Source: Gammaproteobacteria bacterium (GTDB taxonomy: Bacteria > Pseudomonadota > Gammaproteobacteria > Pseudomonadales > JADFDG01). Taken from it: a stretch of DNA of 64,000 nt. A program made the translations under genes and the position numbers. The notes under the pieces were generated by a model, which saw nothing but the letters and a program-made list of their open reading frames with translations, made no database searches and had not been told where the DNA came from. Of the stretch, positions 1 through 64,000 are shown piece by piece; the stretch's first letter is position 1; every line of letters starts with the position of its first letter. Location: NCBI GenBank assembly GCA_018262975.1, contig JADFDG010000002.1, positions 1 to 64,000 of the forward strand. The letters run 5' to 3'.

Positions 1-77
1 CCTGATTAGATCAGGCAACCCCAACCCGGGTCAGTTTTAGATGAGCACCCCGGGTCAATATTGGATGAGCGTCAACA
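1..77. mobile_element. IS21-family-like element terminus (partial)
   Basis: Two direct copies of a motif reading CGGGTCAnTnTTnGATGAGC lie at 27-46 and 51-70, 24 nt apart, and the block ends with GTCAACA at 77. Read on the other strand this starts TGTTGACGCTCATCC and continues into TTGACCC. Multiple short repeats at each end with a TG start are typical of IS21-family elements. The transposase genes (istA/istB type) would lie left of the window and are not seen. The exact tip and any target duplication cannot be confirmed without the other end. Confidence 0.5.
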
Positions 78-120
78 CCGAAGGCTTGCGAATCCTCCCG
101 CCCGAAGGCGGCATGTCGCC

Positions 121-267
121 TCAGCGGACAGGTTCGCGACGAGTCATCACCCGCGTTGCCTGGTCGAGGGCAGCGGCAGCCACCATGCTCAACTGGACAG
201 CGGGATGACGAACGAGGCGAGCAGCCGTGAAGAAGCCACGGATCAGCCAGTTCGGTGCGTAGGCCAT
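121..267 (-). CDS. Small hypothetical protein (48 aa)
   Basis: A 48-codon frame starts MAYAPNWLIRGFF and has a strong ribosome binding site, AAGGAGAT, six bases before its ATG at 267. It follows the 69-aa gene and the RadC-like gene on the same strand, so it is probably the last gene of a short island operon. No family is recognised. The N-terminal third is hydrophobic and the rest is Ala/Arg-rich. The ribosome binding site and position are the only support. Confidence 0.45.
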   Translation of the reverse strand: MAYAPNWLIRGFFTAARLVRHPAVQLSMVAAAALDQATRVMTRREPVR

Positions 268-315
268 GGGTGTATCTCCTTGGGTTGTGGATTTGCGTGG
301 TTTACAGGGGCTCTG

Positions 316-525
316 TCAGTAGCCACCGTAGGCGTCGTAGGTTCGCGGCTCCCGGCCTTCTATGCGCCGGACCAGCTCACGAACAACCACACCAACAGCA
401 GCCAGCAGACCAGCCCGCAACAGGTCGGTCGCGAGGCGGCGCCAGAAGTCGTCATCGTTCACGTCCTGCCCTTCCTGCCGGGGATCGGCATGGAATTCAT
501 CAAGGTCCTGGTACTGGGTTTCCAT
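316..525 (-). CDS. Hypothetical protein downstream of the radC-like gene (69 aa)
   Basis: The ATG at 525 overlaps the stop of the RadC-like gene in a TGATG arrangement, so the two are probably translationally coupled; a GTG one codon earlier is an alternative start. The protein has an acidic N-terminal half (METQYQDLDEFHADPRQ) and a hydrophobic helix near residues 36-50 followed by basic residues. This suggests a small membrane-associated or helix-packing protein. No domain is recognised. It belongs to the same three-gene run at the island edge as radC and the 48-aa gene. Confidence 0.55.
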   Translation of the reverse strand: METQYQDLDEFHADPRQEGQDVNDDDFWRRLATDLLRAGLLAAVGVVVRELVRRIEGREPRTYDAYGGY

Positions 526-1016
526 CACAGCAGTCCTCGTTCAGCGAAGCTCACCGTCTCTGCCCCACCCACCACGATGTGATCGAGGACCCGGATGTCG
601 ACGAGGGCCAGCGCGTCCGTCAGGCGACGGGTGATCTGCTTGTCCGCCAGGCTTGGCTCGGCGACTCCGCTGGGGTGGTTGTGGGCGAAGATCAGCGCTG
701 CCGCATTGCGCTGCAGGGCCTTCTTCACCACCTCACGGGGGTAGACGCTGGCACCGTCGATCGTGCCCAGGAACATGCGCTCGAAGGCGATGATCCGGTG
801 CTGGCTGTCGAGGAACAGGGCACAGAACACCTCCTGCTCCTCCCGGCCCAGGTGCAGCCTGAGGAAACGCTTGGTGGCAGCCGGGTTGGCCATCACCTCT
901 TCACGGGCGAAGTTCTCCGAGACCAGGTGCTCGGCAAACCTCACCAGTTCATCGACGCTAACGGGCCTGCGGGTGCGGATCAGGCCCTCGTCGGTCCGGT
1001 AGATCGAGGGTTTCAT
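525..1016 (-). CDS. RadC-like JAB/MPN (JAMM) domain protein
   Basis: This 163-residue protein is a RadC-family JAMM domain. The metal-site motif is intact: His112 and His114 in AHNHPSG and Asp125 eleven residues later, with Glu79 in AFERMFLGT as the likely acidic partner. Full-length RadC is about 220 residues and carries an N-terminal helix-hairpin-helix region; that part is absent. Such short RadC proteins are common on genomic islands and conjugative elements, which fits the adjacent tRNA-Phe attachment site. Despite the name, a DNA-repair role is not established for the family. It heads a run with two small downstream genes, the first of which overlaps its stop. Confidence 0.85.
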   Translation of the reverse strand: MKPSIYRTDEGLIRTRRPVSVDELVRFAEHLVSENFAREEVMANPAATKRFLRLHLGREEQEVFCALFLDSQHRIIAFERMFLGTIDGASVYPREVVKKALQRNAAALIFAHNHPSGVAEPSLADKQITRRLTDALALVDIRVLDHIVVGGAETVSFAERGLL

Positions 1017-1247
1017 GGGGTGGGCTCACGGGAAAATTGCCCGAAAGCGGATGCCTCCGGACGGAGCCATTTCCTGCTCCATTAGGCTTATACCCGTGGG
1101 GGGCCAACATCTTGAAAATGCTGGCTCCCGCTGCTCCACAACTTGCTACAAAGACGCCCCAAAACCGGCTAATATGGTCGCGACTTCAACGCCCGGCGTT
1201 GATCGGCAACTCATTGAAATCTCAGGCCAATTAGCAGGGCCTCGAGC

Positions 1248-1288
1248 AAATCCCCGTGTCGGTGGTTCGATTCCGCCTCCGGGCACCA
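1248..1288 (+). other. tRNA-Phe 3' fragment: genomic-island attachment site
   Basis: The last 41 nt of a tRNA-Phe gene, from the AAA of the anticodon loop to the encoded CCA, are present: anticodon-stem strand TCCCC, variable loop GTGTC, T-arm GGTGG-TTCGATT-CCGCC, then TCCGGGC and ACCA. E. coli tRNA-Phe has the same layout. No matching 5' half (GCCCGGA, D-arm) is found upstream, so this is not a complete tRNA. A 3' tRNA remnant followed by the host terminator is the classic distal att site left by a tyrosine integrase. The island would lie to the left, with the intact tRNA and the integrase outside the window. Confidence 0.75.
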
Positions 1289-1296
1289 TCTCGTGA

Positions 1297-1330
1297 AAAC
1301 GCCCCGCCAGGGAAACCCGGCGGGGCGTTT
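1297..1330 (+). terminator. Rho-independent terminator behind the tRNA-Phe fragment
   Basis: The arms AACGCCCCGCC and GGCGGGGCGTT form an 11-bp stem, followed by TTTCGTTT. It lies nine bases after the tRNA 3' end and probably terminated the original tRNA-Phe transcript. Confidence 0.8.
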
Positions 1331-1371
1331 TCGTTTCGGGGAACAGCAGCCCCGGGCTTCCCGGCAAGGCC

Positions 1372-1404
1372 AAAAAAAGAAGCCCCGCTTGGGCGGGGCT
1401 TCTT
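1372..1404 (-). terminator. Rho-independent terminator for the beta-helix protein gene
   Basis: Arms AAGAAGCCCCGC and GCGGGGCTTCTT form a 12-bp stem. On the minus strand it is followed by seven T residues, and it lies about 35 bases beyond the stop of the 1440-3767 gene. Confidence 0.8.
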
Positions 1405-1409
1405 GAGGG

Positions 1410-1434
1410 TCGGGGGCATGGCCCCCTCGCTACA
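1410..1434 (-). repeat. GTAG-headed REP element, single copy
   Basis: One unit of the dispersed family TGTAGvGAGGGGGCCATGC, read on the minus strand. Its inner hairpin is GGGGGC-CAT-GCCCCC. It sits between the stop of the beta-helix gene and its terminator. Confidence 0.75.
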
Positions 1435-1439
1435 GGGCT

Positions 1440-3767
1440 TCAGGCGGCGCGACGGCGACGCACCAGCAGGGCGGCCAGGGCGGCAGCCAGCAGGCCCGGC
1501 AGCATCGGGTCGAACGGCGCACGCGGGTTCACCGCGCAACCACCACCGTCGCTGCTGGGGGTGACCACCTTGATGGTCGCCGTGATGCTGTTGTCCGCGC
1601 TGTCCGCATCGACGACATCACCGGTAACCGTCGCCGTGGCGGTGTAGGTGCCGCTCGTGCTGCTGGTCACGGTGGCGGTGACGGTGCGGCTCGCATTCGC
1701 CAGCATCTCCGGGAAGGTGCAGCTGACCGTCGCTGCGCCAAAGGTGCAGGCGCCGGTGTCGCTGATGCCCGTAACGGTTACACCGTCGGGAATCGTGGCG
1801 GTGAGCACCACGTTCTTCGCGTCACCCGGCCCCTGGTTGAGGACGGTCAGCGCCACGTCGCCACTGCGGCCCGAGGTGAACAGATCACCCGTCGCCGTCA
1901 GGTTCAGGTCGGCGTTGGTCAGGCCGGTCACCGTCACCGAGGCCTCGTTGTTGCTCGGGAAAGGATCGACTGCCGCCGAGGTCACCGAGAAGGTCACCTC
2001 GTTGGCGCCGGCCGCATTGACCGCGACCACCAGCTCGACCACGTCGTAACTCTCCGCGGCAAGCGCACCCATCTCGCAGGTCACCACCTGCCCCACCGCG
2101 GAGCAGCTGCCCGCACCGTCGTTGAAGGTGCCGGACACGTAACCGAGGCCACCGGGCAACTGGGTGGACAGGATGGTGCTGTTGGCTGCGGTAGAGGCGT
2201 TGTTCATCACCACCACGTCGATGGTGCTCTCCTCGCCGACGGGCACGCGCGCCGGATCGGCAATGACCGAGTTGAGGCCGAGGTCGGCACGGTCGATGTA
2301 TACCTCGTAGGCACCTACGTCGCACACCTTGGTGCCCAGCACAAGCGCGTCGAACGGACGCACGAAGCCACGCTGGTCGGTGCTCGGGCAGCCCTCGTTC
2401 AGGCCATTGTCGATCGCCGGGCTGCCGGTGAGCAGCGCGTGGGTCCAGGTGCCGTTGAGTTCGTTGTCGTTGAGCGCGAGCGCACCGATCTTCACGTCGG
2501 CCCACATCTCGTCGCTGCCGGCGAGGTTCAGGTTACAGGTGGCATCGGTGGAAATGTTGCCGCCGTTGCTGACCACCGCCAGCGCACCGCTGCCCACCTT
2601 GCCGCAGTTGGCCGAGGCGCCATCACCGAGGTTGTAGGCGAGCAAGGTGTTCTTCAGCGTGACCGTACCGCCGACCAGGTTGATGCCAGCACCCTTGTTG
2701 CCGGAATCCTTGATGTTGTGCGCGATGGTGGTATTGGTGATCACCACCGAGGCGTTGGTGTTGATGCCGGCACCGGAATCGGTCACGTGGTTGCCGGAGA
2801 ACGTCGAGTTGGTGATGGTGAACGGGCTGGCCGACGGCGAGACCACGTTCACGCCGCCACCGCTGACGGCATCGTTGTTGCTGAAGGTCGTGCGCACGAT
2901 TTCCAGCTTGTTGCCACCGGCCATCTGGATGCCACCGCCATTCACGGCCAGGTTTCCGTCACCGGCCGCACCACCGATGGTGCTGTCGCTGACCGTGGTC
3001 GCCTGGCTGGCATAGATGGCGCCACCGTTACCATTCTTCTGGCCCTCCTCGGTACCGAGGATGGTCTGCGCATCGTTCTTGCTGAAAGTGGAATAGGAAA
3101 TGTTGAGGGCACCCTTGCTGTAGATGCCGCCGCCGCTGCCCTGGGTTTCCATCGTCAGCGGATCGCCATCCCACACCGCCTGGTTGTCGGTAATGGTGCT
3201 GTAGGTGATGTTGGTGACGGCGCCGTCGTTCGCATACAGCGCGCCACCGTTCATGTGCTGCGCCTGGCCCTTGGTCAGCACGATGTTGTTCAGGTCCAGG
3301 ACGACCGAGGCAGCGACCACGCCACTGTTGCTCTCCAGCAGGCGGTCACCGAAGCCCTCGCCACCGGCGATCGTGGCCTTGCTGGCCGTGTCTTCGTTGT
3401 CCTCGGTCTCGATGGTGAGATGCGACAACACGTCGAGGTCACCGGTGGCGGCAGCGTCTTCACCGGCGCCGGTCACCGACAGCGTATGCACGCTGCCGTT
3501 GGCAAGCACGATACGGTCATACTTCGGTGCATCCACCGTACCGTTGTCGTTGGTATTGGCATGCACGATGGCCGAACGCAGGTTGGCGCAGGTCACGGTG
3601 CCGGTGCCGCTGCAGGCGGTCGGTGCGGCATCGCCGGTGCCGCTGACGGTGATCGTTTCGCCCAGCGTGGGCTCCGGGGCTACATCGGCGACGGTCAGGA
3701 AGGGTTGCGCCAGCAGCGCTGCACCAACCACCGCACCGGCGGCGAGCTTGTAGGGGATATGCTTCAT
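1440..3767 (-). CDS. Exported beta-helix protein with choice-of-anchor Q, DUF11 repeats and JDVT-CTERM-like tag
   Basis: The start is ATG 3767 (MKHIPYKLAAG...), preceded by GAGGAA; the frame is open 11 codons further upstream but without a good site. The 775-residue product has a signal peptide (about residues 1-28) and an early segment with LRSAIVHAN, then Asn/Thr/Ser/Gly-rich turns typical of a right-handed beta-helix to about residue 440. A DQRGFVRP...CDVGAYE segment follows (choice-of-anchor Q type). Two DUF11-like beta-sandwich repeats come next. The C-terminus is GGGCAVNPRAPFDPMLPG, a hydrophobic helix and RRRRAA. This tag fits the JDVT-CTERM sorting signals, so the protein is probably processed and surface-anchored. 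No processing protease is in the window. The ligand is unknown. Confidence 0.8.
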   Translation of the reverse strand: MKHIPYKLAAGAVVGAALLAQPFLTVADVAPEPTLGETITVSGTGDAAPTACSGTGTVTCANLRSAIVHANTNDNGTVDAPKYDRIVLANGSVHTLSVTGAGEDAAATGDLDVLSHLTIETEDNEDTASKATIAGGEGFGDRLLESNSGVVAASVVLDLNNIVLTKGQAQHMNGGALYANDGAVTNITYSTITDNQAVWDGDPLTMETQGSGGGIYSKGALNISYSTFSKNDAQTILGTEEGQKNGNGGAIYASQATTVSDSTIGGAAGDGNLAVNGGGIQMAGGNKLEIVRTTFSNNDAVSGGGVNVVSPSASPFTITNSTFSGNHVTDSGAGINTNASVVITNTTIAHNIKDSGNKGAGINLVGGTVTLKNTLLAYNLGDGASANCGKVGSGALAVVSNGGNISTDATCNLNLAGSDEMWADVKIGALALNDNELNGTWTHALLTGSPAIDNGLNEGCPSTDQRGFVRPFDALVLGTKVCDVGAYEVYIDRADLGLNSVIADPARVPVGEESTIDVVVMNNASTAANSTILSTQLPGGLGYVSGTFNDGAGSCSAVGQVVTCEMGALAAESYDVVELVVAVNAAGANEVTFSVTSAAVDPFPSNNEASVTVTGLTNADLNLTATGDLFTSGRSGDVALTVLNQGPGDAKNVVLTATIPDGVTVTGISDTGACTFGAATVSCTFPEMLANASRTVTATVTSSTSGTYTATATVTGDVVDADSADNSITATIKVVTPSSDGGGCAVNPRAPFDPMLPGLLAAALAALLVRRRRAA

Positions 3768-4089
3768 TGCAGATTCCTCGAGGGCGTCCGCGGACGCCAT
3801 GGGTTATGTATGGACCCCGTCCCGCAGGCCGGGAGTCACTGGACTACGTATTCAACGTAACTCCACCCCCGAGCCACACGCACTGATGCATATCAATCGT
3901 GGCGCCCAATTTGCACTCCGCGCCTCAGCCAGCCCGGGCAGGCATGACGCAGGCCACTGAAAACATTGACGGATGTCATGGAGCCGGGCGTCGATCAAGC
4001 GCCGGCACACCTGCGGAGAACCGACACTCCCTGTCGCCATTCCCCCTATCATGGCGGCATCTTCTTCCCCGTCGCCCGGACACCCCCGC
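3768..4089. other. Divergent intergenic region between the beta-helix gene and rmuC
   Basis: These 322 nt separate two divergently read genes and must hold promoters for both. The clearest structure is a perfect 16-bp palindrome, GGCGTCCGCGGACGCC, at 3783-3798. It lies 16 nt upstream of the ATG of the beta-helix gene, so it falls in the probable leader of that mRNA as an operator or leader hairpin. No convincing -35/-10 pair, small gene or RNA was recognised in the rest. Confidence 0.4.
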
Positions 4090-5505
4090 ATGGACCAAGC
4101 GCTTCCCCTCGTGATCGGCATCGTCGTCGCCGCCCTGGTTGCCACCGTGGTGGCCGTGCTGCTGTCGCGCCGCCAAGCCCCGCCCGCCGACACCTCGCTG
4201 GCCGACAGCCTGCGCCAGCGCGCCGACCAGGAAGCAGCCCGCGCCGCCCGCCTGGAGGAACAGTTGCGCGAGGCCTCCGCGCAGGCGGCGCTGGCCGCCG
4301 AGCGCGCGCGACGCATCGGCGAGCTCGAGCAACAGGTGCGTGAACTGGGCGCCGCGCTGCAGGCCGCCCGCGACGCCCAGGCCGGCACCGAGAAGCGCGC
4401 CGGCGAGATCGCCGCGCGCGCCGCCGAGAAGGAACAGTCGCTGCAGGCGCAGATCGTGCAGCTGCAGGCCGCCGAACAGCGGCTGGCGAAGGAATTCGAG
4501 AACGTTGCCAACCGCATCTTCGCGCAGAAGCAGCAGCAGTTCGGCGAGCAGAGCAAGCAGAACCTCGATGCCCTGCTGGCGCCGTTCCGCGAGCAGATCG
4601 AGGGCTTCCGCAAGAAGGTCGAAGAGGTCTACGACGTCGAGCAGCGCGAGCGCCACGTGCTCAAGCACGAAATCGGCCTGCTCAAGGACCTCAACCAGCG
4701 CATCACCACCGAGGCCGCCAACCTCACCCGTGCGCTCAAGGGCGACAGCAAGGTGCAAGGCAACTGGGGCGAGATGATCCTCGAGAAGATCCTCGAGACC
4801 TCCGGCCTGCGCGAGGGCCACGAGTTCGAGCGCGAGGCCGTGCGCGACCACGAGGAAGGCAAGCGCCACCGCCCGGACGTGATCATCCACCTGCCGGAGG
4901 AAAAGGACGTCATCATCGACTCGAAGGTTTCGCTGGTGGACTGGGAGCGCTGCTCGTCGGCCACTGACGACGCCACCCGCGACGCGTCGCTGGATGCGCA
5001 CGTGGCGTCGCTGCGCAACCACGTGAAGCTGCTCGGCGACAAGAACTACCAGCAGCTGGCCGGCGTACGCTCGCTGGACTACGTGCTGATGTTCGTACCC
5101 ATCGAGGCCGCCTTCCACGCCGCCATCGCCCGTGACGAGAAGCTGGTGGACTACGCGCTGGAGAAGAACATCATGCTGGTCAGCCCCACCACGCTGCTGG
5201 TGGCGCTGCGCACCGTCTACAACCTGTGGCGCTACGAGTACCAGAACCGCAACGCACTGCAGATCTCGGAAGTGGCGGGCAAGATGTACGACAAGCTGGC
5301 GGCCTTCGTCGGCGACATGAACGACATCAAGTCCGCGCTCGACAAGGCCGACAAGGCCTGGGGCGCGGCGCAGAACAAGCTGGTGGACGGCAAGGGCAAC
5401 GTGATCCGCCAGGCCGAGAAGGTCATCGCGCTGGGCGTGAAGGCCAGCAAGAAGATCGACAAGGACTGGACCGACAAGGCATTGCCGGAAAGCGACGACG
5501 CCTGA
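4090..5505 (+). CDS. rmuC: DNA recombination protein RmuC
   Basis: The 471-residue product starts MDQALPLVIGIVVAAL. Upstream codons are open to 3973, but this ATG places the membrane helix at residues 5-24, as in RmuC. A long Ala/Glu/Gln/Arg coiled coil (about 35-190) precedes the conserved RmuC domain, recognisable by GNWGEMILEKILE, DVIIHLPEEKDVIIDSKVSL and FVPIEAAFHAA. The domain is related to restriction-endonuclease folds. In E. coli rmuC limits recombination at inverted repeats. The gene ends one base before the convergent PhnD-like gene. No operon partner is evident. Confidence 0.93.
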   Translation: MDQALPLVIGIVVAALVATVVAVLLSRRQAPPADTSLADSLRQRADQEAARAARLEEQLREASAQAALAAERARRIGELEQQVRELGAALQAARDAQAGTEKRAGEIAARAAEKEQSLQAQIVQLQAAEQRLAKEFENVANRIFAQKQQQFGEQSKQNLDALLAPFREQIEGFRKKVEEVYDVEQRERHVLKHEIGLLKDLNQRITTEAANLTRALKGDSKVQGNWGEMILEKILETSGLREGHEFEREAVRDHEEGKRHRPDVIIHLPEEKDVIIDSKVSLVDWERCSSATDDATRDASLDAHVASLRNHVKLLGDKNYQQLAGVRSLDYVLMFVPIEAAFHAAIARDEKLVDYALEKNIMLVSPTTLLVALRTVYNLWRYEYQNRNALQISEVAGKMYDKLAAFVGDMNDIKSALDKADKAWGAAQNKLVDGKGNVIRQAEKVIALGVKASKKIDKDWTDKALPESDDA

Positions 5506-5506
5506 C

Positions 5507-6601
5507 TCACTCCTTCTTGTCGGTGCACTCGGCGCGCGACGGCTCGACGCGGCAGCGGATCTTGCGCTGGATCGACAGCATCTCGGCGTCGTAGTAACCC
5601 TCGTCGCGCAGGCTGATGCGCGCCTGGCGCATCATCTCCTCGTACTTGGGCTTGTCGGCGTCCGGGATCGGCTCGAAGTACTTCCTCGGCACCGTGCCCT
5701 CGGCCATGCGGATGTACTTGAGCAGCAGGTCGAAGTTGGCGTGCACCGTCCAGCGCGCGGCAATGCCGATCTCCGGCGGAAAGTCCCTGGTGCGCACCAG
5801 CGCCTGCACGGTCGGCCAGACGATCGGGTAGTCGATGATCGCGCCGCGCGGCTCCAGGCCCTTCCACAATTCCAGCGCCTCGAACGCCGCCAGCGGCGCG
5901 GCGATGATGTCGACCGTGCCGTTGTTGAACTTGCCGGCGACGTTGGTGATTTCCACGCCCACCGGCGACGCACCGATCTGCGACACCATGCGTGCCTGCA
6001 CCGGGTCGTAGTCGAGCACCGCCACGCGCTTGCCCGCGGCCTTGGTCAGGCTGTTCACGCTGCGGTCGTTGGTAAACACGTAGGCCGGACCGATCGGCAC
6101 GGCGCCCAGCGACTCGAACTCGCCGGCGCGGATTTTGGGGGAAATCTTCGGACTCGCCAGCACCTCGGCCATCAGCCGGTGGTGCTGCTCGGTGGTGAGG
6201 CCGCCGATGGAATCGATGGTGCCGGCGAACTTGTTGAACAGGCGCGCGCGCAGGCCGGAGATGATCGCCGCCTCGCAGCGGCCGGCCTTGAAGTCCTCGG
6301 CGGCGATCTTCTCGCTGGTGTAGGTCTGCAACTGGAGGTCGTAGCCCCACTTGAGCGTTTCCAGGCGCACGTCCTTGGCGGCGTTGGACAGGTAACCGTG
6401 CGCGCCGATCGGGTCGAACACGCACACGCGTACCTTCCGGATTTCCTTCGGGCGCACCGCCGGCGGCGTCGGCAACTGGATGGCGCCGCGGATGGACTGC
6501 AGCTCCTGCTCGATCTGCTGGCCATGGGTGTCCGCGGCATGCAGTGGCGCACACAGCGCCACCGTCAACAGCACGATCAATGGGCGAAAGAATTCAGTCA
6601 T
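5507..6601 (-). CDS. PhnD-like periplasmic phosphonate/phosphate-type binding protein
   Basis: The 364-residue product begins with a signal peptide (MTEFFRPLIVLLTVALCAPLHAA). It then shows the two-lobed PhnD/SsuA-type binding fold, with RVCVFDPIGAHGYLSNAAKD, YTSEKIAAEDFKAGRCEAAIISG and FPPEIGIAARWTVHANFDLL as recognisable stretches. Binding proteins of this class normally feed an ABC transporter, but no permease or ATPase gene is adjacent: the neighbours are rmuC (convergent) and a divergent SLC13 transporter. It may serve a distant transporter or act as a ligand sensor. The substrate cannot be told from the sequence. Confidence 0.7.
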   Translation of the reverse strand: MTEFFRPLIVLLTVALCAPLHAADTHGQQIEQELQSIRGAIQLPTPPAVRPKEIRKVRVCVFDPIGAHGYLSNAAKDVRLETLKWGYDLQLQTYTSEKIAAEDFKAGRCEAAIISGLRARLFNKFAGTIDSIGGLTTEQHHRLMAEVLASPKISPKIRAGEFESLGAVPIGPAYVFTNDRSVNSLTKAAGKRVAVLDYDPVQARMVSQIGASPVGVEITNVAGKFNNGTVDIIAAPLAAFEALELWKGLEPRGAIIDYPIVWPTVQALVRTRDFPPEIGIAARWTVHANFDLLLKYIRMAEGTVPRKYFEPIPDADKPKYEEMMRQARISLRDEGYYDAEMLSIQRKIRCRVEPSRAECTDKKE

Positions 6602-6705
6602 GCAACCCTGCTGGTCTTGTTGTTGTCAGGGGTGGGCCCGGATGGTCGTCACGGCGACAGCCTGCACTTTACACTCCCCGGCTGGAATTGCCTCCCGGAG
6701 TCACC

Positions 6706-8031
6706 ATGCCCCTGCGCATAGCCATCGCCCTGCTCGTTGCCTGCAGTGCGTTCCTTGCCCCGGCCACGCCCGAGGTGCAGAAGGGATTGTTCATTTTCCT
6801 GCTCATAGGCGGGCTGTGGCTGTCCGAGGCCCTGCACCTCACGGCCACCGCCCTGCTGGTGCCGGTGCTGGCCGCCGCCACCGGCCTGCTCGCGCCGAAA
6901 CAGGCGCTGGCGGCGTTCGCCGACCCCATCATCGCGCTGTTCTTCGGCGGCTTCGTGCTGGCCAGCGCGCTGCGCCGCCACGGCCTGGACCGCCTGCTGG
7001 CCGCGCGGCTGGTGGCGCTGGCGCGCGGACGCCTGCTGCCGGCCGCCTTGCTGCTGTTCGCCGCCACTGCGTTCATTTCCATGTGGGTGAGCAACACCGC
7101 CACCGCGGCCATGATGCTGCCGCTGGCGCTGGGCCTGGTGGCCGGCATCGACCGCGACCGGGAGCGCAGCACCGTGCTGTTCGTGTTGCTGGGCGTGGGC
7201 TGGATGGCGAGCCTCGGCGGCATGGGTTCGCTGGTGGGCAGTCCGCCCAACGCGCTGGCCGCGGCGGCGGCCGGCTGGACGTTCAGCGACTGGTTCAGCG
7301 TGGGCTTGCCGGCCCTGTTGCTGCTGGCACCGCTGGCCACCGTCACGCTCTACCTGGTGCTGCGGCCGCGCATCGCCAGCCTGCGCGTTGATCCGCGCGC
7401 CCACGACACCGCGTTCACCTGGTCCGGCGGCGCCGTTGCCACGCTGGCGGTCTTCGCGCTGACGGTGGCGGCGTGGATGGCGAGCGAACCGCTGGGCAAG
7501 GCCATCGGCATCACCAGGGACCTGGACTCGATCATTGCCGTCAGCGCCGCCGTGTTGCTGCTTGCCACCGGCACGTTGCAGTGGAAGCAGGCGCAGGAAG
7601 ACACCGACTGGGGCGTGTTGCTGCTGTTCGGCGGCGGCCTGTGCCTGGGCGCGGTGCTCAAGGCGTCCGGTGCCAGCGACTGGCTGGCGCAGAGCGTGGT
7701 GGCGGAAGTGAGCGACTTGCCACGCATCGTGGTGCTGCTGGCGCTGGCGACGTTCGTGGTGCTGCTGTCGGAACTGGCGAGCAACACGGCGGCCGCCGCA
7801 TTGCTGCTACCGCTGATGATGCCGATGGCACCGGCACTGGGCATGGAACCGGGCGAAATGGCGGCATTCATCGCGCTCACCGCCAGTTGCGGCTTCATGC
7901 TGCCGGTGGCCACGCCACCGAATGCCATCGTGTTCGGCAGTGGCCTGGTGACGCAGCGGGAAATGATCCGCGCCGGCTTCTGGCTGGATATCGTCTGCGT
8001 GCTGGTGCTGGTCGGGCTCTTCAGCCTGTAG
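6706..8031 (+). CDS. SLC13/DASS-family sodium-anion symporter
   Basis: The 441-residue membrane protein has about 11-12 hydrophobic helices. It carries two family motif regions, WVSNTATAAMMLPLALGLV near residue 125 and SELASNTAAAALLLPL near 350, and GGMGSLVGSPPNALAAA / SCGFMLPVATPPNAIVFGSG as the paired SNT/TPPN-type substrate loops. Members move dicarboxylates, sulfate or tricarboxylates with sodium. The start is the ATG before MPLRIAIALLVAC, which places the first helix at the N-terminus. Its TAG stop lies inside the GTAG head of the following REP element. The substrate is not predictable here. Confidence 0.85.
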   Translation: MPLRIAIALLVACSAFLAPATPEVQKGLFIFLLIGGLWLSEALHLTATALLVPVLAAATGLLAPKQALAAFADPIIALFFGGFVLASALRRHGLDRLLAARLVALARGRLLPAALLLFAATAFISMWVSNTATAAMMLPLALGLVAGIDRDRERSTVLFVLLGVGWMASLGGMGSLVGSPPNALAAAAAGWTFSDWFSVGLPALLLLAPLATVTLYLVLRPRIASLRVDPRAHDTAFTWSGGAVATLAVFALTVAAWMASEPLGKAIGITRDLDSIIAVSAAVLLLATGTLQWKQAQEDTDWGVLLLFGGGLCLGAVLKASGASDWLAQSVVAEVSDLPRIVVLLALATFVVLLSELASNTAAAALLLPLMMPMAPALGMEPGEMAAFIALTASCGFMLPVATPPNAIVFGSGLVTQREMIRAGFWLDIVCVLVLVGLFSL

Positions 8032-8095
8032 AGAGGGGGCCATGCCCCCGATACGTGGAAAGCAAAAGCGTCGGGGGCATGGCCCCCTCTCTACA
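8027..8095. repeat. GTAG REP doublet (inverted pair)
   Basis: Two 25-nt REP units face each other around an 18-nt spacer: TGTAGAGAGGGGGCCATGC at the left and its reverse complement at the right. Each unit has its own GGGGGC-CAT-GCCCCC hairpin. The left GTAG provides the TAG stop of the SLC13 gene. The right end stops one base before the stop codon of the convergent 8097-8486 gene. Confidence 0.85.
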
Positions 8096-8096
8096 T

Positions 8097-8486
8097 TCAG
8101 GGCGTGGGCACCGTCGGCACCACTGCGCGCGCGGTGAGCGGGTTGCAGTTATCGATCACCACCGATCCCTCCAGCAGGCCGCTGCGCGCGTATTCGCGGA
8201 AGTGGCACTTGTTGGTGGCCGGGTCCCAGCTCTCCACCCACAGGTGGTCGTCCTTCCAGGTCGAACCCAGGTGCAACTGCCCTTCCACGCTGCTGATGGT
8301 CATCACGCCGCCATAGCGTTTCACGAACACCTGCTCGAAGTAGAAGTAGTAAGCCAGCGTGCCCACGGTGAGCACCACGAACGCCAGCACGGTGCCGAAC
8401 TTCCACACGCCGAAACGCACGCCGAAGGCCATGAAGAGGCCGATGGCCAGCGCGCACAGCAGGAACCAGTAAACGTAGGTGATCAT
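8097..8486 (-). CDS. Hypothetical membrane protein (129 aa)
   Basis: The start is MITYVYWFLLCAL at 8486; longer frames upstream run into cysQ and lack a site. Two transmembrane helices (about 4-22 and 29-48) precede a roughly 75-residue soluble domain with a beta-strand pattern (GGVMTISSVEGQLHLGS, DDHLWVESWDPATNKCHFREY). No family is recognised. It follows cysQ by 40 bases on the same strand and could be co-transcribed with nudE-cysQ. Confidence 0.65.
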   Translation of the reverse strand: MITYVYWFLLCALAIGLFMAFGVRFGVWKFGTVLAFVVLTVGTLAYYFYFEQVFVKRYGGVMTISSVEGQLHLGSTWKDDHLWVESWDPATNKCHFREYARSGLLEGSVVIDNCNPLTARAVVPTVPTP

Positions 8487-8526
8487 CGCGGTCTCCCGGG
8501 CAGGTATCTGGAAAATGATGGCGGGT

Positions 8527-9393
8527 TCAGGATGCCGTGTCCTCGAAGCCGGCCAGCCACTGCCAGCGCGACACATCATCGCCGATGGCATGGAAGTCCG
8601 GGTTGAGCAGCGACAATTTCGTGTTGCAGCGCAGCGGTGACAGGTCCGGACCGACCAGGTGGCCACCGGCCGCTTCCAGCACCGCCTGCGCCGCCGCGGT
8701 GTCCCATTCGCTGGTGGGGCCCAGGCGCGGATACAGGTCCGCCTTGCCCTCGGCCACCAGGCAGATCTTCAGCGAGCTGCCGCTGCTGGCGAGACTGTAC
8801 GGGCCGAACTCGCGCTCCAGGCGCGCCAGCAGGGCCGGCAGGCGCTCGCCGCCATGGCGCTTGCTGGCCACCACGGTGACCGGCTCGCCGCGCGCCTTCG
8901 CGTCGGCCAGCGTGCGCACGCGGATGGGCGTGCGGCCGGTGGCGTCCTCGCGGAACGCCTGCGGCGTCGCCCCAGCTGCATGCAGACCCGCATAAATGAC
9001 GCCGGTGACGGGCACGTACACCACGCCCAGCACCGGCACGCCCTGTTCGATCAGCGCGATGTTCACGGTGAACTCGCCGCTGCGCGCCACGAACTCCTTG
9101 GTGCCGTCCAGCGGATCGACCAGCCAGTAGCGCCTCCAGTGGCGACGCACTTCCCAGGCGGCGTGCTCGCCGGACTCCTCGGACAGCACCGGGATGCCCG
9201 GCGTGAGCACCGCCAGCGACTCCTCGATCACCCGGTGCGCGGCCAGGTCGGCCTCGGTCAGCGGCGACTCGTCGGCCTTGTCGGTGACCTGGAAGCCCTC
9301 CGGGCGGTTGTACACCACCAGGATGGCCTCGCCGGCCCGCTTCGCGATGCCGATGACCGGTGCCAGCAGGTGTTCCATGGACAACTCACTCAT
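8527..9393 (-). CDS. cysQ: 3'(2'),5'-bisphosphate nucleotidase CysQ
   Basis: The 288-residue enzyme is of the inositol monophosphatase/CysQ fold. It hydrolyses 3'-phosphoadenosine 5'-phosphate left over from sulfate assimilation and sulfotransfer. The metal-site motifs are present: ADESPLTEAD, LSEESGEH, WLVDPLDGTKEF and PTSEWDTAAAQAVLEAAGG. The start overlaps the stop of nudE by ATGA, which argues for translational coupling of two housecleaning hydrolases, an arrangement also found near cysQ in other gammaproteobacteria. Confidence 0.93.
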   Translation of the reverse strand: MSELSMEHLLAPVIGIAKRAGEAILVVYNRPEGFQVTDKADESPLTEADLAAHRVIEESLAVLTPGIPVLSEESGEHAAWEVRRHWRRYWLVDPLDGTKEFVARSGEFTVNIALIEQGVPVLGVVYVPVTGVIYAGLHAAGATPQAFREDATGRTPIRVRTLADAKARGEPVTVVASKRHGGERLPALLARLEREFGPYSLASSGSSLKICLVAEGKADLYPRLGPTSEWDTAAAQAVLEAAGGHLVGPDLSPLRCNTKLSLLNPDFHAIGDDVSRWQWLAGFEDTAS

Positions 9394-9956
9394 ACATCGA
9401 TCCCCCGGGCACGCTGGCGGTCGCGCACCATGTACAGAGCCGCCAGCGAGCGCGCTTCACTGAAATCCTCGCGGGCAATCAGCCCGTCGATGTCGGCCAG
9501 TGGCCAGGGCACCACCTCGATCTCTTCCGGCTCGTCGCCCTCGATCTTCTGCGGGTAGAGGTCCTCGGCCAGCACCACCACGATGCGGTGGCCCATGTAG
9601 CCGGGCGACAGGGTCAGCTCGGTGAGGGGCTCCAGGGTACGCGCGCCGTAACCGCACTCCTCCATCAGCTCGCGGTTGGCGGTCTCGATCACCCCCTCCC
9701 CCTGGCTGCGCGCCCCCTTGGGCAGGCCCAGCTCGTAGCGTTCCACCCCGGCGCCGTACTCACGGATCAGCAGCACCGTTTTCGGGTCGATGAGCGGGAC
9801 CACCAGCACCGCCGGGATGGGCGGGGTCAGCAGGCGCTCGTAGGTGCGCTCCACGCCGTTGGAAAAACGCAGTTCCAGTTGCTCCACGGCGAACAGGCGG
9901 CTGCGCGCCACGATGCGCCGCTCGAGGATTTCCGGGTGGATTTTTACAGGGCTCAT
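9390..9956 (-). CDS. nudE: ADP compounds hydrolase NudE (Nudix)
   Basis: The product (188 residues from ATG 9956; an ATG at 9968 is also possible) shows the Nudix box GARSQGEGV...RELMEECGYGA. It also has stretches typical of NudE such as VARSRLFAVEQLELRFSNGVER and LIREYGAGVERYELGLPKG. NudE hydrolyses ADP-ribose, NADH and Ap3A, giving AMP. It is divergent from yrfG, and nudE next to yrfG-hslR-hslO-pckA matches the E. coli order apart from a missing yrfF/igaA. About 50 nt separate it from yrfG, so their promoters must overlap. Confidence 0.92.
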   Translation of the reverse strand: MSPVKIHPEILERRIVARSRLFAVEQLELRFSNGVERTYERLLTPPIPAVLVVPLIDPKTVLLIREYGAGVERYELGLPKGARSQGEGVIETANRELMEECGYGARTLEPLTELTLSPGYMGHRIVVVLAEDLYPQKIEGDEPEEIEVVPWPLADIDGLIAREDFSEARSLAALYMVRDRQRARGIDV

Positions 9957-10007
9957 TTTCGGGCACATACTGGTGGGTATCCGTACTCAGCCCGCAGACT
10001 CCCCGAT

Positions 10008-10685
10008 ATGACCCCGATGGTCAACTGGAACGAGATCCACACCGTGCTGCTCGACATGGACGGCACCCTGCTGGACCTCTATTTCGACAACTATTTCTGG
10101 CAGCACTACGTCACCGAGCACTACGCGCGGCGCAACAACACGTCGTTCGCCGAGGCCGAGGTTTTCCTCAAGGCCCGCTTCGCCCGCGAACAGGGCACGC
10201 TCAACTGGTATTGCGTGGACTACTGGACGGACGAGCTGGGGCTGGACATCGCCGCCATGAAGTACGAGATCCGCCACCTGATCCGCCCGCGCGAGACCAC
10301 CATTGCCTTCCTCGATACCCTCAAGCGCCACCACGCGCAGGTGCTGCTGGTGACCAACGCGCACCGGCGCAGCCTCGAGCTGAAAATGGAAGAAACGGGA
10401 CTGGGCGAATACTTCGACGCACTGGTCAGTTCGCACGACCTGCACAAGCCGAAGGAAGACCCGTCGTTCTGGGGCGAGCTGGCGAAGAGCCATCCGTTCG
10501 ATCCGGCGCGCACGCTGCTGATCGACGACAGCCTGCCGGTGCTGCACTCGGCGCAGCGCCACGGCATCCGCTGGTTGCTGTCCATCGCCAAGCCCGATTC
10601 GCGGGGCATGCCGCGCGACACCGCGCCGTTCGCCGCGCTGCACACCTTCGACGACATCATGCCGATCCCGGCATGCACGGCCTGA
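10008..10685 (+). CDS. yrfG: GMP/IMP nucleotidase YrfG (HAD superfamily)
   Basis: The 225-residue haloacid-dehalogenase-type phosphatase has motif I LLDMDGTLLDL (nucleophile and acid Asp), LVTNAH as motif II, a lysine in KPKEDPSFW and motif IV LLIDDSLPVL. The insert FDNYFWQHYV and LNWYCVDYW are characteristic of YrfG, which dephosphorylates GMP and IMP. A second ATG nine bases downstream is an alternative start. hslR begins four bases after its stop, so the two are one transcript. Confidence 0.92.
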   Translation: MTPMVNWNEIHTVLLDMDGTLLDLYFDNYFWQHYVTEHYARRNNTSFAEAEVFLKARFAREQGTLNWYCVDYWTDELGLDIAAMKYEIRHLIRPRETTIAFLDTLKRHHAQVLLVTNAHRRSLELKMEETGLGEYFDALVSSHDLHKPKEDPSFWGELAKSHPFDPARTLLIDDSLPVLHSAQRHGIRWLLSIAKPDSRGMPRDTAPFAALHTFDDIMPIPACTA

Positions 10686-10689
10686 CGCC

Positions 10690-11091
10690 ATGATGCACGA
10701 CGACACCCGCACGCGCACCCGCCTGGACAAGTGGCTGTGGGCGGCACGATTCTTCAAGACACGGCCGCTGGCGCAGGAAGCCGTCGATGGCGGCAAGGTG
10801 GAGTACGAGGGCCAGCGCACCAAGAGTTCGCGCGACGTGCAGATGGGCGCGCGCATCCGCGTCACCACCGGTTTCGACGTGCGCGAGGTGATCGTCACCG
10901 GCCTGTCGGAAAAGCGCGGCAACGCCACCCAGGCGGCCACGCTGTACGCGGAAACGCCGGAGAGCATCGTCGCCCGCGAGGAAGCGGCGGCGAAACGGCG
11001 CGCGGCGGCACTGTCGGCGCCGGTGTCAGACCACCGGCCGGACAAGAAAGAGCGCCGGCAACTACAGAAACTGCGCGACACGGACTACTGA
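10690..11091 (+). CDS. hslR: Heat shock protein 15, ribosome-associated S4 protein
   Basis: The 133-residue protein has an N-terminal S4 RNA-binding domain (RLDKWLWAARFFKTRPLAQEAV...GARIRV) and a basic, Arg/Lys-rich C-terminal tail. Hsp15 recognises 50S subunits carrying a nascent chain after translation has aborted and helps recycle them. Position after yrfG and before hslO is as in E. coli. Here a barrel-like gene is inserted between hslR and hslO. Confidence 0.93.
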   Translation: MMHDDTRTRTRLDKWLWAARFFKTRPLAQEAVDGGKVEYEGQRTKSSRDVQMGARIRVTTGFDVREVIVTGLSEKRGNATQAATLYAETPESIVAREEAAAKRRAAALSAPVSDHRPDKKERRQLQKLRDTDY

Positions 11092-11092
11092 C

Positions 11093-11878
11093 ATGCGCAC
11101 ATATGCCACCGGGGCCCTCGCCCTCATGCTCGCCACGCCCGCCGCGTTCGCCGCGCTGGAGGGCCATATCGACCTCTTCGGCACGAACATGGCCGGCGCC
11201 TCCGCCTCGCTGCAGTTCGAGGAACGCTCGCTGCTCGGCGGCAGCACCTACGCCAGCGCGGACATCGACGCCAACGCCGGGCCGGAAATCGGCGTGCGCG
11301 CGCTGCTCGCCGACGATGTCCAGCCGTGGCTGATCGGCACCGAACTGGGGGGCTTCAAGACGCGCGATCCACACCTGGACGTCAACGCCGTGCAGATCGC
11401 GCTGGTGGGTGGCATTCGCACGCCGCGACCACTGCTGGCGCGGCACGGGCACGGCTTGCGCCCCTACCTGCTGGTGGGGATTTCCTCGGTGGTGTTCGAA
11501 GGCACTGCATCGGCCGGCGGCATCAGCGTGCCGGTCAATACCAGTTCGGGCTTCCTGTCCAGCGGCGCCGCCGACACCGTGCCGGTGTTCGCCGCCGGGT
11601 TCGAGTGGCGCCTGTCGCCGCGCACCGGGATCGTTGCCGAGTACCGCTGGCGGGAATACGACATCGAAGGCATGTCCACCAACAGCTGGGTGTTCCCGAC
11701 CAGCAACTCGTTCGTCGACGGCACGCTCGACGCCGGCGGCCTGATGGTCGGCATCAGCTGGTGGCCGCGTCCGCCGGACACATCCCGCTTCGGCCAGGCG
11801 TCCCCCGCAGCCGCGGAGGCCGCTACAATGCCGCCCCCCGAGTCGTCAGCGACCGAACCACCGGCGATCTCACCGTGA
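11093..11878 (+). CDS. Outer-membrane beta-barrel-like protein inserted in the hsl operon
   Basis: It begins one base after hslR with a clear signal peptide (MRTYATGALALMLATPAAFA). The 261-residue product has alternating polar/hydrophobic strands ending in aromatics (GLMVGISWWP, GIVAEYRWREYDIEG), as in small outer-membrane barrels of the OmpW/opacity type. The last ~30 residues are Pro/Ala/Glu-rich and unlikely to be part of the barrel. Its TGA overlaps the GTG start of hslO. The E. coli locus has no gene here, so this is a lineage-specific insertion into a stress operon. Function unknown. Confidence 0.65.
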   Translation: MRTYATGALALMLATPAAFAALEGHIDLFGTNMAGASASLQFEERSLLGGSTYASADIDANAGPEIGVRALLADDVQPWLIGTELGGFKTRDPHLDVNAVQIALVGGIRTPRPLLARHGHGLRPYLLVGISSVVFEGTASAGGISVPVNTSSGFLSSGAADTVPVFAAGFEWRLSPRTGIVAEYRWREYDIEGMSTNSWVFPTSNSFVDGTLDAGGLMVGISWWPRPPDTSRFGQASPAAAEAATMPPPESSATEPPAISP

Positions 11879-12735
11879 GCACCGATACCCCCGCCTCGTC
11901 CGACTTCCGCTCGAAGTTCCTCTTCGAGGACCTGGCCATCCGCGGCGAGATCGTCCGCCTCGAGGCCACCGTGGCCGAGGTGCTCGGCAAGCACGACTAC
12001 CCCACGCAGCTGCAGGCGCTGCTGGGCGAGGCGCTGGTGGCCGCCGCACTGCTGACCGGCACCCTCAAGTTCGAGGGACTGCTGATCCTGCAGGCCAAGG
12101 GCGAAGGCCCGCTGAACCTGCTGATGGCCGAGTGCTCCAACGGCGGCCAGCTGCGTGCCATTGCCCGCTGGGACGGCACACTGCCGGACGAGCCCCTGGC
12201 GAACCTGCTGGGCGGCGGCATGAGCCACCTGGCCATCACCATCGACCCGGCCAATGGCCAGCGCTACCAGGGCATCGTGCCGCTGGACGGCCTGTCGCTG
12301 GCCGAGTGCATCGAGCATTACTTCGCACAGTCCGAGCAGCTGGGCACCCGCCTGTGGCTGGTCACCGGCGGCGGCCGGGCGGCCGGCATCCTGCTGCAGG
12401 AACTGCCGGAGGCCGGCGGCGCCCGTCGCGACGCCGACGCCTGGAACCGGGTGTGCCGGCTGACCGACACCCTGACCGCCCAGGAGTTGCTGGGCCTGCC
12501 GACCGAAACCGTGCTCAATCGCCTCTACCACCAGGAAGATGTCCGCCTGTTCGACGCAGAACCCCTCGCGTTCGCCTGCAGCTGCAGCGATGCGCGCACC
12601 CGCAACGCACTGCGCTCGCTGGGCGCCACCGAACTGCGCTCGATCCTCGACGAGCAAGGGCAGATCGACATCACCTGCGAGTTCTGCAACCAGCGCCGCA
12701 CCTACACCCCCGCCGACCTCCCCGATTTGCTGTAG
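11875..12735 (+). CDS. hslO: Hsp33 redox-activated chaperone HslO
   Basis: The 286-residue product (E. coli 292) starts at a GTG that overlaps the previous stop. The N-terminal substrate-binding region is followed by the C-terminal zinc switch, with cysteines in FACSCSD and TCEFCNQRR. Hsp33 is inactive when the four cysteines hold zinc. Oxidation to disulfides together with unfolding turns it into a holdase for aggregating proteins. The TAG stop lies inside the GTAG head of a REP doublet. Confidence 0.95.
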   Translation: MSTDTPASSDFRSKFLFEDLAIRGEIVRLEATVAEVLGKHDYPTQLQALLGEALVAAALLTGTLKFEGLLILQAKGEGPLNLLMAECSNGGQLRAIARWDGTLPDEPLANLLGGGMSHLAITIDPANGQRYQGIVPLDGLSLAECIEHYFAQSEQLGTRLWLVTGGGRAAGILLQELPEAGGARRDADAWNRVCRLTDTLTAQELLGLPTETVLNRLYHQEDVRLFDAEPLAFACSCSDARTRNALRSLGATELRSILDEQGQIDITCEFCNQRRTYTPADLPDLL

Positions 12736-12799
12736 CGAGGGGGCCATGCCCCCGATGCTCTTAACCCCCTGTTTTTCGGGGCATGCCCCCCTCGCTACA
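12731..12799. repeat. GTAG REP doublet (inverted pair), slightly decayed
   Basis: Left unit TGTAGCGAGGGGGCCATGC, right unit reverse-complemented with one G lost and one C gained in its core. The GTAG supplies the hslO stop codon. It separates hslO from pckA. Confidence 0.85.
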
Positions 12800-12906
12800 G
12801 CAAGGCAGACCGGGCAGTCATGCCTCCTTCCGATGCCGCCCTTCGCGGGCGACCCCGGTTTCGGTAATAATTGCCGGCTCCCGCGACAACGCCCCCGCCG
12901 AGACCC

Positions 12907-14451
<1,545 letters not shown>

Positions 14452-14466
14452 CACGCCACACCGTCA

Positions 14467-14500
14467 TGCAGAGAGGGGGCCATTTGGCCCCCTCTCTGCA
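14467..14500. repeat. Compact GTAG-family palindrome (collapsed REP doublet)
   Basis: The arms TGCAGAGAGGGGGCCA and TGGCCCCCTCTCTGCA are perfect inverted copies separated by two T residues. This looks like a doublet whose spacer and inner hairpin halves were lost, with the head changed from GTAG to GCAG. It lies 15 bases after pckA and could also act as a 3' mRNA-stabilising hairpin. Confidence 0.7.
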
Positions 14501-14508
14501 TCCGGCGC

Positions 14509-14805
14509 TCAGCCGCCGTAGACGCGTGCGCCGATCACCAGCATCGACCACAGCACCAGGCTGTAGCCGCCGGAATAAACTCGCGCCAGCTCGTAGTTTT
14601 CCGCGTCATCCGGGCGGACGGTGATGGGAAACGACACCGTACGGCCAAACACCGCATTGCAGAAGTTGTTGGCAAAGTAGACCGTGATGGCCAGCAGGGC
14701 CAGGTGTGCCGGCTGCGACCAGTCCTGGCCGAGCGCCGTGCAGGCAAACGACAATGACCATGCTGCCAGACGGGTGATCGCTTCGTGAAAGCGTGATGTA
14801 TCCAT
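14509..14805 (-). CDS. Hypothetical small membrane protein (98 aa)
   Basis: Starting at MDTSRFHEAITRLAAW, the product has three hydrophobic stretches (about 12-24, 35-50, 79-93) around a soluble loop containing VRPDDAENYELARVY. No family is recognised. It is divergent from the 14875 gene and convergent with pckA. Confidence 0.55.
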   Translation of the reverse strand: MDTSRFHEAITRLAAWSLSFACTALGQDWSQPAHLALLAITVYFANNFCNAVFGRTVSFPITVRPDDAENYELARVYSGGYSLVLWSMLVIGARVYGG

Positions 14806-14874
14806 GGGCACGCGGCTGATCCCCCGGGCAATGATGGCAGTGTACGCCCCCGACAGGTGAACGAACGGCACCAC

Positions 14875-15258
14875 ATGGCCACGACGCTCAGCGAAATCCG
14901 CCACGCCCGCCAGGTGCCCGGTGAGCCACGCCGCCGCTGGTTCAGTTCCGACACCCTGGACCTCATCGTCTGGCTGGACGCCCACGACACACCCATCGGC
15001 TTCCAGCTCTGCTACGACAAGCTTGATCGCGAACGCGCTCTCACCTGGCGTGCAGCCGGCCATACGTTGACCCACATGGCGGTGGACGATGGCGAATCCT
15101 CGGGGCTCGCGCACAAGGCCACACCCATCCTGGTACCCGACGGGGCGCTCGATGCGCCTCGCCTGCTCGAACTGTTCAGCGCCGCCGGCATCGACCTGCC
15201 GCCGGCCATACGCGCCTGCGGGCTCGAACAGTTGCGTGCCGCCAGCGACAACCGCTGA
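14875..15258 (+). CDS. Hypothetical protein (127 aa)
   Basis: The start MATTLSEIRHARQ is preferred; a GTG at 14857 is in frame, but neither has a strong ribosome site. The protein is soluble and compact, with WFSSDTLDLIVWLDAHDTPIGFQLCYDK and HTLTHMAVDDGE as its most distinctive segments. No family is named here. It precedes the UvrD-like helicase by 74 nt on the same strand and may be co-transcribed. Confidence 0.6.
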   Translation: MATTLSEIRHARQVPGEPRRRWFSSDTLDLIVWLDAHDTPIGFQLCYDKLDRERALTWRAAGHTLTHMAVDDGESSGLAHKATPILVPDGALDAPRLLELFSAAGIDLPPAIRACGLEQLRAASDNR

Positions 15259-15332
15259 CGGACCGGACGGTTCCGGCGACGGCCGCTGCCCGCCAGCCTG
15301 CTAACATCGGCGCCACACGCCAGAGACCCGCC

Positions 15333-17285
15333 ATGTCCACGCTGAACGCCGAGCAAACCCGTGCCGTCGAGTACGCCGGCCCCGCCCGCCACCTGCTGGT
15401 GCTTGCCGGTGCCGGCACCGGCAAGACCACCACCATCGTGCAGCGCGTGGCGCACCTGGTGCGCGGCGGCACGAAACCGGAACGCATCCTGCTGCTGACC
15501 TTTTCGCGGCGCGCGGCCAAGGAAATGCGCGGGCGCCTCGCCGCAGCGCTCGGCCCGGTCACCGACCGCCTGACCATCGGCACCTTCCACTCGTTCTGCT
15601 GGGAAGTGATCTCGCGCATCCCGAAGACCTTCGGCGTGCAGGCCGCCACCGTGATCGACCGCGACGACGCGACCAGCCTGGTGACGCTGGCGCGCAGCGA
15701 GCGCGTGGAGCGCAGCGAGAAGGACTTCCCCAAGGCCGCGCAGATCGGCGACTGGATGAGCTACGCGCGCAACTGCATGCTGCCGCTGGCCGACTACCTC
15801 GCCGAGTTCACCGAGGTGCCGGACGAATGGGCCGCGCGCGTGGTGGCCATCGCCGACGCCTACACGGCGAAGAAGCGCGAACGCCACTACATCGACTACG
15901 ACGACATGCTGGAACTGCTGGTGCGCGGCCTGGAGAAGAGCGAGGCCCTGCGCACGCAGATGAAAGCGCTGTACGGGCACATCCTGGTCGACGAGATGCA
16001 GGACACCAACCCGGTGCAATGGCGCTTGCTCGATCTGCTGCGTGACCCGGCGCAGCTGTACTGCGTGGGCGATGACGCGCAGTCCATCTATGCCTTCCGC
16101 GGCGCCGACTTCCGCAACGTGCATGCCTTCCGCGAGCGCGTGGCGGACGCCGAGGTGCTCAAGCTCACCGAGAACTACCGCTCCACCCAGGAGATCCTCG
16201 ACGTCTCCAACTGGCTGCTGGCGCGCTCGCCGCTGCAGTACGACAAGGAACTGCGTGCCGCGCGCGGGCGCGGCAGCAAGCCGCGCCTGCTCGATTTCGC
16301 CAGCAAGTTCGACGAGGCCGCATGGCTGGCCAACGACCTGCGCGTGCGCCACGAAGCCGGTGCCAACTGGCACGACCACATGATCCTGGTGCGCACCGCC
16401 TGGAGCGCGAAGTCCATCGAGGCGGCGCTGGTCGAGGCGGACATTCCCTACACCTTCATCGGCGGCACCAGCTTCCTGCAGGCCGCGCACGTGAAGGACG
16501 TGCTGAGCCTGCTGCGTGCCTCGCTCAACCGCCTGGACGAGCTGGCGTGGGTCCGCTACCTGACGCTGTGGCCGAAGGTGGGCGACGTGAAGGCCGGCAA
16601 GGTGGTGCGCGCACTCGCCGACGCACCGGACGCGTCCGTGTTCGACGTGCTGATGAAGGAACTCAGGGGCCGCGACGAGATCGCCGAGGCCGTGCACCTG
16701 GCCACCGCCTACGCCGCCACGCCGTCGGCCGCCATCGGCGCCGTGTGCCAGAACCTCGACAGCCTGCTGTCCACGCGCTACGACCGCTGGGAAGCGCGCA
16801 AGTCCGACCTGAAGCTGCTGGCGCAACTGGGCGAGAAGTATTCGTCGCTGCGCGAGTTCGTTGAAACCTTCACGCTCGACCCGATCAGCAACTCGGAAGC
16901 GGCGAAGTCCAGCGAGGAAGACACCGTCACGCTGATCACCGTGCACAGCGCCAAGGGCACCGAGGCGCCGGTGTGCTACGTGGCGCAGGCGCAGGCCGGC
17001 CTGTACCCGCACACCCGCTCGCTGGGCGACCTCGACCGCGAGGAAGAGGAGCGCCGCATCCTCTACGTGGCGCTGACGCGTGCGCAGCACGAACTCATCC
17101 TCACCCGCGCCGGCGACGAGTCGGTGAACATCTTCCAGTTCGGCTCCACCGCGCGCGCGGTCGGCGAGGGCTACTTCCTCGAGGAACTGCCGGGGGAAAT
17201 CGTCGACGTGACCCACATGGGCTTCGGCGGCACGAAGTCCGCGCTCGACGCCCTCAAGGATCTGGACGACGAGATCGGCTGGTAA
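15333..17285 (+). CDS. UvrD/Rep-family ATP-dependent DNA helicase
   Basis: This 650-residue SF1A helicase has Q-motif LNAEQTRAVEY, Walker A AGAGTGKTT, motif Ia LLLTFSRRAAKEM, Walker B LVDEMQDTN, motif III VGDDAQSIYAFRGAD, motif IV TENYRST, motif V VHSAKGTEA and motif VI ILYVALTRAQHE. It is distinct from the rep gene at 44728 and diverges most in the middle (2B) domain. Members unwind duplex DNA 3'-5' and clear proteins or recombination intermediates. It lies upstream of the recCBD block, with one unknown gene and a regulator between. Confidence 0.88.
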   Translation: MSTLNAEQTRAVEYAGPARHLLVLAGAGTGKTTTIVQRVAHLVRGGTKPERILLLTFSRRAAKEMRGRLAAALGPVTDRLTIGTFHSFCWEVISRIPKTFGVQAATVIDRDDATSLVTLARSERVERSEKDFPKAAQIGDWMSYARNCMLPLADYLAEFTEVPDEWAARVVAIADAYTAKKRERHYIDYDDMLELLVRGLEKSEALRTQMKALYGHILVDEMQDTNPVQWRLLDLLRDPAQLYCVGDDAQSIYAFRGADFRNVHAFRERVADAEVLKLTENYRSTQEILDVSNWLLARSPLQYDKELRAARGRGSKPRLLDFASKFDEAAWLANDLRVRHEAGANWHDHMILVRTAWSAKSIEAALVEADIPYTFIGGTSFLQAAHVKDVLSLLRASLNRLDELAWVRYLTLWPKVGDVKAGKVVRALADAPDASVFDVLMKELRGRDEIAEAVHLATAYAATPSAAIGAVCQNLDSLLSTRYDRWEARKSDLKLLAQLGEKYSSLREFVETFTLDPISNSEAAKSSEEDTVTLITVHSAKGTEAPVCYVAQAQAGLYPHTRSLGDLDREEEERRILYVALTRAQHELILTRAGDESVNIFQFGSTARAVGEGYFLEELPGEIVDVTHMGFGGTKSALDALKDLDDEIGW

Positions 17286-17294
17286 CGCGCCCCC

Positions 17295-17321
17295 TGTAGC
17301 GAGCGGGCCGCGCCCGCGACA
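17295..17321 (+). repeat. GTAG REP variant with a different core
   Basis: TGTAGCGAGCGGGCCGC... has the same head but a GCGGGC-CGC-GCCCGC hairpin instead of GGGGGC-CAT-GCCCCC. It ends with GCGACA rather than the usual tail. Stem changes are compensated, so the hairpin is kept. Confidence 0.6.
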
Positions 17322-17375
17322 GCCCTTGTCGGATCGACCCCGCATCCTCTGTCTCACACACGGAGGACACGCCCG

Positions 17376-18035
17376 ATGAAGACCCCGCTGCTCAACCTCG
17401 TCAAACGCCTCGCTACCGCCACCCCGGCGTCCTGGTTTCCTGCCTGCCTGTCGGAGGCGACCGGCTATGCCCTGCAGAGGGTCGAACTGGCCCCGGCGCT
17501 GGCCAACGGCATGGCCCCGCGCGAGGAGCGCCTGCGCGCCCGCCAGATCGCCAGTTGCGGCGCACTGTTCGCCGCGCCGGGCTATCCGCCGCTGGGCGGC
17601 CTGATCGTGCTGCCGGCCTCGGACGGATTGTCGCCGGTAACCGCAGCCGACAACCTGCGTGAGCAACTGGCCGCCCGCGGCCGTCGCCTGCTCGACGAGG
17701 CACTCGCTGACCCGCGGCTGGTCGCGCATATCGATCTTGGCGCCGCGCCGACCAGCATTGCAGGTCTGGCCGGACTGGCTTTCCTGCGTGATCGCTACGC
17801 GCTGTCGGTTGGTCATTTCCTGCGCAACCACGGTACGCCGGACAGCGGCGACCCACGCTTCGATGCCACCAGCGTGTGCATCCAGGTGGCCGGTCTGCCA
17901 GCCAACCTGGTGCTGTGGCTCGCGGCCACCGTCGCCGGCCAGGTCGATGCCGGGCAGGCACTGGTGATCAGCGAGGACGAGGAGAGCGCATACCTCGTCG
18001 AGCGCCAGCGGCCGCTGTACGCGCAGATCCACTGA
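17376..18035 (+). CDS. Hypothetical protein (219 aa)
   Basis: A good ribosome binding site (ACGGAGGACACGCCCG) precedes MKTPLLNLVKRLA. The protein is soluble, without signal peptide or membrane helices, and Ala/Leu-rich. It has a segment GYPPLGGLIVLPASDGLSPVTAADNLREQL and an acidic stretch ISEDEESAYLVERQ near the end. No domain is recognised. It lies between the UvrD-like helicase and the WYL regulator, so it may belong to the DNA-repair transcript. Confidence 0.7.
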   Translation: MKTPLLNLVKRLATATPASWFPACLSEATGYALQRVELAPALANGMAPREERLRARQIASCGALFAAPGYPPLGGLIVLPASDGLSPVTAADNLREQLAARGRRLLDEALADPRLVAHIDLGAAPTSIAGLAGLAFLRDRYALSVGHFLRNHGTPDSGDPRFDATSVCIQVAGLPANLVLWLAATVAGQVDAGQALVISEDEESAYLVERQRPLYAQIH

Positions 18036-18125
18036 TCACGCCGTGTCCATGGTGGGCAAGCGCGCGCCGGTGCATTACTTTTGGGCATCCCCGATGCCTA
18101 CGTACCGAGTGACCGCGAAACCGCC

Positions 18126-19136
18126 ATGGCCGACACCAACCTGCGCTACATCAAGATGCTGGAATGCGTGCCCACCCAGCCGCGCAAGACCACCGCGAAG
18201 GACGTGCGCGAGCAGCTGCTGGAGGCCGGCCATGACATCAGCGTGCGCTCGGTGGAGCGTGACCTCGAGAAACTGGCGGCGGTGTTCCCGCTGTACAAGG
18301 ACGACCGCTCGCGGCCATATGGCTGGAGCTGGCTGAAGGATGCATCGCGCGTGGACATCCAGCCCATCGACAAGGTGTCGGCACTCACCCTGATGCTGGC
18401 GCGCGACCACCTCGCGCCGCTGCTGCCGGCCTCGGTGATCAAGGTGCTCGAGCCGCGCTTCGAGGCCGCCGGAAAGCTGCTGGCCGGTGAAGGCCGCCAG
18501 GACCTCGCCCGCCTTCACGACCGCATCCGCGTGAAATCGCGCGGCCAGCGGCTGGCGCTGCCGCCGGTGGACCACCAGGTACTGGAGTCGCTCTACGACG
18601 CCCTGCAGTCGGCGCGCCGGGTGAAACTGCACTACAGCGCGCGCAAGCACGACGGCAAGGCGAAGCACTACACCGCCGACCCGCTGGGCCTGGTGTTCGT
18701 CGACGGCGTGGTCTATTTCGTCTGCAACCTCAAGGGCAGCGACGGCGCCCACGTCGCACACCTGCCGGTGCAGCGCATCCGCAGCGTAGTCGACACCGGC
18801 GAACCGGCAGTCGAACCCGCGGGCTTCCACCTCGACGCCTTCGTCGACGAGAAGTTCGACTACCCGGTAGGCAGCAAGCCGCTCAAGCTCGTGTTCCGCA
18901 TGGAACGCCAGACGGCCATGCACCTGCACGAGCGCCCGCTGGCGAAGGACCAGAAAATCGGCGAGCCGGACGCAGGCGATTTCGTCACCGTGCAGGCCAC
19001 CGTGCCGGATACGCAGCAACTGCGCTGGTGGCTGCTGGGCTTCGGCGACAAGGTGGAAGTACTCGAGCCCACCACCCTGCGCCAGGAATTTTCCGCGATC
19101 GCCACCACCCTCGCCCAACGCTACCAGGACGCCTGA
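18126..19136 (+). CDS. WYL-domain transcriptional regulator overlapping recC
   Basis: The 336-residue regulator has an N-terminal winged helix-turn-helix (TTAKDVREQLLEAGHDISVRSVERDLEKL, about 22-50), a middle helical linker, and a WYL domain (about 155-260) containing VKLHYSARKH and GVVYFVCNLKG; a C-terminal extension follows. WYL proteins sense nucleic acid or nucleotide ligands and control DNA-damage and anti-phage functions in several bacteria. Its stop overlaps the recC start as TGATG, so the regulator and RecBCD are translationally coupled. Autoregulation of the operon is a reasonable inference. Confidence 0.88.
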   Translation: MADTNLRYIKMLECVPTQPRKTTAKDVREQLLEAGHDISVRSVERDLEKLAAVFPLYKDDRSRPYGWSWLKDASRVDIQPIDKVSALTLMLARDHLAPLLPASVIKVLEPRFEAAGKLLAGEGRQDLARLHDRIRVKSRGQRLALPPVDHQVLESLYDALQSARRVKLHYSARKHDGKAKHYTADPLGLVFVDGVVYFVCNLKGSDGAHVAHLPVQRIRSVVDTGEPAVEPAGFHLDAFVDEKFDYPVGSKPLKLVFRMERQTAMHLHERPLAKDQKIGEPDAGDFVTVQATVPDTQQLRWWLLGFGDKVEVLEPTTLRQEFSAIATTLAQRYQDA

Positions 19137-22100
19137 TGCTCCGGATCTTCCAGGGAAACCGCCAGGAAAGGCTGCTAGAGGCGCTCGCCGGCAACATCCG
19201 CGAACCTGTCGGCGGCAACCCGCTGGTGCCGGAAATCATCGTCTGCGAACGCGGCATCGACCGCTGGCTCTGGCAGTCGCTGGCCCGTGAACACGGCATC
19301 GCCGCCAACCTCGACATGCAACTGCCGGCAGGATTCATCTGGCAGACCTTGCGCGCGCTGTTTCCCGAAGCACCGCGCCAATCCCCGTACGAACGCGGCG
19401 CGCTGGCCTGGCGACTGATGTCGCTGCTCGAGCCGGCGCGCCTCACCGACCCGGCGTTCGCCACCGTCGCGCACTACCTCGCCGGCGACGAGGACCAGCG
19501 CAAGCGCTTCCAGCTGGCGCGCCGCCTGGCCGACCTGTTCGACCAGTACCTCGTGTACCGCCACGACATGATCCTCGCCTGGGAACGCGGCGAGCTGACC
19601 GCAGCCGGGCCGGACGAAGCCTGGCAGCAGCAACTGTGGCGTGCCATCGTCGCGCAGGCTGGCCGCGGGCACCGCGCGCACCTGGTCGAGCGGTTCTTCG
19701 CCGCGGCGCAGCGAGGTGAACTCGACAGCGATGTACTGCCCGCACGCGCCAGCGTGTTCGGGGTTCCCGCGCTGCCACCGGTGTACGTGAACATCCTCGC
19801 CACGCTCGGCGAGCACATGCCCATCGACATCTATGCGCTGAATCCCTGCGCGGAATTCTGGGGCGAGAACCTCAAGCCACGCGAACAACTGGAGGCATTC
19901 GCCCGCTACGGCGATGCGGCGGCGCTGCACCTGGGTGACAACAATCCGCTGCTCGCCAACGGCGGCGCGCGCATCCAGCAGTATTTTTCGGATCTGGCCG
20001 AATACGACAACGCGCCGGCGCCGACCCTGTTCGAGGAGCCGGTCGCCAAAACCCTGCTGTCGCGCCTGCAGCAAGCCATCTACCACAACCAGCCACCGCA
20101 GGCCGCCACGCCGGACGACATCGACGACAGCGTGCAGGTGCACGGTGCCTACAGCCTGCTGCGCGAAGTCGAGGTGTTGCACGACCGCCTGCTGGATGCC
20201 TTCCACCGTGATCCGTCGCTGGCGCCGCACGACGTCCTGGTGCTGACACCGGACATCACCCTCGCCGCCCCGTACATCGACGCGGTGTTCGGTGCAGCCC
20301 GCGGCACGCCGCGCGACATCCCGTATTCGATCGCGGATCTGGCCCGGGGTGCGTCACACCCGCTGGTTGCCGCCTTCCGCCAACTGCTCGCGCTGCCCGA
20401 CAGCCGCCTGACGGCCAGCGAGGTCATGGGGCTGCTGGAAACGCCGGCCATCGCGCGCCGCTTCGGCCGCCTGGGCGAAGCAGACCTCGACGCGTTGCGT
20501 CGCTGGATCGCCGCCTCCGGGATACGCTGGGGCCTCGACGCCAACGACCGCGCGGCGCATGGCCTGCCGGCGGAGCACGCACACAGCTGGAAATTCGGCC
20601 TGGAACGCCTGTTCGTGGGCCTCACCGTCGACAACGAAGACGTGCTGGTCGCGCAGCGCGCGCCCTTTGCCGACATTGAGGGCAGTGACGGCGTCGCACT
20701 GGGCAAACTGCAGACCTTCGTCGACCGGCTGGCCGTGGTCCGCCAGCGCCTGGCGCGCGCACACACGGCGACCAGCTGGCATGCACTGGTGACCGCGTTG
20801 CGCAGCGAATTCTTCGAGGCATCGACGCCCGAGGAAGACAAGGCCCTGCAGACCATCGACGAAGCGGCGCGCGAGTTCCTCGACGAACTGCTGCTGGCCG
20901 ACCATGAAGCGGAGATCACACCCGCCGTGTTCCGTGCCGATTTCGACGCCCGCCTCGAGCTGCCAGCCGCGCACGGTGGCCTGTTGCGCGGCGCCGTGAC
21001 CTTCGCCCGTCTGGCACCGGCACGCAGCCTGCCGTTCCGGATGATCGCGCTCATCGGCATGAACCACGACCGCTTCCCGCATGCCGATGCACCGGCCACC
21101 TTCGACCTGGTGGCCGCGAAACCGCGGCGCGGCGACCGTTCCCGCCGCGACGATGATCGCCACCTGTTCCTCGAAACACTGCTGGCAGCGCGCGATTGCC
21201 TCTACGTGAGCTACACGGACCGCTCGCTGCGCGACAGCACGCCGCAACAACCGTCGGTGGTGGTGAGCGAGCTGATCGATGCCGTGCTGGGACCACAGAC
21301 CGATCCCGGGGTGCGCAGCGAGACCCGTGCGACACTGGTTACCGGGCACCCCCTGCAGCCGTTCAGCACGCGGCAGTTCGATGGCAGCGATCCACGCCTG
21401 TTCAGTTACGACAGCGACTGGATCCCCGCCGCTGCCGCCCAGGGCGCCAGCCGGCAGGCGCGACCGGCGTTCTGCCCGGAGCCGCTGGCGCTGGAAGACA
21501 ACGCACAGGAGCAGCGCGCCGACGACGTGCGCCTCGCCGACCTGCACCGCTGCCTGAAGCACCCGGCGCGCTGGTTCCTCGAACGCCGCCTGGGCGTCTT
21601 CCTGCGCGACGACGGCGGCGACGAGCCGGAGGACGACGAGCCGTTCGCTCTTGCCGACGATTTCGCGGTCAACGACGACTGGGTGGAGGCGGCGCTCGCC
21701 GGCCGCAGCGCCGACGAGCAGTACGCACTGCTGGCCGCGCGCGGGGAGCTGCCGCAGGGCGCATTCGCACGCGTGGACTGGCAGGCCCGCGTCGAGCGCT
21801 TTGCGCCGCTGGTCGCTCGCCTGGCCGATGACCCGGCGAGCTGGCAGCCGCTGGACGTGGAGATCCTGCTGCCCGGAGGCCGCCGCCTCGCCGGCCGCCT
21901 CGCGACCGTCGCCGGCAAGCAACAGCGGGTGGTGAGCACGGTCGACAAGCCGCATGCCCGCCTGCTGTTGCAGGCCTGGATCGACCACCTCGCGCTGTGC
22001 GCGGTTCGTGGCACGGACTGCGTCACCCGCGTCGAATGCGTGGCCGGCACCACCCGGCTGGCCGCGCCTGCGCAGGATCCCGTCACGTTGCTGGCCGATC

Positions 22101-22402
22101 TCGTTGCCCTGTTCGACGACAGCCACCGCCAGCCGCTGCGCTTCTTCCCGAAAAGCGCGTGGGCATGGGCGAGCACCGTTGATGATGACGAGGTCAAGGC
22201 CATGTCCGCTGCCCGGCGCAAGTGGGAAGGCGGCTACAACAGCCAGTCGGAGCCGGAATCCGCGGACCGCAGTTTCCGCACCTGTTTCGGCCACGAAGAG
22301 TCACCGCTCACGCACGCGGACTTCGCGCTGCTGGCGCGCCGCGTCTTCACCCCGCTGCTGGCCGCCCTGGCCGACGACACCAACGCGGAGCATGACGCAT
22401 GA
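19136..22402 (+). CDS. recC: Exodeoxyribonuclease V gamma subunit RecC
   Basis: The 1,088-residue product (E. coli 1,122) starts MLRIFQGNRQERLLEAL. It has an inactive helicase-like N-terminal half (LVPEIIVCERGIDRWLW, IDIYALNPCAEFWGE) and an inactive nuclease-like C-terminal part. In the RecBCD complex RecC splits the duplex and scans the 3' strand for Chi. The stop and the recB start share ATGA. The gene order WYL-recC-recB-recD lacks the ptrA gene that E. coli has between recC and recB. Confidence 0.93.
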   Translation: MLRIFQGNRQERLLEALAGNIREPVGGNPLVPEIIVCERGIDRWLWQSLAREHGIAANLDMQLPAGFIWQTLRALFPEAPRQSPYERGALAWRLMSLLEPARLTDPAFATVAHYLAGDEDQRKRFQLARRLADLFDQYLVYRHDMILAWERGELTAAGPDEAWQQQLWRAIVAQAGRGHRAHLVERFFAAAQRGELDSDVLPARASVFGVPALPPVYVNILATLGEHMPIDIYALNPCAEFWGENLKPREQLEAFARYGDAAALHLGDNNPLLANGGARIQQYFSDLAEYDNAPAPTLFEEPVAKTLLSRLQQAIYHNQPPQAATPDDIDDSVQVHGAYSLLREVEVLHDRLLDAFHRDPSLAPHDVLVLTPDITLAAPYIDAVFGAARGTPRDIPYSIADLARGASHPLVAAFRQLLALPDSRLTASEVMGLLETPAIARRFGRLGEADLDALRRWIAASGIRWGLDANDRAAHGLPAEHAHSWKFGLERLFVGLTVDNEDVLVAQRAPFADIEGSDGVALGKLQTFVDRLAVVRQRLARAHTATSWHALVTALRSEFFEASTPEEDKALQTIDEAAREFLDELLLADHEAEITPAVFRADFDARLELPAAHGGLLRGAVTFARLAPARSLPFRMIALIGMNHDRFPHADAPATFDLVAAKPRRGDRSRRDDDRHLFLETLLAARDCLYVSYTDRSLRDSTPQQPSVVVSELIDAVLGPQTDPGVRSETRATLVTGHPLQPFSTRQFDGSDPRLFSYDSDWIPAAAAQGASRQARPAFCPEPLALEDNAQEQRADDVRLADLHRCLKHPARWFLERRLGVFLRDDGGDEPEDDEPFALADDFAVNDDWVEAALAGRSADEQYALLAARGELPQGAFARVDWQARVERFAPLVARLADDPASWQPLDVEILLPGGRRLAGRLATVAGKQQRVVSTVDKPHARLLLQAWIDHLALCAVRGTDCVTRVECVAGTTRLAAPAQDPVTLLADLVALFDDSHRQPLRFFPKSAWAWASTVDDDEVKAMSAARRKWEGGYNSQSEPESADRSFRTCFGHEESPLTHADFALLARRVFTPLLAALADDTNAEHDA

Positions 22403-25400
22403 ACCGCCTCGACCCGCTGCAGCTGCCCGTTGACGGCATCCGCCTGATCGAGGCCAGTGCCGGCACCGGCAAGACCCACGCCATCGCCACGCTCTACCTG
22501 CGACTGGTGCTCGGCGTACGCGGTGAAGCGCCGCGCCGCGTGCAGGAAATCCTCGTGGTCACGTTCACGCGTGCCGCCACCGAGGAGTTGCGCGGCCGCG
22601 TGCGTAATCGCCTGTACGAGGCACTCGACCTGCTCAGCCGCGTGCAACGCGGTGAGCGCGACGTCCTCGACGCTTCCGGCAAGGCCGCCGACCCGCAACT
22701 GAAGGAGTTGCTGGCGCTGGTCGTCAGCGAGGGCCGCACGGAGGAATCGATCATCCGCCTGCGCCTGGAACTGGCCACCATCGACGACGCCGCCATCTAC
22801 ACCATCCACGGCTTCTGCCAGCGCGCGCTGCAGGAGCAGGCCTTCGACAGCGGCGAGGCCTTCGACGTGGACCTCGTGCAGGATGACAGCCTGCGCGAAC
22901 TGCAGGCCGTACAGGATCACTGGCGCAGCCGCTTCTATGGCAGCGACCTGCTGGCCGCCTTCGTGCGCGCACATTACGGCACGCCGGAAAATCTCCACGC
23001 GAAATTGCGCCCGCTGCTGCGACCAGGCCAGCACCTGCAATACGCCGGCATTGACGCGGATGCCCTGCAGGCGCGCCGAACCGCGCTCGCAGCGGCGTGG
23101 CGGGATGGCCGCGACACGCTGCTGGCGGCCATCCATGCCTGCAAGGGCCTGAGCCGCGGTCCTTACAAACCCGCCGACGTCGCGCAGGTCGCTGCCGATG
23201 TCGATGCCTGGCTTGCCACCGACGCCCTGGCCCCGCCCGGCATGCTCAAGTTGTTCGGGCGCCGTTCACTGGACGAGTCCCTCACCGCGACCGGCCGCAG
23301 GAACGGCGACCGTGTGCCGGATACCGGCCTCGACGCCGTCGTGCAGTCCTTCCTCGACGGCATCCCCGCGCTCGGCCAGCAAGTGCTGGCCGAGGCGGCC
23401 AGGGACATCGGCGCACGCCTGGAAGCGGCGCGCCGCCATGCCGGTGCCGCCGCCTTCGATGACCTCATCGGTCGCCTGCACGGCGCGCTCAATGATTCCC
23501 CGCAGGGTGCACGGCTGGCGGCCGCGTTGCGACGCCGCTACCCGGTCGCGCTCATCGACGAGTTCCAGGACACCGATCCGCTGCAGTACAGCATCTTCTC
23601 GCGCATCTACGGCGGCGGCGGGGACGGCGCACTGCTGATGATCGGCGACCCCAAGCAGGCGATCTACAGCTTCCGCGGCGCCGACATCTTTGCCTACATG
23701 CAGGCGCGCACCGACGCCGGTGCCGCCCGCCGCTATTCACTCGACACCAATTGGCGTTCGGTCACGCCGATGGTCGATGGCGTGAACGCGCTGTTCGCAC
23801 GCCGCAATCCGGCTTTCCTGTTCGGCGACGCCATCGAGTTCCACCCGGTGAAGGCCGCCGGCGGCGCCGATGACAAGCGACTGCAGGAAGACGGCCAGCC
23901 ACCGGTTCCGATCGAGTTCTGGGCACTGCCCGCCGGCGACAAGGGCAAGCCGCTCGGCAAGGGCGTGGCCGGGGATCTCACGCTCGAACAGACCGCGCGG
24001 CGTATTGCCGCGCTGCTGCAGTCGGGCACCCGCGAGGGCAAACCGTTGAAGCCGCGCGATATCGCCGTGCTGGTGCGCACCAACGCCCAGGGCAGCGACG
24101 TGCAGGGCGCGCTGCGCGGCGTTGGCATCGGCAGTGCGATGACCGCCGCCGACAGCGTCTTTGCCAGCGACGAGGCCGCCGCGCTGCGCGACGTGCTCGC
24201 AGCCATCGCCGAACCGGCGAACGACCGGGCGTTGCGGCGCGCGCTGGTCAGTTCGCTGTGGCTGCACGATGCGAAATTCATTGCCGGGCTGGCCGACAAC
24301 GGCCCGGTCTACGAAGCGCTGCTGCGCTCCTTGCAGGACTGGCGCGACAGCTGGCTGGCGCGTGGCTTCATGCCGATGTTCCGCGATTTCCTGCATCGCG
24401 CCGGCGACGACAACGGCGGTGCGGCCACCCGCCTGCTTGCGCGGCCCGACGGCGAGCGCCGGCTGACCAACCTCATCCAGCTCGGCGAACTGCTGCAGCA
24501 GGCGTCGCGCGAGCACCCGACCCCGGAAGCACTGCTGCGCTGGCTGGACGACAACATCGCCGAGCCTGATGCCAATGCCGAGGAACAGCAGCTGCGCCTG
24601 GAGAGCGACGAGGACCTGGTGCAGATCCTCACCCTGCACCGCAGCAAGGGCCTGGAGTACCCGGTGGTATTCCTGCCCTTCCTCTACCACACGATTGCCG
24701 TCGATCCCGAACGCGGGGCGCCGCGTTTCCACGACGAAGCTGGGCGGCTGATCGTCGACCTCGCCGCCAGTGATGAAAGCGTCGCGCGAGCCGATTACGA
24801 ACGCCTCGCCGAGGACCTGCGCCTGCTCTACGTCGCGCTGACCCGCGCCAAGGACTACTGCGTGGTCCCCTGGGGGCGCGTCAACGCCACCGAGACTTCG
24901 GCACTCGCTTACCTCCTGCATGGCCCCGACAGCCCGGCCGATGTCGGCGCGCTGGCCACGCACATGAAAGGGTTAGATGCGGCCGCCGTGCAGCAACAAC
25001 TGGATGCGCTGGCCGCCAGCCACCCGCACAGCATTCGCGTGGTCGACATCAACCACGCGGTGCCGGCCGCCAGCCAGGCAACACCGGCCGTCGCGACCGG
25101 CATACCGCCGGCGGCGCTGGCCGCCCGCCCGGTCACCCGCCGCGTACAGCGTGCCTGGATCGCCACCAGTTATTCAGGACTCGTCGAGGGTAGCCACGAG
25201 GACGCGCGTGACATCGGCAGCCGCCAGGAAGCGGCGCCCGCGCCCGCCGCCGCATCATCGCCGGCGCTCACGCCGTTCTCGCTGCCCGGTGGCACGGAGA
25301 CCGGTCACCTCTTCCATGACCTGTTCGAAACCATCGACTACCGCGATCGGGATCCGCAGAACCTGCAGCGCCAGGTGGCCGCCCAGCTCGCGCGCCGCGC

Positions 25401-25992
25401 CATGCCTGCCGACTGGTGCGACACCGTCGCCACGATGATCACGAATACGCTGGACGCAGCGCTCGACGACAGCGGCTTCACGCTGCGCCAGCTGGACGGC
25501 AAACGCCGCCGCAACGAGCTGGAGTTCTGGTTCCCCCTGAACGAGTTGCGCGCCGATGCGCTGGAGAAATTGCTGCCGGGACTGGGTGACGGCATCAACG
25601 GGCCACGACTGTCCTTCGCGCCGGTGAATGGCCTGCTGCAAGGCTTCATCGACCTGGTCTACGAGCATGGCGGCCGCTGGTACGTGCTCGACTGGAAGAC
25701 CAACAAGCTCGGCCCCGATGCCAGCCACTACACGCACGAACACCTCGCGCGCGCGGTGGCGCAGCACCGCTACGACCTGCAGTACACGCTGTACACGCTG
25801 GCCCTGCACCGCCACCTGCAGCGCGCGCTTGGCGGGCGCTACGACCCGGCGCAACACCTGGGCGGCGTGCACTACCTGTTCCTGCGCGGCCTGCAACCTG
25901 ACAATCCCGTCCGTCCCGGCGTCTGGCACGTGCCCGCCGATATTGCGCGGATTGTCGCGCTCGATGCCCTCTGCCGCGGGAGGTCCGCATGA
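22399..25992 (+). CDS. recB: Exodeoxyribonuclease V beta subunit RecB
   Basis: The 1,197-residue helicase-nuclease has Walker A EASAGTGKTHAIA (about 18-30), VTFTRAATEELRGRVR, Walker B LIDEFQDTDPLQ, motif III MIGDPKQAIYSFRGAD, motif V LHRSKGLEYPVVFLP and motif VI LLYVALTRAKDY. The C-terminal nuclease domain has HLFHDLFE, GFIDLVYEHGG and the catalytic VLDWKTNK near residue 1100. RecB moves 3'-5' and degrades DNA until Chi, then loads RecA. It overlaps both neighbours by ATGA. Confidence 0.95.
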   Translation: MNRLDPLQLPVDGIRLIEASAGTGKTHAIATLYLRLVLGVRGEAPRRVQEILVVTFTRAATEELRGRVRNRLYEALDLLSRVQRGERDVLDASGKAADPQLKELLALVVSEGRTEESIIRLRLELATIDDAAIYTIHGFCQRALQEQAFDSGEAFDVDLVQDDSLRELQAVQDHWRSRFYGSDLLAAFVRAHYGTPENLHAKLRPLLRPGQHLQYAGIDADALQARRTALAAAWRDGRDTLLAAIHACKGLSRGPYKPADVAQVAADVDAWLATDALAPPGMLKLFGRRSLDESLTATGRRNGDRVPDTGLDAVVQSFLDGIPALGQQVLAEAARDIGARLEAARRHAGAAAFDDLIGRLHGALNDSPQGARLAAALRRRYPVALIDEFQDTDPLQYSIFSRIYGGGGDGALLMIGDPKQAIYSFRGADIFAYMQARTDAGAARRYSLDTNWRSVTPMVDGVNALFARRNPAFLFGDAIEFHPVKAAGGADDKRLQEDGQPPVPIEFWALPAGDKGKPLGKGVAGDLTLEQTARRIAALLQSGTREGKPLKPRDIAVLVRTNAQGSDVQGALRGVGIGSAMTAADSVFASDEAAALRDVLAAIAEPANDRALRRALVSSLWLHDAKFIAGLADNGPVYEALLRSLQDWRDSWLARGFMPMFRDFLHRAGDDNGGAATRLLARPDGERRLTNLIQLGELLQQASREHPTPEALLRWLDDNIAEPDANAEEQQLRLESDEDLVQILTLHRSKGLEYPVVFLPFLYHTIAVDPERGAPRFHDEAGRLIVDLAASDESVARADYERLAEDLRLLYVALTRAKDYCVVPWGRVNATETSALAYLLHGPDSPADVGALATHMKGLDAAAVQQQLDALAASHPHSIRVVDINHAVPAASQATPAVATGIPPAALAARPVTRRVQRAWIATSYSGLVEGSHEDARDIGSRQEAAPAPAAASSPALTPFSLPGGTETGHLFHDLFETIDYRDRDPQNLQRQVAAQLARRAMPADWCDTVATMITNTLDAALDDSGFTLRQLDGKRRRNELEFWFPLNELRADALEKLLPGLGDGINGPRLSFAPVNGLLQGFIDLVYEHGGRWYVLDWKTNKLGPDASHYTHEHLARAVAQHRYDLQYTLYTLALHRHLQRALGGRYDPAQHLGGVHYLFLRGLQPDNPVRPGVWHVPADIARIVALDALCRGRSA

Positions 25993-27800
25993 ACACCACG
26001 GTCAATGCGATGGACATCCTGCGCCCGGCTCGCGCTGCCGGCGCGCTGCGCGATATCGACTTCCATCTTGCCCGCCACCTGGTCGCGCTGGCCCGCGAAC
26101 CCTCGGCACCGCTGGCGCTGGCGATTGCCACGCTGTCGCGCGCGCAGGGCGACGGCGATATCTGCATCGACCTGGCGCGACTGTCGGATCGCGCCGTACT
26201 GGTCGAGGACGCCAGCGGGTTCGCCGGCATCACCGCGCCGTCACTCACCGACTGGCGCGACGCGCTGGCGGCGAGCGGCCTGCTGTCGCGCGCCACCGAT
26301 GCCCCCGACGAAAGCCACGACGGCTTCCCGCTGGTACTGGACGCGGCGGATCGCCTCTACTTCACCAAATATTTCCACTTCGAACAGCGCATCGCCGCGG
26401 CCCTGCGCAGGCGCAGCGAAGCGGCGCCGCTGGCTGATGACGCTGCCATCGATGCAGCCCTCGCCGTGCATTTCACCGGCGCACCGGGCATCGACCACGA
26501 CCCGCACCAGCGGGCCGCTGCCCACCTGGCGCTCAGCCGGCGCCTCGCGGTGATCACCGGCGGCCCCGGCACCGGCAAGACCACCACCGTCGCGAAGATC
26601 CTCGCCACAATGCTCGCGCTGTCCGGGCTCGCGCTGTCCGGCGACGCCCAGCCACGCATCCGCCTGGCGGCGCCCACCGGCAAGGCCGCTGCCCGCCTCG
26701 GCGAATCCATCCGCGGCGCCAAGGCGCGGCTGCTCGCCGACGGCATTCCGGCCGCGCTGGTCGCCCGTATTCCCGAGGACGCCTCGACCCTGCACCGGCT
26801 GCTCGGCACGCGCCCGGACACCCGTCGCCCGCGCCACCATGCCGGCAATCCGCTCGCACTCGACACGCTGGTGATCGACGAAGCCTCGATGATCGACGTG
26901 CCGTTGATGGCGCGCGTCGTTGACGCGCTGCCCGCGCACGCGCGACTGGTGCTGCTCGGCGACCGCGACCAGCTCGCATCGGTCGAGGCGGGCGCGGTAC
27001 TGGGCGACATCTGCGCCGGTGCACGCACCGTTGCCGACGGTGGCAGCGTGGCCACGCTGGTTACCAGCCACCGCTTCCGCGGCGACAGCGGCATTGGGGC
27101 CTTGGCCCGCGCCATCAACGCCGGGGACGCGTCGGCCACGCTGGCGGCACTCGGCGCCGACGACGCCACCGCGCAGGTTTCCGGCACGCCCGCACAGGTC
27201 ATTGACGCACTGGTGGCCCGCGCGGTGGCGGCGTGGCGTGCATACCTGGCAACAACCGACGTGATCGAGGCCAACCGCCAGTTCGGCACCTTCCGCGTGC
27301 TGTGTGCGCTGCGCGACGGCGCCTTCGGTGTCAGCGGACTCAACGCGCGCATCGAAAGCGGCCTTGCCGACGCCGGCCTCATCAACCCGCGCGACCGCTT
27401 CTATCGCGGACGCCCCCTGCTGGTCACCGCCAACGACTACGGAATCCAGCTGTTCAACGGCGATATCGGCCTGGCCTGGCCCGGCGAAGACGGCCGCCTG
27501 CGCGCCTGCTTCGTGGCAGCCGACGGCACGCTGCGCAGCTTCCCGCTGAACCGCTTGCCCGCGCACGAGACGGCGTTCGCCATGACCGTGCACAAGTCGC
27601 AAGGCTCCGAGTTCGATGAAGTCGCGATGGTGCTCCCCGACCACGACACCCCGGTGCTGACCCGCGAACTGGTCTACACCGGCGTCACGCGCGCCCGGCA
27701 GAAGGCGGTGATCTACGGCGACACCGCACTGCTGGCAGGCGCGGTGCAACGGCAGGTTGCCCGCACGTCCGGGCTGCGTGACGCCCTGCGTCGCGACTGA
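25989..27800 (+). CDS. recD: Exodeoxyribonuclease V alpha subunit RecD
   Basis: The 603-residue SF1B helicase has Walker A ITGGPGTGKTTTVAK near residue 190, RLAAPTGKAAARL, Walker B VIDEASMID, LGDRDQLASVEAGAVLGD, SHRFRGDSGIGAL, and the C-terminal MTVHKSQGSEFDEV with ELVYTGVTRARQKAVIYG. RecD is the 5'-3' motor of RecBCD. It is the last gene of the coupled block. No terminator is obvious in the 240 nt before the next gene. Confidence 0.95.
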   Translation: MNTTVNAMDILRPARAAGALRDIDFHLARHLVALAREPSAPLALAIATLSRAQGDGDICIDLARLSDRAVLVEDASGFAGITAPSLTDWRDALAASGLLSRATDAPDESHDGFPLVLDAADRLYFTKYFHFEQRIAAALRRRSEAAPLADDAAIDAALAVHFTGAPGIDHDPHQRAAAHLALSRRLAVITGGPGTGKTTTVAKILATMLALSGLALSGDAQPRIRLAAPTGKAAARLGESIRGAKARLLADGIPAALVARIPEDASTLHRLLGTRPDTRRPRHHAGNPLALDTLVIDEASMIDVPLMARVVDALPAHARLVLLGDRDQLASVEAGAVLGDICAGARTVADGGSVATLVTSHRFRGDSGIGALARAINAGDASATLAALGADDATAQVSGTPAQVIDALVARAVAAWRAYLATTDVIEANRQFGTFRVLCALRDGAFGVSGLNARIESGLADAGLINPRDRFYRGRPLLVTANDYGIQLFNGDIGLAWPGEDGRLRACFVAADGTLRSFPLNRLPAHETAFAMTVHKSQGSEFDEVAMVLPDHDTPVLTRELVYTGVTRARQKAVIYGDTALLAGAVQRQVARTSGLRDALRRD

Positions 27801-28040
27801 TCCTGGCGCCGGGCGTGACGCCGCGACGCCCGCGTTCGCCCGGATTGCTCACGGCTGCCGCCCGCGCAGGCCATACGACCTTCGTACCGCGCGCGTATTC
27901 CGGCTGCGACCGGTTCATACGAAATTCGCAATTTTTACCGGGATGTGACGAACGGCATGGTCCGCCCCTGCACTTGCGCACGGAAGCGCGGATAATCGCC
28001 GGCTATGTTGTTGACGTTGTTCCAGGAAGGAGGTCACGTC

Positions 28041-28469
28041 ATGTCCCGCCGGCTCCTCGCCACGCTCGCTACCCTTGCCACCCTGCTGCTCGGCGCCTGC
28101 GCCAGCACGCCCCGCGCCGACATCGTCTACGCACCGCATTACGACGGCATCTACCGGCTGGCCTACAGCAACGACGGCAGCGCCCTGTACTACCGCTTCT
28201 ATCCCGAAGGCGTGATGGTGAGCGCGCGCTCCGACTCGCCGTCCAGCGACGTGCTGGCCACCCTGACGCTGGAGAACGCCAACACCAGCCGCGGTACCTG
28301 GCAGGCGGCCAGCGGTGAGCTGCGCGTCGGCGTGGACGAGGGCAGCGTGTCCTACGAGTCGCGTTTCGACATCCAGCCGGACGGCCGCATCGCCCTGCGT
28401 GGCCTGCCGCGCAGCTTCGAGTTCATCCGCACGGACAGCACCGGCGGCGTGGTCGCAGCCAGCCGCTGA
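28041..28469 (+). CDS. Small predicted lipoprotein
   Basis: A strong ribosome site (AAGGAGG) precedes MSRRLLATLATLATLLLGACAS, a type II signal peptide with lipobox LGAC (Cys20). The mature part, about 120 residues, has a beta-strand pattern ending in SFEFIRTDSTGGVV. No family is recognised. It is a stand-alone gene ending just before a terminator hairpin. Confidence 0.75.
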   Translation: MSRRLLATLATLATLLLGACASTPRADIVYAPHYDGIYRLAYSNDGSALYYRFYPEGVMVSARSDSPSSDVLATLTLENANTSRGTWQAASGELRVGVDEGSVSYESRFDIQPDGRIALRGLPRSFEFIRTDSTGGVVAASR

Positions 28470-28487
28470 TCACCGGACACCGTGAAG

Positions 28488-28518
28488 CAAAGGCCCGCGC
28501 AAGCGGGCCTTTGTGTTT
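28488..28518. terminator. Bidirectional hairpin terminator
   Basis: CAAAGGCCCGC and GCGGGCCTTTG form an 11-bp stem with a GCAA loop, followed on the plus strand by TGTTT. It lies between the convergent lipoprotein and SDR genes. Confidence 0.75.
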
Positions 28519-29346
28519 CTAGCCCTTGGCCACGCCGACCTTCCTGGCCAGCGCACGACGCACGATGGCATCGGCCACCCGGTGGGTAATGAAGGCGGGC
28601 AACAGGCGCGTCAGCCAGTAGGTGAGCTTGCCCTTGGCGCCCGGCACGATCATGTAACGCTCGCGCTCGAGGCCGCTGACGATGGCATCGGCCGCCTCGT
28701 CCACGGTGAGCGTGCCGGCGAACAGTTTCATGTCGGTGGTCGCAGCCGGGCGCACCTTGCGCTCCTCGCGGGCCGCCGGCGTGTCCACTTCCGACGGGCA
28801 GATCACGCTGACGGCGATGCCCTTCGGCTTCCACTCGACGCGCAACACCTCGGCGAGGCCGACCACCCCGAACTTCGAGGCGGCGAACGCCGCATAACCG
28901 TAGCCGCCGGTGATGCCGCTCAACGACGCCATCAGCGCCAGGCGCGCACCCGGTTCCAGCAACGGCAACGCGGCCGAGGCCACGTTGCGCGAGCCATAGA
29001 GGTTCACGCGGATCACCCGGTCCCACTCGTCATAGGACAGGTGATCAAATTCCACGGCACCCACCAGGCCGGCGCTGTTGAACACCAGGTCCGGCTTGCC
29101 GGTTTCACGCGCCGCCAGGTTGAACAGGCGCTTGACCTGCTCGCCGTCGGCCACGTCGAGCACGTAGCTGCGCACCGGCACCGCCGAGAAACGGCGCGCC
29201 TTGTCGAGGTCGAGCATGGCCTCGTCGCGCACGCGCAGGTCGAATACCGTGATGTGCGCACCCGCCGCCGCAAAGCGCTTGCCGATCTCCAGCCCGATGC
29301 CGCTGGCACCGCCGGTGATCCACACGCTCTTGCCATTGAAATCCAT
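28519..29346 (-). CDS. SDR-family protein with Phe at the catalytic Tyr position
   Basis: The 275-residue protein has the short-chain dehydrogenase coenzyme motif TGGASGIG at residues 11-18 and NSAGLVGA. Its closest visible pattern is the ketosphinganine-reductase-like group (GYGYAAFAASKFGVVGLAE). The usual YxxxK catalytic pair reads FAASK here: the lysine is kept but tyrosine is replaced by phenylalanine (codon TTC). Without that Tyr, normal SDR chemistry would be impaired, so it could be a binding/regulatory protein or use an altered mechanism. A C-terminal segment KLTYWLTRLLPAFITHRVADAIV looks membrane-associating. The substrate is unknown. Confidence 0.8.
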   Translation of the reverse strand: MDFNGKSVWITGGASGIGLEIGKRFAAAGAHITVFDLRVRDEAMLDLDKARRFSAVPVRSYVLDVADGEQVKRLFNLAARETGKPDLVFNSAGLVGAVEFDHLSYDEWDRVIRVNLYGSRNVASAALPLLEPGARLALMASLSGITGGYGYAAFAASKFGVVGLAEVLRVEWKPKGIAVSVICPSEVDTPAAREERKVRPAATTDMKLFAGTLTVDEAADAIVSGLERERYMIVPGAKGKLTYWLTRLLPAFITHRVADAIVRRALARKVGVAKG

Positions 29347-29490
29347 GCCGTCAGTGCACCCGCGCAGGCGGCATCATGCCGGGGATAAGGCGCCGTCGCG
29401 CTCCGGCGACAGGCTGGCGGACCATCGCCCGCCGGTGCCCGGCTGGTCTGCCGGGTCCTGTGTCGATCATAGCGCGGCGCGACCCGCGGG

Positions 29491-29844
29491 TCAGGGCAGG
29501 ATGTCCAGCACCCGTTCCGGCGGGCGGCACAGGCGTACGCCTCGCGGCGTGATCACCACCGGTCGGTTGATGAGTTCCGGGTGGGCCAGCATGGCGTCCA
29601 CCAGCACCCTGTCGGGCAGTCCGGTATCCGCCAGGCCCAGGTCGGCATACGCCTGCTCCTTGCTGCGCAGCAGATCCCGGGGGGCCAGGCCGGCAGCCGC
29701 CAGCACGGCGAGCAGTTCGGCACGGGTCTGCGGCGACTGCAGGTAATCCACCACCCTCGGCTCGATGCCATGCGCGCGAATCAGCGCCAGGGTCTCGCGG
29801 GCATTGCTGCAACGGGGGTTATGCCAGATGGTCACGTCGCTCAT
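29491..29844 (-). CDS. arsC: Arsenate reductase (glutaredoxin-type) family protein
   Basis: The 117-residue protein starts MSDVTIWHNPRCSNARETL. Cys12 is in the position of the catalytic Cys of ArsC. The anion-binding Arg region INRPVVITPRGVRLCRP is present near the C-terminus. ArsC reduces arsenate to arsenite with glutathione and glutaredoxin. No arsenite pump or ArsR repressor is adjacent, so it might be a housekeeping ArsC-family protein rather than part of an ars operon. The start at 29844 is chosen over an upstream frame because it matches the family N-terminus. Confidence 0.85.
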   Translation of the reverse strand: MSDVTIWHNPRCSNARETLALIRAHGIEPRVVDYLQSPQTRAELLAVLAAAGLAPRDLLRSKEQAYADLGLADTGLPDRVLVDAMLAHPELINRPVVITPRGVRLCRPPERVLDILP

Positions 29845-29926
29845 GTACGCTCCGGGGCGCCCTGGGAAGGGGACCCACATCTTGCCACCAGGGGGCATTC
29901 GCAGGTTAAATGCGCGCTCCCGCTGT

Positions 29927-30002
29927 GGGGCGATAGCTCAGCTGGGAGAGCGCGGCGTTCGCAATGCCGAGGTCGGGAGTTCGATCCTCCTTCGCTCCAC
30001 CA
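29927..30002 (+). tRNA. tRNA-Ala (anticodon CGC)
   Basis: The 76-nt gene folds fully: acceptor GGGGCGA/TCGCTCC, D-arm GCTC-AGCTGGGA-GAGC, anticodon arm CGGCG-TTCGCAA-TGCCG with anticodon CGC reading GCG, and T-arm GGGAG-TTCGATC-CTCCT. The discriminator A and CCA are encoded. A terminator follows 14 bases later. Confidence 0.95.
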
Positions 30003-30016
30003 CTTTCTTCACGAAG

Positions 30017-30050
30017 CAAAAAGGCCGGTCAGTGACCGGCCTTTTTGTTT
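30017..30050. terminator. Terminator after tRNA-Ala (bidirectional)
   Basis: CAAAAAGGCCGGTCA and GTGACCGGCCTTTTTG form a long stem with T-runs on both strands. It serves the tRNA and, from the other side, the convergent surface-protein gene. Confidence 0.85.
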
Positions 30051-30066
30051 TCACTGGCTTGCCTGC

Positions 30067-31722
30067 TCAGGCGTGGCGCGCGCGGCGCAGCCCCAGGCCG
30101 GCCAGCGCCAGCGCCAGCAGCAACGGCAGTACCGGGTCGACCGGGCGCTCGCCGGTGGCGATCGAGCAGCCACCGTCGTCCTTGCGGCTCACGGGAGCCG
30201 GGTCCTCGGGCTCCAGCGGCGCCGGCTCGGCGGCCAGGAAGGCCGGCTCGCTCTGGTCAACGGCCACCACCGGGATGATACGCACGGTGAAGTCGGTACC
30301 GATGCCGTCACCCACCTTCACGATGTAGTTGATGCCCAGGTTCAGCACGTCCTCGATGTGGTCCACCGAGTACAGCGGGTTGGACGCCCACTCGGCACGC
30401 TCCTCGTCGGTAGCGGCCGCGAAGCCGGAGTCGTTGTTCTTCACCCACGCAGAGCCGTTCCACCAGGCCACCAGTACCGGGTCAGTGGTCGGATCGTTGT
30501 CGTCATCGAAGAACACCCCACTCGGTTGCCACTTGCTGGGCAGCCAGTCACCGAACAGGGTCTGGTAGTTGCTGGGCAGCACGAGGGTGGACTCGATGGT
30601 GTCCGACGACTGCAGGGTAACGGTGACGGTCCCCTCGGTTCCCTCGAAGGTGGGCCCCTGGTAATTCGGGCAGGCGCCGACCACGGAGCAACGCTGTATC
30701 ACCGTGAAGCCTGCCGTGGCGTCATCAAAGAAACCGTTGCTCGGGAAGTTCTTGTCCGCCGCGCCGAACAGGCCGTGCGAGAAGGTTGCCAGGCCGTCAC
30801 CCTCGAACAGGTCGGAGCCGTCGGCAGTGAAGATCTTTTCGCCCATCTCGGTGACGGTCGTGCCGCCTTCGTTGAAGCCCAGCGACAGGTGCAGCCTGTC
30901 CGCGATGCCGAGCGCCGCGGCAGACTGGAAGTCATCGCCCAGGCCCTGACCCACGACGATCCGGTAGCCCTTCAGGCGCACGCCGGTGTAGTTGTTGATC
31001 TTGCTGAATACCTGGTACGGACGCAGGTTCAGCGTTTCGGGATCGGCGTCATCGTCGCTGACGTTGAACACCAGGTCGATCGGCTTGCCGGCAGCGCCAT
31101 TCGCCACGCCGGCGGTGGTGGCGGGCTGCATGGCGATCTTGAAGCGCTTGTGCGACTGGAAGCCGCTCGAACAGAGCAGCGGCTCGGGGTTGTTGCTATC
31201 GAGGTAGGCATTCTCGCCGGTCGAACTGTCGTCCGCACCGAGGTACGCAGTGTTGATGATGCAGTTTTCCGGCTTGCCGTTCTTGGTGGCCTTGTCGTCG
31301 TTCACCACCTTGATCGCGGTCGGCTCGCCCACCGGCCAGACCTTGCCGGAAACACGGGCCATGACTTCGCCGGACTCGTCGACCGTGCTCCTGACGATGC
31401 TCACGAAGCTGTCGCCGTAAGTCATGGCCATGTACAGGCCGGTGAGGTAATCCAGCAGGCCGTCGCTTTCCAGGCCCGTTTCGGTATTGACGCGACGCAC
31501 GACCACATTGTCGAGGTTCCACGCGCCAACGCAGGCGGCCGGCAGGGTGGACTCGTCGATATCAAGCGTTTCCGGGTTGTCGGCGGCCACGCAGGCGCCG
31601 GGCTTGTCGAAATTGTTGTTCAGGTTGTCGATCTTGCCGGCGTGGGCGCCGGAGGCGGCCAGCACGGCGAGGGCCAGCGCCGCGGCGCTGGCGGGAATGG
31701 CTTTGGACTTCACGGATTTCAT
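30067..31722 (-). CDS. Exported surface protein with JDVT-CTERM-like tag
   Basis: The 551-residue product has a signal peptide (MKSVKSKAIPASAAALALAVLAASGAHA) and a large extracellular domain rich in Asn, Asp and Gly. That domain resembles the choice-of-anchor F family by its NLDNVVVRRVNT and GVRLKGYRIVVGQGLG segments. An Ala/Pro/Glu linker follows. The C-terminus is DDGGCSIATGERPVDPVLPL, a hydrophobic helix and RRARHA. The tag has the same layout as that of the 1440-3767 gene, so the two are probably substrates of one sorting system. Binding partner and role are unknown. Confidence 0.8.
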   Translation of the reverse strand: MKSVKSKAIPASAAALALAVLAASGAHAGKIDNLNNNFDKPGACVAADNPETLDIDESTLPAACVGAWNLDNVVVRRVNTETGLESDGLLDYLTGLYMAMTYGDSFVSIVRSTVDESGEVMARVSGKVWPVGEPTAIKVVNDDKATKNGKPENCIINTAYLGADDSSTGENAYLDSNNPEPLLCSSGFQSHKRFKIAMQPATTAGVANGAAGKPIDLVFNVSDDDADPETLNLRPYQVFSKINNYTGVRLKGYRIVVGQGLGDDFQSAAALGIADRLHLSLGFNEGGTTVTEMGEKIFTADGSDLFEGDGLATFSHGLFGAADKNFPSNGFFDDATAGFTVIQRCSVVGACPNYQGPTFEGTEGTVTVTLQSSDTIESTLVLPSNYQTLFGDWLPSKWQPSGVFFDDDNDPTTDPVLVAWWNGSAWVKNNDSGFAAATDEERAEWASNPLYSVDHIEDVLNLGINYIVKVGDGIGTDFTVRIIPVVAVDQSEPAFLAAEPAPLEPEDPAPVSRKDDGGCSIATGERPVDPVLPLLLALALAGLGLRRARHA

Positions 31723-31811
31723 GCACGTACTCCGGTGCAGTTGGTCTTGGCTTAATCGCCTATTAGGCCATTCTTCCGGCCAACTTGCGAGATCCGGGCG
31801 ACGAGGGACGT

Positions 31812-31837
31812 TCGTCGGGGCATCGCCCCTCGCTACG
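31812..31837 (-). repeat. Degenerate GTAG REP-like element
   Basis: On the minus strand it reads CGTAGCGAGGGGCGATGCCCC, with a shortened GGGGC-GAT-GCCCC hairpin. It is a diverged single copy between speA and the surface-protein gene. Confidence 0.45.
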
Positions 31838-31849
31838 AACGGCGGGGAG

Positions 31850-33760
31850 TCATTCCTCGAGGTAGGTGTAGCCGTCGAGGCCTTCGCGCACTTCCAGCAG
31901 GTACTGGCCGCGCTCCTGCGGGGTGAGCGCTGCCGCTTCCAGGCGATAGGCGAGGCGACCGAGCAACTCGTCGGCGCTGAAGTTCACGTAGCGCATCACG
32001 CTGCGCACCGAGTCGCCCATGATCGCGTTGCGGATGTCGACGTTGCCCTCGGCATCGATCTCCACGTCCACCGCGTCGGTGTCGCCGAACAGGTTGTGCA
32101 GGTCGCCGAGAATTTCCTGGTAGGCACCCACCAGGAAGATGCCCACGTGGAACGGCTTGGCCGGGTCGTACGGCGGCATCGGCAGGGTGGTCTCGATACC
32201 TTCGCCGTCCACGTAGCTGTCGATGCGGCCGTCGGAATCGCAGGTGATGTCCTGGATCACCGCGCGTGCCGTCGGCGGTTCCATGAGGCGTTCCAGCGGC
32301 AGCACCGGGAACACCTGGTCGATGCCCCACACGTCCGGCGCCGACTGGAACAGCGAGAAATTCAGGAACAACTTGTCGGCCAGGCGCTCGTTGAGCTGGT
32401 CGACCAGTTCGCGCTGCTTGCGGCGGTGCGGGTCGAGTTTGGCGCGCACGCGACGGCAGCAGGCATGGTAGGCGCGCTCGGCCCAGGCGCGTTCCGCCAG
32501 CGACAGGTCCTGGTGCAGGAACTGCGCGAGCACGTCCGAGTAGACGTTCATCATGTCGTGGTACAGCTCCAGCACGCTGACCTGTTCCCTCGGGGTGACC
32601 AGGCGCTGGTAGATCTGCCACAGGTAGACCAGGCTCGACGCCGAGCCCTCCGGCGGCGACGGCAGTTCACCGTTGGGAATGCGCTCGATGTCGATCACGT
32701 TGGTGACCAGCACCGCGTGGTGGGCGGTGAGCGCGCGACCGGACTCGGAAATCACGTCCGGGTGCGGAATGCCGTCGGCATCGGCCAGTTCCTTCAGCGC
32801 GTGCATGATTTCCCACGCGTAGTCGGTCAGGCCGTAGTTCATCGAGAAGAACGAACGCGAGCGGGTGCCCTCGTAGTCCACGCCGAGGCCGCCGCCCACG
32901 TCCACGCACTGGATGGGCGCGCCGAGCTTGCGCAGTTCCACGTAGTAGCGCGCGGCCTCGCGCATGCCGTTCTTGATGTCCTGGATGTTGGCGATCTGCG
33001 AACCCAGGTGGAAGTGCAGCAGGTAAAGGCTGTCGAGGCGACCGGCGGCGCGACAGCGCTCCACCACCTCGATGATCTGCAGCGGCGACAGGCCGAACTT
33101 CGACTTCTCGCCGCCGGAATCCTGCCAGTTACCCTTGCCGGTGCTCATCAGGCGCGCACGGATGCCGATGCGCGGCACCACGTTCATCTTCGCGCTTTCC
33201 TCGAGGATGAGGTCCAGCTCACTCATCTTCTCGACGACGATGGTGACCTTGTAGCCGATCTTCTCGCCCAGCAGCGCCAGGCGGATGTACTCGCGGTCCT
33301 TGTAGCCGTTGCAGATGATGGTGTCGCCCGGGTGACGCGACAGCGCCAGCACGGCCAGCAGTTCCGGCTTGGAGCCGGCCTCCAGTCCCACCGGGCGACC
33401 GGCTTCCGGGTTGCCCACCGAAACGATTTCCTCGACCACGCGCCGCTGCTGGTTCACCTTGATGGGGAACACCGGCGTGTACTTGCCCTGGTAATTCAGT
33501 TCGGCGATCACCCCGGCGAAGGCATCCGACAACTTGCGCACGCGATGGCGCAGGATTCCGGAGAAACGCACCAGCGTCGGCAAGCGCAGGCCACGCGCCT
33601 GGATCGCCTCGATCACCTCGTGCAGCGACACCGCGCGGGCATCGCCCACGCCATCCGGGTGCACGATCACGTCGCCATCGCTGTCGATGTCGAAATAGCC
33701 GTCGCCCCAGTGGCGGATGTTGTAGGTGGACAGGGCGTCGTCGAGGGTCCAGTCGGCCAT
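31850..33760 (-). CDS. speA: Biosynthetic arginine decarboxylase SpeA
   Basis: The 636-residue PLP enzyme converts arginine to agmatine plus CO2. The PLP lysine is Lys101 in FPIKVNQQ. The family stretches CVDVGGGLGVDYEGT, HFHLGSQI, SESGRALTAHHAVLV and GIFLVGAYQEILGDLHNLFGD are present. Agmatine would feed AguB (48639-49553) after an agmatine deiminase step whose gene is not in the window. The start MADWTLDDALSTYNI matches the family. Confidence 0.96.
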   Translation of the reverse strand: MADWTLDDALSTYNIRHWGDGYFDIDSDGDVIVHPDGVGDARAVSLHEVIEAIQARGLRLPTLVRFSGILRHRVRKLSDAFAGVIAELNYQGKYTPVFPIKVNQQRRVVEEIVSVGNPEAGRPVGLEAGSKPELLAVLALSRHPGDTIICNGYKDREYIRLALLGEKIGYKVTIVVEKMSELDLILEESAKMNVVPRIGIRARLMSTGKGNWQDSGGEKSKFGLSPLQIIEVVERCRAAGRLDSLYLLHFHLGSQIANIQDIKNGMREAARYYVELRKLGAPIQCVDVGGGLGVDYEGTRSRSFFSMNYGLTDYAWEIMHALKELADADGIPHPDVISESGRALTAHHAVLVTNVIDIERIPNGELPSPPEGSASSLVYLWQIYQRLVTPREQVSVLELYHDMMNVYSDVLAQFLHQDLSLAERAWAERAYHACCRRVRAKLDPHRRKQRELVDQLNERLADKLFLNFSLFQSAPDVWGIDQVFPVLPLERLMEPPTARAVIQDITCDSDGRIDSYVDGEGIETTLPMPPYDPAKPFHVGIFLVGAYQEILGDLHNLFGDTDAVDVEIDAEGNVDIRNAIMGDSVRSVMRYVNFSADELLGRLAYRLEAAALTPQERGQYLLEVREGLDGYTYLEE

Positions 33761-33831
33761 GGGCGTCTCGGGGGTCCGGGGGTGGAAAAATCGGGCCGGT
33801 ATTATGGGCCTGCCGGTCCCGACTTCCTACC

Positions 33832-33848
33832 TGTAGCGAGGGGGCCGG
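33832..33848 (+). repeat. Truncated GTAG REP element
   Basis: TGTAGCGAGGGGGCCGG is the 5' half of a REP unit, cut off where the amtB terminator begins. Confidence 0.5.
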
Positions 33849-33852
33849 CAAC

Positions 33853-33884
33853 GAGAAAGGGGCCTTGCGGCCCCTTTCCTTTTG
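33853..33884. terminator. Terminator hairpin downstream of amtB
   Basis: GAAAGGGGCC and GGCCCCTTTC form a 10-bp stem with a four-base loop about 25 nt past the amtB stop. The better T-run (CCTTTT) is on the plus strand, so the direction is uncertain. Confidence 0.6.
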
Positions 33885-33904
33885 CTCCGGACTGTCCGGA
33901 CGGG

Positions 33905-35410
33905 TTAAGGGTTGTACGCCCGCTCGCCGTGCTCGGCCAGGTCGAGGCCTTCGCGCTCCTGCTCTTCGCTGACGCGCAGGCCAACCACCAGGTCCGCGAT
34001 CTTGAAGGCGATGGCGGCGACGACACCGCTCCACACCACCGCCACGACCACGCCCCACAGCTGGCTGATCACCTGCGGGCCGGTGCCTGCGAAGGTGCTC
34101 TCCAGGGTGGAGTAGTCGACCACGCCCATGCCACCCAGCGCCGGGTTGACGAACACGCCGGTCAGGATCGCACCGACAATGCCGCCGACCGCGTGCACAC
34201 CGAACACGTCCAGCGAGTCGTCATAGCCGAGCTTCGCCTTGATGACGGTGACCGCCAGGAAGCAGATCACGCCGGCCGCCAGGCCGATCACCAGTGCACC
34301 GCCCAGGCCCACCCAGCCGCAGGCCGGGGTGATGGCGACCAGGCCGGAGATGGCGCCGGACACCGCGCCCAGCAGGCTCGGCTTGCCCTTGTGGAACCAC
34401 TCGACGAAGGTCCAGGTCAGGGCCGCGACCGCGGTGGCGAACAGCGTGTTGGCAAACGGTACGGTGACGAAACTGTTGGCTTCCAGGTTGGAACCGGCGT
34501 TGAAGCCGAACCAGCCCATCCACAGGATCGAGGCGCCGATCAGCGTCATGGTGAGCGAGTGCGGCGCCATGGCGACCTTGCCGTAGCCCAGGCGCTTGCC
34601 GACCATCAGGGCGCCGACCAGGCCGGCGATACCCGCGTTGATGTGCACCACGGTGCCGCCGGCGAAGTCCAGCGCGCCCTTGCCGAACAGGAAGCCCGAC
34701 GGCGCGTCATAGGCGGACGGACCACCCCAGTACCACACCATGTGGGCCATCGGCGCGTAGCAGAAGGTGAACCAGATCACCGTGAAGATGAGGATGGCCG
34801 AGAACTTCATGCGCTCCGCGAAGCCGCCGACGATCAGCGCGCAGGTGATGCCCGCGAAGGTGGCCTGGAACATGGCGAACAGCAGTTCCGGGATCTGTAC
34901 GTTCTTGCTGAACGTTTCCACCCAGGAATCGTAGGTGACGCCGCTCAGGAACGCCTTGGACAGGCCGCCCACGAACGGGTCGAGCGCGGCGCTGGAGTTG
35001 CTGGTGAAGGCCAGCGAGTAGCCATACAGCACCCACAGCACGGCTGCCACGCAGAACACCGTGAACACCTGCATCATGGTGCTCAGCATGTTCTTGCTGC
35101 GCACCATGCCGCCGTAGAACAGCGCGACACCCGGCAGGGTCATGAACAGCACGATGATGGTCGCCGCCAGCATCCAGGCGATGTCGCCCTTGTTGCGCTC
35201 GGGCGGCGGCGGCTCGGCAGCAGCCTCGGCTTCCGCCGGTGCAGCTTCGACGGCCGGTGCAGCGGCGGCTTCCACCGGCGCGGCATCGACGGGTGCAGCC
35301 TCCATGGCCGTGGTGGCCTCGGCAGCGACAACAGCCGCTTCCTCGGCGAATACGGGGCTGGCGCCGAGCATGGCGCACCCCAGGGTGAGAGCAATCAGGA
35401 ACCGTTTCAC
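33905..35410 (-). CDS. amtB: Ammonium transporter AmtB
   Basis: The start is a GTG at 35410 (VKRFLIALTLGC) with GGAGGT six bases upstream. The 501-residue product has a cleavable signal peptide, then about 55 residues of Ala/Glu/Pro/Val low complexity. The 11-helix Amt core follows from about residue 66 (DIAWMLAATIIVLF), with GSLEANSFVTVPFANTL-like segments, HINAGIAGLVGALMVG and DVFGVHAVGGIVGA (pore histidines). AmtB conducts ammonium and is blocked by GlnK when nitrogen is plentiful. glnK lies 108 bases upstream on the same strand. The acidic extension is unusual. Confidence 0.93.
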   Translation of the reverse strand: MKRFLIALTLGCAMLGASPVFAEEAAVVAAEATTAMEAAPVDAAPVEAAAAPAVEAAPAEAEAAAEPPPPERNKGDIAWMLAATIIVLFMTLPGVALFYGGMVRSKNMLSTMMQVFTVFCVAAVLWVLYGYSLAFTSNSSAALDPFVGGLSKAFLSGVTYDSWVETFSKNVQIPELLFAMFQATFAGITCALIVGGFAERMKFSAILIFTVIWFTFCYAPMAHMVWYWGGPSAYDAPSGFLFGKGALDFAGGTVVHINAGIAGLVGALMVGKRLGYGKVAMAPHSLTMTLIGASILWMGWFGFNAGSNLEANSFVTVPFANTLFATAVAALTWTFVEWFHKGKPSLLGAVSGAISGLVAITPACGWVGLGGALVIGLAAGVICFLAVTVIKAKLGYDDSLDVFGVHAVGGIVGAILTGVFVNPALGGMGVVDYSTLESTFAGTGPQVISQLWGVVVAVVWSGVVAAIAFKIADLVVGLRVSEEQEREGLDLAEHGERAYNP

Positions 35411-35518
35411 GGTGTTACCTCCGCTATGCGCGAGAAATTTTTCAGAACACTTCGATAAAGGCATGGATCTTCGGCTGCTGCAGCGGCTTGCGTGGGGCCA
35501 CTGCGTCGAACAGGTGGA

Positions 35519-35896
<378 letters not shown>

Positions 35897-35952
35897 CTAC
35901 TCGCTTGGGTTCAACTTCGGGCAGGGCCCGTCCAGACTCGTTTTGCAGCCTG

Positions 35953-35968
35953 TGCACTCGCCAGTGCA
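35953..35968. promoter_or_regulatory. NtrC-type binding palindrome upstream of glnK-amtB
   Basis: TGCACTCGCCAGTGCA is a perfect 6-4-6 inverted repeat and matches the NtrC consensus TGCACyNNNNrGTGCA; flanking G/C extend it to 18 bp. Its distance from glnK suits an enhancer for a sigma-54 promoter. No -24/-12 element with exact spacing was found between it and the ATG. The rest of 35858-36202 holds only a REP element next to ubiK. Confidence 0.6.
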
Positions 35969-36157
35969 CGATCCATGCCTGATCTGAAAAATCGCAGCAA
36001 AACAGAGGGTTACACGGTCTTGCAGGCATGCCTGCGGAGACCGCGCCGATTATAGCGCACCGTGCTGGTGCGGCGTCCCGAAACGGTGCGCAGCCATGGC
36101 ACGCCTGCGTGCTATCCTGCCGCCCGCACAAGACCAGGGGCACATCCCTTCGCGAAA

Positions 36158-36181
36158 TCGGGGGCATGGCCCCCTCGCTAC
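36158..36181 (-). repeat. GTAG REP element, single copy
   Basis: One complete unit, reading CGTAGCGAGGGGGCCATGC on the minus strand, lies 22 bases before the ubiK start. Confidence 0.75.
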
Positions 36182-36202
36182 GACTCAACAGCCGGTGTTG
36201 CC

Positions 36203-36469
36203 ATGAACCAGGAATCCGCCATCAACCGCCTCGTCGACCAGCTCGCGCGCAACCTGCCGGGCAGTCTCGCCGCCGCGCGCGAAGAGTTTTCCGGTGCCGC
36301 CCGCGCCGTGCTGTCCGATGCCTTCGCGCGCATGGAGCTGGTCACCCGCGACGAGTTCGACGCGCAGACGCGCGTGCTGGCGCGCTCACGCGAATTGCTG
36401 GAGTCGCTGCAGCAGGAACTGCACGACCTGGAAGCTCGCCTGGCCGCGCTGGAAGACAAGCGGAACTGA
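36203..36469 (+). CDS. ubiK: Ubiquinone biosynthesis accessory factor UbiK (YqiC)
   Basis: The 88-residue helical protein starts MNQESAINRLVDQLARNLP and ends in a coiled coil (ELLESLQQELHDLEARLAALE), the BMFP/YqiC pattern. UbiK partners with UbiJ in the aerobic ubiquinone assembly complex. The ATG lies just after a REP element. comM follows on the same strand 103 bases later. Confidence 0.85.
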   Translation: MNQESAINRLVDQLARNLPGSLAAAREEFSGAARAVLSDAFARMELVTRDEFDAQTRVLARSRELLESLQQELHDLEARLAALEDKRN

Positions 36470-36572
36470 CGATTTCCTACACTCCGCGGCGGTGATGCGC
36501 CGCGGACTTCCCGCCCTGCGTTCCGGAAGATGCGTCGACACCTCCGTCGCCACGCCAGGAATACGCAGCCCC

Positions 36573-38078
36573 GTGAGAATCGCCGTTGTCGCCACGCGTG
36601 CCACGCGCGGCATCGATGCACCCGCCGTACGCGTCGAGACCCACCTGTCCGGCGGACTGCCGTCGGTGTCCATCGTCGGCCTGCCGGAAACCGCCGTGCG
36701 CGAAAGCAAGGACCGCGTGCGCAGCGCGCTGCAGACCTCGCGCTTCGACTTCCCGGTGGGGCGCGTCACCGTCAACCTTGCCCCGGCCGACCTGCCCAAG
36801 GAGGGCGGCCGCTTCGACCTGCCGATCGCGCTGGGCATCCTCGCCGCATCCGGGCAACTGCCGGCGCGCGCACTGGAAGGCAGCGAATTCATCGGCGAAC
36901 TGGCGCTGTCCGGCGAGTTGCGCCCCGTACGTGGCGTGCTGCCGGCGGCGCTGGCCTGCGCGCGCGCCGGCCACGAACTGGTCGTTCCGGTCGACAACGC
37001 CGACGAGGCGTCGCTGCCCCCCGGTGCGCGGGTGATTGCCGCACGGCATCTGCTCGATGTCTGCCGGCACCTGACGGGTGAAGCGCGCATCGCCCCGCAC
37101 CAACCACCGGCGCATGCGCCTGCCAACGATCCGGTCGTCGCCGACCTGGCCGACGTGCGCGGGCAGCCTCTGGCGCGGCGCGCACTGGAAATCGCCGCCG
37201 CCGGCGGCCATTCGCTGCTGATGATCGGCCCGCCGGGCAGCGGCAAGACCATGCTGGCCTCGCGTTTGCCGGGCATCCTGCCGCCGCTGGCCATGGACGA
37301 GGCGCTGGAATCGGCGGCCGTGCGTTCATTGCGCGGGGCGGTGCCGGCAGAGTTGCTCGCCGGCCGACGGCCATTCCGCTCGCCGCACCACTCGGCGTCC
37401 AGCATCGCGCTGGTGGGCGGCGGTGGCGTGCCGCGGCCCGGCGAGATCTCGCTGGCGCATCATGGTGTGCTGTTCATGGACGAGTTGCCGGAGTTCGACC
37501 GGCGCACGCTGGAAGTGCTGCGCGAACCGCTGGAATCCGGCGTGGTGCACCTGACGCGCGCAGCCGCCCAGGTGGCGTTCCCGGCGCGCTTCCAGCTGGT
37601 GGCGGCCATGAACCCCTGCCCCTGTGGTTACCTGGGCGATCCGCAGCGTGGCTGTGGCTACACCTGCGAGCGCGCCGCGCGCTACCGAGCGCGCCTGTCG
37701 GGTCCGCTGCTGGACCGCATCGACCTGCATGTCGAAGTGGCCGCGCTGCCGCCGGCCACGCTGGCACAGGAATCCGCCGGGGAGGACAGCGCGACCGTGC
37801 GCGCGCGAGTCATGCAGGCACGCGAACGGCAACTGCAGCGACAGGGTTGCACCAACGCCACCCTGGACGGCAAGGCGCTTGCGTCAGCCGCACGCCTGTC
37901 GGTGGCAGATCGCGGCTACCTGGTCGAGGCGCTGGAGCGATTGCGGCTGTCGGCACGCGCCACCGATCGCGTGCTGCGCGTGTCACGCACTATTGCCGAT
38001 CTCGCCGGTAGCGATGAGGTGGGCCGCCCGCACTTGCTCGAGGCGCTCGGCTACCGTGCCCTCGATCGCCAGGCCTGA
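36573..38078 (+). CDS. comM: ComM/YifB-type AAA+ ATPase
   Basis: A GTG start (VRIAVVATRATRGIDAPAV) gives 501 residues, close to the 506 of E. coli YifB. A Lon-like N-terminal domain (GLPSVSIVGLPETAVRESKDRVRSA) precedes a Mg-chelatase-type AAA+ domain with Walker A IGPPGSGKTMLASRLP, GVLFMDELPEF and the zinc-finger-like segment NPCPCGYLGDPQRGCGYTC. ComM drives branch migration during integration of transforming DNA in naturally competent species and is widely conserved. Only a weak purine stretch precedes the GTG. Confidence 0.93.
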   Translation: MRIAVVATRATRGIDAPAVRVETHLSGGLPSVSIVGLPETAVRESKDRVRSALQTSRFDFPVGRVTVNLAPADLPKEGGRFDLPIALGILAASGQLPARALEGSEFIGELALSGELRPVRGVLPAALACARAGHELVVPVDNADEASLPPGARVIAARHLLDVCRHLTGEARIAPHQPPAHAPANDPVVADLADVRGQPLARRALEIAAAGGHSLLMIGPPGSGKTMLASRLPGILPPLAMDEALESAAVRSLRGAVPAELLAGRRPFRSPHHSASSIALVGGGGVPRPGEISLAHHGVLFMDELPEFDRRTLEVLREPLESGVVHLTRAAAQVAFPARFQLVAAMNPCPCGYLGDPQRGCGYTCERAARYRARLSGPLLDRIDLHVEVAALPPATLAQESAGEDSATVRARVMQARERQLQRQGCTNATLDGKALASAARLSVADRGYLVEALERLRLSARATDRVLRVSRTIADLAGSDEVGRPHLLEALGYRALDRQA

Positions 38079-38082
38079 TTCC

Positions 38083-38151
38083 CGTAGCGAGGGGGCCATG
38101 CCCCCGATTCTCCGGATGCCAGCGTGTCGGGGGCATGGCCCCCTCGCTACA
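38083..38151. repeat. GTAG REP doublet (inverted pair)
   Basis: CGTAGCGAGGGGGCCATGC and its inverted copy flank a short spacer. It separates the convergent comM and response-regulator genes. Confidence 0.85.
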
Positions 38152-38161
38152 TTGGTCGTGT

Positions 38162-38782
38162 TCAGCGCACGATGCCGAGGCGCACGGCTTCCATGGCCGC
38201 CTCGGCGCGCGAACTGACCGCCAGCTTGTGGTAGATGCTCTTCAGGTGCCCGGCGGCGGTGTTGTAGCTCATGCCCAGCGCGTCACCCACGTCACGCACC
38301 GTATATCCACGCGCAATCAGCGTGAGCACTTCGCTTTCCCGGGGTGACAGCGGCGACGATGCGGGCTGCTGAGGGCGAAAGTGGTTGAGGATGCGCCGGG
38401 CAATGGTCGCCGACAGCGGCGGTCGTCCGTCACTGATGCCACGCAGCAGGTCGACCAGCACGCCTTGCGGCTCGTCCTTGAGCAGGTAGCCATTGGCACC
38501 GGCCCGCAGTGCGTTGAACAGGTGCTCGTCATCGTCAAAGATGGTGGTGATGACGATCTGGGGACGGCCACCGGCAAACTCCCGCACCAGTTCAATGCCA
38601 TTACCGTCCGGCAAGCCGAGGTCGACCAGGGCCAGGTCATGGGTCCGGCCAGCCAGGCGCGCGCGCGCCGATGCCACGCTGTCGGCGTGCTCTACCGCCA
38701 CGCCGGGAAAGGCCGTCGCTACCATTTCGTGCAGCGCGCGGCTGACCTCGGCGATGTCTTCGACGATCAGGACCTGTTGCAT
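38162..38782 (-). CDS. NarL/LuxR-family response regulator
   Basis: The 206-residue regulator has a receiver domain (MQQVLIVEDIAEVSRAL; phospho-acceptor Asp54 in LALVDLGLPDG; Lys in YLLKDEPQG) and a LuxR-type helix-turn-helix (LSPRESEVLTLIARGYTVRDVGDALGMSYNTA...). It is divergent from the histidine kinase at 38904, so the two probably form one signalling pair. The start at MQQ is chosen over a longer frame that runs into the kinase gene. Its targets are unknown. Confidence 0.88.
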   Translation of the reverse strand: MQQVLIVEDIAEVSRALHEMVATAFPGVAVEHADSVASARARLAGRTHDLALVDLGLPDGNGIELVREFAGGRPQIVITTIFDDDEHLFNALRAGANGYLLKDEPQGVLVDLLRGISDGRPPLSATIARRILNHFRPQQPASSPLSPRESEVLTLIARGYTVRDVGDALGMSYNTAAGHLKSIYHKLAVSSRAEAAMEAVRLGIVR

Positions 38783-38903
38783 CTCGACGTAATTGACCGG
38801 CTCTGGGGTTCCCCGGGATGATGCCGACATCCTGTGCGTGAACCCCTGCGGGGACAACCCCCTGAGCAGGGGACCCTGCGCCCCGCTTCCGGAGTCGTTC
38901 CCG

Positions 38904-41006
38904 ATGACGCTGTCCCCGCGCACCCTGGTCGGCCTGAGCGTCGCCCTGACGCTGGCTGTCTGTACCCTGGCCATTTCCCTCGCTCTCTCGGCACCGGTCA
39001 CCGGCCTGTCGTTCCGCGCGGCCGATGACGGCTCCCTGCGGCTGGCCGGCGACGAGCGCCGCATCGTGCAGATGATTGCGGACGGACAGGCCGTGAATGT
39101 CGACGGCTCGCTGGCCATCGAGGAGCCGGACATGCTGGCCACCTACGCCGGGTACAACGCCTTCATGGCAACCCAGCACCGGCTCGCCACCGCGCTGGCC
39201 GACGGTCGCCTGGCGATGCAGTTCGACACCGGCGAGCAGGTGGACCTGGTGGCCACGCAAAGGCACCTCGCCGACCTGCCGCTGATGTTCTGGCTGCAAC
39301 TGCTGTTCGGCGTCGGCGGCATGCTCACCGGCGCACTGGTGCTGGCGGGACGGCCGGAAGAACGCGCCGCGCAACTGTATGCACTGACCGGTCTCGGCTA
39401 TCTCATCTTCGCGCCCGCCGCCGCGGTCTACAGCACGCGCGAACTGCTGCTCGACGGCGAGCTGTTCCGCCAGTTGTCGGTGGCCAACCACTTCGGCGCC
39501 CTGTTGTTCACCGGATCACTCACGGCATTGCTGTGGAGCTACCCGCTGCAACTGGCGCGCATACCGATGGTCGCGCTGGTGTACGTTGCCACCGCGGCCG
39601 CGTGGCTTGCCGATACGCTGCAAACCTCACCGGACATGGCGCAGTACCACCTGTCGGTACTCGTCATCTTCGCGCTCAGTTTCCTGTTCGCCTTCATGCA
39701 ATGGTGGAAGACGCGCCACGCGCCGGCCGAGCGCGCCGCGCTGCGCTGGTTCCTGCTTTCCATCTACCTCGCTACCGGCCTGTTTGCCGGCGTGATCATC
39801 GTGCCGGCAGCGCTCGGCGTCGCGCCACCGGCCTCGCAAGGCGTGATGTTCGGCGCATTCCTGCTGATGTACTGGGGCCTGGCGCTGGGCATCATCCGTT
39901 ACCGGCTGTTCGCGCTGGAGCAATGGTGGCGTGCCATCTGGTGGTGGTTCCTCGGCGGCGTGGCGGTCATCGCGCTGGACGTGCTGCTCGTCTCGCTGCT
40001 GGCGCTGCCCGACGCGCTGGCCCTGTCGGTCGCGGTCGCCCTGGTCGGCTGGCTGTACTTCCCCCTGCGCCAATGGCTGTGGACGCGCATCGGCAAGCAG
40101 CGCGAGCGCACCTTGGCCGAGTGGCTGCCCGACGTGCTGCCGCTGCTCATCGAGACGCGCCCCGGCGGCGCCAGCGAAACGGAAATCCGCGAACGCTGGC
40201 CCAACCTGCTGTCGGCGGTGTTCCGGCCGCTGCGCACCGAGATAAGGAACGGCGCGCTGGCCGTGCCGGAGATCCGCGAGCACGGCCTGGCGCTGGCGGT
40301 GCCGGACGTGCGCGATCCTGCGCGCCACCTCGTGCTGCACCACCCGGATGAAGGCGAGCGCCTGTTCACCCGCAATGACGCCCGCACGCTGGCCGCACTG
40401 CGCGAACTGTTCGAACTCGCACTGGACCGCCTGCGCGCGCGCGACTCCGGCGCGCGCCTGGAACGCGAACGCATCCGCCGTGACATCCACGACGACCTTG
40501 GCGCCCGCCTGCTCACGCTGCTGCACACCTCGCCGGAGGAAAACCGGCAGGTGGTCCGCGAGGCGCTGGACGACCTGCGGCTGCTGGTACGCGCGCTGGA
40601 ATCCGATACCACGCCGCTGCGCGACGCCGTGGACGGCTGGCAGGCGGAAGTGCGCAAGCGCTCGGAAGCCGCCGGCATTGCGCTGCACTGGCAAAGCGAC
40701 ACGCTGCCCGAGCACGTGCAACTGAATGCGCGCCAGCAGGCCAACCTGACACGCATCATGCGCGAGGCAGTCAGCAACGCCCTGCGCCACGCCAGCCCGG
40801 CGAGCCTTTCGGTGGCGCTGCGCATGCGCGACAACGGCCTGCTGATCGAAGTGGGCAACGACGGCAACGTGCTGCCACTGTCGCAGTGGCGCGGCGGCCG
40901 CGGCCGCCAGATCATGCAGGGGCGCGCGACGGAACTCGGCGGCACCCTGGGGTGGCAGGTGGAAAACGGTCGCTGCCTGATGAGCGCGCACATCCCGCTG
41001 GGCTGA
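38904..41006 (+). CDS. Membrane sensor histidine kinase (HisKA_3 type)
   Basis: The 700-residue protein starts MTLSPRTLVGLSVAL. An N-terminal helix, a periplasmic stretch of about 90 residues and about eight membrane helices (to about residue 395) precede a cytoplasmic linker. The histidine box RIRRDIHDDLGARLL has His529. The ATPase domain shows MREAVSNALRHA (N-box) and IEVGNDGN. The dimerisation region is short. It signals to the divergent NarL-type regulator. The signal is not evident. Confidence 0.85.
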   Translation: MTLSPRTLVGLSVALTLAVCTLAISLALSAPVTGLSFRAADDGSLRLAGDERRIVQMIADGQAVNVDGSLAIEEPDMLATYAGYNAFMATQHRLATALADGRLAMQFDTGEQVDLVATQRHLADLPLMFWLQLLFGVGGMLTGALVLAGRPEERAAQLYALTGLGYLIFAPAAAVYSTRELLLDGELFRQLSVANHFGALLFTGSLTALLWSYPLQLARIPMVALVYVATAAAWLADTLQTSPDMAQYHLSVLVIFALSFLFAFMQWWKTRHAPAERAALRWFLLSIYLATGLFAGVIIVPAALGVAPPASQGVMFGAFLLMYWGLALGIIRYRLFALEQWWRAIWWWFLGGVAVIALDVLLVSLLALPDALALSVAVALVGWLYFPLRQWLWTRIGKQRERTLAEWLPDVLPLLIETRPGGASETEIRERWPNLLSAVFRPLRTEIRNGALAVPEIREHGLALAVPDVRDPARHLVLHHPDEGERLFTRNDARTLAALRELFELALDRLRARDSGARLERERIRRDIHDDLGARLLTLLHTSPEENRQVVREALDDLRLLVRALESDTTPLRDAVDGWQAEVRKRSEAAGIALHWQSDTLPEHVQLNARQQANLTRIMREAVSNALRHASPASLSVALRMRDNGLLIEVGNDGNVLPLSQWRGGRGRQIMQGRATELGGTLGWQVENGRCLMSAHIPLG

Positions 41007-41022
41007 CGCCCCGCGGGCCGGC

Positions 41023-41409
41023 TCAGTCCTCGATGCCTTCTACCTTCAGGTAACGCGGCGCGCTCTCGCGCACCTTCTGCAGGGTGACCGCCCACAGCAC
41101 GTGGCGGCCGGTGTCGTCGTTGTCGTAGGCACCATCGCGCACGCGGCGGGCGAACTCGCGGTTGAGTTCGGCGGCGCGCTCGTGCAACTCGTCGGCCTTC
41201 GGCGTGGTATCCAGCACCACTTCCAGCAGGTCGCACTCGTCGTTGAGCGGCCCTTCGCCCATTTCCTGCTGCCGCTCGGCGATGGACATGGCGTTGAGGA
41301 TCATCAGCGCCTGGTACTTCCTGTCTTCCGGCAGTGCCGGCAGCAATTGCTCGCGGAAGGTCTTCGCGGCGATGGCCAGCAATTCATGGCCCTGGGGACG
41401 GTCACGCAT
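41023..41409 (-). CDS. DUF6285-type small partner of the phosphotransferase (LvaB-like)
   Basis: The 128-residue helical protein is placed at MRDRPQGHELLAIAAKTF because AAGGAGG sits eight bases before that ATG; its start lies inside the end of the phosphotransferase gene. The stretch YQALMILNAMSIAERQQEMG and the position after an aminoglycoside-phosphotransferase-like gene fit DUF6285 proteins. In Pseudomonas putida the comparable LvaB is needed for LvaA kinase activity, so a complex is likely. Identification rests on context and pattern only. Confidence 0.7.
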   Translation of the reverse strand: MRDRPQGHELLAIAAKTFREQLLPALPEDRKYQALMILNAMSIAERQQEMGEGPLNDECDLLEVVLDTTPKADELHERAAELNREFARRVRDGAYDNDDTGRHVLWAVTLQKVRESAPRYLKVEGIED

Positions 41410-42448
41410 GGCCGCCATCCTCCTTCGAGAAATCGATGCCGGTCATGCGCAGGATGTGCAGTTCCAGTTCCGGCACGATGTGGCTGGTGAGGGCGAGTTC
41501 CAGCGACGGTTCGCGCCCGGAAATGTGCCGCTCGCCCTGGCCGATGGCGATCATCGCCCAGCGCAGTTCGCCGAACACTTCCCAGTAATAGAGTTCCGCC
41601 GGCGACACGCTGCGCCCGGCGATGCGGTTGTAGCCGGCCAGCAGGTCCTCGCGCGAGCCGATGCCACCCGCGGCCTTCGCATCGCCCTGCTGGCCGAAGC
41701 GCCAGCAGCGCGCGCACAGCCAGCCGAGATCCTCGAGCGGGTGCGACCAGGCGGCGAACTCCCAGTCGAGCACGGCGGTGAGGCCCTGCGCATCGACCAT
41801 GTAGTTGCCGGTGCGGAAATCGCGGTGCGCCAGCACCAGCTGGTCCTGCGTCCACGACGCGCGGTCCGGCACGTGCTTCTCCAGCCAGCGCAGGCCCCAC
41901 TCCAGCGCCGGGTACGGCGTGTGGTAGTTGTCGAGGTAAGCGCGCGAACGGGCGATGAAGTGCAGCGCCGGGTGTACGTCCGGGCGCTCGAGGAAGGCCA
42001 GCTCCGCCGACGGCTGCACACGCTGGATCTTCGCGATCTCCTCGCCCAGGCGCTGCGTGAGCAGCGCGCGGTCGCCGCCCAGCGACATGTCCTTCACCAG
42101 GCGGTGCCCTGCGGCTGCGCCATTGACGCGCCGCATCACGAAGAAATCACGGCCGAACACCGACTTGTCGCCCAGCCACAGCGGCTCGGGCACGGTCACG
42201 CCGGCATCGAACGCCGCCTTCAGCAGCGCGAATTCCTGCGCGCGCGAGTGCGAGTCGGACACGCCGCTCGGCGCATCGCAACGCACCACCACGGCGACGG
42301 TGCCGTCGTGGCTGCCACCGCTGATGACCAGGTCGGCGGCCCAGTTTTCCTGGATCGCGCCACCGGACAGCTTGCGCGTGTTTTCCACCAGCACCGACTG
42401 GGCGCCGGTGCGCGCGGCAAGGAACTCCGCCAGCTTCACCGTATCCAT
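41402..42448 (-). CDS. APH-family kinase, hydroxyacyl-CoA type (LvaA/ACAD10-11-like)
   Basis: The 348-residue protein has the aminoglycoside-phosphotransferase fold, with catalytic loop LAHRDFRTGNYMVD and metal-binding AVLDWEFAAW. Such kinases next to an acyl-CoA dehydrogenase and a DUF6285 protein phosphorylate 4-hydroxyacyl-CoA (LvaA in levulinate catabolism; the kinase domains of human ACAD10/11). Antibiotic resistance is therefore unlikely. It begins four bases after the dehydrogenase stop and overlaps the DUF6285 gene. Confidence 0.82.
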   Translation of the reverse strand: MDTVKLAEFLAARTGAQSVLVENTRKLSGGAIQENWAADLVISGGSHDGTVAVVVRCDAPSGVSDSHSRAQEFALLKAAFDAGVTVPEPLWLGDKSVFGRDFFVMRRVNGAAAGHRLVKDMSLGGDRALLTQRLGEEIAKIQRVQPSAELAFLERPDVHPALHFIARSRAYLDNYHTPYPALEWGLRWLEKHVPDRASWTQDQLVLAHRDFRTGNYMVDAQGLTAVLDWEFAAWSHPLEDLGWLCARCWRFGQQGDAKAAGGIGSREDLLAGYNRIAGRSVSPAELYYWEVFGELRWAMIAIGQGERHISGREPSLELALTSHIVPELELHILRMTGIDFSKEDGGHA

Positions 42449-42452
42449 CGCG

Positions 42453-43655
42453 TCAGACGCCCCACTTGAAGAAGTCCTGCTTCTTCGCCAGGTAGGCCTG
42501 CGACAGCACCATCTTGTGGATCTCGCTGGCGCCGTCCACCAGGCGCGCCTGGCGCGCGTAGCGGTAGATCCAGTCCACCAGCGTGTCCTTCGAGTACCCG
42601 CGCGCGCCCATCAACTGCAGCGCCGTATCGGCGGCCTTGTGCAGCGTGTCGGCCACGTGGATCTTGGCGATGGAAATGTCGGTCTTGGCGTGGTCGCCCT
42701 GGTCGAGCTTCCAGGCAGCGTTCATGGTCAGCAGGCGACCGACGTGGATTTCCTTGGCCACGTCGCCGAGCATCCACTGCACGCCTTCGTGCTGCGCCAG
42801 CGTCATGCCGAAGCTCTGGCGGTTCTCGACGTAACCGGCGGCGATTTCCATGCAACGCTTGGACAGGCCCAGCCAGCGCATGCAGTGCGTCAGGCGCGCG
42901 GTACCGAGGCGGATCTGGGTGACTTTCAGGCCGTCACCGACTTCCAGCAGGCGGTCTTCGTCGTTGATCTCCAGGCCGTCGAATTCCAGCTCGCAGTGGC
43001 CGCCGTGCTCTTCCGGCCCCATGATCGGGATGCGACGCACGATGCGCCAGCCCGGCTGGTCGGCGTGGAACATGAACGCGGTCAGGCCCTTGCGCTTGTC
43101 GTCGCTGGTCTTGGCGATGAGGATGAAGTGCTTGGCACCCTCGGCGCCGGTGATGAACCACTTGCGGCCCTTGATCACCCACTTGTCACCGACTTTCGTG
43201 GCGGTGGTGTAGGTGAGCGACGGGTCGGAACCGCAACCGCCGTCCGGCTCGGTCATGGCGAACGCCGAACGCACCTTGCCGTCGATGATCGGCTGCAACC
43301 ACTTGTCTTTCAGCGCGTCGGTCTTCAGCACCTTGTTCAGCAGGATCATGTTGCCGTCGTCCGGCGGCGCGCAGTTGAACATGGCCGGGCCGAACGGCGA
43401 GCGCGCGGCTTCCTCGTACAGTGCCGCCATGCCGACCACGCCTACCTCGGCGCCACCGCGCGATTTCGGCATCTGGAACGCCCACAGCCCCTCGGCCTTG
43501 GCCAGCTGGCGCACGCGCGCCACCACGTCCTCGCGGATGTTCTCGTGCTCGTCGAAGTTGGCCTTGTCCAGCTCCAGCGGCAGCACGTGCTTGTCCACGA
43601 AGGCGCGCACGCGCAGGCGGTAGTCCTCGACTTGCGGCGACAGGGTGAAATCCAT
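42453..43655 (-). CDS. Acyl-CoA dehydrogenase family protein (LvaC/ACAD11-like)
   Basis: The 400-residue product starts MDFTLSPQVEDYRLRVR with AGGAGA upstream. ACAD signatures are FAMTEPDGGCGSDPSLTYT, WFITGAEGAKHFILIAKT, RQSFGMTLAQHEGVQWML and the C-terminal RYARQARLVDGASEIHKM. In the lva pathway and in ACAD10/11 the enzyme acts on the phosphorylated hydroxyacyl-CoA, removing phosphate and giving the 2-enoyl or isomerised product. The frame stays open upstream into antisense sequence, but that part is not coding. Confidence 0.87.
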   Translation of the reverse strand: MDFTLSPQVEDYRLRVRAFVDKHVLPLELDKANFDEHENIREDVVARVRQLAKAEGLWAFQMPKSRGGAEVGVVGMAALYEEAARSPFGPAMFNCAPPDDGNMILLNKVLKTDALKDKWLQPIIDGKVRSAFAMTEPDGGCGSDPSLTYTTATKVGDKWVIKGRKWFITGAEGAKHFILIAKTSDDKRKGLTAFMFHADQPGWRIVRRIPIMGPEEHGGHCELEFDGLEINDEDRLLEVGDGLKVTQIRLGTARLTHCMRWLGLSKRCMEIAAGYVENRQSFGMTLAQHEGVQWMLGDVAKEIHVGRLLTMNAAWKLDQGDHAKTDISIAKIHVADTLHKAADTALQLMGARGYSKDTLVDWIYRYARQARLVDGASEIHKMVLSQAYLAKKQDFFKWGV

Positions 43656-43679
43656 GGTGTTCTCCTCAACGATATTCGA

Positions 43680-43755
43680 TGTAGCGAGGGGGCCATGCCC
43701 CCGACCGCTCTTGCTCTGTGGGCAGCCCCATCGGGGGCATGGCCCCCTCTCTACA
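43680..43755. repeat. GTAG REP doublet inside the acyl-CoA module
   Basis: Two inverted units flank a spacer of about 25 nt. The minus-strand GTAG at the right end supplies the TAG stop of the upstream SDR gene (43751-43753). It lies between the SDR and acyl-CoA dehydrogenase genes. Confidence 0.85.
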
Positions 43756-44512
43756 GGGAGCTTTGGGTGTGGGCGCCGTCGACGGCGATGACGGCACCAC
43801 TCATGTAGCTGGAGGCGTCCGACGCCAGCAGCAGCAGCGGGCCGTTCAGTTCGTGCAGTTCGCCGGCGCGGCGGTACGGCACGCGCTTGAGCATCTTCTG
43901 GCCGGAATCGCTGGCCAGCCACTCGCGGTTGATGTCGGTGACGTAGTAGCCCGGACAGATGGCGTTGGCGCGGATGTTGTGGCGCGCGTAGTCCAGCGCC
44001 AGCGATTTCGTCAGCTGCAGCGCGGCGGCCTTGGAGGTGGTGTACACCGCCAGCTGGCTCTGCACGCGCAGGCCGAGGATGGAGGCGATGTTGACGATGT
44101 TCCCCGGCTTCTTCTCGTTGATCCACAGGCGGATGGCCTCGCGCGAGACCATCCACATGCCCTTCACGTTGGTGTTCATCACCTGGTCCCACTCGTCCTC
44201 GGTGAGGTCGAGCGTGGAGGCCTCGATGTTGATACCGGCGTTGTTGATCACCACGTCCGGCACCGGCATGGCGTCGAAGGCGTCCCTGACGCTCTGCGGG
44301 TTCGACACGTCCAGCTTCACCGTGTGGGCCACGCCTCCCATCGCACGCACCTTCTGCGCGGTGCCTTCCAGCTTGTCGGTACGGCGGGCCGCCAGGATCA
44401 CCTCGGCGCCGGCACCGGCCAGCACCTCGGCAAAGTGGGCGCCAAAGCCGCTGGACGCGCCGGTAACCAGGACGCGCTTGCCGTCGAGGCGGAAGATATC
44501 GGTGCTGCTCAT
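43751..44512 (-). CDS. SDR-family 3-hydroxyacyl dehydrogenase-like protein (LvaD-like)
   Basis: The 253-residue short-chain dehydrogenase has TGASSGFG, NNAGIN, the catalytic Ser in NIVNIAS and the intact Tyr/Lys pair in VYTTSKAAALQL. As the first gene of the four-gene minus-strand run it would oxidise the 3-hydroxyacyl product, by analogy with LvaD. Its stop codon is inside a REP doublet. Confidence 0.85.
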   Translation of the reverse strand: MSSTDIFRLDGKRVLVTGASSGFGAHFAEVLAGAGAEVILAARRTDKLEGTAQKVRAMGGVAHTVKLDVSNPQSVRDAFDAMPVPDVVINNAGINIEASTLDLTEDEWDQVMNTNVKGMWMVSREAIRLWINEKKPGNIVNIASILGLRVQSQLAVYTTSKAAALQLTKSLALDYARHNIRANAICPGYYVTDINREWLASDSGQKMLKRVPYRRAGELHELNGPLLLLASDASSYMSGAVIAVDGAHTQSSL

Positions 44513-44727
44513 CGATCGTATCCTTTTGATTCACAAGGAAAATGGCCGGCCCGGCAAAAACGCGGGCAGGACCGGCGGAACCGGGCGGTCAGTATAGGCA
44601 GCACGCACGTCCGGGCAATGATCCCGAGCGATCAATCCATGTGCCGCTTTGGACAGACCGGCAGTACGTGCCGACAGCCCCGACCCGCTAGAATCCCCGC
44701 CCCGCCCTTCCACCATCCCCCGAGCCC

Positions 44728-46743
44728 ATGGCCAACGACCTGAACCCCCGACAGCGCGAGGCCGTCCGCTACATCGACGGCCCCCTGCTCGTGCTGGCTG
44801 GCGCAGGCTCGGGCAAGACCAGCGTGATCACCCGCAAGATCGCCTGGCTCATCTCGGGCGCCGGCATGGACCCGTCGAAGATCGTCGCCGTGACCTTCAC
44901 CAACAAGGCCGCCCGCGAGATGCGCGAGCGTGCCGGCAAGCTGGTGGGCAGCGACGCCAAGGGCCTGTCGATCAGCACCTTCCACACCCTCGGGCTGAAC
45001 ATCATCCGCAGCGAGCACAAGGTGCTGGGCCTGCGCTCCGGCTTCACCATCTTCGATTCGGAGGACGCGCGCACGCTGATCCGCGAGCTGATGCAGCGCG
45101 ACGGCAGCACCGACGCCTCCATCGCCGACCAGGTGCAGAGCGCCATCTCCAACCTCAAGAACGACATGCTATCGCCCGAGGAGGCGCTGGCGCTGTGCAA
45201 GAGCCCGCGCGAGATGCTGATCGCCCAGGTCTACGAGGGCTACGAGCGCAGCCTGAAGGCCTACAACGCCGTCGATTTCGACGACCTGATCCTCAAGCCG
45301 GTGCAGCTGTTCAACGAGCACCGCGACGTGCTGGAGAAGTGGCAGAACCGTACCCGCTACCTGCTGGTGGACGAGTACCAGGACACCAACCTCTCGCAGT
45401 ACAAGCTGGTGAAGCAGCTGGTGGGCGTGCGCGGCGCGCTGACGGTGGTGGGCGACGACGACCAGTCGATCTACGCCTGGCGCGGCGCGCGCCCGGAAAA
45501 CCTCGTGCAGCTCAAGGAAGACTACCCGAACCTCAAGGTGGTGGCGCTGGAGCAGAACTACCGCTCCACTGGCCGCATCCTGCGCGCCGCCAACGCGGTG
45601 ATCGCCAACAACCCGCACGTGTTCGAAAAGAAGCTGTGGAGTGAACACGGCCCTGGCGACAAGATCCGCATCGTGCTGTGCAAGGACGAGCAGCACGAGG
45701 CCGAGCGCATCGCCGGCGAGATCGTGGGGCACCACGCGCGCACCGGCTCGAAGTGGCGCGATTACGCGGTGCTCTACCGCGGCAATTTCCAGTCGCGGCT
45801 GATCGAGGAGAAACTGCGCGAACGCTCGGTGCCCTACAAGATCAGCGGCGGCCAGTCGTTCTTCGCGCGCGCCGAGATCAAGGATTTCATGGCCTACCTG
45901 CGCCTGGTCGCCAATCCCGACGACGACAGCGCCTTCCTGCGCGTGGTCAACGTGCCGCGCCGCGAGATCGGCCCCACCACGCTGGAGAAGCTGGCCCACT
46001 ACGCCGGCACCCGCCACGTGTCGCTGTCGCGCGCTGCCGGCGAGATCGGCCTGTCGGAGTTCCTCGGCACCCAGCACCGCGAGAAACTCGCGCGCTTCGT
46101 GCACTGGATCGAGGACGTGCGTCGCCGCCTGCACCAGCTGCCGGCGAAGCAGGCGCTCACCGAGATGCTCGAGGAACTCGGCTACGAGCAGTGGCTGCGC
46201 ACCCAGTCGAGCTCGCCGCAGGCAGCCGCCAAGCGCTACGAGAACGTGCTGTCGCTGGCCGACTCCATCCACACAATGAGCGAGAAGGAAGACAAGGGGC
46301 AGCGGCCGGACATCAGCGAAGTCATCGCCAAGCTGGTGCTGCTGGACATGCTCGACCAGCAGGACCAGGAAGAGGACGTCGATCGCGTGCAACTGATGAC
46401 GCTGCACGCCTCCAAGGGCCTGGAGTTCCCCTACGTGTGGGTGATGGCCTTCGAGGACGACGTGCTGCCGCACAAGTCGAGCATCGAGGCCAACACCATC
46501 GAGGAAGAGCGCCGCCTGCTGTACGTGGGCATCACCCGCGCACGCCGGCAACTCACCTTCACGCATGCCCAGAAGCGCAAGCAGTACGGCGACATGGTCA
46601 GTTGCACGCCCAGCCGCTTCCAGCTGGAACTGCCGGAAGACGACATCGTGCGCGAAGGCGAGGGTACGCAGGCCAGCGCCGAGCAGAAGGCGCAATCGCG
46701 CGACGCCGCGCTGGCGGCACTGGACGCGATGTTCAAGCGCTGA
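44728..46743 (+). CDS. rep: ATP-dependent DNA helicase Rep
   Basis: The 671-residue SF1A helicase matches E. coli Rep in length and motifs: LNPRQREAVRYIDGPLLVLAGAGSGKT, TFTNKAAREMRERA, YLLVDEYQDTN, VGDDDQSIYAWRGARPEN, LEQNYRSTGRIL, LHASKGLEFPYVW and LLYVGITRARRQLTF. Rep removes proteins ahead of the replication fork and restarts stalled forks. The stop is three bases before the convergent nnrS-like gene. Confidence 0.95.
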   Translation: MANDLNPRQREAVRYIDGPLLVLAGAGSGKTSVITRKIAWLISGAGMDPSKIVAVTFTNKAAREMRERAGKLVGSDAKGLSISTFHTLGLNIIRSEHKVLGLRSGFTIFDSEDARTLIRELMQRDGSTDASIADQVQSAISNLKNDMLSPEEALALCKSPREMLIAQVYEGYERSLKAYNAVDFDDLILKPVQLFNEHRDVLEKWQNRTRYLLVDEYQDTNLSQYKLVKQLVGVRGALTVVGDDDQSIYAWRGARPENLVQLKEDYPNLKVVALEQNYRSTGRILRAANAVIANNPHVFEKKLWSEHGPGDKIRIVLCKDEQHEAERIAGEIVGHHARTGSKWRDYAVLYRGNFQSRLIEEKLRERSVPYKISGGQSFFARAEIKDFMAYLRLVANPDDDSAFLRVVNVPRREIGPTTLEKLAHYAGTRHVSLSRAAGEIGLSEFLGTQHREKLARFVHWIEDVRRRLHQLPAKQALTEMLEELGYEQWLRTQSSSPQAAAKRYENVLSLADSIHTMSEKEDKGQRPDISEVIAKLVLLDMLDQQDQEEDVDRVQLMTLHASKGLEFPYVWVMAFEDDVLPHKSSIEANTIEEERRLLYVGITRARRQLTFTHAQKRKQYGDMVSCTPSRFQLELPEDDIVREGEGTQASAEQKAQSRDAALAALDAMFKR

Positions 46744-46746
46744 ACG

Positions 46747-47907
46747 TCAGCCCGGCACGCCGTCGGCGCGCGGGCGCGTGAGTATCGGTACGTAGACCCA
46801 CAGGAACAGCGCGAAGGCCAGCGCCCACGCCACCGCGGCCAGTTGCACCAGCAACACGTATTGTGCCGGCCATGCCATGGCCAGCGGCACGCGCAGCAGC
46901 GCAGCCACCGTGACCAGCATGAAGGCCACTTGCACCGGGCGCGCCGGCAACAACGGGCGGCCGGTGTGACCGAGCGACACGCGCGCCATCATGCCCAGGG
47001 TGATCGTGCCGAGCGCACCGGCGGTGAATGCGTGCATGGCGAACGGCAGCGCCAGCAAGCCCAGGCCCACCGCAACGAACAGCGCACAGCCGAGCACGAT
47101 CCAGGCGTAACCCACCTGCAGCACCCATACCAGCGGCACGCGCCAGATGGCGGGCGTGTACCAACCGGCCAGCCGCAGCGCGTGCAATACCGTCGCGGCA
47201 ACTGCCGCGACCGGCAGCAACCAGGGCAGCGGCTCGCGCAGCAGGACCGCCAGCGCCAGCAGGATCATCGACGGCACCACGTAGCGTTCGACCTGCGGAC
47301 GGATGGTGGCCTTGAACGGGACGGACAATCCGCGCTCGGTGAAGAACGGGAACACGCGGCCGGCCATCACGCTGATCATCACCATCGCCACCAGCGCCGC
47401 GGCTTCCAGCGCACGCTCCGCCAGCCAGCCGGGCAACACCGCGAGCAATGCCGCGTGGACCACGGCATTCGCCGTCGCGAGCGCGAGCAGCATGCCCGGA
47501 AAGATCAGGTTGCGGTGATTGCCGGTGGCCAGCAGCGGGCGCGCGGCCGCAACGGCGAGCGCCGGCAGGAAAGCGATGTCGACGATAGCCACCAGCCACG
47601 GCGCGGGCGACACGAACGGGGCGATGCGCCCGGCCAGCCACAGCAGTGCCAGTGCAGCGAGAGCACCACCGTTGGCGGTGGCTTGCCCGGTCCAGTTACG
47701 GATGGCGGTGAGCAGGAAGCCGGCCATCACCGCGACGGCGTAGCCGAACAGCATTTCGTGCGCGTGCCAGAGGCGCTGGCCGTAATGGCCACCATCGATG
47801 GACAGGCCGGCAGGTGACAACGCCCAGGCGAGCACGGGCGACAGCGCCGCGACACCGGCCAGCAGGAAGAAGGGGCGGAACCCGAGGGAGAACAGGATGC
47901 GGATCAT
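46747..47907 (-). CDS. NnrS family haem/copper membrane protein
   Basis: The 386-residue integral membrane protein has about 12 helices. It shows the NnrS N-terminal pattern LFSLGFRPFFLLAGV...WHAHEMLFGYAVAVMAGFLLTA and later histidines in MHAFTAGALGTITLGMMARVSLGHTGRP. NnrS proteins are tied to nitric-oxide tolerance and often sit near denitrification or NO-response genes. Here the only candidate partner is the cytochrome c gene just upstream, and no NO regulator is seen. Confidence 0.9.
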   Translation of the reverse strand: MIRILFSLGFRPFFLLAGVAALSPVLAWALSPAGLSIDGGHYGQRLWHAHEMLFGYAVAVMAGFLLTAIRNWTGQATANGGALAALALLWLAGRIAPFVSPAPWLVAIVDIAFLPALAVAAARPLLATGNHRNLIFPGMLLALATANAVVHAALLAVLPGWLAERALEAAALVAMVMISVMAGRVFPFFTERGLSVPFKATIRPQVERYVVPSMILLALAVLLREPLPWLLPVAAVAATVLHALRLAGWYTPAIWRVPLVWVLQVGYAWIVLGCALFVAVGLGLLALPFAMHAFTAGALGTITLGMMARVSLGHTGRPLLPARPVQVAFMLVTVAALLRVPLAMAWPAQYVLLVQLAAVAWALAFALFLWVYVPILTRPRADGVPG

Positions 47908-47970
47908 GATGGCGCCAGCATCGGCGCCATCACCTGCGACGGCAATACCACCGTCGGGTCAGGCCATCCA

Positions 47971-48038
47971 TGTAGAGAGGGGGCCATGCCCCCGACGCTC
48001 GTGCTTCGAGCAATCGGGGGCATGGCCCCCTCGCTACA
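47971..48038. repeat. GTAG REP doublet (inverted pair)
   Basis: TGTAGAGAGGGGGCCATGC and the inverted TGTAGCG-type unit flank a spacer that itself folds (CTCGTGCTTCGAGCA). It lies between the nnrS-like and cytochrome genes. Confidence 0.85.
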
Positions 48039-48055
48039 GGTAACGCGCGGAGGAA

Positions 48056-48502
48056 TTACTTCGACTTGCCGGCCATGAAGGCCACGGCGTTGCCGATTTC
48101 CTCGTCGGAGCAGGCGGCGCAGCCACCCTTGGCCGGCATGGCGCGGATACCTTCAAGCGCGTGCTTCAGCAGCGTGGCATTACCCTGCGCGATGCGCGAG
48201 CCCCAGGCACCCTTGTCGCCGACTTTCGGTGCACCGGCGGCGCCGGTGGCGTGGCAGGCGCTGCACACGGCGTTGTAGACCTGCTCGCCGGTGCGCGGAC
48301 CGGTTGCAGCACCGGCGACCGGCTGGGCGGCCAGGCCGACCGGCTTGCACTCCTCGCCCTGCACGCACACGCCGCCAACCGGCTTGATGCGGGCCTTCAC
48401 GGCTTCCGGACTCATCGAGGCCTCGGCGCCAAGCTGGCCGGGAGCTGCAGTTACGGCGGTGGACAGGACCAGGGCCGCGGCGGCGACCAGCAGACGGTTC
48501 AT
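48056..48502 (-). CDS. Periplasmic cytochrome c (c5-like)
   Basis: Starting at MNRLLVAAAALVLSTAVTA (signal peptide), the 148-residue product has one haem-attachment motif CSACH in VYNAVCSACHATGAAG and a distal Met in AMPAKGGC, followed by a CAAC pair as in cytochrome c5. An intermediate segment with Cys pairs (GGVCVQGEECKP) is unusual. It would carry electrons in the periplasm. It lies downstream of aguB and upstream of nnrS on the same strand, separated by REP elements. Confidence 0.87.
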   Translation of the reverse strand: MNRLLVAAAALVLSTAVTAAPGQLGAEASMSPEAVKARIKPVGGVCVQGEECKPVGLAAQPVAGAATGPRTGEQVYNAVCSACHATGAAGAPKVGDKGAWGSRIAQGNATLLKHALEGIRAMPAKGGCAACSDEEIGNAVAFMAGKSK

Positions 48503-48584
48503 CACGGGAAGTACCTCGTCAGGGATGCGGGGGCAAGAGAGCCCGTAAAAGCGGCCGGGATTATAGCCAGCCCGGGCCCTCCCT

Positions 48585-48610
48585 TGTAGAGAGGGGGCCA
48601 TGCCCCCGAC
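48585..48610 (+). repeat. GTAG REP element, single copy
   Basis: One complete unit, TGTAGAGAGGGGGCCATGC then CCCCGA, lies between the cytochrome and aguB genes. Confidence 0.75.
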
Positions 48611-48638
48611 GCCCGGGACCCGGCCCGGGTCAATGGAT

Positions 48639-49553
48639 TCAGTGGTTGCACCCCTCGTGGTGCTCGTGGCCGTCCTCCGGCGTATCCCCCTCCCCGTCAT
48701 AGGACAGGATGGCGCCGTAGAACTCCGGCCGGCGGTCGCGGAACACGCCCCAGGCAATGCGCGCTTCCTGCACGGCGTCGAGGTCGAAGGTGTGCACCAG
48801 CACCGACTCGGTCTGGCGATCGGCTTCCTTCACCTTGGCGCCGGTGTGATCGGCGATGAAGGAAGAGCCGTAGAAGGTCAGCGCGCAGGTATCGCCCTGC
48901 TCGCGGCCGATGCGGTTGCTGGCGATGACCGGCACCAGGTTGGCGCCGGCATGGCCCTGCATCACGCGCTGCCAGTGGCCGCTGGAATCGATGCTCGCAT
49001 CATGCGGCTCGCTGCCGATCGCCGTCGGGTAAAGCAGCAGTTCGGCACCGGCCAGCGCCATGCAGCGCGCCAGCTCCGGGAACCACTGGTCCCAGCAGAT
49101 GCCCGCGCCGATGCAGCCGTACTGCGTCTGCCAGACCATCGGGCCGGTGTCGCCGGGCGTGAAATAGTGCTTTTCCTGGTAACCCGGACCGTTGGGAATG
49201 TGGCTCTTGCGGTAGTTGCCCAGCACTGTGCCGTCGGCGTCGATCATCGCCAGCGAATTGAAGAACGCATTGCCGGCGCGCTCGAAATAGCTCACCGGGA
49301 TGACTGCGTTCAGTTCGGCGGCGAGTTTCGCGAAGCGCGCGATGGTTTCGTTGCCGCGGAACGGCTTTGCCAGCGCGAAGTGCTTCTCGTCCTGGTCCTT
49401 GCAGAAATACGGCGCCTCGAACAACTCCTGGATCAGGATGACCTGCGCACCCTGCTTCGCGGCTTCGCGGGCCAGTTTCTCGGCGCGGGCGATGTTGCCG
49501 GGGATGTCCCAGTCACAGGCAAACTGGGTGGCGGCGACGGTGACGTTGCGCAT
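48639..49553 (-). CDS. aguB: N-carbamoylputrescine amidase AguB
   Basis: The 304-residue nitrilase-fold hydrolase has the catalytic triad Glu43 (ILIQELFEAPYF), Lys116 (YRKSHIPNGPGYQEK) and Cys153 (GICWDQWFPE). It hydrolyses N-carbamoylputrescine to putrescine, CO2 and ammonia. The C-terminus ends in a His-rich tail (EDGHEHHEGCNH). aguA (agmatine deiminase), usually next to it, is absent here, while speA lies about 15 kb away. Confidence 0.92.
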   Translation of the reverse strand: MRNVTVAATQFACDWDIPGNIARAEKLAREAAKQGAQVILIQELFEAPYFCKDQDEKHFALAKPFRGNETIARFAKLAAELNAVIPVSYFERAGNAFFNSLAMIDADGTVLGNYRKSHIPNGPGYQEKHYFTPGDTGPMVWQTQYGCIGAGICWDQWFPELARCMALAGAELLLYPTAIGSEPHDASIDSSGHWQRVMQGHAGANLVPVIASNRIGREQGDTCALTFYGSSFIADHTGAKVKEADRQTESVLVHTFDLDAVQEARIAWGVFRDRRPEFYGAILSYDGEGDTPEDGHEHHEGCNH

Positions 49554-49767
49554 GGGCGGGTCCTCGGGTGCGGGGGCCGTTGCATCGGCCCGGGGAACGC
49601 CGCGCAGGGTACCAGAACCCGACGAACGGGTCGTGACCTGCCGTCAGGCTGCCATGCGTCAATGAATGCGTCGGAAAGCCGGCTCGACAATGATCTGGCA
49701 ATGAACCCGGGCAGGGGACCGCAGGTCACACCTCTTGCCACATCTTTCATGACCAGGGAGAACACCC

Positions 49768-50184
49768 ATGAAAACCCGTTACGTACTCGTACTGGCCGGC
49801 GCCCTGCTGATGCCCGCCGCCTTCGCCGCTGATACGGCCGTCGCCCCCGCGGCGCCCGCGCCGGTTGCCATGCCGCCTGACCCGCTGGAAGAGCCGCAAG
49901 TCCAGCAGGAGCTGAAACTCACCGAGCAGCAAAGGCAGCAGGTGCAGGCCATCCACAAGGAGGCCAAGGCGAAACACGAAGCCATCCGCGCCGAAACCCA
50001 GTCGAGGGTGAGGGCGGTACTGACCCCGGAGCAGAACAAGCAACTCGAGCAGCGCCGCATGCAGCACCAGGAGAAGCGCATGCAGCAGATGGACAAGCGC
50101 GAGCAGAAACTGGAGAAGCGCCAGGAAAAAATGAAGCAGCGCCACGACAAGATGCAGCAGCACCAGCAGAGCGGCAACCTCTGA
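49768..50184 (+). CDS. Periplasmic Spy/CpxP-like coiled-coil protein
   Basis: A signal peptide (MKTRYVLVLAGALLMPAAFA) precedes a Pro/Ala linker and a highly charged helical region rich in Gln, Lys, Arg and Met, with LKLTEQQRQQVQAIHKEAK and LTPEQNKQLEQRR. These two LTxxQ-like helices are the Spy/CpxP pattern; Spy is a periplasmic chaperone. The C-terminal third is a Gln/Lys/His/Met repeat that could bind metals. The function is inferred from pattern only. Confidence 0.65.
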   Translation: MKTRYVLVLAGALLMPAAFAADTAVAPAAPAPVAMPPDPLEEPQVQQELKLTEQQRQQVQAIHKEAKAKHEAIRAETQSRVRAVLTPEQNKQLEQRRMQHQEKRMQQMDKREQKLEKRQEKMKQRHDKMQQHQQSGNL

Positions 50185-50199
50185 CCGGCCGGTGAAATG

Positions 50200-50230
50200 A
50201 ACAAGGCCCGCAATCGCGGGCCTTGTTGTT
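50200..50230. terminator. Terminator between the Spy-like gene and dps
   Basis: AACAAGGCCCGC and GCGGGCCTTGTT form a 12-bp stem with loop AATC, followed by GTT. It is symmetrical and lies between convergent genes. Confidence 0.8.
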
Positions 50231-50235
50231 CCGGG

Positions 50236-50769
50236 TCACTTCTTGCTTTTCTTTCCCTTCTTGCCCGGCTTGCCGGCGGCAGCCACCGCGACATCCCCGC
50301 CGTCTTCCAGCAGCGAACGCAACATCCACGCGGTCTTCTCGTGCACGTCCATGCGCTGCGTGCACACGTCGGCGCTCGGCTGGTCATCGGCCTCGTCGGC
50401 CAGACGGAACGCCTCGCGCGCGGTACGCGCCACGGCTTCCTGCGCGGCAACCAGCTGGCGGATCATCTCCTGGGCGTTCGGCACACCGGTTTCCTCGCGG
50501 ATCGATGACAGTTCCGCGTAGGCCGCGAACGAACCCGGTGCCGGGAAGCCGAGGGCGCGAATGCGCTCGGCGATCACGTCCAGCGCGTTCCACTGCTCGG
50601 TGTACTGGGTCATGAACATGTTGTGCAGCGAATTGAACTGCGGACCGGTCACGTTCCAGTGGAAGTTGTGGGTCTTCAGGTACAGCACGAAACTGTCCGC
50701 CAGCAGGCGGGACAAGCCGTCCGCGATCTTGCGGCGGTCCTTTTCGCTGATGCCGATATCGATGGCCAT
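50236..50769 (-). CDS. dps: Dps/ferritin-like DNA-protection protein with Lys-rich tail
   Basis: Starting at ATG 50769 with AAGGAGG upstream, the 177-residue product is a four-helix Dps protein. The ferroxidase signature is [21 protein letters not shown], followed by [11 protein letters not shown] and the helix-four [14 protein letters not shown]. The C-terminal tail [12 protein letters not shown] is strongly basic, as in Dps proteins that bind DNA through a tail. Dps stores iron and shields DNA in stress. A ZIP metal transporter lies directly upstream on the same strand. Confidence 0.9.
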
Positions 50770-50810
50770 GTTTCCTCCTTGTCGCGCGTTGGTTTCGTTG
50801 AGCCCGGTGC

Positions 50811-51746
50811 TCAGCCCAGCGTGGTGTCCAGCACCATCATCAGGGCGAAGCCGCCCATCAACCCGATGGTAGCCGAGGTCTGGTGTCCGTTGCGGTGGGT
50901 TTCCGGGATGACCTCGTGCGACACCACGAACAGCATGGCGCCGGCGGCCAGGCCCAGACCCACCGGGTAGGCCAGCGCCAGGCCACTGGACAGGCCCACG
51001 CCGAACAAGGCACCCAGCGGCTCCAGCAAGCCACTGCCGGCGGCGACCAGCACCGACAGGCCCGGCGCGAATCCGGCTGCACGCAGCGCCAGCGCCACCG
51101 CGAGTCCCTCGGGAATATCCTGCAGCGCGATGGCGGTTGCCAGCGGCACGCCCACCGACAGGTCGCCTTGCGCGAAGCTCACGCCCACCGCCATGCCTTC
51201 CGGCAGGTTGTGCAGCGCGATGGCGAACACGAACAACCACACGCGCCCGCATTTCTCGTGCCCCGGACCGCACGGTCCGTGTTTCTCGTGTTCGTGCGGC
51301 GTGAACTGGTCGAGCCCCAGCATCAGCAACACGCCGAGCGCCATGCCGCCAACCACCACTGCTGCGCCCAGCGGCGCGCTGGCGAGGATGTCCTCGCCGG
51401 CGGCCAGGCCCGGCAACAGCAGCGAAAACGCGCTGGCCGCAAGCATCATGCCGGCGGCGAAGCCGAGCATGGTGTCTTCCACCTTCGCCGGCACGCCGCG
51501 CAGCACCAGCGCCGGCAACGCACCGAGGGTGGTGCCGATGAAGCCGGCCGCGCCACCCACGAGCGCATAACCCACGTAGGCACTGGCGTCGCCGATCACC
51601 ACGTGCACCAGGCTCTGCACCGCCATGGCCAGCACGCCCACCAGCGCGACCCCGAGTCCCAGCGCGGTCAGCGGGTGGGCGCGCGCATGGTCGCGGAAGG
51701 CATCGCGCCAGCTGCGCGAATCCGGGGTGCTGCGTGCAAGCTCCAT
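50811..51746 (-). CDS. ZIP-family metal transporter
   Basis: The 311-residue membrane protein has eight helices and the ZIP metal motifs [14 protein letters not shown] and [15 protein letters not shown]; a His/Cys-rich loop ([19 protein letters not shown]) lies between helices 3 and 4. ZIP proteins import zinc, iron or manganese. A TTG one codon upstream is less likely than the ATG, which has GGAGG at five bases. dps lies just downstream and a 45-codon frame just upstream. Confidence 0.9.
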
Positions 51747-51779
51747 CAATGCCTCCGTTGCTGCCGGGATATGCCCGGC

Positions 51780-51917
51780 TCAATGTGCGATGGTAGCGGA
51801 CCCGGCGGACCGGCGGTCGGGTGCCGGGACGCCCGAGGCCGCCGCCGCGAGGTGTGCGAACACGGCAAGCGCAGCGGCAAGTCGACAGGCAACGGCATCG
51901 TGGCTGACGCGGTCCAT
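51780..51917 (-). CDS. Possible small exported peptide upstream of the ZIP gene (45 aa)
   Basis: ATG 51917 has AGGAGG at seven bases and encodes [30 protein letters not shown], then a polar tail ending in IAH. It looks like a signal peptide with a short mature part, or a leader peptide. It ends 33 bases before the ZIP start. No homolog is recognised. Confidence 0.4.
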
Positions 51918-52142
51918 GGGGTGGCCTCCTGCTTCCGGATGTGAAGACCCGGACGGTTCCGGGGGATACCAGCCCAGCATGTTCACCTTGCACTCAATAG
52001 GGAAATTGACTATCCGGATAATCTCGATAGGTATTCCCAATCGCCTACCCCGATCACCCACGAGGGAACGCGCGTATTGGCTATGCTTCCAACCCTGATG
52101 ACGCCTTCGCCCACCCCCGGGCGCATACGATTCCGAGAGCCG

Positions 52143-52937
52143 ATGCCGCCGTCCCGTCCGTTCTTCCTGCGCGGTATCCGGCGCGCCCTGCCCGCCGCCC
52201 TCGCCCTGCTGCTGCTCCCGGCCACCGCGCCAGCCGCCGGTACGCTGCGCGACTGCGACACGTGCCCACCGCTCACCGTGGTGCCCGCGGGCAGCGTCAC
52301 CGCCACCACGCAAGCGACGGGCCAGCCGCCAGTGACGCGCACGCTCGCCCTGGCCCGCCCGCTGGCCGTGGGCACCTACGAGGTGTCGCGCGGGGAATTC
52401 GCGCAGTTCGTGGCACGCACCGGCTACGAAGCAGGCGAGAGCTGGCAGGTGCAGGCGAGCGGCGACCCGCAGGAGGCCGTGACCGGCATCAGCCAGCGTG
52501 CGGTACGCGCCTACGTGCGCTGGCTGGCGCGATACACCGGCAAGGCCTACCGCCTGCCGACGCGCGACGAGTGGGAATATGCCGCGCGCGGCGGCACCAG
52601 CACGAATTTCTGGTGGGGCAACGAACGCGCAGACGGGTGCGGCAAGGAAGCCCTGCAACCGACATTCTTCAGCTTTCTGTACGGCGACACCTGCACGCAG
52701 ACCCGCGAACTGCCGGGCGCGCGCGGACACTACCCGGCCAATCCTTTCGGCCTGTACGACATGCTCGGCAACGCCGGCGAGTGGGTGGGCAATTGTGACG
52801 CGGCGAGCACGGATTGCGCTGCGCTGGTACCGCGCGGCGAACTGAACTGGGACACCGGGCACGCAGGCGAACAGCCGCTGTCATTTTCCTGGCAGGAATC
52901 CCGGGTGGGCTTTCGCGTGGTGAGGGACCTGCCATGA
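52143..52937 (+). CDS. Exported SUMF1/FGE-sulfatase-fold protein
   Basis: Starting at MPPSRPFFLRGIRRALPAALALLLLP, the 264-residue product has a signal peptide and the FGE-sulfatase domain: GTYEVSRGEFAQFVARTGY, YRLPTRDEWEYAARGG, NPFGLYDMLGNAGEWVGN and SRVGFRVVRD. Most bacterial members are not true formylglycine enzymes but ligand-binding or regulatory modules. Its stop shares ATGA with the next gene, a CHAT protease, so the two are translated together. Six cysteines suit a periplasmic, disulfide-bonded protein. Confidence 0.83.
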   Translation: MPPSRPFFLRGIRRALPAALALLLLPATAPAAGTLRDCDTCPPLTVVPAGSVTATTQATGQPPVTRTLALARPLAVGTYEVSRGEFAQFVARTGYEAGESWQVQASGDPQEAVTGISQRAVRAYVRWLARYTGKAYRLPTRDEWEYAARGGTSTNFWWGNERADGCGKEALQPTFFSFLYGDTCTQTRELPGARGHYPANPFGLYDMLGNAGEWVGNCDAASTDCAALVPRGELNWDTGHAGEQPLSFSWQESRVGFRVVRDLP

Positions 52938-55900
52938 AATGGCCACGTATTCTTGCGGCCCTGACCTGCGCGCTGCCGTGCTTGATGGCCGCACCCACCG
53001 CCCTCGCTGCCCCGCCAAAGGCCAGCCCGCTGCCGGTCGCCGAATTCCCGCACGGGCAGCCCACGGCCGCTCTCGACAGCGCGCTGCGCGGATTGCTGCG
53101 CGACGTCGTGGAGGTCATTCCCCTTCGCCGCGAACTGTACATACAGGACCAGCCACCCTGGAGCGCGCAACCAGCCCGGCTGGTGACCGCGTGCAGCCAG
53201 GACGAGAACTGCCAGTACGTACTGGCTCGCCAGATGGAAGTGCTGATGGCGGAGGCACAACGCCAGGCTTCGGCGCTGGCCACGGCAGGCAGCGGCGCGG
53301 AGTACCACGAGCAGCAGGGCGCCCTTGCCATCACCGCGATCGACCAGTTGTGCAACGCCGCCAGCGCCGCCCAGAAGTGGCTGTTCCATTTCTGCGGCAA
53401 TTCACTCGATACCAGCTACATCGCCGCGCGCATCTGGTTCAACATCGGCCGCGAGTCACTCGGACTCGAGCTGCAGCGCAACGCCGACGGCACGAACCAG
53501 CTCACCCGGGACTGGATCCATGGCGCGGACATGCCGGAAGACGAGAAAAAGCAGCGCCTGGCGGCCATTGACGCCGCACGTGAGCGCGGCATCCCCGCCT
53601 ACAACGAACTCGAAGCCCTGGACGACATCGACGGTGCGCGCATGCAACTGTTGTTCGCCCTTGGCAAGGTGGCGAACGAGAATCCCGATGATCCCGGGAA
53701 TGCCCTGTACATGGCACAACTGGCGCGCCTTTCTGCTCGCCTGAACGACCAGGCGAATGCGGTGACGCTGCTGCAGGCCATCGACGGCCTCGGACTGACG
53801 CCGGACCAGGCGAACGCCTGCGACCTGCGGCTCGCACGCGCGCGCGCCGACATCGCCCTCGCCCGCAGCGAGCACCGCACGCTGGACGCCCGGCCCTTGC
53901 TGGCGACCCTGCAGCAATCCCGTTGCGGCATGCTCACCGCCACCGAGGAAGCCGCGCTCGCTGCCCTGCACGGCAACGACCCGGCGCGCGCACTGGAAGC
54001 GCTGGAACTCACGCTCAATCACTGCCGCGATAACGGCCCCTGTTACAGCGCGCGCCACCAGCGACTGCTCGACCTGCAGGCCATCGCCGCGCGCGATGTC
54101 ACGCGCATGGCCAGGCAAGCGGAGGCTGGAATGGAACTGCTGGAGGCGCACGTGACTACCAGCCGCGAGCGCGACTACCTGTGGGCGCTGGCCCGCGGGC
54201 TCTCCGCGGCGGGCAAGTACGCTGAAAAGGGACGCGCCTTGCTTGGCAAGCTCGACGAAGTGATCGGCTATGGCCGCGCAGACATCATGGGCCAGGGCGC
54301 ACGGGGCTCCCACCAGGACCTGGGGCGCTACGATGAGCTCAAGCGCGACCTGGTACTGGCGCAGTGCGTCGCCGGCACCCCGGTATCACCCTCCGCCTTC
54401 GAAGTCCTGCGCGGCCAGCGCCTGTTCGAGCGGTTGCGTCGCCAGCGCTGGGCCCGCGAACTGGCCAGCGTCGATGTGCCGCAGGCGCGCGCCGAGCGCG
54501 ATGCCAACCTGGCAGCGCTGGCCGAGTATCGCCGGGGCATCCCGGCCGTCGCGGCGGAGGCAACGCCATACGAACGCGTGCTGTTCTCCCTGCTGGGCGA
54601 ATTGCTGGACGCCGCCGAGCAGGCCCTGAACGACAGGTACCTCGATGCCCAGGCCAATGCCGCCGACGAGAAAGACGGCCAGCACCGCGCCGCGTATGCC
54701 GGCTGGGGCCTGCGCAACCTCGCCTTCAAGGACACCCTTGCCACCGGTGGCTGGCTCGGCGACGCGGACGTGCTTGCCACCGATGAAGCCTACCTGTCCT
54801 TCCTGCGCGTGCCCGGCGGATTTCTCGGTGCGCTGGTGAGCAACCGCAGGTCCCCGGATTTCTTCGGTGATCCATTCGCCGATCCGAACGCACCACCGGT
54901 CAACCATTTCATCCCCCTGTCCGCCGCCCAGGAGCGAACCCTGGCACTGTGGCGTGACCTGCTGCGCACCGGCGGCGGCGTCACGCGCGGCAAGCGTGGC
55001 GTGGTACGCAGCGACGCCGAGCATGACGTGATCGTCGATGCCGGCGGCGTCGTCCTGCAAGGCGTGCCGGTATGGCGCCTGGTCGATGGCAGCTACGCGG
55101 CGCTGGACAGCGCGCCGGCGGGTGCCGTGCGCGTGCAGAAGCCCTCGGAAATCAGTGACAGCCTGTTTGCCTTGCTGCTCGAGCCGTTCCGCCGCCACTT
55201 CCAGGATCACGCGCGCCTCATCGTCAGCCCGGACGGCGCACTGGCCCTGTTACCGTTCGAGACGCTCACGCGCAACGGTGTTCCGGCTACGGAGATCGTC
55301 GACATCGGCTACGTGCAGTCGCTGGCGATCTACGACGAACTGCGCAACCGCAAGCCGAAGGACCTTGACTCGCGCGACGCTGCACGCAAGCCGTCGCCCA
55401 CCACGCGGCTGCTCACCGTGGCCGATCCCGTGTACGTGGAAGGCGTCGACCCGCTCGAGTGGCAACCGCTGCCGGGCACCCGGCTGGAATCCAGCCGGCT
55501 GGCTTCGCTGTTCCCGGCCAGCACCCGCCTGCTTGGCGCCGATGCCGACCGCAAGCGGCTGCTTGACCTCAACGCACGGCAGTCGCTGCGCTCCTACGGC
55601 CTGTTGCACTTCGCTACCCACGGCTACACCGACGCGCAACGCAGCGCGCTGGTGCTGAGCAACGCCGCCGGTTCCCGCGACAGTTATTTCACCGACGAGG
55701 ACGTCGCAACCCTCGACCTCGCCTCCTCGCTGGCGCTGCTCTCCGCCTGCGATACCGGCGTCGGGCGCGTGGTGAGCGGCGACGGCGTCGTCGGCCTGCC
55801 CTACGCGTTCTTCATGGCCGGCAACCGCAACACCCTGATGTCGCTGTGGCCCGTGGATGACGCCGGCACGGCGGCCTTCATCCCTGCCTACGTCGAGCGG

Positions 55901-56056
55901 TTGCGCGGCGGCGATGACCTGGTCAGCGCGCTCAACGACACCAAGCGGGCCTTCGCGCGCGGCGAGTACGGCGAGGCGCTGCGCGACCCGCGCATCTGGA
56001 GCGCATTCGTACTCTATGGCGTCGCCGAGCCGCTGCCCGCCGCGCTGACGCACTGA
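52934..56056 (+). CDS. Exported CHAT-domain protease with large helical N-terminal region
   Basis: The 1,040-residue protein begins with a signal peptide (MKWPRILAALTCALPCLMAAPTALA). About 700 residues of Ala/Leu/Arg-rich helices (TPR-like repeats) follow, then a C-terminal CHAT domain: YGLLHFATHGYTDAQR gives the catalytic His896, and LALLSACDTGVG gives Cys939 with VSGDGVVGLPYAFFMAGN after it. CHAT is a caspase-like cysteine peptidase fold, usually cytoplasmic in defence and cell-death systems; a signal peptide directs this one to the periplasm. It overlaps the SUMF1-like gene, and the 5'-nucleotidase gene follows after 15 bases. Confidence 0.85.
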   Translation: MKWPRILAALTCALPCLMAAPTALAAPPKASPLPVAEFPHGQPTAALDSALRGLLRDVVEVIPLRRELYIQDQPPWSAQPARLVTACSQDENCQYVLARQMEVLMAEAQRQASALATAGSGAEYHEQQGALAITAIDQLCNAASAAQKWLFHFCGNSLDTSYIAARIWFNIGRESLGLELQRNADGTNQLTRDWIHGADMPEDEKKQRLAAIDAARERGIPAYNELEALDDIDGARMQLLFALGKVANENPDDPGNALYMAQLARLSARLNDQANAVTLLQAIDGLGLTPDQANACDLRLARARADIALARSEHRTLDARPLLATLQQSRCGMLTATEEAALAALHGNDPARALEALELTLNHCRDNGPCYSARHQRLLDLQAIAARDVTRMARQAEAGMELLEAHVTTSRERDYLWALARGLSAAGKYAEKGRALLGKLDEVIGYGRADIMGQGARGSHQDLGRYDELKRDLVLAQCVAGTPVSPSAFEVLRGQRLFERLRRQRWARELASVDVPQARAERDANLAALAEYRRGIPAVAAEATPYERVLFSLLGELLDAAEQALNDRYLDAQANAADEKDGQHRAAYAGWGLRNLAFKDTLATGGWLGDADVLATDEAYLSFLRVPGGFLGALVSNRRSPDFFGDPFADPNAPPVNHFIPLSAAQERTLALWRDLLRTGGGVTRGKRGVVRSDAEHDVIVDAGGVVLQGVPVWRLVDGSYAALDSAPAGAVRVQKPSEISDSLFALLLEPFRRHFQDHARLIVSPDGALALLPFETLTRNGVPATEIVDIGYVQSLAIYDELRNRKPKDLDSRDAARKPSPTTRLLTVADPVYVEGVDPLEWQPLPGTRLESSRLASLFPASTRLLGADADRKRLLDLNARQSLRSYGLLHFATHGYTDAQRSALVLSNAAGSRDSYFTDEDVATLDLASSLALLSACDTGVGRVVSGDGVVGLPYAFFMAGNRNTLMSLWPVDDAGTAAFIPAYVERLRGGDDLVSALNDTKRAFARGEYGEALRDPRIWSAFVLYGVAEPLPAALTH

Positions 56057-56071
56057 TACCCGGAAACCACC

Positions 56072-57037
56072 ATGCCCATCGACCTCTCCGACACGCTCGT
56101 CATCGGCATCTCCGCCACCGCGTTGTTCGACCTGCGCGAGGCGCATGCCTTCTACGAGGCTCGCCTGGCGGAAAGCCCCGCGACCGCGGTGGCGGACTAC
56201 CGTGACTGGATGCGTGCCCGCGAAACCCGCGAACTCGCCGACGGCACCGGCATGCCGCTGGTGCGCGCCCTGCTGGCGCTCAACCGCTTCGGGTTGGCGG
56301 ATGCAGCACCGCTGGTGGAGGTGGTGGTCATGTCACGCAACAGCGCGGAAACCGGCGTGCAGGTATTCAACAACATCCGGCGCCTCGGTCTGCCGGTGTC
56401 ACGCCACGCGTTCACCGGCGGCGCGTCGGTGGTTCCGTATCTCGAAGCCTTTGACGTCGACCTGTTCCTCACCACCAGCGCCGAGGATGCGCAGCGAGTG
56501 ATCGACGAAGGCCGCTGCGCCGTGGCGGTGCTGCGCGCGCCGCCCGCCGAGTCACCGGCGCCACCGGACGACCAGGTGCGCATCGCCTTCGACGGCGATG
56601 CCGTGCTGTTCGATGACAGCAGCGAACTGGTCTACAAGACCCGCGGACTCGACGCGTTCCACCGCCACGAAAACGACAAGCGCGACGAGCCGCTGCCCGA
56701 AGGGCCGTACGCCGTACTGCTGCACAAGCTCGCCCGCCTGCAGGAACGCCTGGCGGCGCAGCAGCCGGCCGGCCACGCGTCGCCGGTGCGCATCGCCATC
56801 GTCACCGCGCGCAGCGCACCTGCCGAGTTGCGGGTGATCAACACGCTGCGCCACTGGGGTGTGGAAGTCGATGAGGTGTTCTTCCTCGGCGGCGTTGCGA
56901 AGGATCGCGTGCTGAAGGCGCTGCGCCCGCACATCTTCTTCGACGACCAGGACGTGCACCTCGACGCTGCGGCCGGCGTGGTGTCGGCCGGCAAAGTGCC
57001 GTGGCGCAGCGACTCCCGCCTAAGACAAAAGGACTAG
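56072..57037 (+). CDS. 5'-nucleotidase (NT5C1-like, HAD fold)
   Basis: The 321-residue cytoplasmic protein starts MPIDLSDTLVIGISATALFDL. It shows the 5'-nucleotidase pattern, with VVVMSRNSAETGVQVFNNI, RIAFDGDAVLFDDSSELVYK (HAD nucleophile region), RIAIVTARSAPAELRVI and PHIFFDDQDVHL. The family dephosphorylates nucleoside monophosphates, typically AMP or IMP. It follows the CHAT gene closely and may be read from the same transcript, although its substrate has no known link to a CHAT protease. Confidence 0.83.
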   Translation: MPIDLSDTLVIGISATALFDLREAHAFYEARLAESPATAVADYRDWMRARETRELADGTGMPLVRALLALNRFGLADAAPLVEVVVMSRNSAETGVQVFNNIRRLGLPVSRHAFTGGASVVPYLEAFDVDLFLTTSAEDAQRVIDEGRCAVAVLRAPPAESPAPPDDQVRIAFDGDAVLFDDSSELVYKTRGLDAFHRHENDKRDEPLPEGPYAVLLHKLARLQERLAAQQPAGHASPVRIAIVTARSAPAELRVINTLRHWGVEVDEVFFLGGVAKDRVLKALRPHIFFDDQDVHLDAAAGVVSAGKVPWRSDSRLRQKD

Positions 57038-57165
57038 GGCCGACAGCAACACCACTTGCGCGGGATGTGACGCAGGCCACGCCATCCTGCCCGGCGCATT
57101 GCCTAACATCCCCTCGCGCGGTTCCCTGAGCCGCCGCTTGCATCCGCTCGTCGCCAGGAGGGCTT

Positions 57166-57582
57166 ATGAGCAACGGATTGCTCGACGAGCAGGACATCAC
57201 CGTCTTCCGGCTCGCCAACGCCCTGCGCGAACAGGGTCTCAACGCGCTGCCCGGCGACAACGGCACCCTGCTGCTGCGTGACGGCAACGGGCTGGATTTC
57301 CAGCTCGGCGTCGACCGCGACCGCCGCATCATCACCCTGCGTACCTGGTTCGGTTTCCGCCGCGACTGCCCGCGACTGGCGCAACTGGAACTGGTCAACC
57401 TCCTGAATGCCCGCATGGTCATGGCGCGCTGGTATGCCACCGACGCCGGGCTGTGCTGCGACTACCAGATGCCGTTTGCCGGCGGCGTGCCGGCGCGCCA
57501 GCTGGCGGTGGCGGCGCTCCTTTACATGCGCGTGGTGCCGGCCGGCCTGCTGCAGTACGACACCGCCAACCTCGTCATCTGA
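57166..57582 (+). CDS. YbjN-domain-like protein
   Basis: A ribosome site (CAGGAGG) precedes MSNGLLDEQDITVFRLANAL. The 138-residue soluble protein has the YbjN/chaperone-like alpha-beta pattern, with LDFQLGVDRDRRIITLRTWFGF, QLELVNLLNARMVMARWY and CCDYQMPFAGGVP. YbjN-type proteins are small and poorly understood and have been tied to motility and stress. A REP doublet ends the unit. Confidence 0.65.
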   Translation: MSNGLLDEQDITVFRLANALREQGLNALPGDNGTLLLRDGNGLDFQLGVDRDRRIITLRTWFGFRRDCPRLAQLELVNLLNARMVMARWYATDAGLCCDYQMPFAGGVPARQLAVAALLYMRVVPAGLLQYDTANLVI

Positions 57583-57590
57583 CCTCCTCC

Positions 57591-57659
57591 TGTAGAGAGG
57601 GGGCCATGCCCCCGAGCTCTTGCTCTCCAGCCTGTCGGGGGCATGGCCCCCTCTCTACA
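57591..57659. repeat. GTAG REP doublet (inverted pair)
   Basis: Two TGTAGAGAGGGGGCCATGC units in inverted orientation flank a spacer of about 20 nt. It lies eight bases after the YbjN-like gene. Confidence 0.85.
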
Positions 57660-57691
57660 AGGTGCTGCGCGGGTGGAGCATGTTCGTCTCC

Positions 57692-57736
57692 ATGAACACA
57701 CCTGCCTGCATCACCGCCATCCCGCCCCGGCCCTGA
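57692..57736 (+). pseudogene. 5' remnant of the flavoprotein gene found at 62910
   Basis: The first ten codons (MNTPACITAI) match the start of the 62910 gene (MNTPARITVI) at 27 of 31 bases, and about 20 bases before the ATG are also similar. The frame then stops at TGA 57736. It looks like a broken duplicate or a scar left when the exporter operon between the two copies was inserted or rearranged. Confidence 0.5.
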
Positions 57737-57745
57737 ACCGCAAAA

Positions 57746-57763
57746 ACCACCTATACTAGTGGT
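57746..57763. promoter_or_regulatory. Possible operator/promoter of the exporter operon
   Basis: The inverted repeat ACCAC-CTATACTA-GTGGT lies 32 bases before the HlyD-like ATG and encloses a -10-like TATACT. A regulator bound here would block the promoter. No regulator gene is adjacent. Confidence 0.35.
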
Positions 57764-57794
57764 ATCGCCGCGATGTCCCGGCCGAGGAATCTCC

Positions 57795-58871
57795 ATGCAA
57801 ATGACGAGCAAGCGCAGCTGGTGGATCGGCGCGGTCGCCACACTGCTGCTGGTTGGCGTAGCCGTACTCTCCTGGCAACGCCAGGACCAGAATGCCTGGG
57901 ATGCCGGGCTGGTCAGTGGCAACGGCCGCATCGAGGCCGTGGAGATCGACGTGGCGGCGAAGTCGCCGGGACGACTCACCGAAATCCTGGTCAAGGAAGG
58001 CGAGTTCGTCACCGCCGGACAGGTGCTGGCACGGATCGAAACCCGGACCCTCGATGCACAGCGGCAGCAGGCCGAGGCGCAACAGCAGCAAGGCGTGAAC
58101 GCCGTCGCCACCGCGCGCAGCCAGCTGGCGCAACGTGAAAGCGAGCGCGCCGCCGCGCAGGCCATGGTCACCCAGCGCCAGACCGAACTCGAGGCCATTC
58201 GCAAGCGCGCGCAGCGCGTGACGGACCTGGCCTCGCGCGGCCTCACCTCCGAGCAGGACGCCGACGATGCCCGCGCCGCGGTGGACAGCGCCGCTGCGGC
58301 ACTCAGCGCCGCACGCGCCCAGGTGGCGGCCACCGAGGCAGCCATCGCCACCGCCCGCTCGCAGATCAGCGGCGCCGAAGCGGCCGTCGAAGCGGTACGC
58401 GCGTCGGTAGCCCGCATCCAGGCGGAGATCGACGACGCCACCCTCAAGGCACCGCGCGACGGTCGCGTGCAATTCATCGTCGCCCGGCCCGGCGAAGTGA
58501 TCGGCGCAGGCGGCCGCGTGCTGAACCTGGTGGATCTCGGCGACGTCTACATGACCTTCTTCCTGCCGACCGAGGCCGTGGGTCAACTGGCCATCGGCAC
58601 CGACGTGCGCATCGTGCTCGATGCCGCACCGGGCTACGTGATCCCGGCACAACTGTCCTATGTCGCCGACGTCGCGCAGTTCACGCCCAAGACCGTGGAA
58701 ACCGAGAGCGAGCGGCAGAAGCTGGTGTTCCGGGTGCGCGCGAGCATTCCCCGCGCGCTGCTCGAACGGCACATCCAGCAGGTGAAGACCGGCCTGCCCG
58801 GCGTGGCTTACGTGCGCCGTGATCCCGCCGCCGCCTGGCCTGCGCAACTGCAGCAAAACCTGGTGCAATGA
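57795..58871 (+). CDS. HlyD/YhiI-type membrane fusion protein
   Basis: The 358-residue product starts [14 protein letters not shown] (an ATG two codons later is possible), with one membrane helix at about 12-29. The periplasmic part shows lipoyl halves ([33 protein letters not shown] and [26 protein letters not shown]) around a long coiled-coil hairpin of Ala/Gln/Arg heptads. It links the inner-membrane ABC transporter to an outer-membrane channel. Its stop overlaps the next gene by ATGA. Confidence 0.88.
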
Positions 58872-61648
58872 GCGGCGACGTCCGGGAGGACTGCGCCACC
58901 GGACCGGCGGTGGTCGCCTGCCTGCGCGACGTCACGCTGGAGTACGGCGACACCCGCGCGCTCAACGGCATCACGCTGGCGATTCCCGCCGGACAGATCG
59001 TCGGGGTGATCGGCCCGGACGGGGTCGGCAAATCCAGCCTGTTCGCGCTGATCGCCGGCGCGCGCGCCATCCAGGGCGGCAGCGTCGAGGTGCTCGGCGG
59101 CGACATGGCCAACGCGCGACACCGGAATGCCATCTGCCCGCGCATCGCCTACATGCCACAAGGCCTGGGCAGGAATCTCTATCCGACGCTGTCGGTGTAC
59201 GAGAACCTGGATTTCTTCGCGCGGCTGTTCGGCCACGGCCGCGACGAACGCGAGCGCCGCATGGAGCAGTTGCTGAGCGCCACCGGGATGGCGGCGTTTC
59301 GCGACCGGCCGGTGGGCAAACTTTCCGGCGGCATGAAGCAGAAGCTCGGCCTCTGCTGCGCACTGATCCATGACCCGGACCTGCTCATCCTCGACGAACC
59401 CACCACCGGCGTCGACCCGCTGTCGCGCCGCCAGTTCTGGCGGCTGATCGCGCGCATCCGCGCCGGGCGGCCCGGCATGAGCGTGCTGGTGGCCACTGCC
59501 TACATGGATGAAGCGGCCGGCTTCGACCACCTGGTGGCGATGCACGACGGGCAGGTGCTGCAAAGCGGGACGCCGCGCGCCCTGCTGGAACAGACACAGG
59601 CTCGCTCGCTGGAGCAGGCGTTCATCCGCTTGCTGCCCGGCAACAACGAGGCTGCCGGCACGCCGGCGGACATCACCCCGCGCGCAGCCACGGACGATGC
59701 ACCGGTGGCCATCGAAGCGCGCGGGCTGACGCGGCGGTTCGGCGATTTCACCGCGGTGGACAACGTCAGCTTCCGCATCCGCCGCGGCGAGATCTTCGGC
59801 TTCATCGGCTCCAACGGCTGTGGCAAGACCACGACCATGAAGATCCTCACCGGCCTGTTGCCGGCCAGTGACGGCGAGGCCTGGCTGTTCGGGCACCCGG
59901 TGGATCCGCACGACATCGCCACCCGGCGCCGGGTCGGCTACATGACGCAATCCTTCTCGCTGTACAGCGAGCTGACGGTGCGACAGAACCTCGCGCTGCA
60001 CGCGCGCCTGTTCGGCCTGCCCGCCGACGGCATTCCCGCACGCGTGCAGGCCATGGCCGGACGCTTCGGACTGGAAGCCATCATGGATGCGCTGCCTGAC
60101 GCGTTGCCGCTGGGTGAGCGGCAACGCCTGTCGCTGGCGGTGGCGATGATCCACGGCCCCGAGATCCTCATCCTCGACGAACCGACGTCCGGCGTCGACC
60201 CGGTCGCGCGCGAGAACTTCTGGCGCATCATGATCGATCTCGCGCGCCGGGATAACGTCACCATTTTCATTTCGACCCACTTCATGAACGAGGCGGAGCG
60301 CTGCGATCGCGTTTCGCTGATGCATGCCGGCAAGGTGCTGGCCACCGACACGCCGGCGGCGATCGCGCAGGCACGCGGCGCGGAAAGTCTCGAGGAAGCG
60401 TTCATCGGCTACCTGGAGGCGGAGGCCGGTACGCAGGCCGAGCCGGACGAGGCTGGCGCCGCGACCACGCCGACGCCGAAACCCGGGGCGCAAGACGAGG
60501 CCCCGCAGGTCAATCGCAGTGCCTTCAGCCTGCGCCGCCTGTTCAGCTACACCCGACGCGAGGCGCTGGAACTGCTGCGTGATCCGATACGACTGACCAT
60601 GGCTGCGCTGGGCAGCGGCCTGCTGATGATCGTGCTCGGCTACGGCATCAGCATGGACGTGGAAGACCTGACCTTCGCAGTCCTCGACCTCGACCAGACC
60701 ACGGCCAGCCGCGATTACACCCTCAACCTGTCCGGCTCACGCTATTTCCTCGAGCAACCACCGATCGAAAGCCATGAAGACATGGACCGGCGCCTGCGCG
60801 CCGGCGAAATCGGCCTGGCCATCGAGATCCCCGGTGGTTTTGCCCGCGACCTCGCGCGCGGCGACGGCGCACAGATCAGTGCCTGGATCGACGGTTCCAT
60901 GCCGTCCCGCGCCGAGACGGTGCGCGGCTACGTGCAGGGCATGCACCAGCACTGGCTCGCCGGCAAGGCCCGGGAAGCGTACGGCGATGCCGTCGGCAGC
61001 GGACTGGTCAGCGTCGAGACGCGCTTCCGCTACAACCCGGAAGTGAGCAGCCTGCCGGCCATGGTGCCCGCGGTCATTCCGTTGCTGCTGATCCTCATCC
61101 CGGCCATTCTCGCCGCGCTGGCCGTGGTGCGCGAAAAGGAACTGGGCTCCATCGTGAACCTCTACGTCACCCCGGTCACCCGGCTGGAATTCCTGCTCGG
61201 CAAGCAGATCCCGTACCTCGTGCTGGGCATGCTCAGTTATGCACTGCTGACCGTGCTGGCCATATACGGCTTCGGCGTCCCGGTGAGCGGCAGCCTGGCC
61301 ACGCTGACCGCGGCAGCATTCATCTATGTCATGGCCGCTACCGCCTTTGGCCTGCTGGTGTCCACCTTCGTGCGCAGCCAGATCGCCGCTCTGTTCGGCA
61401 CTGCACTGCTGACCATGTTGCCGGCGGTGACTTTCTCCGGGCTGCTCAACCCGGTCACCTCCATGGAAGGCAGCGCACGGTTCATCGGCGACATCTTCCC
61501 CACCACCCATTTCATCACCATCGCGCGCGGCACTTTCTCCAAGGCCCTGGGCTTCCACGACCTGCAGGACGCCTTCCTGCCCCTGCTGATCGCCGTGCCG
61601 GTGCTCATCGGGCTGGCCGCCGCGCTGCTGCGCAAACAGGAGCGCTAG
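58868..61648 (+). CDS. rbbA: RbbA-like fused double-ATPase/permease ABC transporter
   Basis: The 926-residue protein (E. coli RbbA 911) fuses two ABC ATPase domains to an ABC-2 permease. Domain 1 has [10 protein letters not shown] (about 49), [10 protein letters not shown] and [12 protein letters not shown]. Domain 2 has [14 protein letters not shown] (about 316) and [12 protein letters not shown], but its signature reads LPLGERQRL instead of LSGGQ. Membrane helices run from about residue 570 to the end ([22 protein letters not shown]). RbbA has been reported both as a ribosome-associated ATPase and as part of a YhiI-RbbA-YhhJ exporter; the three-gene order here supports the exporter. The substrate is unknown. 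Confidence 0.88.
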
Positions 61649-61649
61649 C

Positions 61650-62774
61650 ATGCGGGTGCTGCGCAACACCTTCCAGCTCGGCGTCAAGGAACTGCGCAGC
61701 CTGCTGCGCGATCCGATCATGCTGGTGCTGATCATCTGGGCCTTCACCCTGTCGATCTACACCGCCGCCACCGCCATGCCGGAAACGTTGTACAAGGCGC
61801 CCATCGCCATCATCGACGACGACCGCTCCGCGCTGTCCCTGCGCATCATCGATGCCTTCTATCCGCCCTACTTCATGCCGCCGTTGCTGATCAGCGCCGA
61901 GCAGATGGACGCGCGGATGGATGCCGGACTGGACACCTTCGGCCTCTATATCCCCGCGGGATTCGAGCGCGACGTGCTGGCCGGCAACAGCCCCGCCCTC
62001 CAGCTCAATGTCGATGCCACCCGCATGGCGCAGGCCTTTACCGGCAGCAGCTACATCAATGCCATCGTCAACGGCGTGAGCAACGAGTTCGTGCAGCGCA
62101 ACCGGGAGCAGGCCAGCCAGCCTGTCGAACTGGAGCTGCGCGCGCGCTTCAACCCGGAACTCAACCAGACCTGGTTCGGCGCAGTGATGGAACTGGTCAA
62201 CCGCATCACCATGCTGTCCATCATCCTGTCCGGCGCGGCCCTGATCCGCGAGCGCGAGCACGGCACGCTGGAGCACCTGCTGGTCATGCCGGTCACGCCG
62301 CTGGAAATCATGGGTGCCAAGGTCTGGGCCATGGCGGTGGTGGTGCTCGGCTCGTCGGCGTTCGCACTTGCGGTGGTGATCCGCGGATTCCTCGAAGTGC
62401 CACTGCAGGGATCCGCGTGGCTGTTCCTCGGCGGCGCCACGCTGCACATCTTCGCCTGCACCTCGATGGGCATTTTCCTGGGCATCGTCGCCCGCACCAT
62501 GCCGCAGTTCGGCTTGCTGATGATGATGACCCTGCTGCCGCTGCAGATCCTGTCCGGCGGCATGACGCCGCGCGAGAGCATGCCCGATATCGTGCAGACG
62601 CTCATGCTGGCAGCACCGACCACGCATTTCGTGGCGCTGTCCCAGGCCATTCTCTACCGTGGTGCCGGCTTCGACGTGGTGTGGCCGCAACTGGCGGCGC
62701 TGGCGGTCATCGGCACCGCGCTGTTCCTGTTCTCGCTGGCGCGCTTCCGGAAAACATTGCAGTCGATGGGCTGA
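61650..62774 (+). CDS. ABC-2 type permease (YhhJ-like)
   Basis: The 374-residue membrane protein starts MRVLRNTFQLGVKELRSLLRDP one base after the previous stop. It has one N-terminal helix, a large periplasmic domain (about 45-175), then five helices, with VNRITMLSIILSGAALIREREHGTLEHLLVMPVTP as the ABC-2 signature. It should pair with the permease half of the RbbA-like protein. Confidence 0.9.
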   Translation: MRVLRNTFQLGVKELRSLLRDPIMLVLIIWAFTLSIYTAATAMPETLYKAPIAIIDDDRSALSLRIIDAFYPPYFMPPLLISAEQMDARMDAGLDTFGLYIPAGFERDVLAGNSPALQLNVDATRMAQAFTGSSYINAIVNGVSNEFVQRNREQASQPVELELRARFNPELNQTWFGAVMELVNRITMLSIILSGAALIREREHGTLEHLLVMPVTPLEIMGAKVWAMAVVVLGSSAFALAVVIRGFLEVPLQGSAWLFLGGATLHIFACTSMGIFLGIVARTMPQFGLLMMMTLLPLQILSGGMTPRESMPDIVQTLMLAAPTTHFVALSQAILYRGAGFDVVWPQLAALAVIGTALFLFSLARFRKTLQSMG

Positions 62775-62909
62775 GCGCGAGAGCAACGCCTCCATCGTCG
62801 GGTCAGCCAGGCCGGGATCAGGATCGCTGACGCTGCCCCATCGGTAGCGCCAGCGCAGGACCCGGGAGGCCCCTCGCCGTCAGGCAGCCGGTGCGGTATG
62901 GTTGTGGCC

Positions 62910-64000
62910 ATGAACACACCCGCCCGCATCACCGTCATCGGCGCCGGCTTCGGTGCCCTGTCCACCGTGCGCGAACTGCGTGCGCGTGACCGCACCGCGC
63001 AGATCACCGTCATTTCGCCGCGCGCCGAACTGCACTACCTGCCCGGCATCATCTGGATTCCGTCCGGCCTGCGCCGGCGCGAGGACCTGGTTATCCCGCT
63101 GGCGAATTTCTTCGCGCGCATGGACGTCACCCACGTGGCCGCCGACGTCACCGGATTGTCACCGGACGGCCGCACCGTGGAAACCACTGCCGGGCCCGTG
63201 GCCAACGACGCGCTGGTAATCGCCAGCGGCGGCCGCTTCCTCAAGAAGTTGCCCGGCATCGAACACGCCATCACGCCCTGCGAAGGCATCGCGGCGGCCG
63301 AACAGATCCGTGACCGCCTCAAGGCCATGGACGGCGGCACCATCGCCATCGGCTTCGGCGCCAACCCCAACGAACCGTCCGCGGTGCGCGGCGGGCCGAT
63401 GTTCGAGTTCCTGTTCGGCATCGACGCGCAACTGCGCCGCGAAGGCCGGCGCGACCGGTTCGAACTGGTGTTCTTCAACCCGGCGAAAGAGCCTGGCAAC
63501 CGTCTCGGTTCGAAAGCGGTTGCGCACCTGCTTGCCGAGATGAAGCGGCGCGGCATCCGTACACATCTGGGCTACAAGCCGGCACGCTTCGAAGCCGATC
63601 GCGTGGTGACCGAGGGCGGCGAGTTTCGCGCCGACCTCATCCTGTTCATGCCAGGCATGACCGGCAACGCGTGGTTCGACAACACCGCGTTGCCGCGCTC
63701 GCCAGGCGGCCTGCTGAAAGCAGACGCGCAGTGTCGTGTCGACGGCACGACCCGCGTGTACGTGGCCGGCGATTCCGGTAACTTCCCCGGCCCGGACTGG
63801 ATGCCCAAGCAGGCACACATGGCCGACCTGCAGGCTGCGGCGGCCGCGCGCAACCTGCTCGACGAACTGGCCGGCCGCAAGGCCACGGCAACTTTCAGGA
63901 TCGAGTTGATGTGCATCATCGATGCACTGGAGAATGGCACCTTCGTGTGGCGCACGCCCTCGCTCAACGTGGTGCTGCCGCCGCTGCGGGTGATGCACTG
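62910..64000 (+). CDS. NAD(P)/FAD-dependent oxidoreductase, sulfide:quinone reductase-like (partial at window end)
   Basis: The frame is open from MNTPARITVIGAGFGALSTVREL to the window edge (363 residues, no stop). The Rossmann motif VIGAGFGA at residues 9-16 and the FAD-binding YVAGDSGNFPGPDWMPKQAHMADLQ near 290 place it in the flavoprotein family that includes sulfide:quinone reductase, flavocytochrome c sulfide dehydrogenase and type II NADH dehydrogenase. One Cys in TPCEGI is near a position used by SQR, but the full Cys set is not seen, so the substrate is open. A broken copy of its 5' end lies at 57692. Confidence 0.8.
   Translation, partial: MNTPARITVIGAGFGALSTVRELRARDRTAQITVISPRAELHYLPGIIWIPSGLRRREDLVIPLANFFARMDVTHVAADVTGLSPDGRTVETTAGPVANDALVIASGGRFLKKLPGIEHAITPCEGIAAAEQIRDRLKAMDGGTIAIGFGANPNEPSAVRGGPMFEFLFGIDAQLRREGRRDRFELVFFNPAKEPGNRLGSKAVAHLLAEMKRRGIRTHLGYKPARFEADRVVTEGGEFRADLILFMPGMTGNAWFDNTALPRSPGGLLKADAQCRVDGTTRVYVAGDSGNFPGPDWMPKQAHMADLQAAAAARNLLDELAGRKATATFRIELMCIIDALENGTFVWRTPSLNVVLPPLRVMH

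Follow-up and report, generated by a model that had tools for sequence, protein, structure and literature searches.

In the 64,000-nucleotide stretch of gammaproteobacterial DNA analyzed here (the window), overlapping genes encode a CHAT protein with a signal sequence and an FGE/C-type-lectin-fold protein that has no FGE catalytic center. From their sequences, we give an even chance to the two forming one exported unit, in which a CHAT protease is sent out of the cytoplasm with a co-translated, non-catalytic FGE-fold subunit for binding or regulation. The pair is small, duplicated and cysteine-rich, with a pseudo-enzyme as partner; CHAT export itself is not its novelty. In bacteria, caspase-like proteases have mostly been described as effectors of death or defense in the cytoplasm, and the FGE-CHAT pair provides a defined entry point to the role of exported ones in the envelope.

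Results

The coordinates and reading frames of the open reading frames in the window were checked and are exact, in agreement with an earlier sequence-only reading of this DNA (Table 1). The ATGA overlap described there was borne out, as the CHAT gene starts with the ATG at 52934 and the TGA of the FGE-like gene ends at 52937. GC content is even, and the scanned neighbors of the pair are ordinary chromosomal genes.

Table 1. Features of the FGE-like/CHAT locus, in window coordinates.
Feature	Position	Strand	Remarks
FGE/C-lectin-fold pseudo-enzyme P0004, 264 aa	52143..52937	+	ATG 52143, TGA stop; PF03781 E 2.7e-29; without CxxxxC
ATGA stop/start overlap of the FGE-like and CHAT genes	52934..52937	+	also in the second pair, L012:1216-1219
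CHAT protein P0003 with signal sequence, 1,040 aa	52934..56056	+	ATG 52934
N-terminal region of CHAT protein, residues 27-740, probably helical, eight conserved cysteines	53012..55153	+	
CHAT domain, residues 742-1029	55157..56020	+	PF12770
Catalytic His896 (LHFATHG)	55619..55621	+	
Catalytic Cys939 (LLSAC)	55748..55750	+	
5'-nucleotidase, PADLOC candidate PDC-S08	56072..57037	+	PF06189; neighbor, judged outside the system

P0003 has an intact CHAT dyad and is predicted to act as a cysteine protease. Its match to the Pfam CHAT family is strong (E 1.8e-52; 179 bits against a curated cut-off of 24), and His896 and Cys939, correctly placed by the earlier reading, are invariant in an alignment of four homologs. 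Among the 92 aligned stretches of our CHAT survey, 81 carry both residues, ten have gaps at both columns and one has a gap at the Cys. The N-terminal region of P0003 has no TPR match in Pfam, and P0003 has no sequence match among PDB chains. A model of P0003 with its homolog from locus L006 shows secondary structure consistent with the large helical region proposed earlier, but this region is weakly supported because the model is of very low confidence (mean pLDDT 37.8, too poor for use). Ahead of the CHAT domain, eight cysteines (87, 93, 140, 154, 296, 331, 364 and 370) are invariant in all four homologs, and cysteine makes up 1.1-1.3% of this region in three of the four; for 78 other CHAT proteins the median is 0.22%.

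For signal sequences, a simple rule was combined with visual inspection. The loose form of the rule (three start codons, 200 residues) wrongly placed the start of the window CHAT protein at an upstream TTG; the signal sequence at its ATG was judged by eye. On inspection the N-termini of both P0004 (approximately its first 32 residues) and P0003 look like Sec signal peptides, as had been proposed. Export of the pair is supported by these signal sequences and by the eight conserved cysteines, and a location outside the cytoplasm with disulfides is predicted. The suggestion that export is unusual for CHAT proteins was not supported, as signal-like starts are found in 53 of 71 sampled CHAT proteins of Pseudomonadota versus 74 of 252 other long frames. 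Given how common such starts are in the phylum, export is not the novelty of the pair; rather, a large exported class of CHAT proteins may await a function.

The partner, P0004, was described earlier as SUMF1/FGE-like. This is correct for the fold domain, which matches the FGE-sulfatase family with 103 bits (cut-off 23.3) over only positions 5-201 of the 255 in the model, but not for activity. The cysteine pair CxxxxC is catalytic in formylglycine-generating enzyme. It is present in nine of 16 foreign FGE-family proteins and missing from both P0004 and P0005, the FGE-like protein of a second pair in the same genome. We therefore rejected P0004 as a working formylglycine-generating enzyme; most of its C-terminal core is also gone. 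A structure model of P0004 alone was too poor for use (mean pLDDT 37.6). The genome holds two sulfatase-family genes.

The CHAT protein is rare, matched in only five of 115 relatives, its own genome included. Its own genome also holds the diverged second pair (L012); the two pairs lie on contigs C22 and C1. Its FGE-like protein P0005 is 37% and its CHAT protein P0001 39-40% identical to those of the window pair, and gene order and the ATGA overlap are the same. In a tree of CHAT domains, those of the two FGE-paired proteins group as sisters (support 100/96), inside a clade of four that also includes the homologs at L006 and L161 (100/98); another CHAT protein of the genome, on contig C23, was left out because no more than stretches shorter than 200 residues could be aligned. 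The L006 CHAT protein lacks an FGE domain, but a segment behind its signal sequence resembles the N-terminus of FGE, and none of 1,000 shuffles reached its score against P0004, nor did any of 1,000 against P0005. Judged by its sequence, this segment is probably left over from the N-terminus of an FGE and fused to CHAT. The association is thus found more than once, in the second pair and in this probable remnant. Linkage was assessed from the neighborhoods of CHAT genes, and intact FGE-CHAT linkage was found in one genome only; it seems peculiar to the rare CHAT family of the window protein.

An unlikely but serious alternative is that the FGE-like protein acts not as a sensor but as an inhibitor or folding aid devoted to the exported protease, preventing it from doing harm before it is required. 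Such a role would suit a protein devoid of the FGE catalytic center that is made first, from a gene overlapping that of the protease in both pairs. However, no FGE gene adjoins the CHAT gene at L161 or at L006, where the contig extends only 588 bases upstream, and at L161 a C14 caspase with a signal-like start lies upstream instead, across a 75-base gap. A private inhibitor is therefore not always next door. A C14 caspase with a signal-like start also precedes the CHAT gene at L023, with a GTGA overlap, and we count these upstream C14 caspases in favor of the reading as one exported unit. Of the nine C14 frames surveyed, however, only four begin with a signal-like sequence and only four show both catalytic motifs, so a C14 partner that is both exported and active is not the rule.

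It is improbable that the window genes encode two unrelated exported proteins of an ordinary operon, their overlap carrying no functional tie. Such an arrangement would be consistent with the finding of no FGE at the 80 other CHAT loci surveyed, but the second pair has kept order and overlap despite its divergence, and the FGE-like remnant at L006 likewise argues for a tie.

We consider it very improbable that the FGE-like protein works outside the cytoplasm as a PvdO-like oxidase, modifying a substrate that the CHAT protein also processes. PvdO, itself FGE-like, is periplasmic. It is the nearest solved relative of P0004 by sequence (5hha, E 5.9e-19) and its best NCBIfam match (NF051459), but the latter, named dihydropyoverdine dehydrogenase, scores 89.4 bits, far below the cut-off of 500. 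Furthermore, the C-terminal core, which holds the RGGSW region in most other aligned members, is eroded in both P0004 and P0005 and differs between the two.

The earlier reading joined the 5'-nucleotidase (PF06189, E 1.2e-108) to the pair in a suggested envelope-sensing or abortive-type system. In an abortive or anti-phage system of three genes, this enzyme would deplete nucleotides. It does start 15 bases after the CHAT stop with no terminator-like site between the genes by a simple scan, and it matches PDC-S08 (E 7.2e-121), but such a three-gene system is scarcely credible and was rejected, as PF06189 is widespread (78 of 110 relatives, far beyond the five with a CHAT match) and the window nucleotidase is unmatched at the second pair's locus, L006, L161 and the 80 survey loci. 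The PADLOC 2023 models include no family matching the FGE-like protein and none matching the CHAT protein.

No phage matched the CHAT protein, and none of 17 pattern stretches in viral contigs was confirmed. Matches were found in 89 plasmid records, no single place covering 80% of the protein; the 25 listed span residues 694-1030 only. No FGE is annotated beside the two best plasmid matches, where the gene table is incomplete.

Discussion

In the reading we prefer, that of one exported unit, a helical, disulfide-held CHAT cysteine protease would fold in the periplasm or be secreted further. The FGE/C-type-lectin-fold protein would be made in step with it and exported too. Having lost its catalytic center, this protein is probably a binding or regulatory subunit that would recognize a ligand or substrate and so switch or aim the protease. 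A physical complex of P0004 and P0003, and ligand sensing, are plausible from the sequences; the gene overlap also fits two proteins that are needed together without binding each other. A broader proposal, which we regard as possible but doubtful, is an undescribed envelope caspase-like module, in which the co-translated upstream partner of an exported CHAT protease can be a pseudo-FGE/C-lectin receptor in some cases and a C14 caspase, likewise exported, in others. The two proteins would then form a proteolytic switch that operates outside the cytoplasm.

Parts of this arrangement have parallels. Pseudomonadota have other exported CHAT proteins, a part of them containing TPRs (examples are at L021 and L022 of the same genome). 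These share the signal-like start, long N-terminal region and C-terminal CHAT His/Cys; the window protein differs in having no TPR match, in its cysteines and in the pseudo-FGE gene overlapping its start. TPR-CHAT/Csx29 of Craspase (PMC9729208) likewise places a helical region and a CHAT protease under partner control, but is RNA-guided and works with Cas7-11, whereas the window pair has signal sequences. No Cas family was found among the seven window proteins scanned. Metacaspase-FGE-sulfatase fusions, 33 of 671 prokaryotic metacaspases in one survey (PMC3501461), also join a caspase-like protease to an FGE-fold domain; those are C14 enzymes in a single chain, while the window has CHAT and FGE in two proteins with signal sequences.

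A further study (PMC10907252) treats the FGE domain, which the window partner shares, as a C-lectin fold subtype and a proposed sensor in conflict systems with protease effectors, and some FGE/C-lectin targets of diversity-generating retroelements as predicted periplasmic or secreted. No STAND or MoxR partner was found among the scanned neighbors of the pair. The genome has one reverse transcriptase match, on contig C2, away from both pairs.

Results

The coordinates that the sequence-only reading gave for all three genes proved exact, as did the ATGA common to the 3' end of the FGE-like gene and the 5' end of the CHAT gene and the 15 bases from the CHAT gene to the 5'-nucleotidase gene. The source genome, a 3.3 Mb draft in 29 contigs (the window being C22:1-64000), has five CHAT matches and three FGE-family matches. 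Two of the three FGE genes immediately precede CHAT genes, one in the window and the other on contig C1. The C1 pair is diverged but retains both the order and the four-base ATGA overlap. The two FGE-like proteins share 37% identity (BLASTP), and the two CHAT proteins 39-40% overall, with 30% ahead of the CHAT domain and 64% inside it. On C1 the FGE-like protein carries about 150 additional N-terminal residues (L012:44-540) without a Pfam match.

Genes near the pair in the window encode, among others, an N-carbamoylputrescine amidase, a ZIP metal transporter, an HlyD-type protein and a protein with a YbjN match slightly below cut-off. As GC is 64-71% over 46-62 kb, composition marks no island.

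Features of the window pair, the adjoining gene and the second pair
Feature	Location	Positions	Pfam match
FGE-like gene	window	52143-52937	FGE-sulfatase, E 2.7e-29
CHAT gene	window	52934-56056	CHAT, E 1.8e-52, residues 742-1029
5'-nucleotidase gene	window	56072-57037	5-nucleotidase, E 1.2e-108
FGE-like gene, second pair	L012, contig C1	44-1219	
CHAT gene, second pair	L012, contig C1	1216-4308	

At the level of sequence, the two genes overlap and both products carry signal sequences; the CHAT dyad is intact, cysteines are conserved, the FGE centre is missing, and the gene order occurs in duplicate. The best solved relative of the window FGE-like protein by sequence is PvdO. The CxxxxC pair has a role in FGE catalysis. 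Of the 16 foreign FGE-family proteins that were aligned with the own-genome members (18 were fetched, and 2 without a frame found were left out), nine have the pair; the other seven and all three own-genome members do not, so its lack is common within the Pfam family. Most of the conserved C-terminal core is also gone from both CHAT-paired FGE-like proteins, and with these two losses the partner is no longer tenable as a working FGE. The proposal of the 5'-nucleotidase as a third component fails as well. PF06189 occurs in 78 of 110 relatives (at more than one place in only five of the 78), the CHAT protein is matched in 5 of 115 relatives, own genome counted, and the window nucleotidase as query found only itself across the 80 survey loci, L006 (a homologue locus) and the own-genome loci, and nothing in L161 (a homologue locus of genome G1138). 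Given a family that is widespread and was not found beside the other CHAT genes searched, the PADLOC label PDC-S08, which one paper in the literature search names, says little here.

The four homologues (the two FGE-paired proteins and those of L006 and L161) share eight invariant cysteines ahead of the CHAT domain. Cysteine makes up 1.27, 1.11 and 1.12% of this region in three of them, whereas the median for 78 survey CHAT proteins is 0.22%. Past the signal sequence, the window FGE-like protein has six cysteines and its C1 counterpart four. Paired cysteines agree with an oxidising compartment, where disulfide bonds presumably form.

When 390 genomes of the order and 398 of the phylum were scanned with a profile of the N-terminal region, the family turned up in one genome of each set, the own genome each time; among 399 relatives of the L006 genome it turned up in two, that of L006 itself and G1138. 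L006, on a contig titled uncultured Methylobacillus MAG, was the one relative from a genome contig scan reaching close relatives only. Past the signal sequence, its CHAT protein resembles the FGE N-terminus over a stretch of residues (0/1,000 shuffles reached the score against either FGE-like protein); the profile found no FGE domain at this locus, where the contig extends only 588 bases upstream. We read L006 as a probable fusion of the two genes through deletion. Its CHAT gene is adjoined by a patatin-like gene and an opposite-strand C14 caspase with a signal-like start (L006:4702-9205). In G1138, the CHAT gene lies 75 bases after a C14 caspase gene whose start is signal-like, and no FGE adjoins it. 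In a tree of 78 CHAT domains, the FGE-paired proteins are each other's sisters (100/96), joined first by L006 (100/92) and next by G1138 (100/98), with long-branch warnings on some deep joins and end branches of 0.35-0.52 for the four homologues.

The CHAT survey covered 80 loci (L061-L140) in 71 genomes, each genome contributing one listed place and nine further places being added. The genomes were drawn from the 82 of 249 with a CHAT match; 11 of these 82, among them the own genome, fall outside the sample. Under a home-made rule (ATG within 60 residues), a signal-like start was seen in 53/71 CHAT frames (at least 400 residues, complete 5' end) versus 74/252 of the remaining frames of 300 residues or more at these loci, real exported proteins being among these controls. 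All five own-genome CHAT proteins have signal-like N-termini, the true start of the window protein being judged by eye. Signal-like starts are common among CHAT proteins.

No FGE-family protein was found in any of the 80 survey loci by motif or by a profile detecting 16/16 foreign FGE proteins and the three own-genome proteins used to build it; at least 1.5 kb upstream was available for 64 of 83 CHAT frames, and a neighbour could be hidden at the other 19. C14 caspases were present as nine frames at eight of the survey loci, and five of the nine stand immediately upstream on the same strand, versus 16/285 other long frames (Fisher P 1.2e-4). Only 4/9 have a signal-like start (2/5 of the upstream ones, one of the five being truncated at the edge of its locus), and a simple pattern finds the two catalytic motifs together in only 4/9, which counts against reading them as exported partners. 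At own-genome locus L023 (G000:C23:256000-272000, about 5382-8833), a C14 caspase gene overlaps a CHAT gene by GTGA, both with signal-like starts, so that the genome holds overlapping caspase-like pairs of two types. The slot ahead of a CHAT gene can thus be occupied by a C14 caspase or, in the window-pair family, by a pseudo-FGE.

Discussion

A search at the level of titles and abstract starts, with subscription literature mostly outside it, found no account of a pairing between an exported CHAT protease and an FGE-like protein. One close published case is that of metacaspase-FGE fusions (PMC3501461); the other is that of FGE-type C-lectin domains proposed as antigen sensors, with some targets predicted to be periplasmic or secreted (PMC10907252). 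By analogy with C-lectin-fold sensors, and from the exchange with C14 caspases, the FGE-like protein may be a sensor. It would bind the CHAT protein or the CHAT target, thereby controlling cleavage. The strongest rival to a sensor is an FGE-like protein acting as an inhibitor or chaperone.

Elsewhere in the genome, an 822-residue reverse transcriptase-domain frame adjoins an Eco57I-type methylase frame (L030, G000:C2 near 112502), possibly a defence locus.
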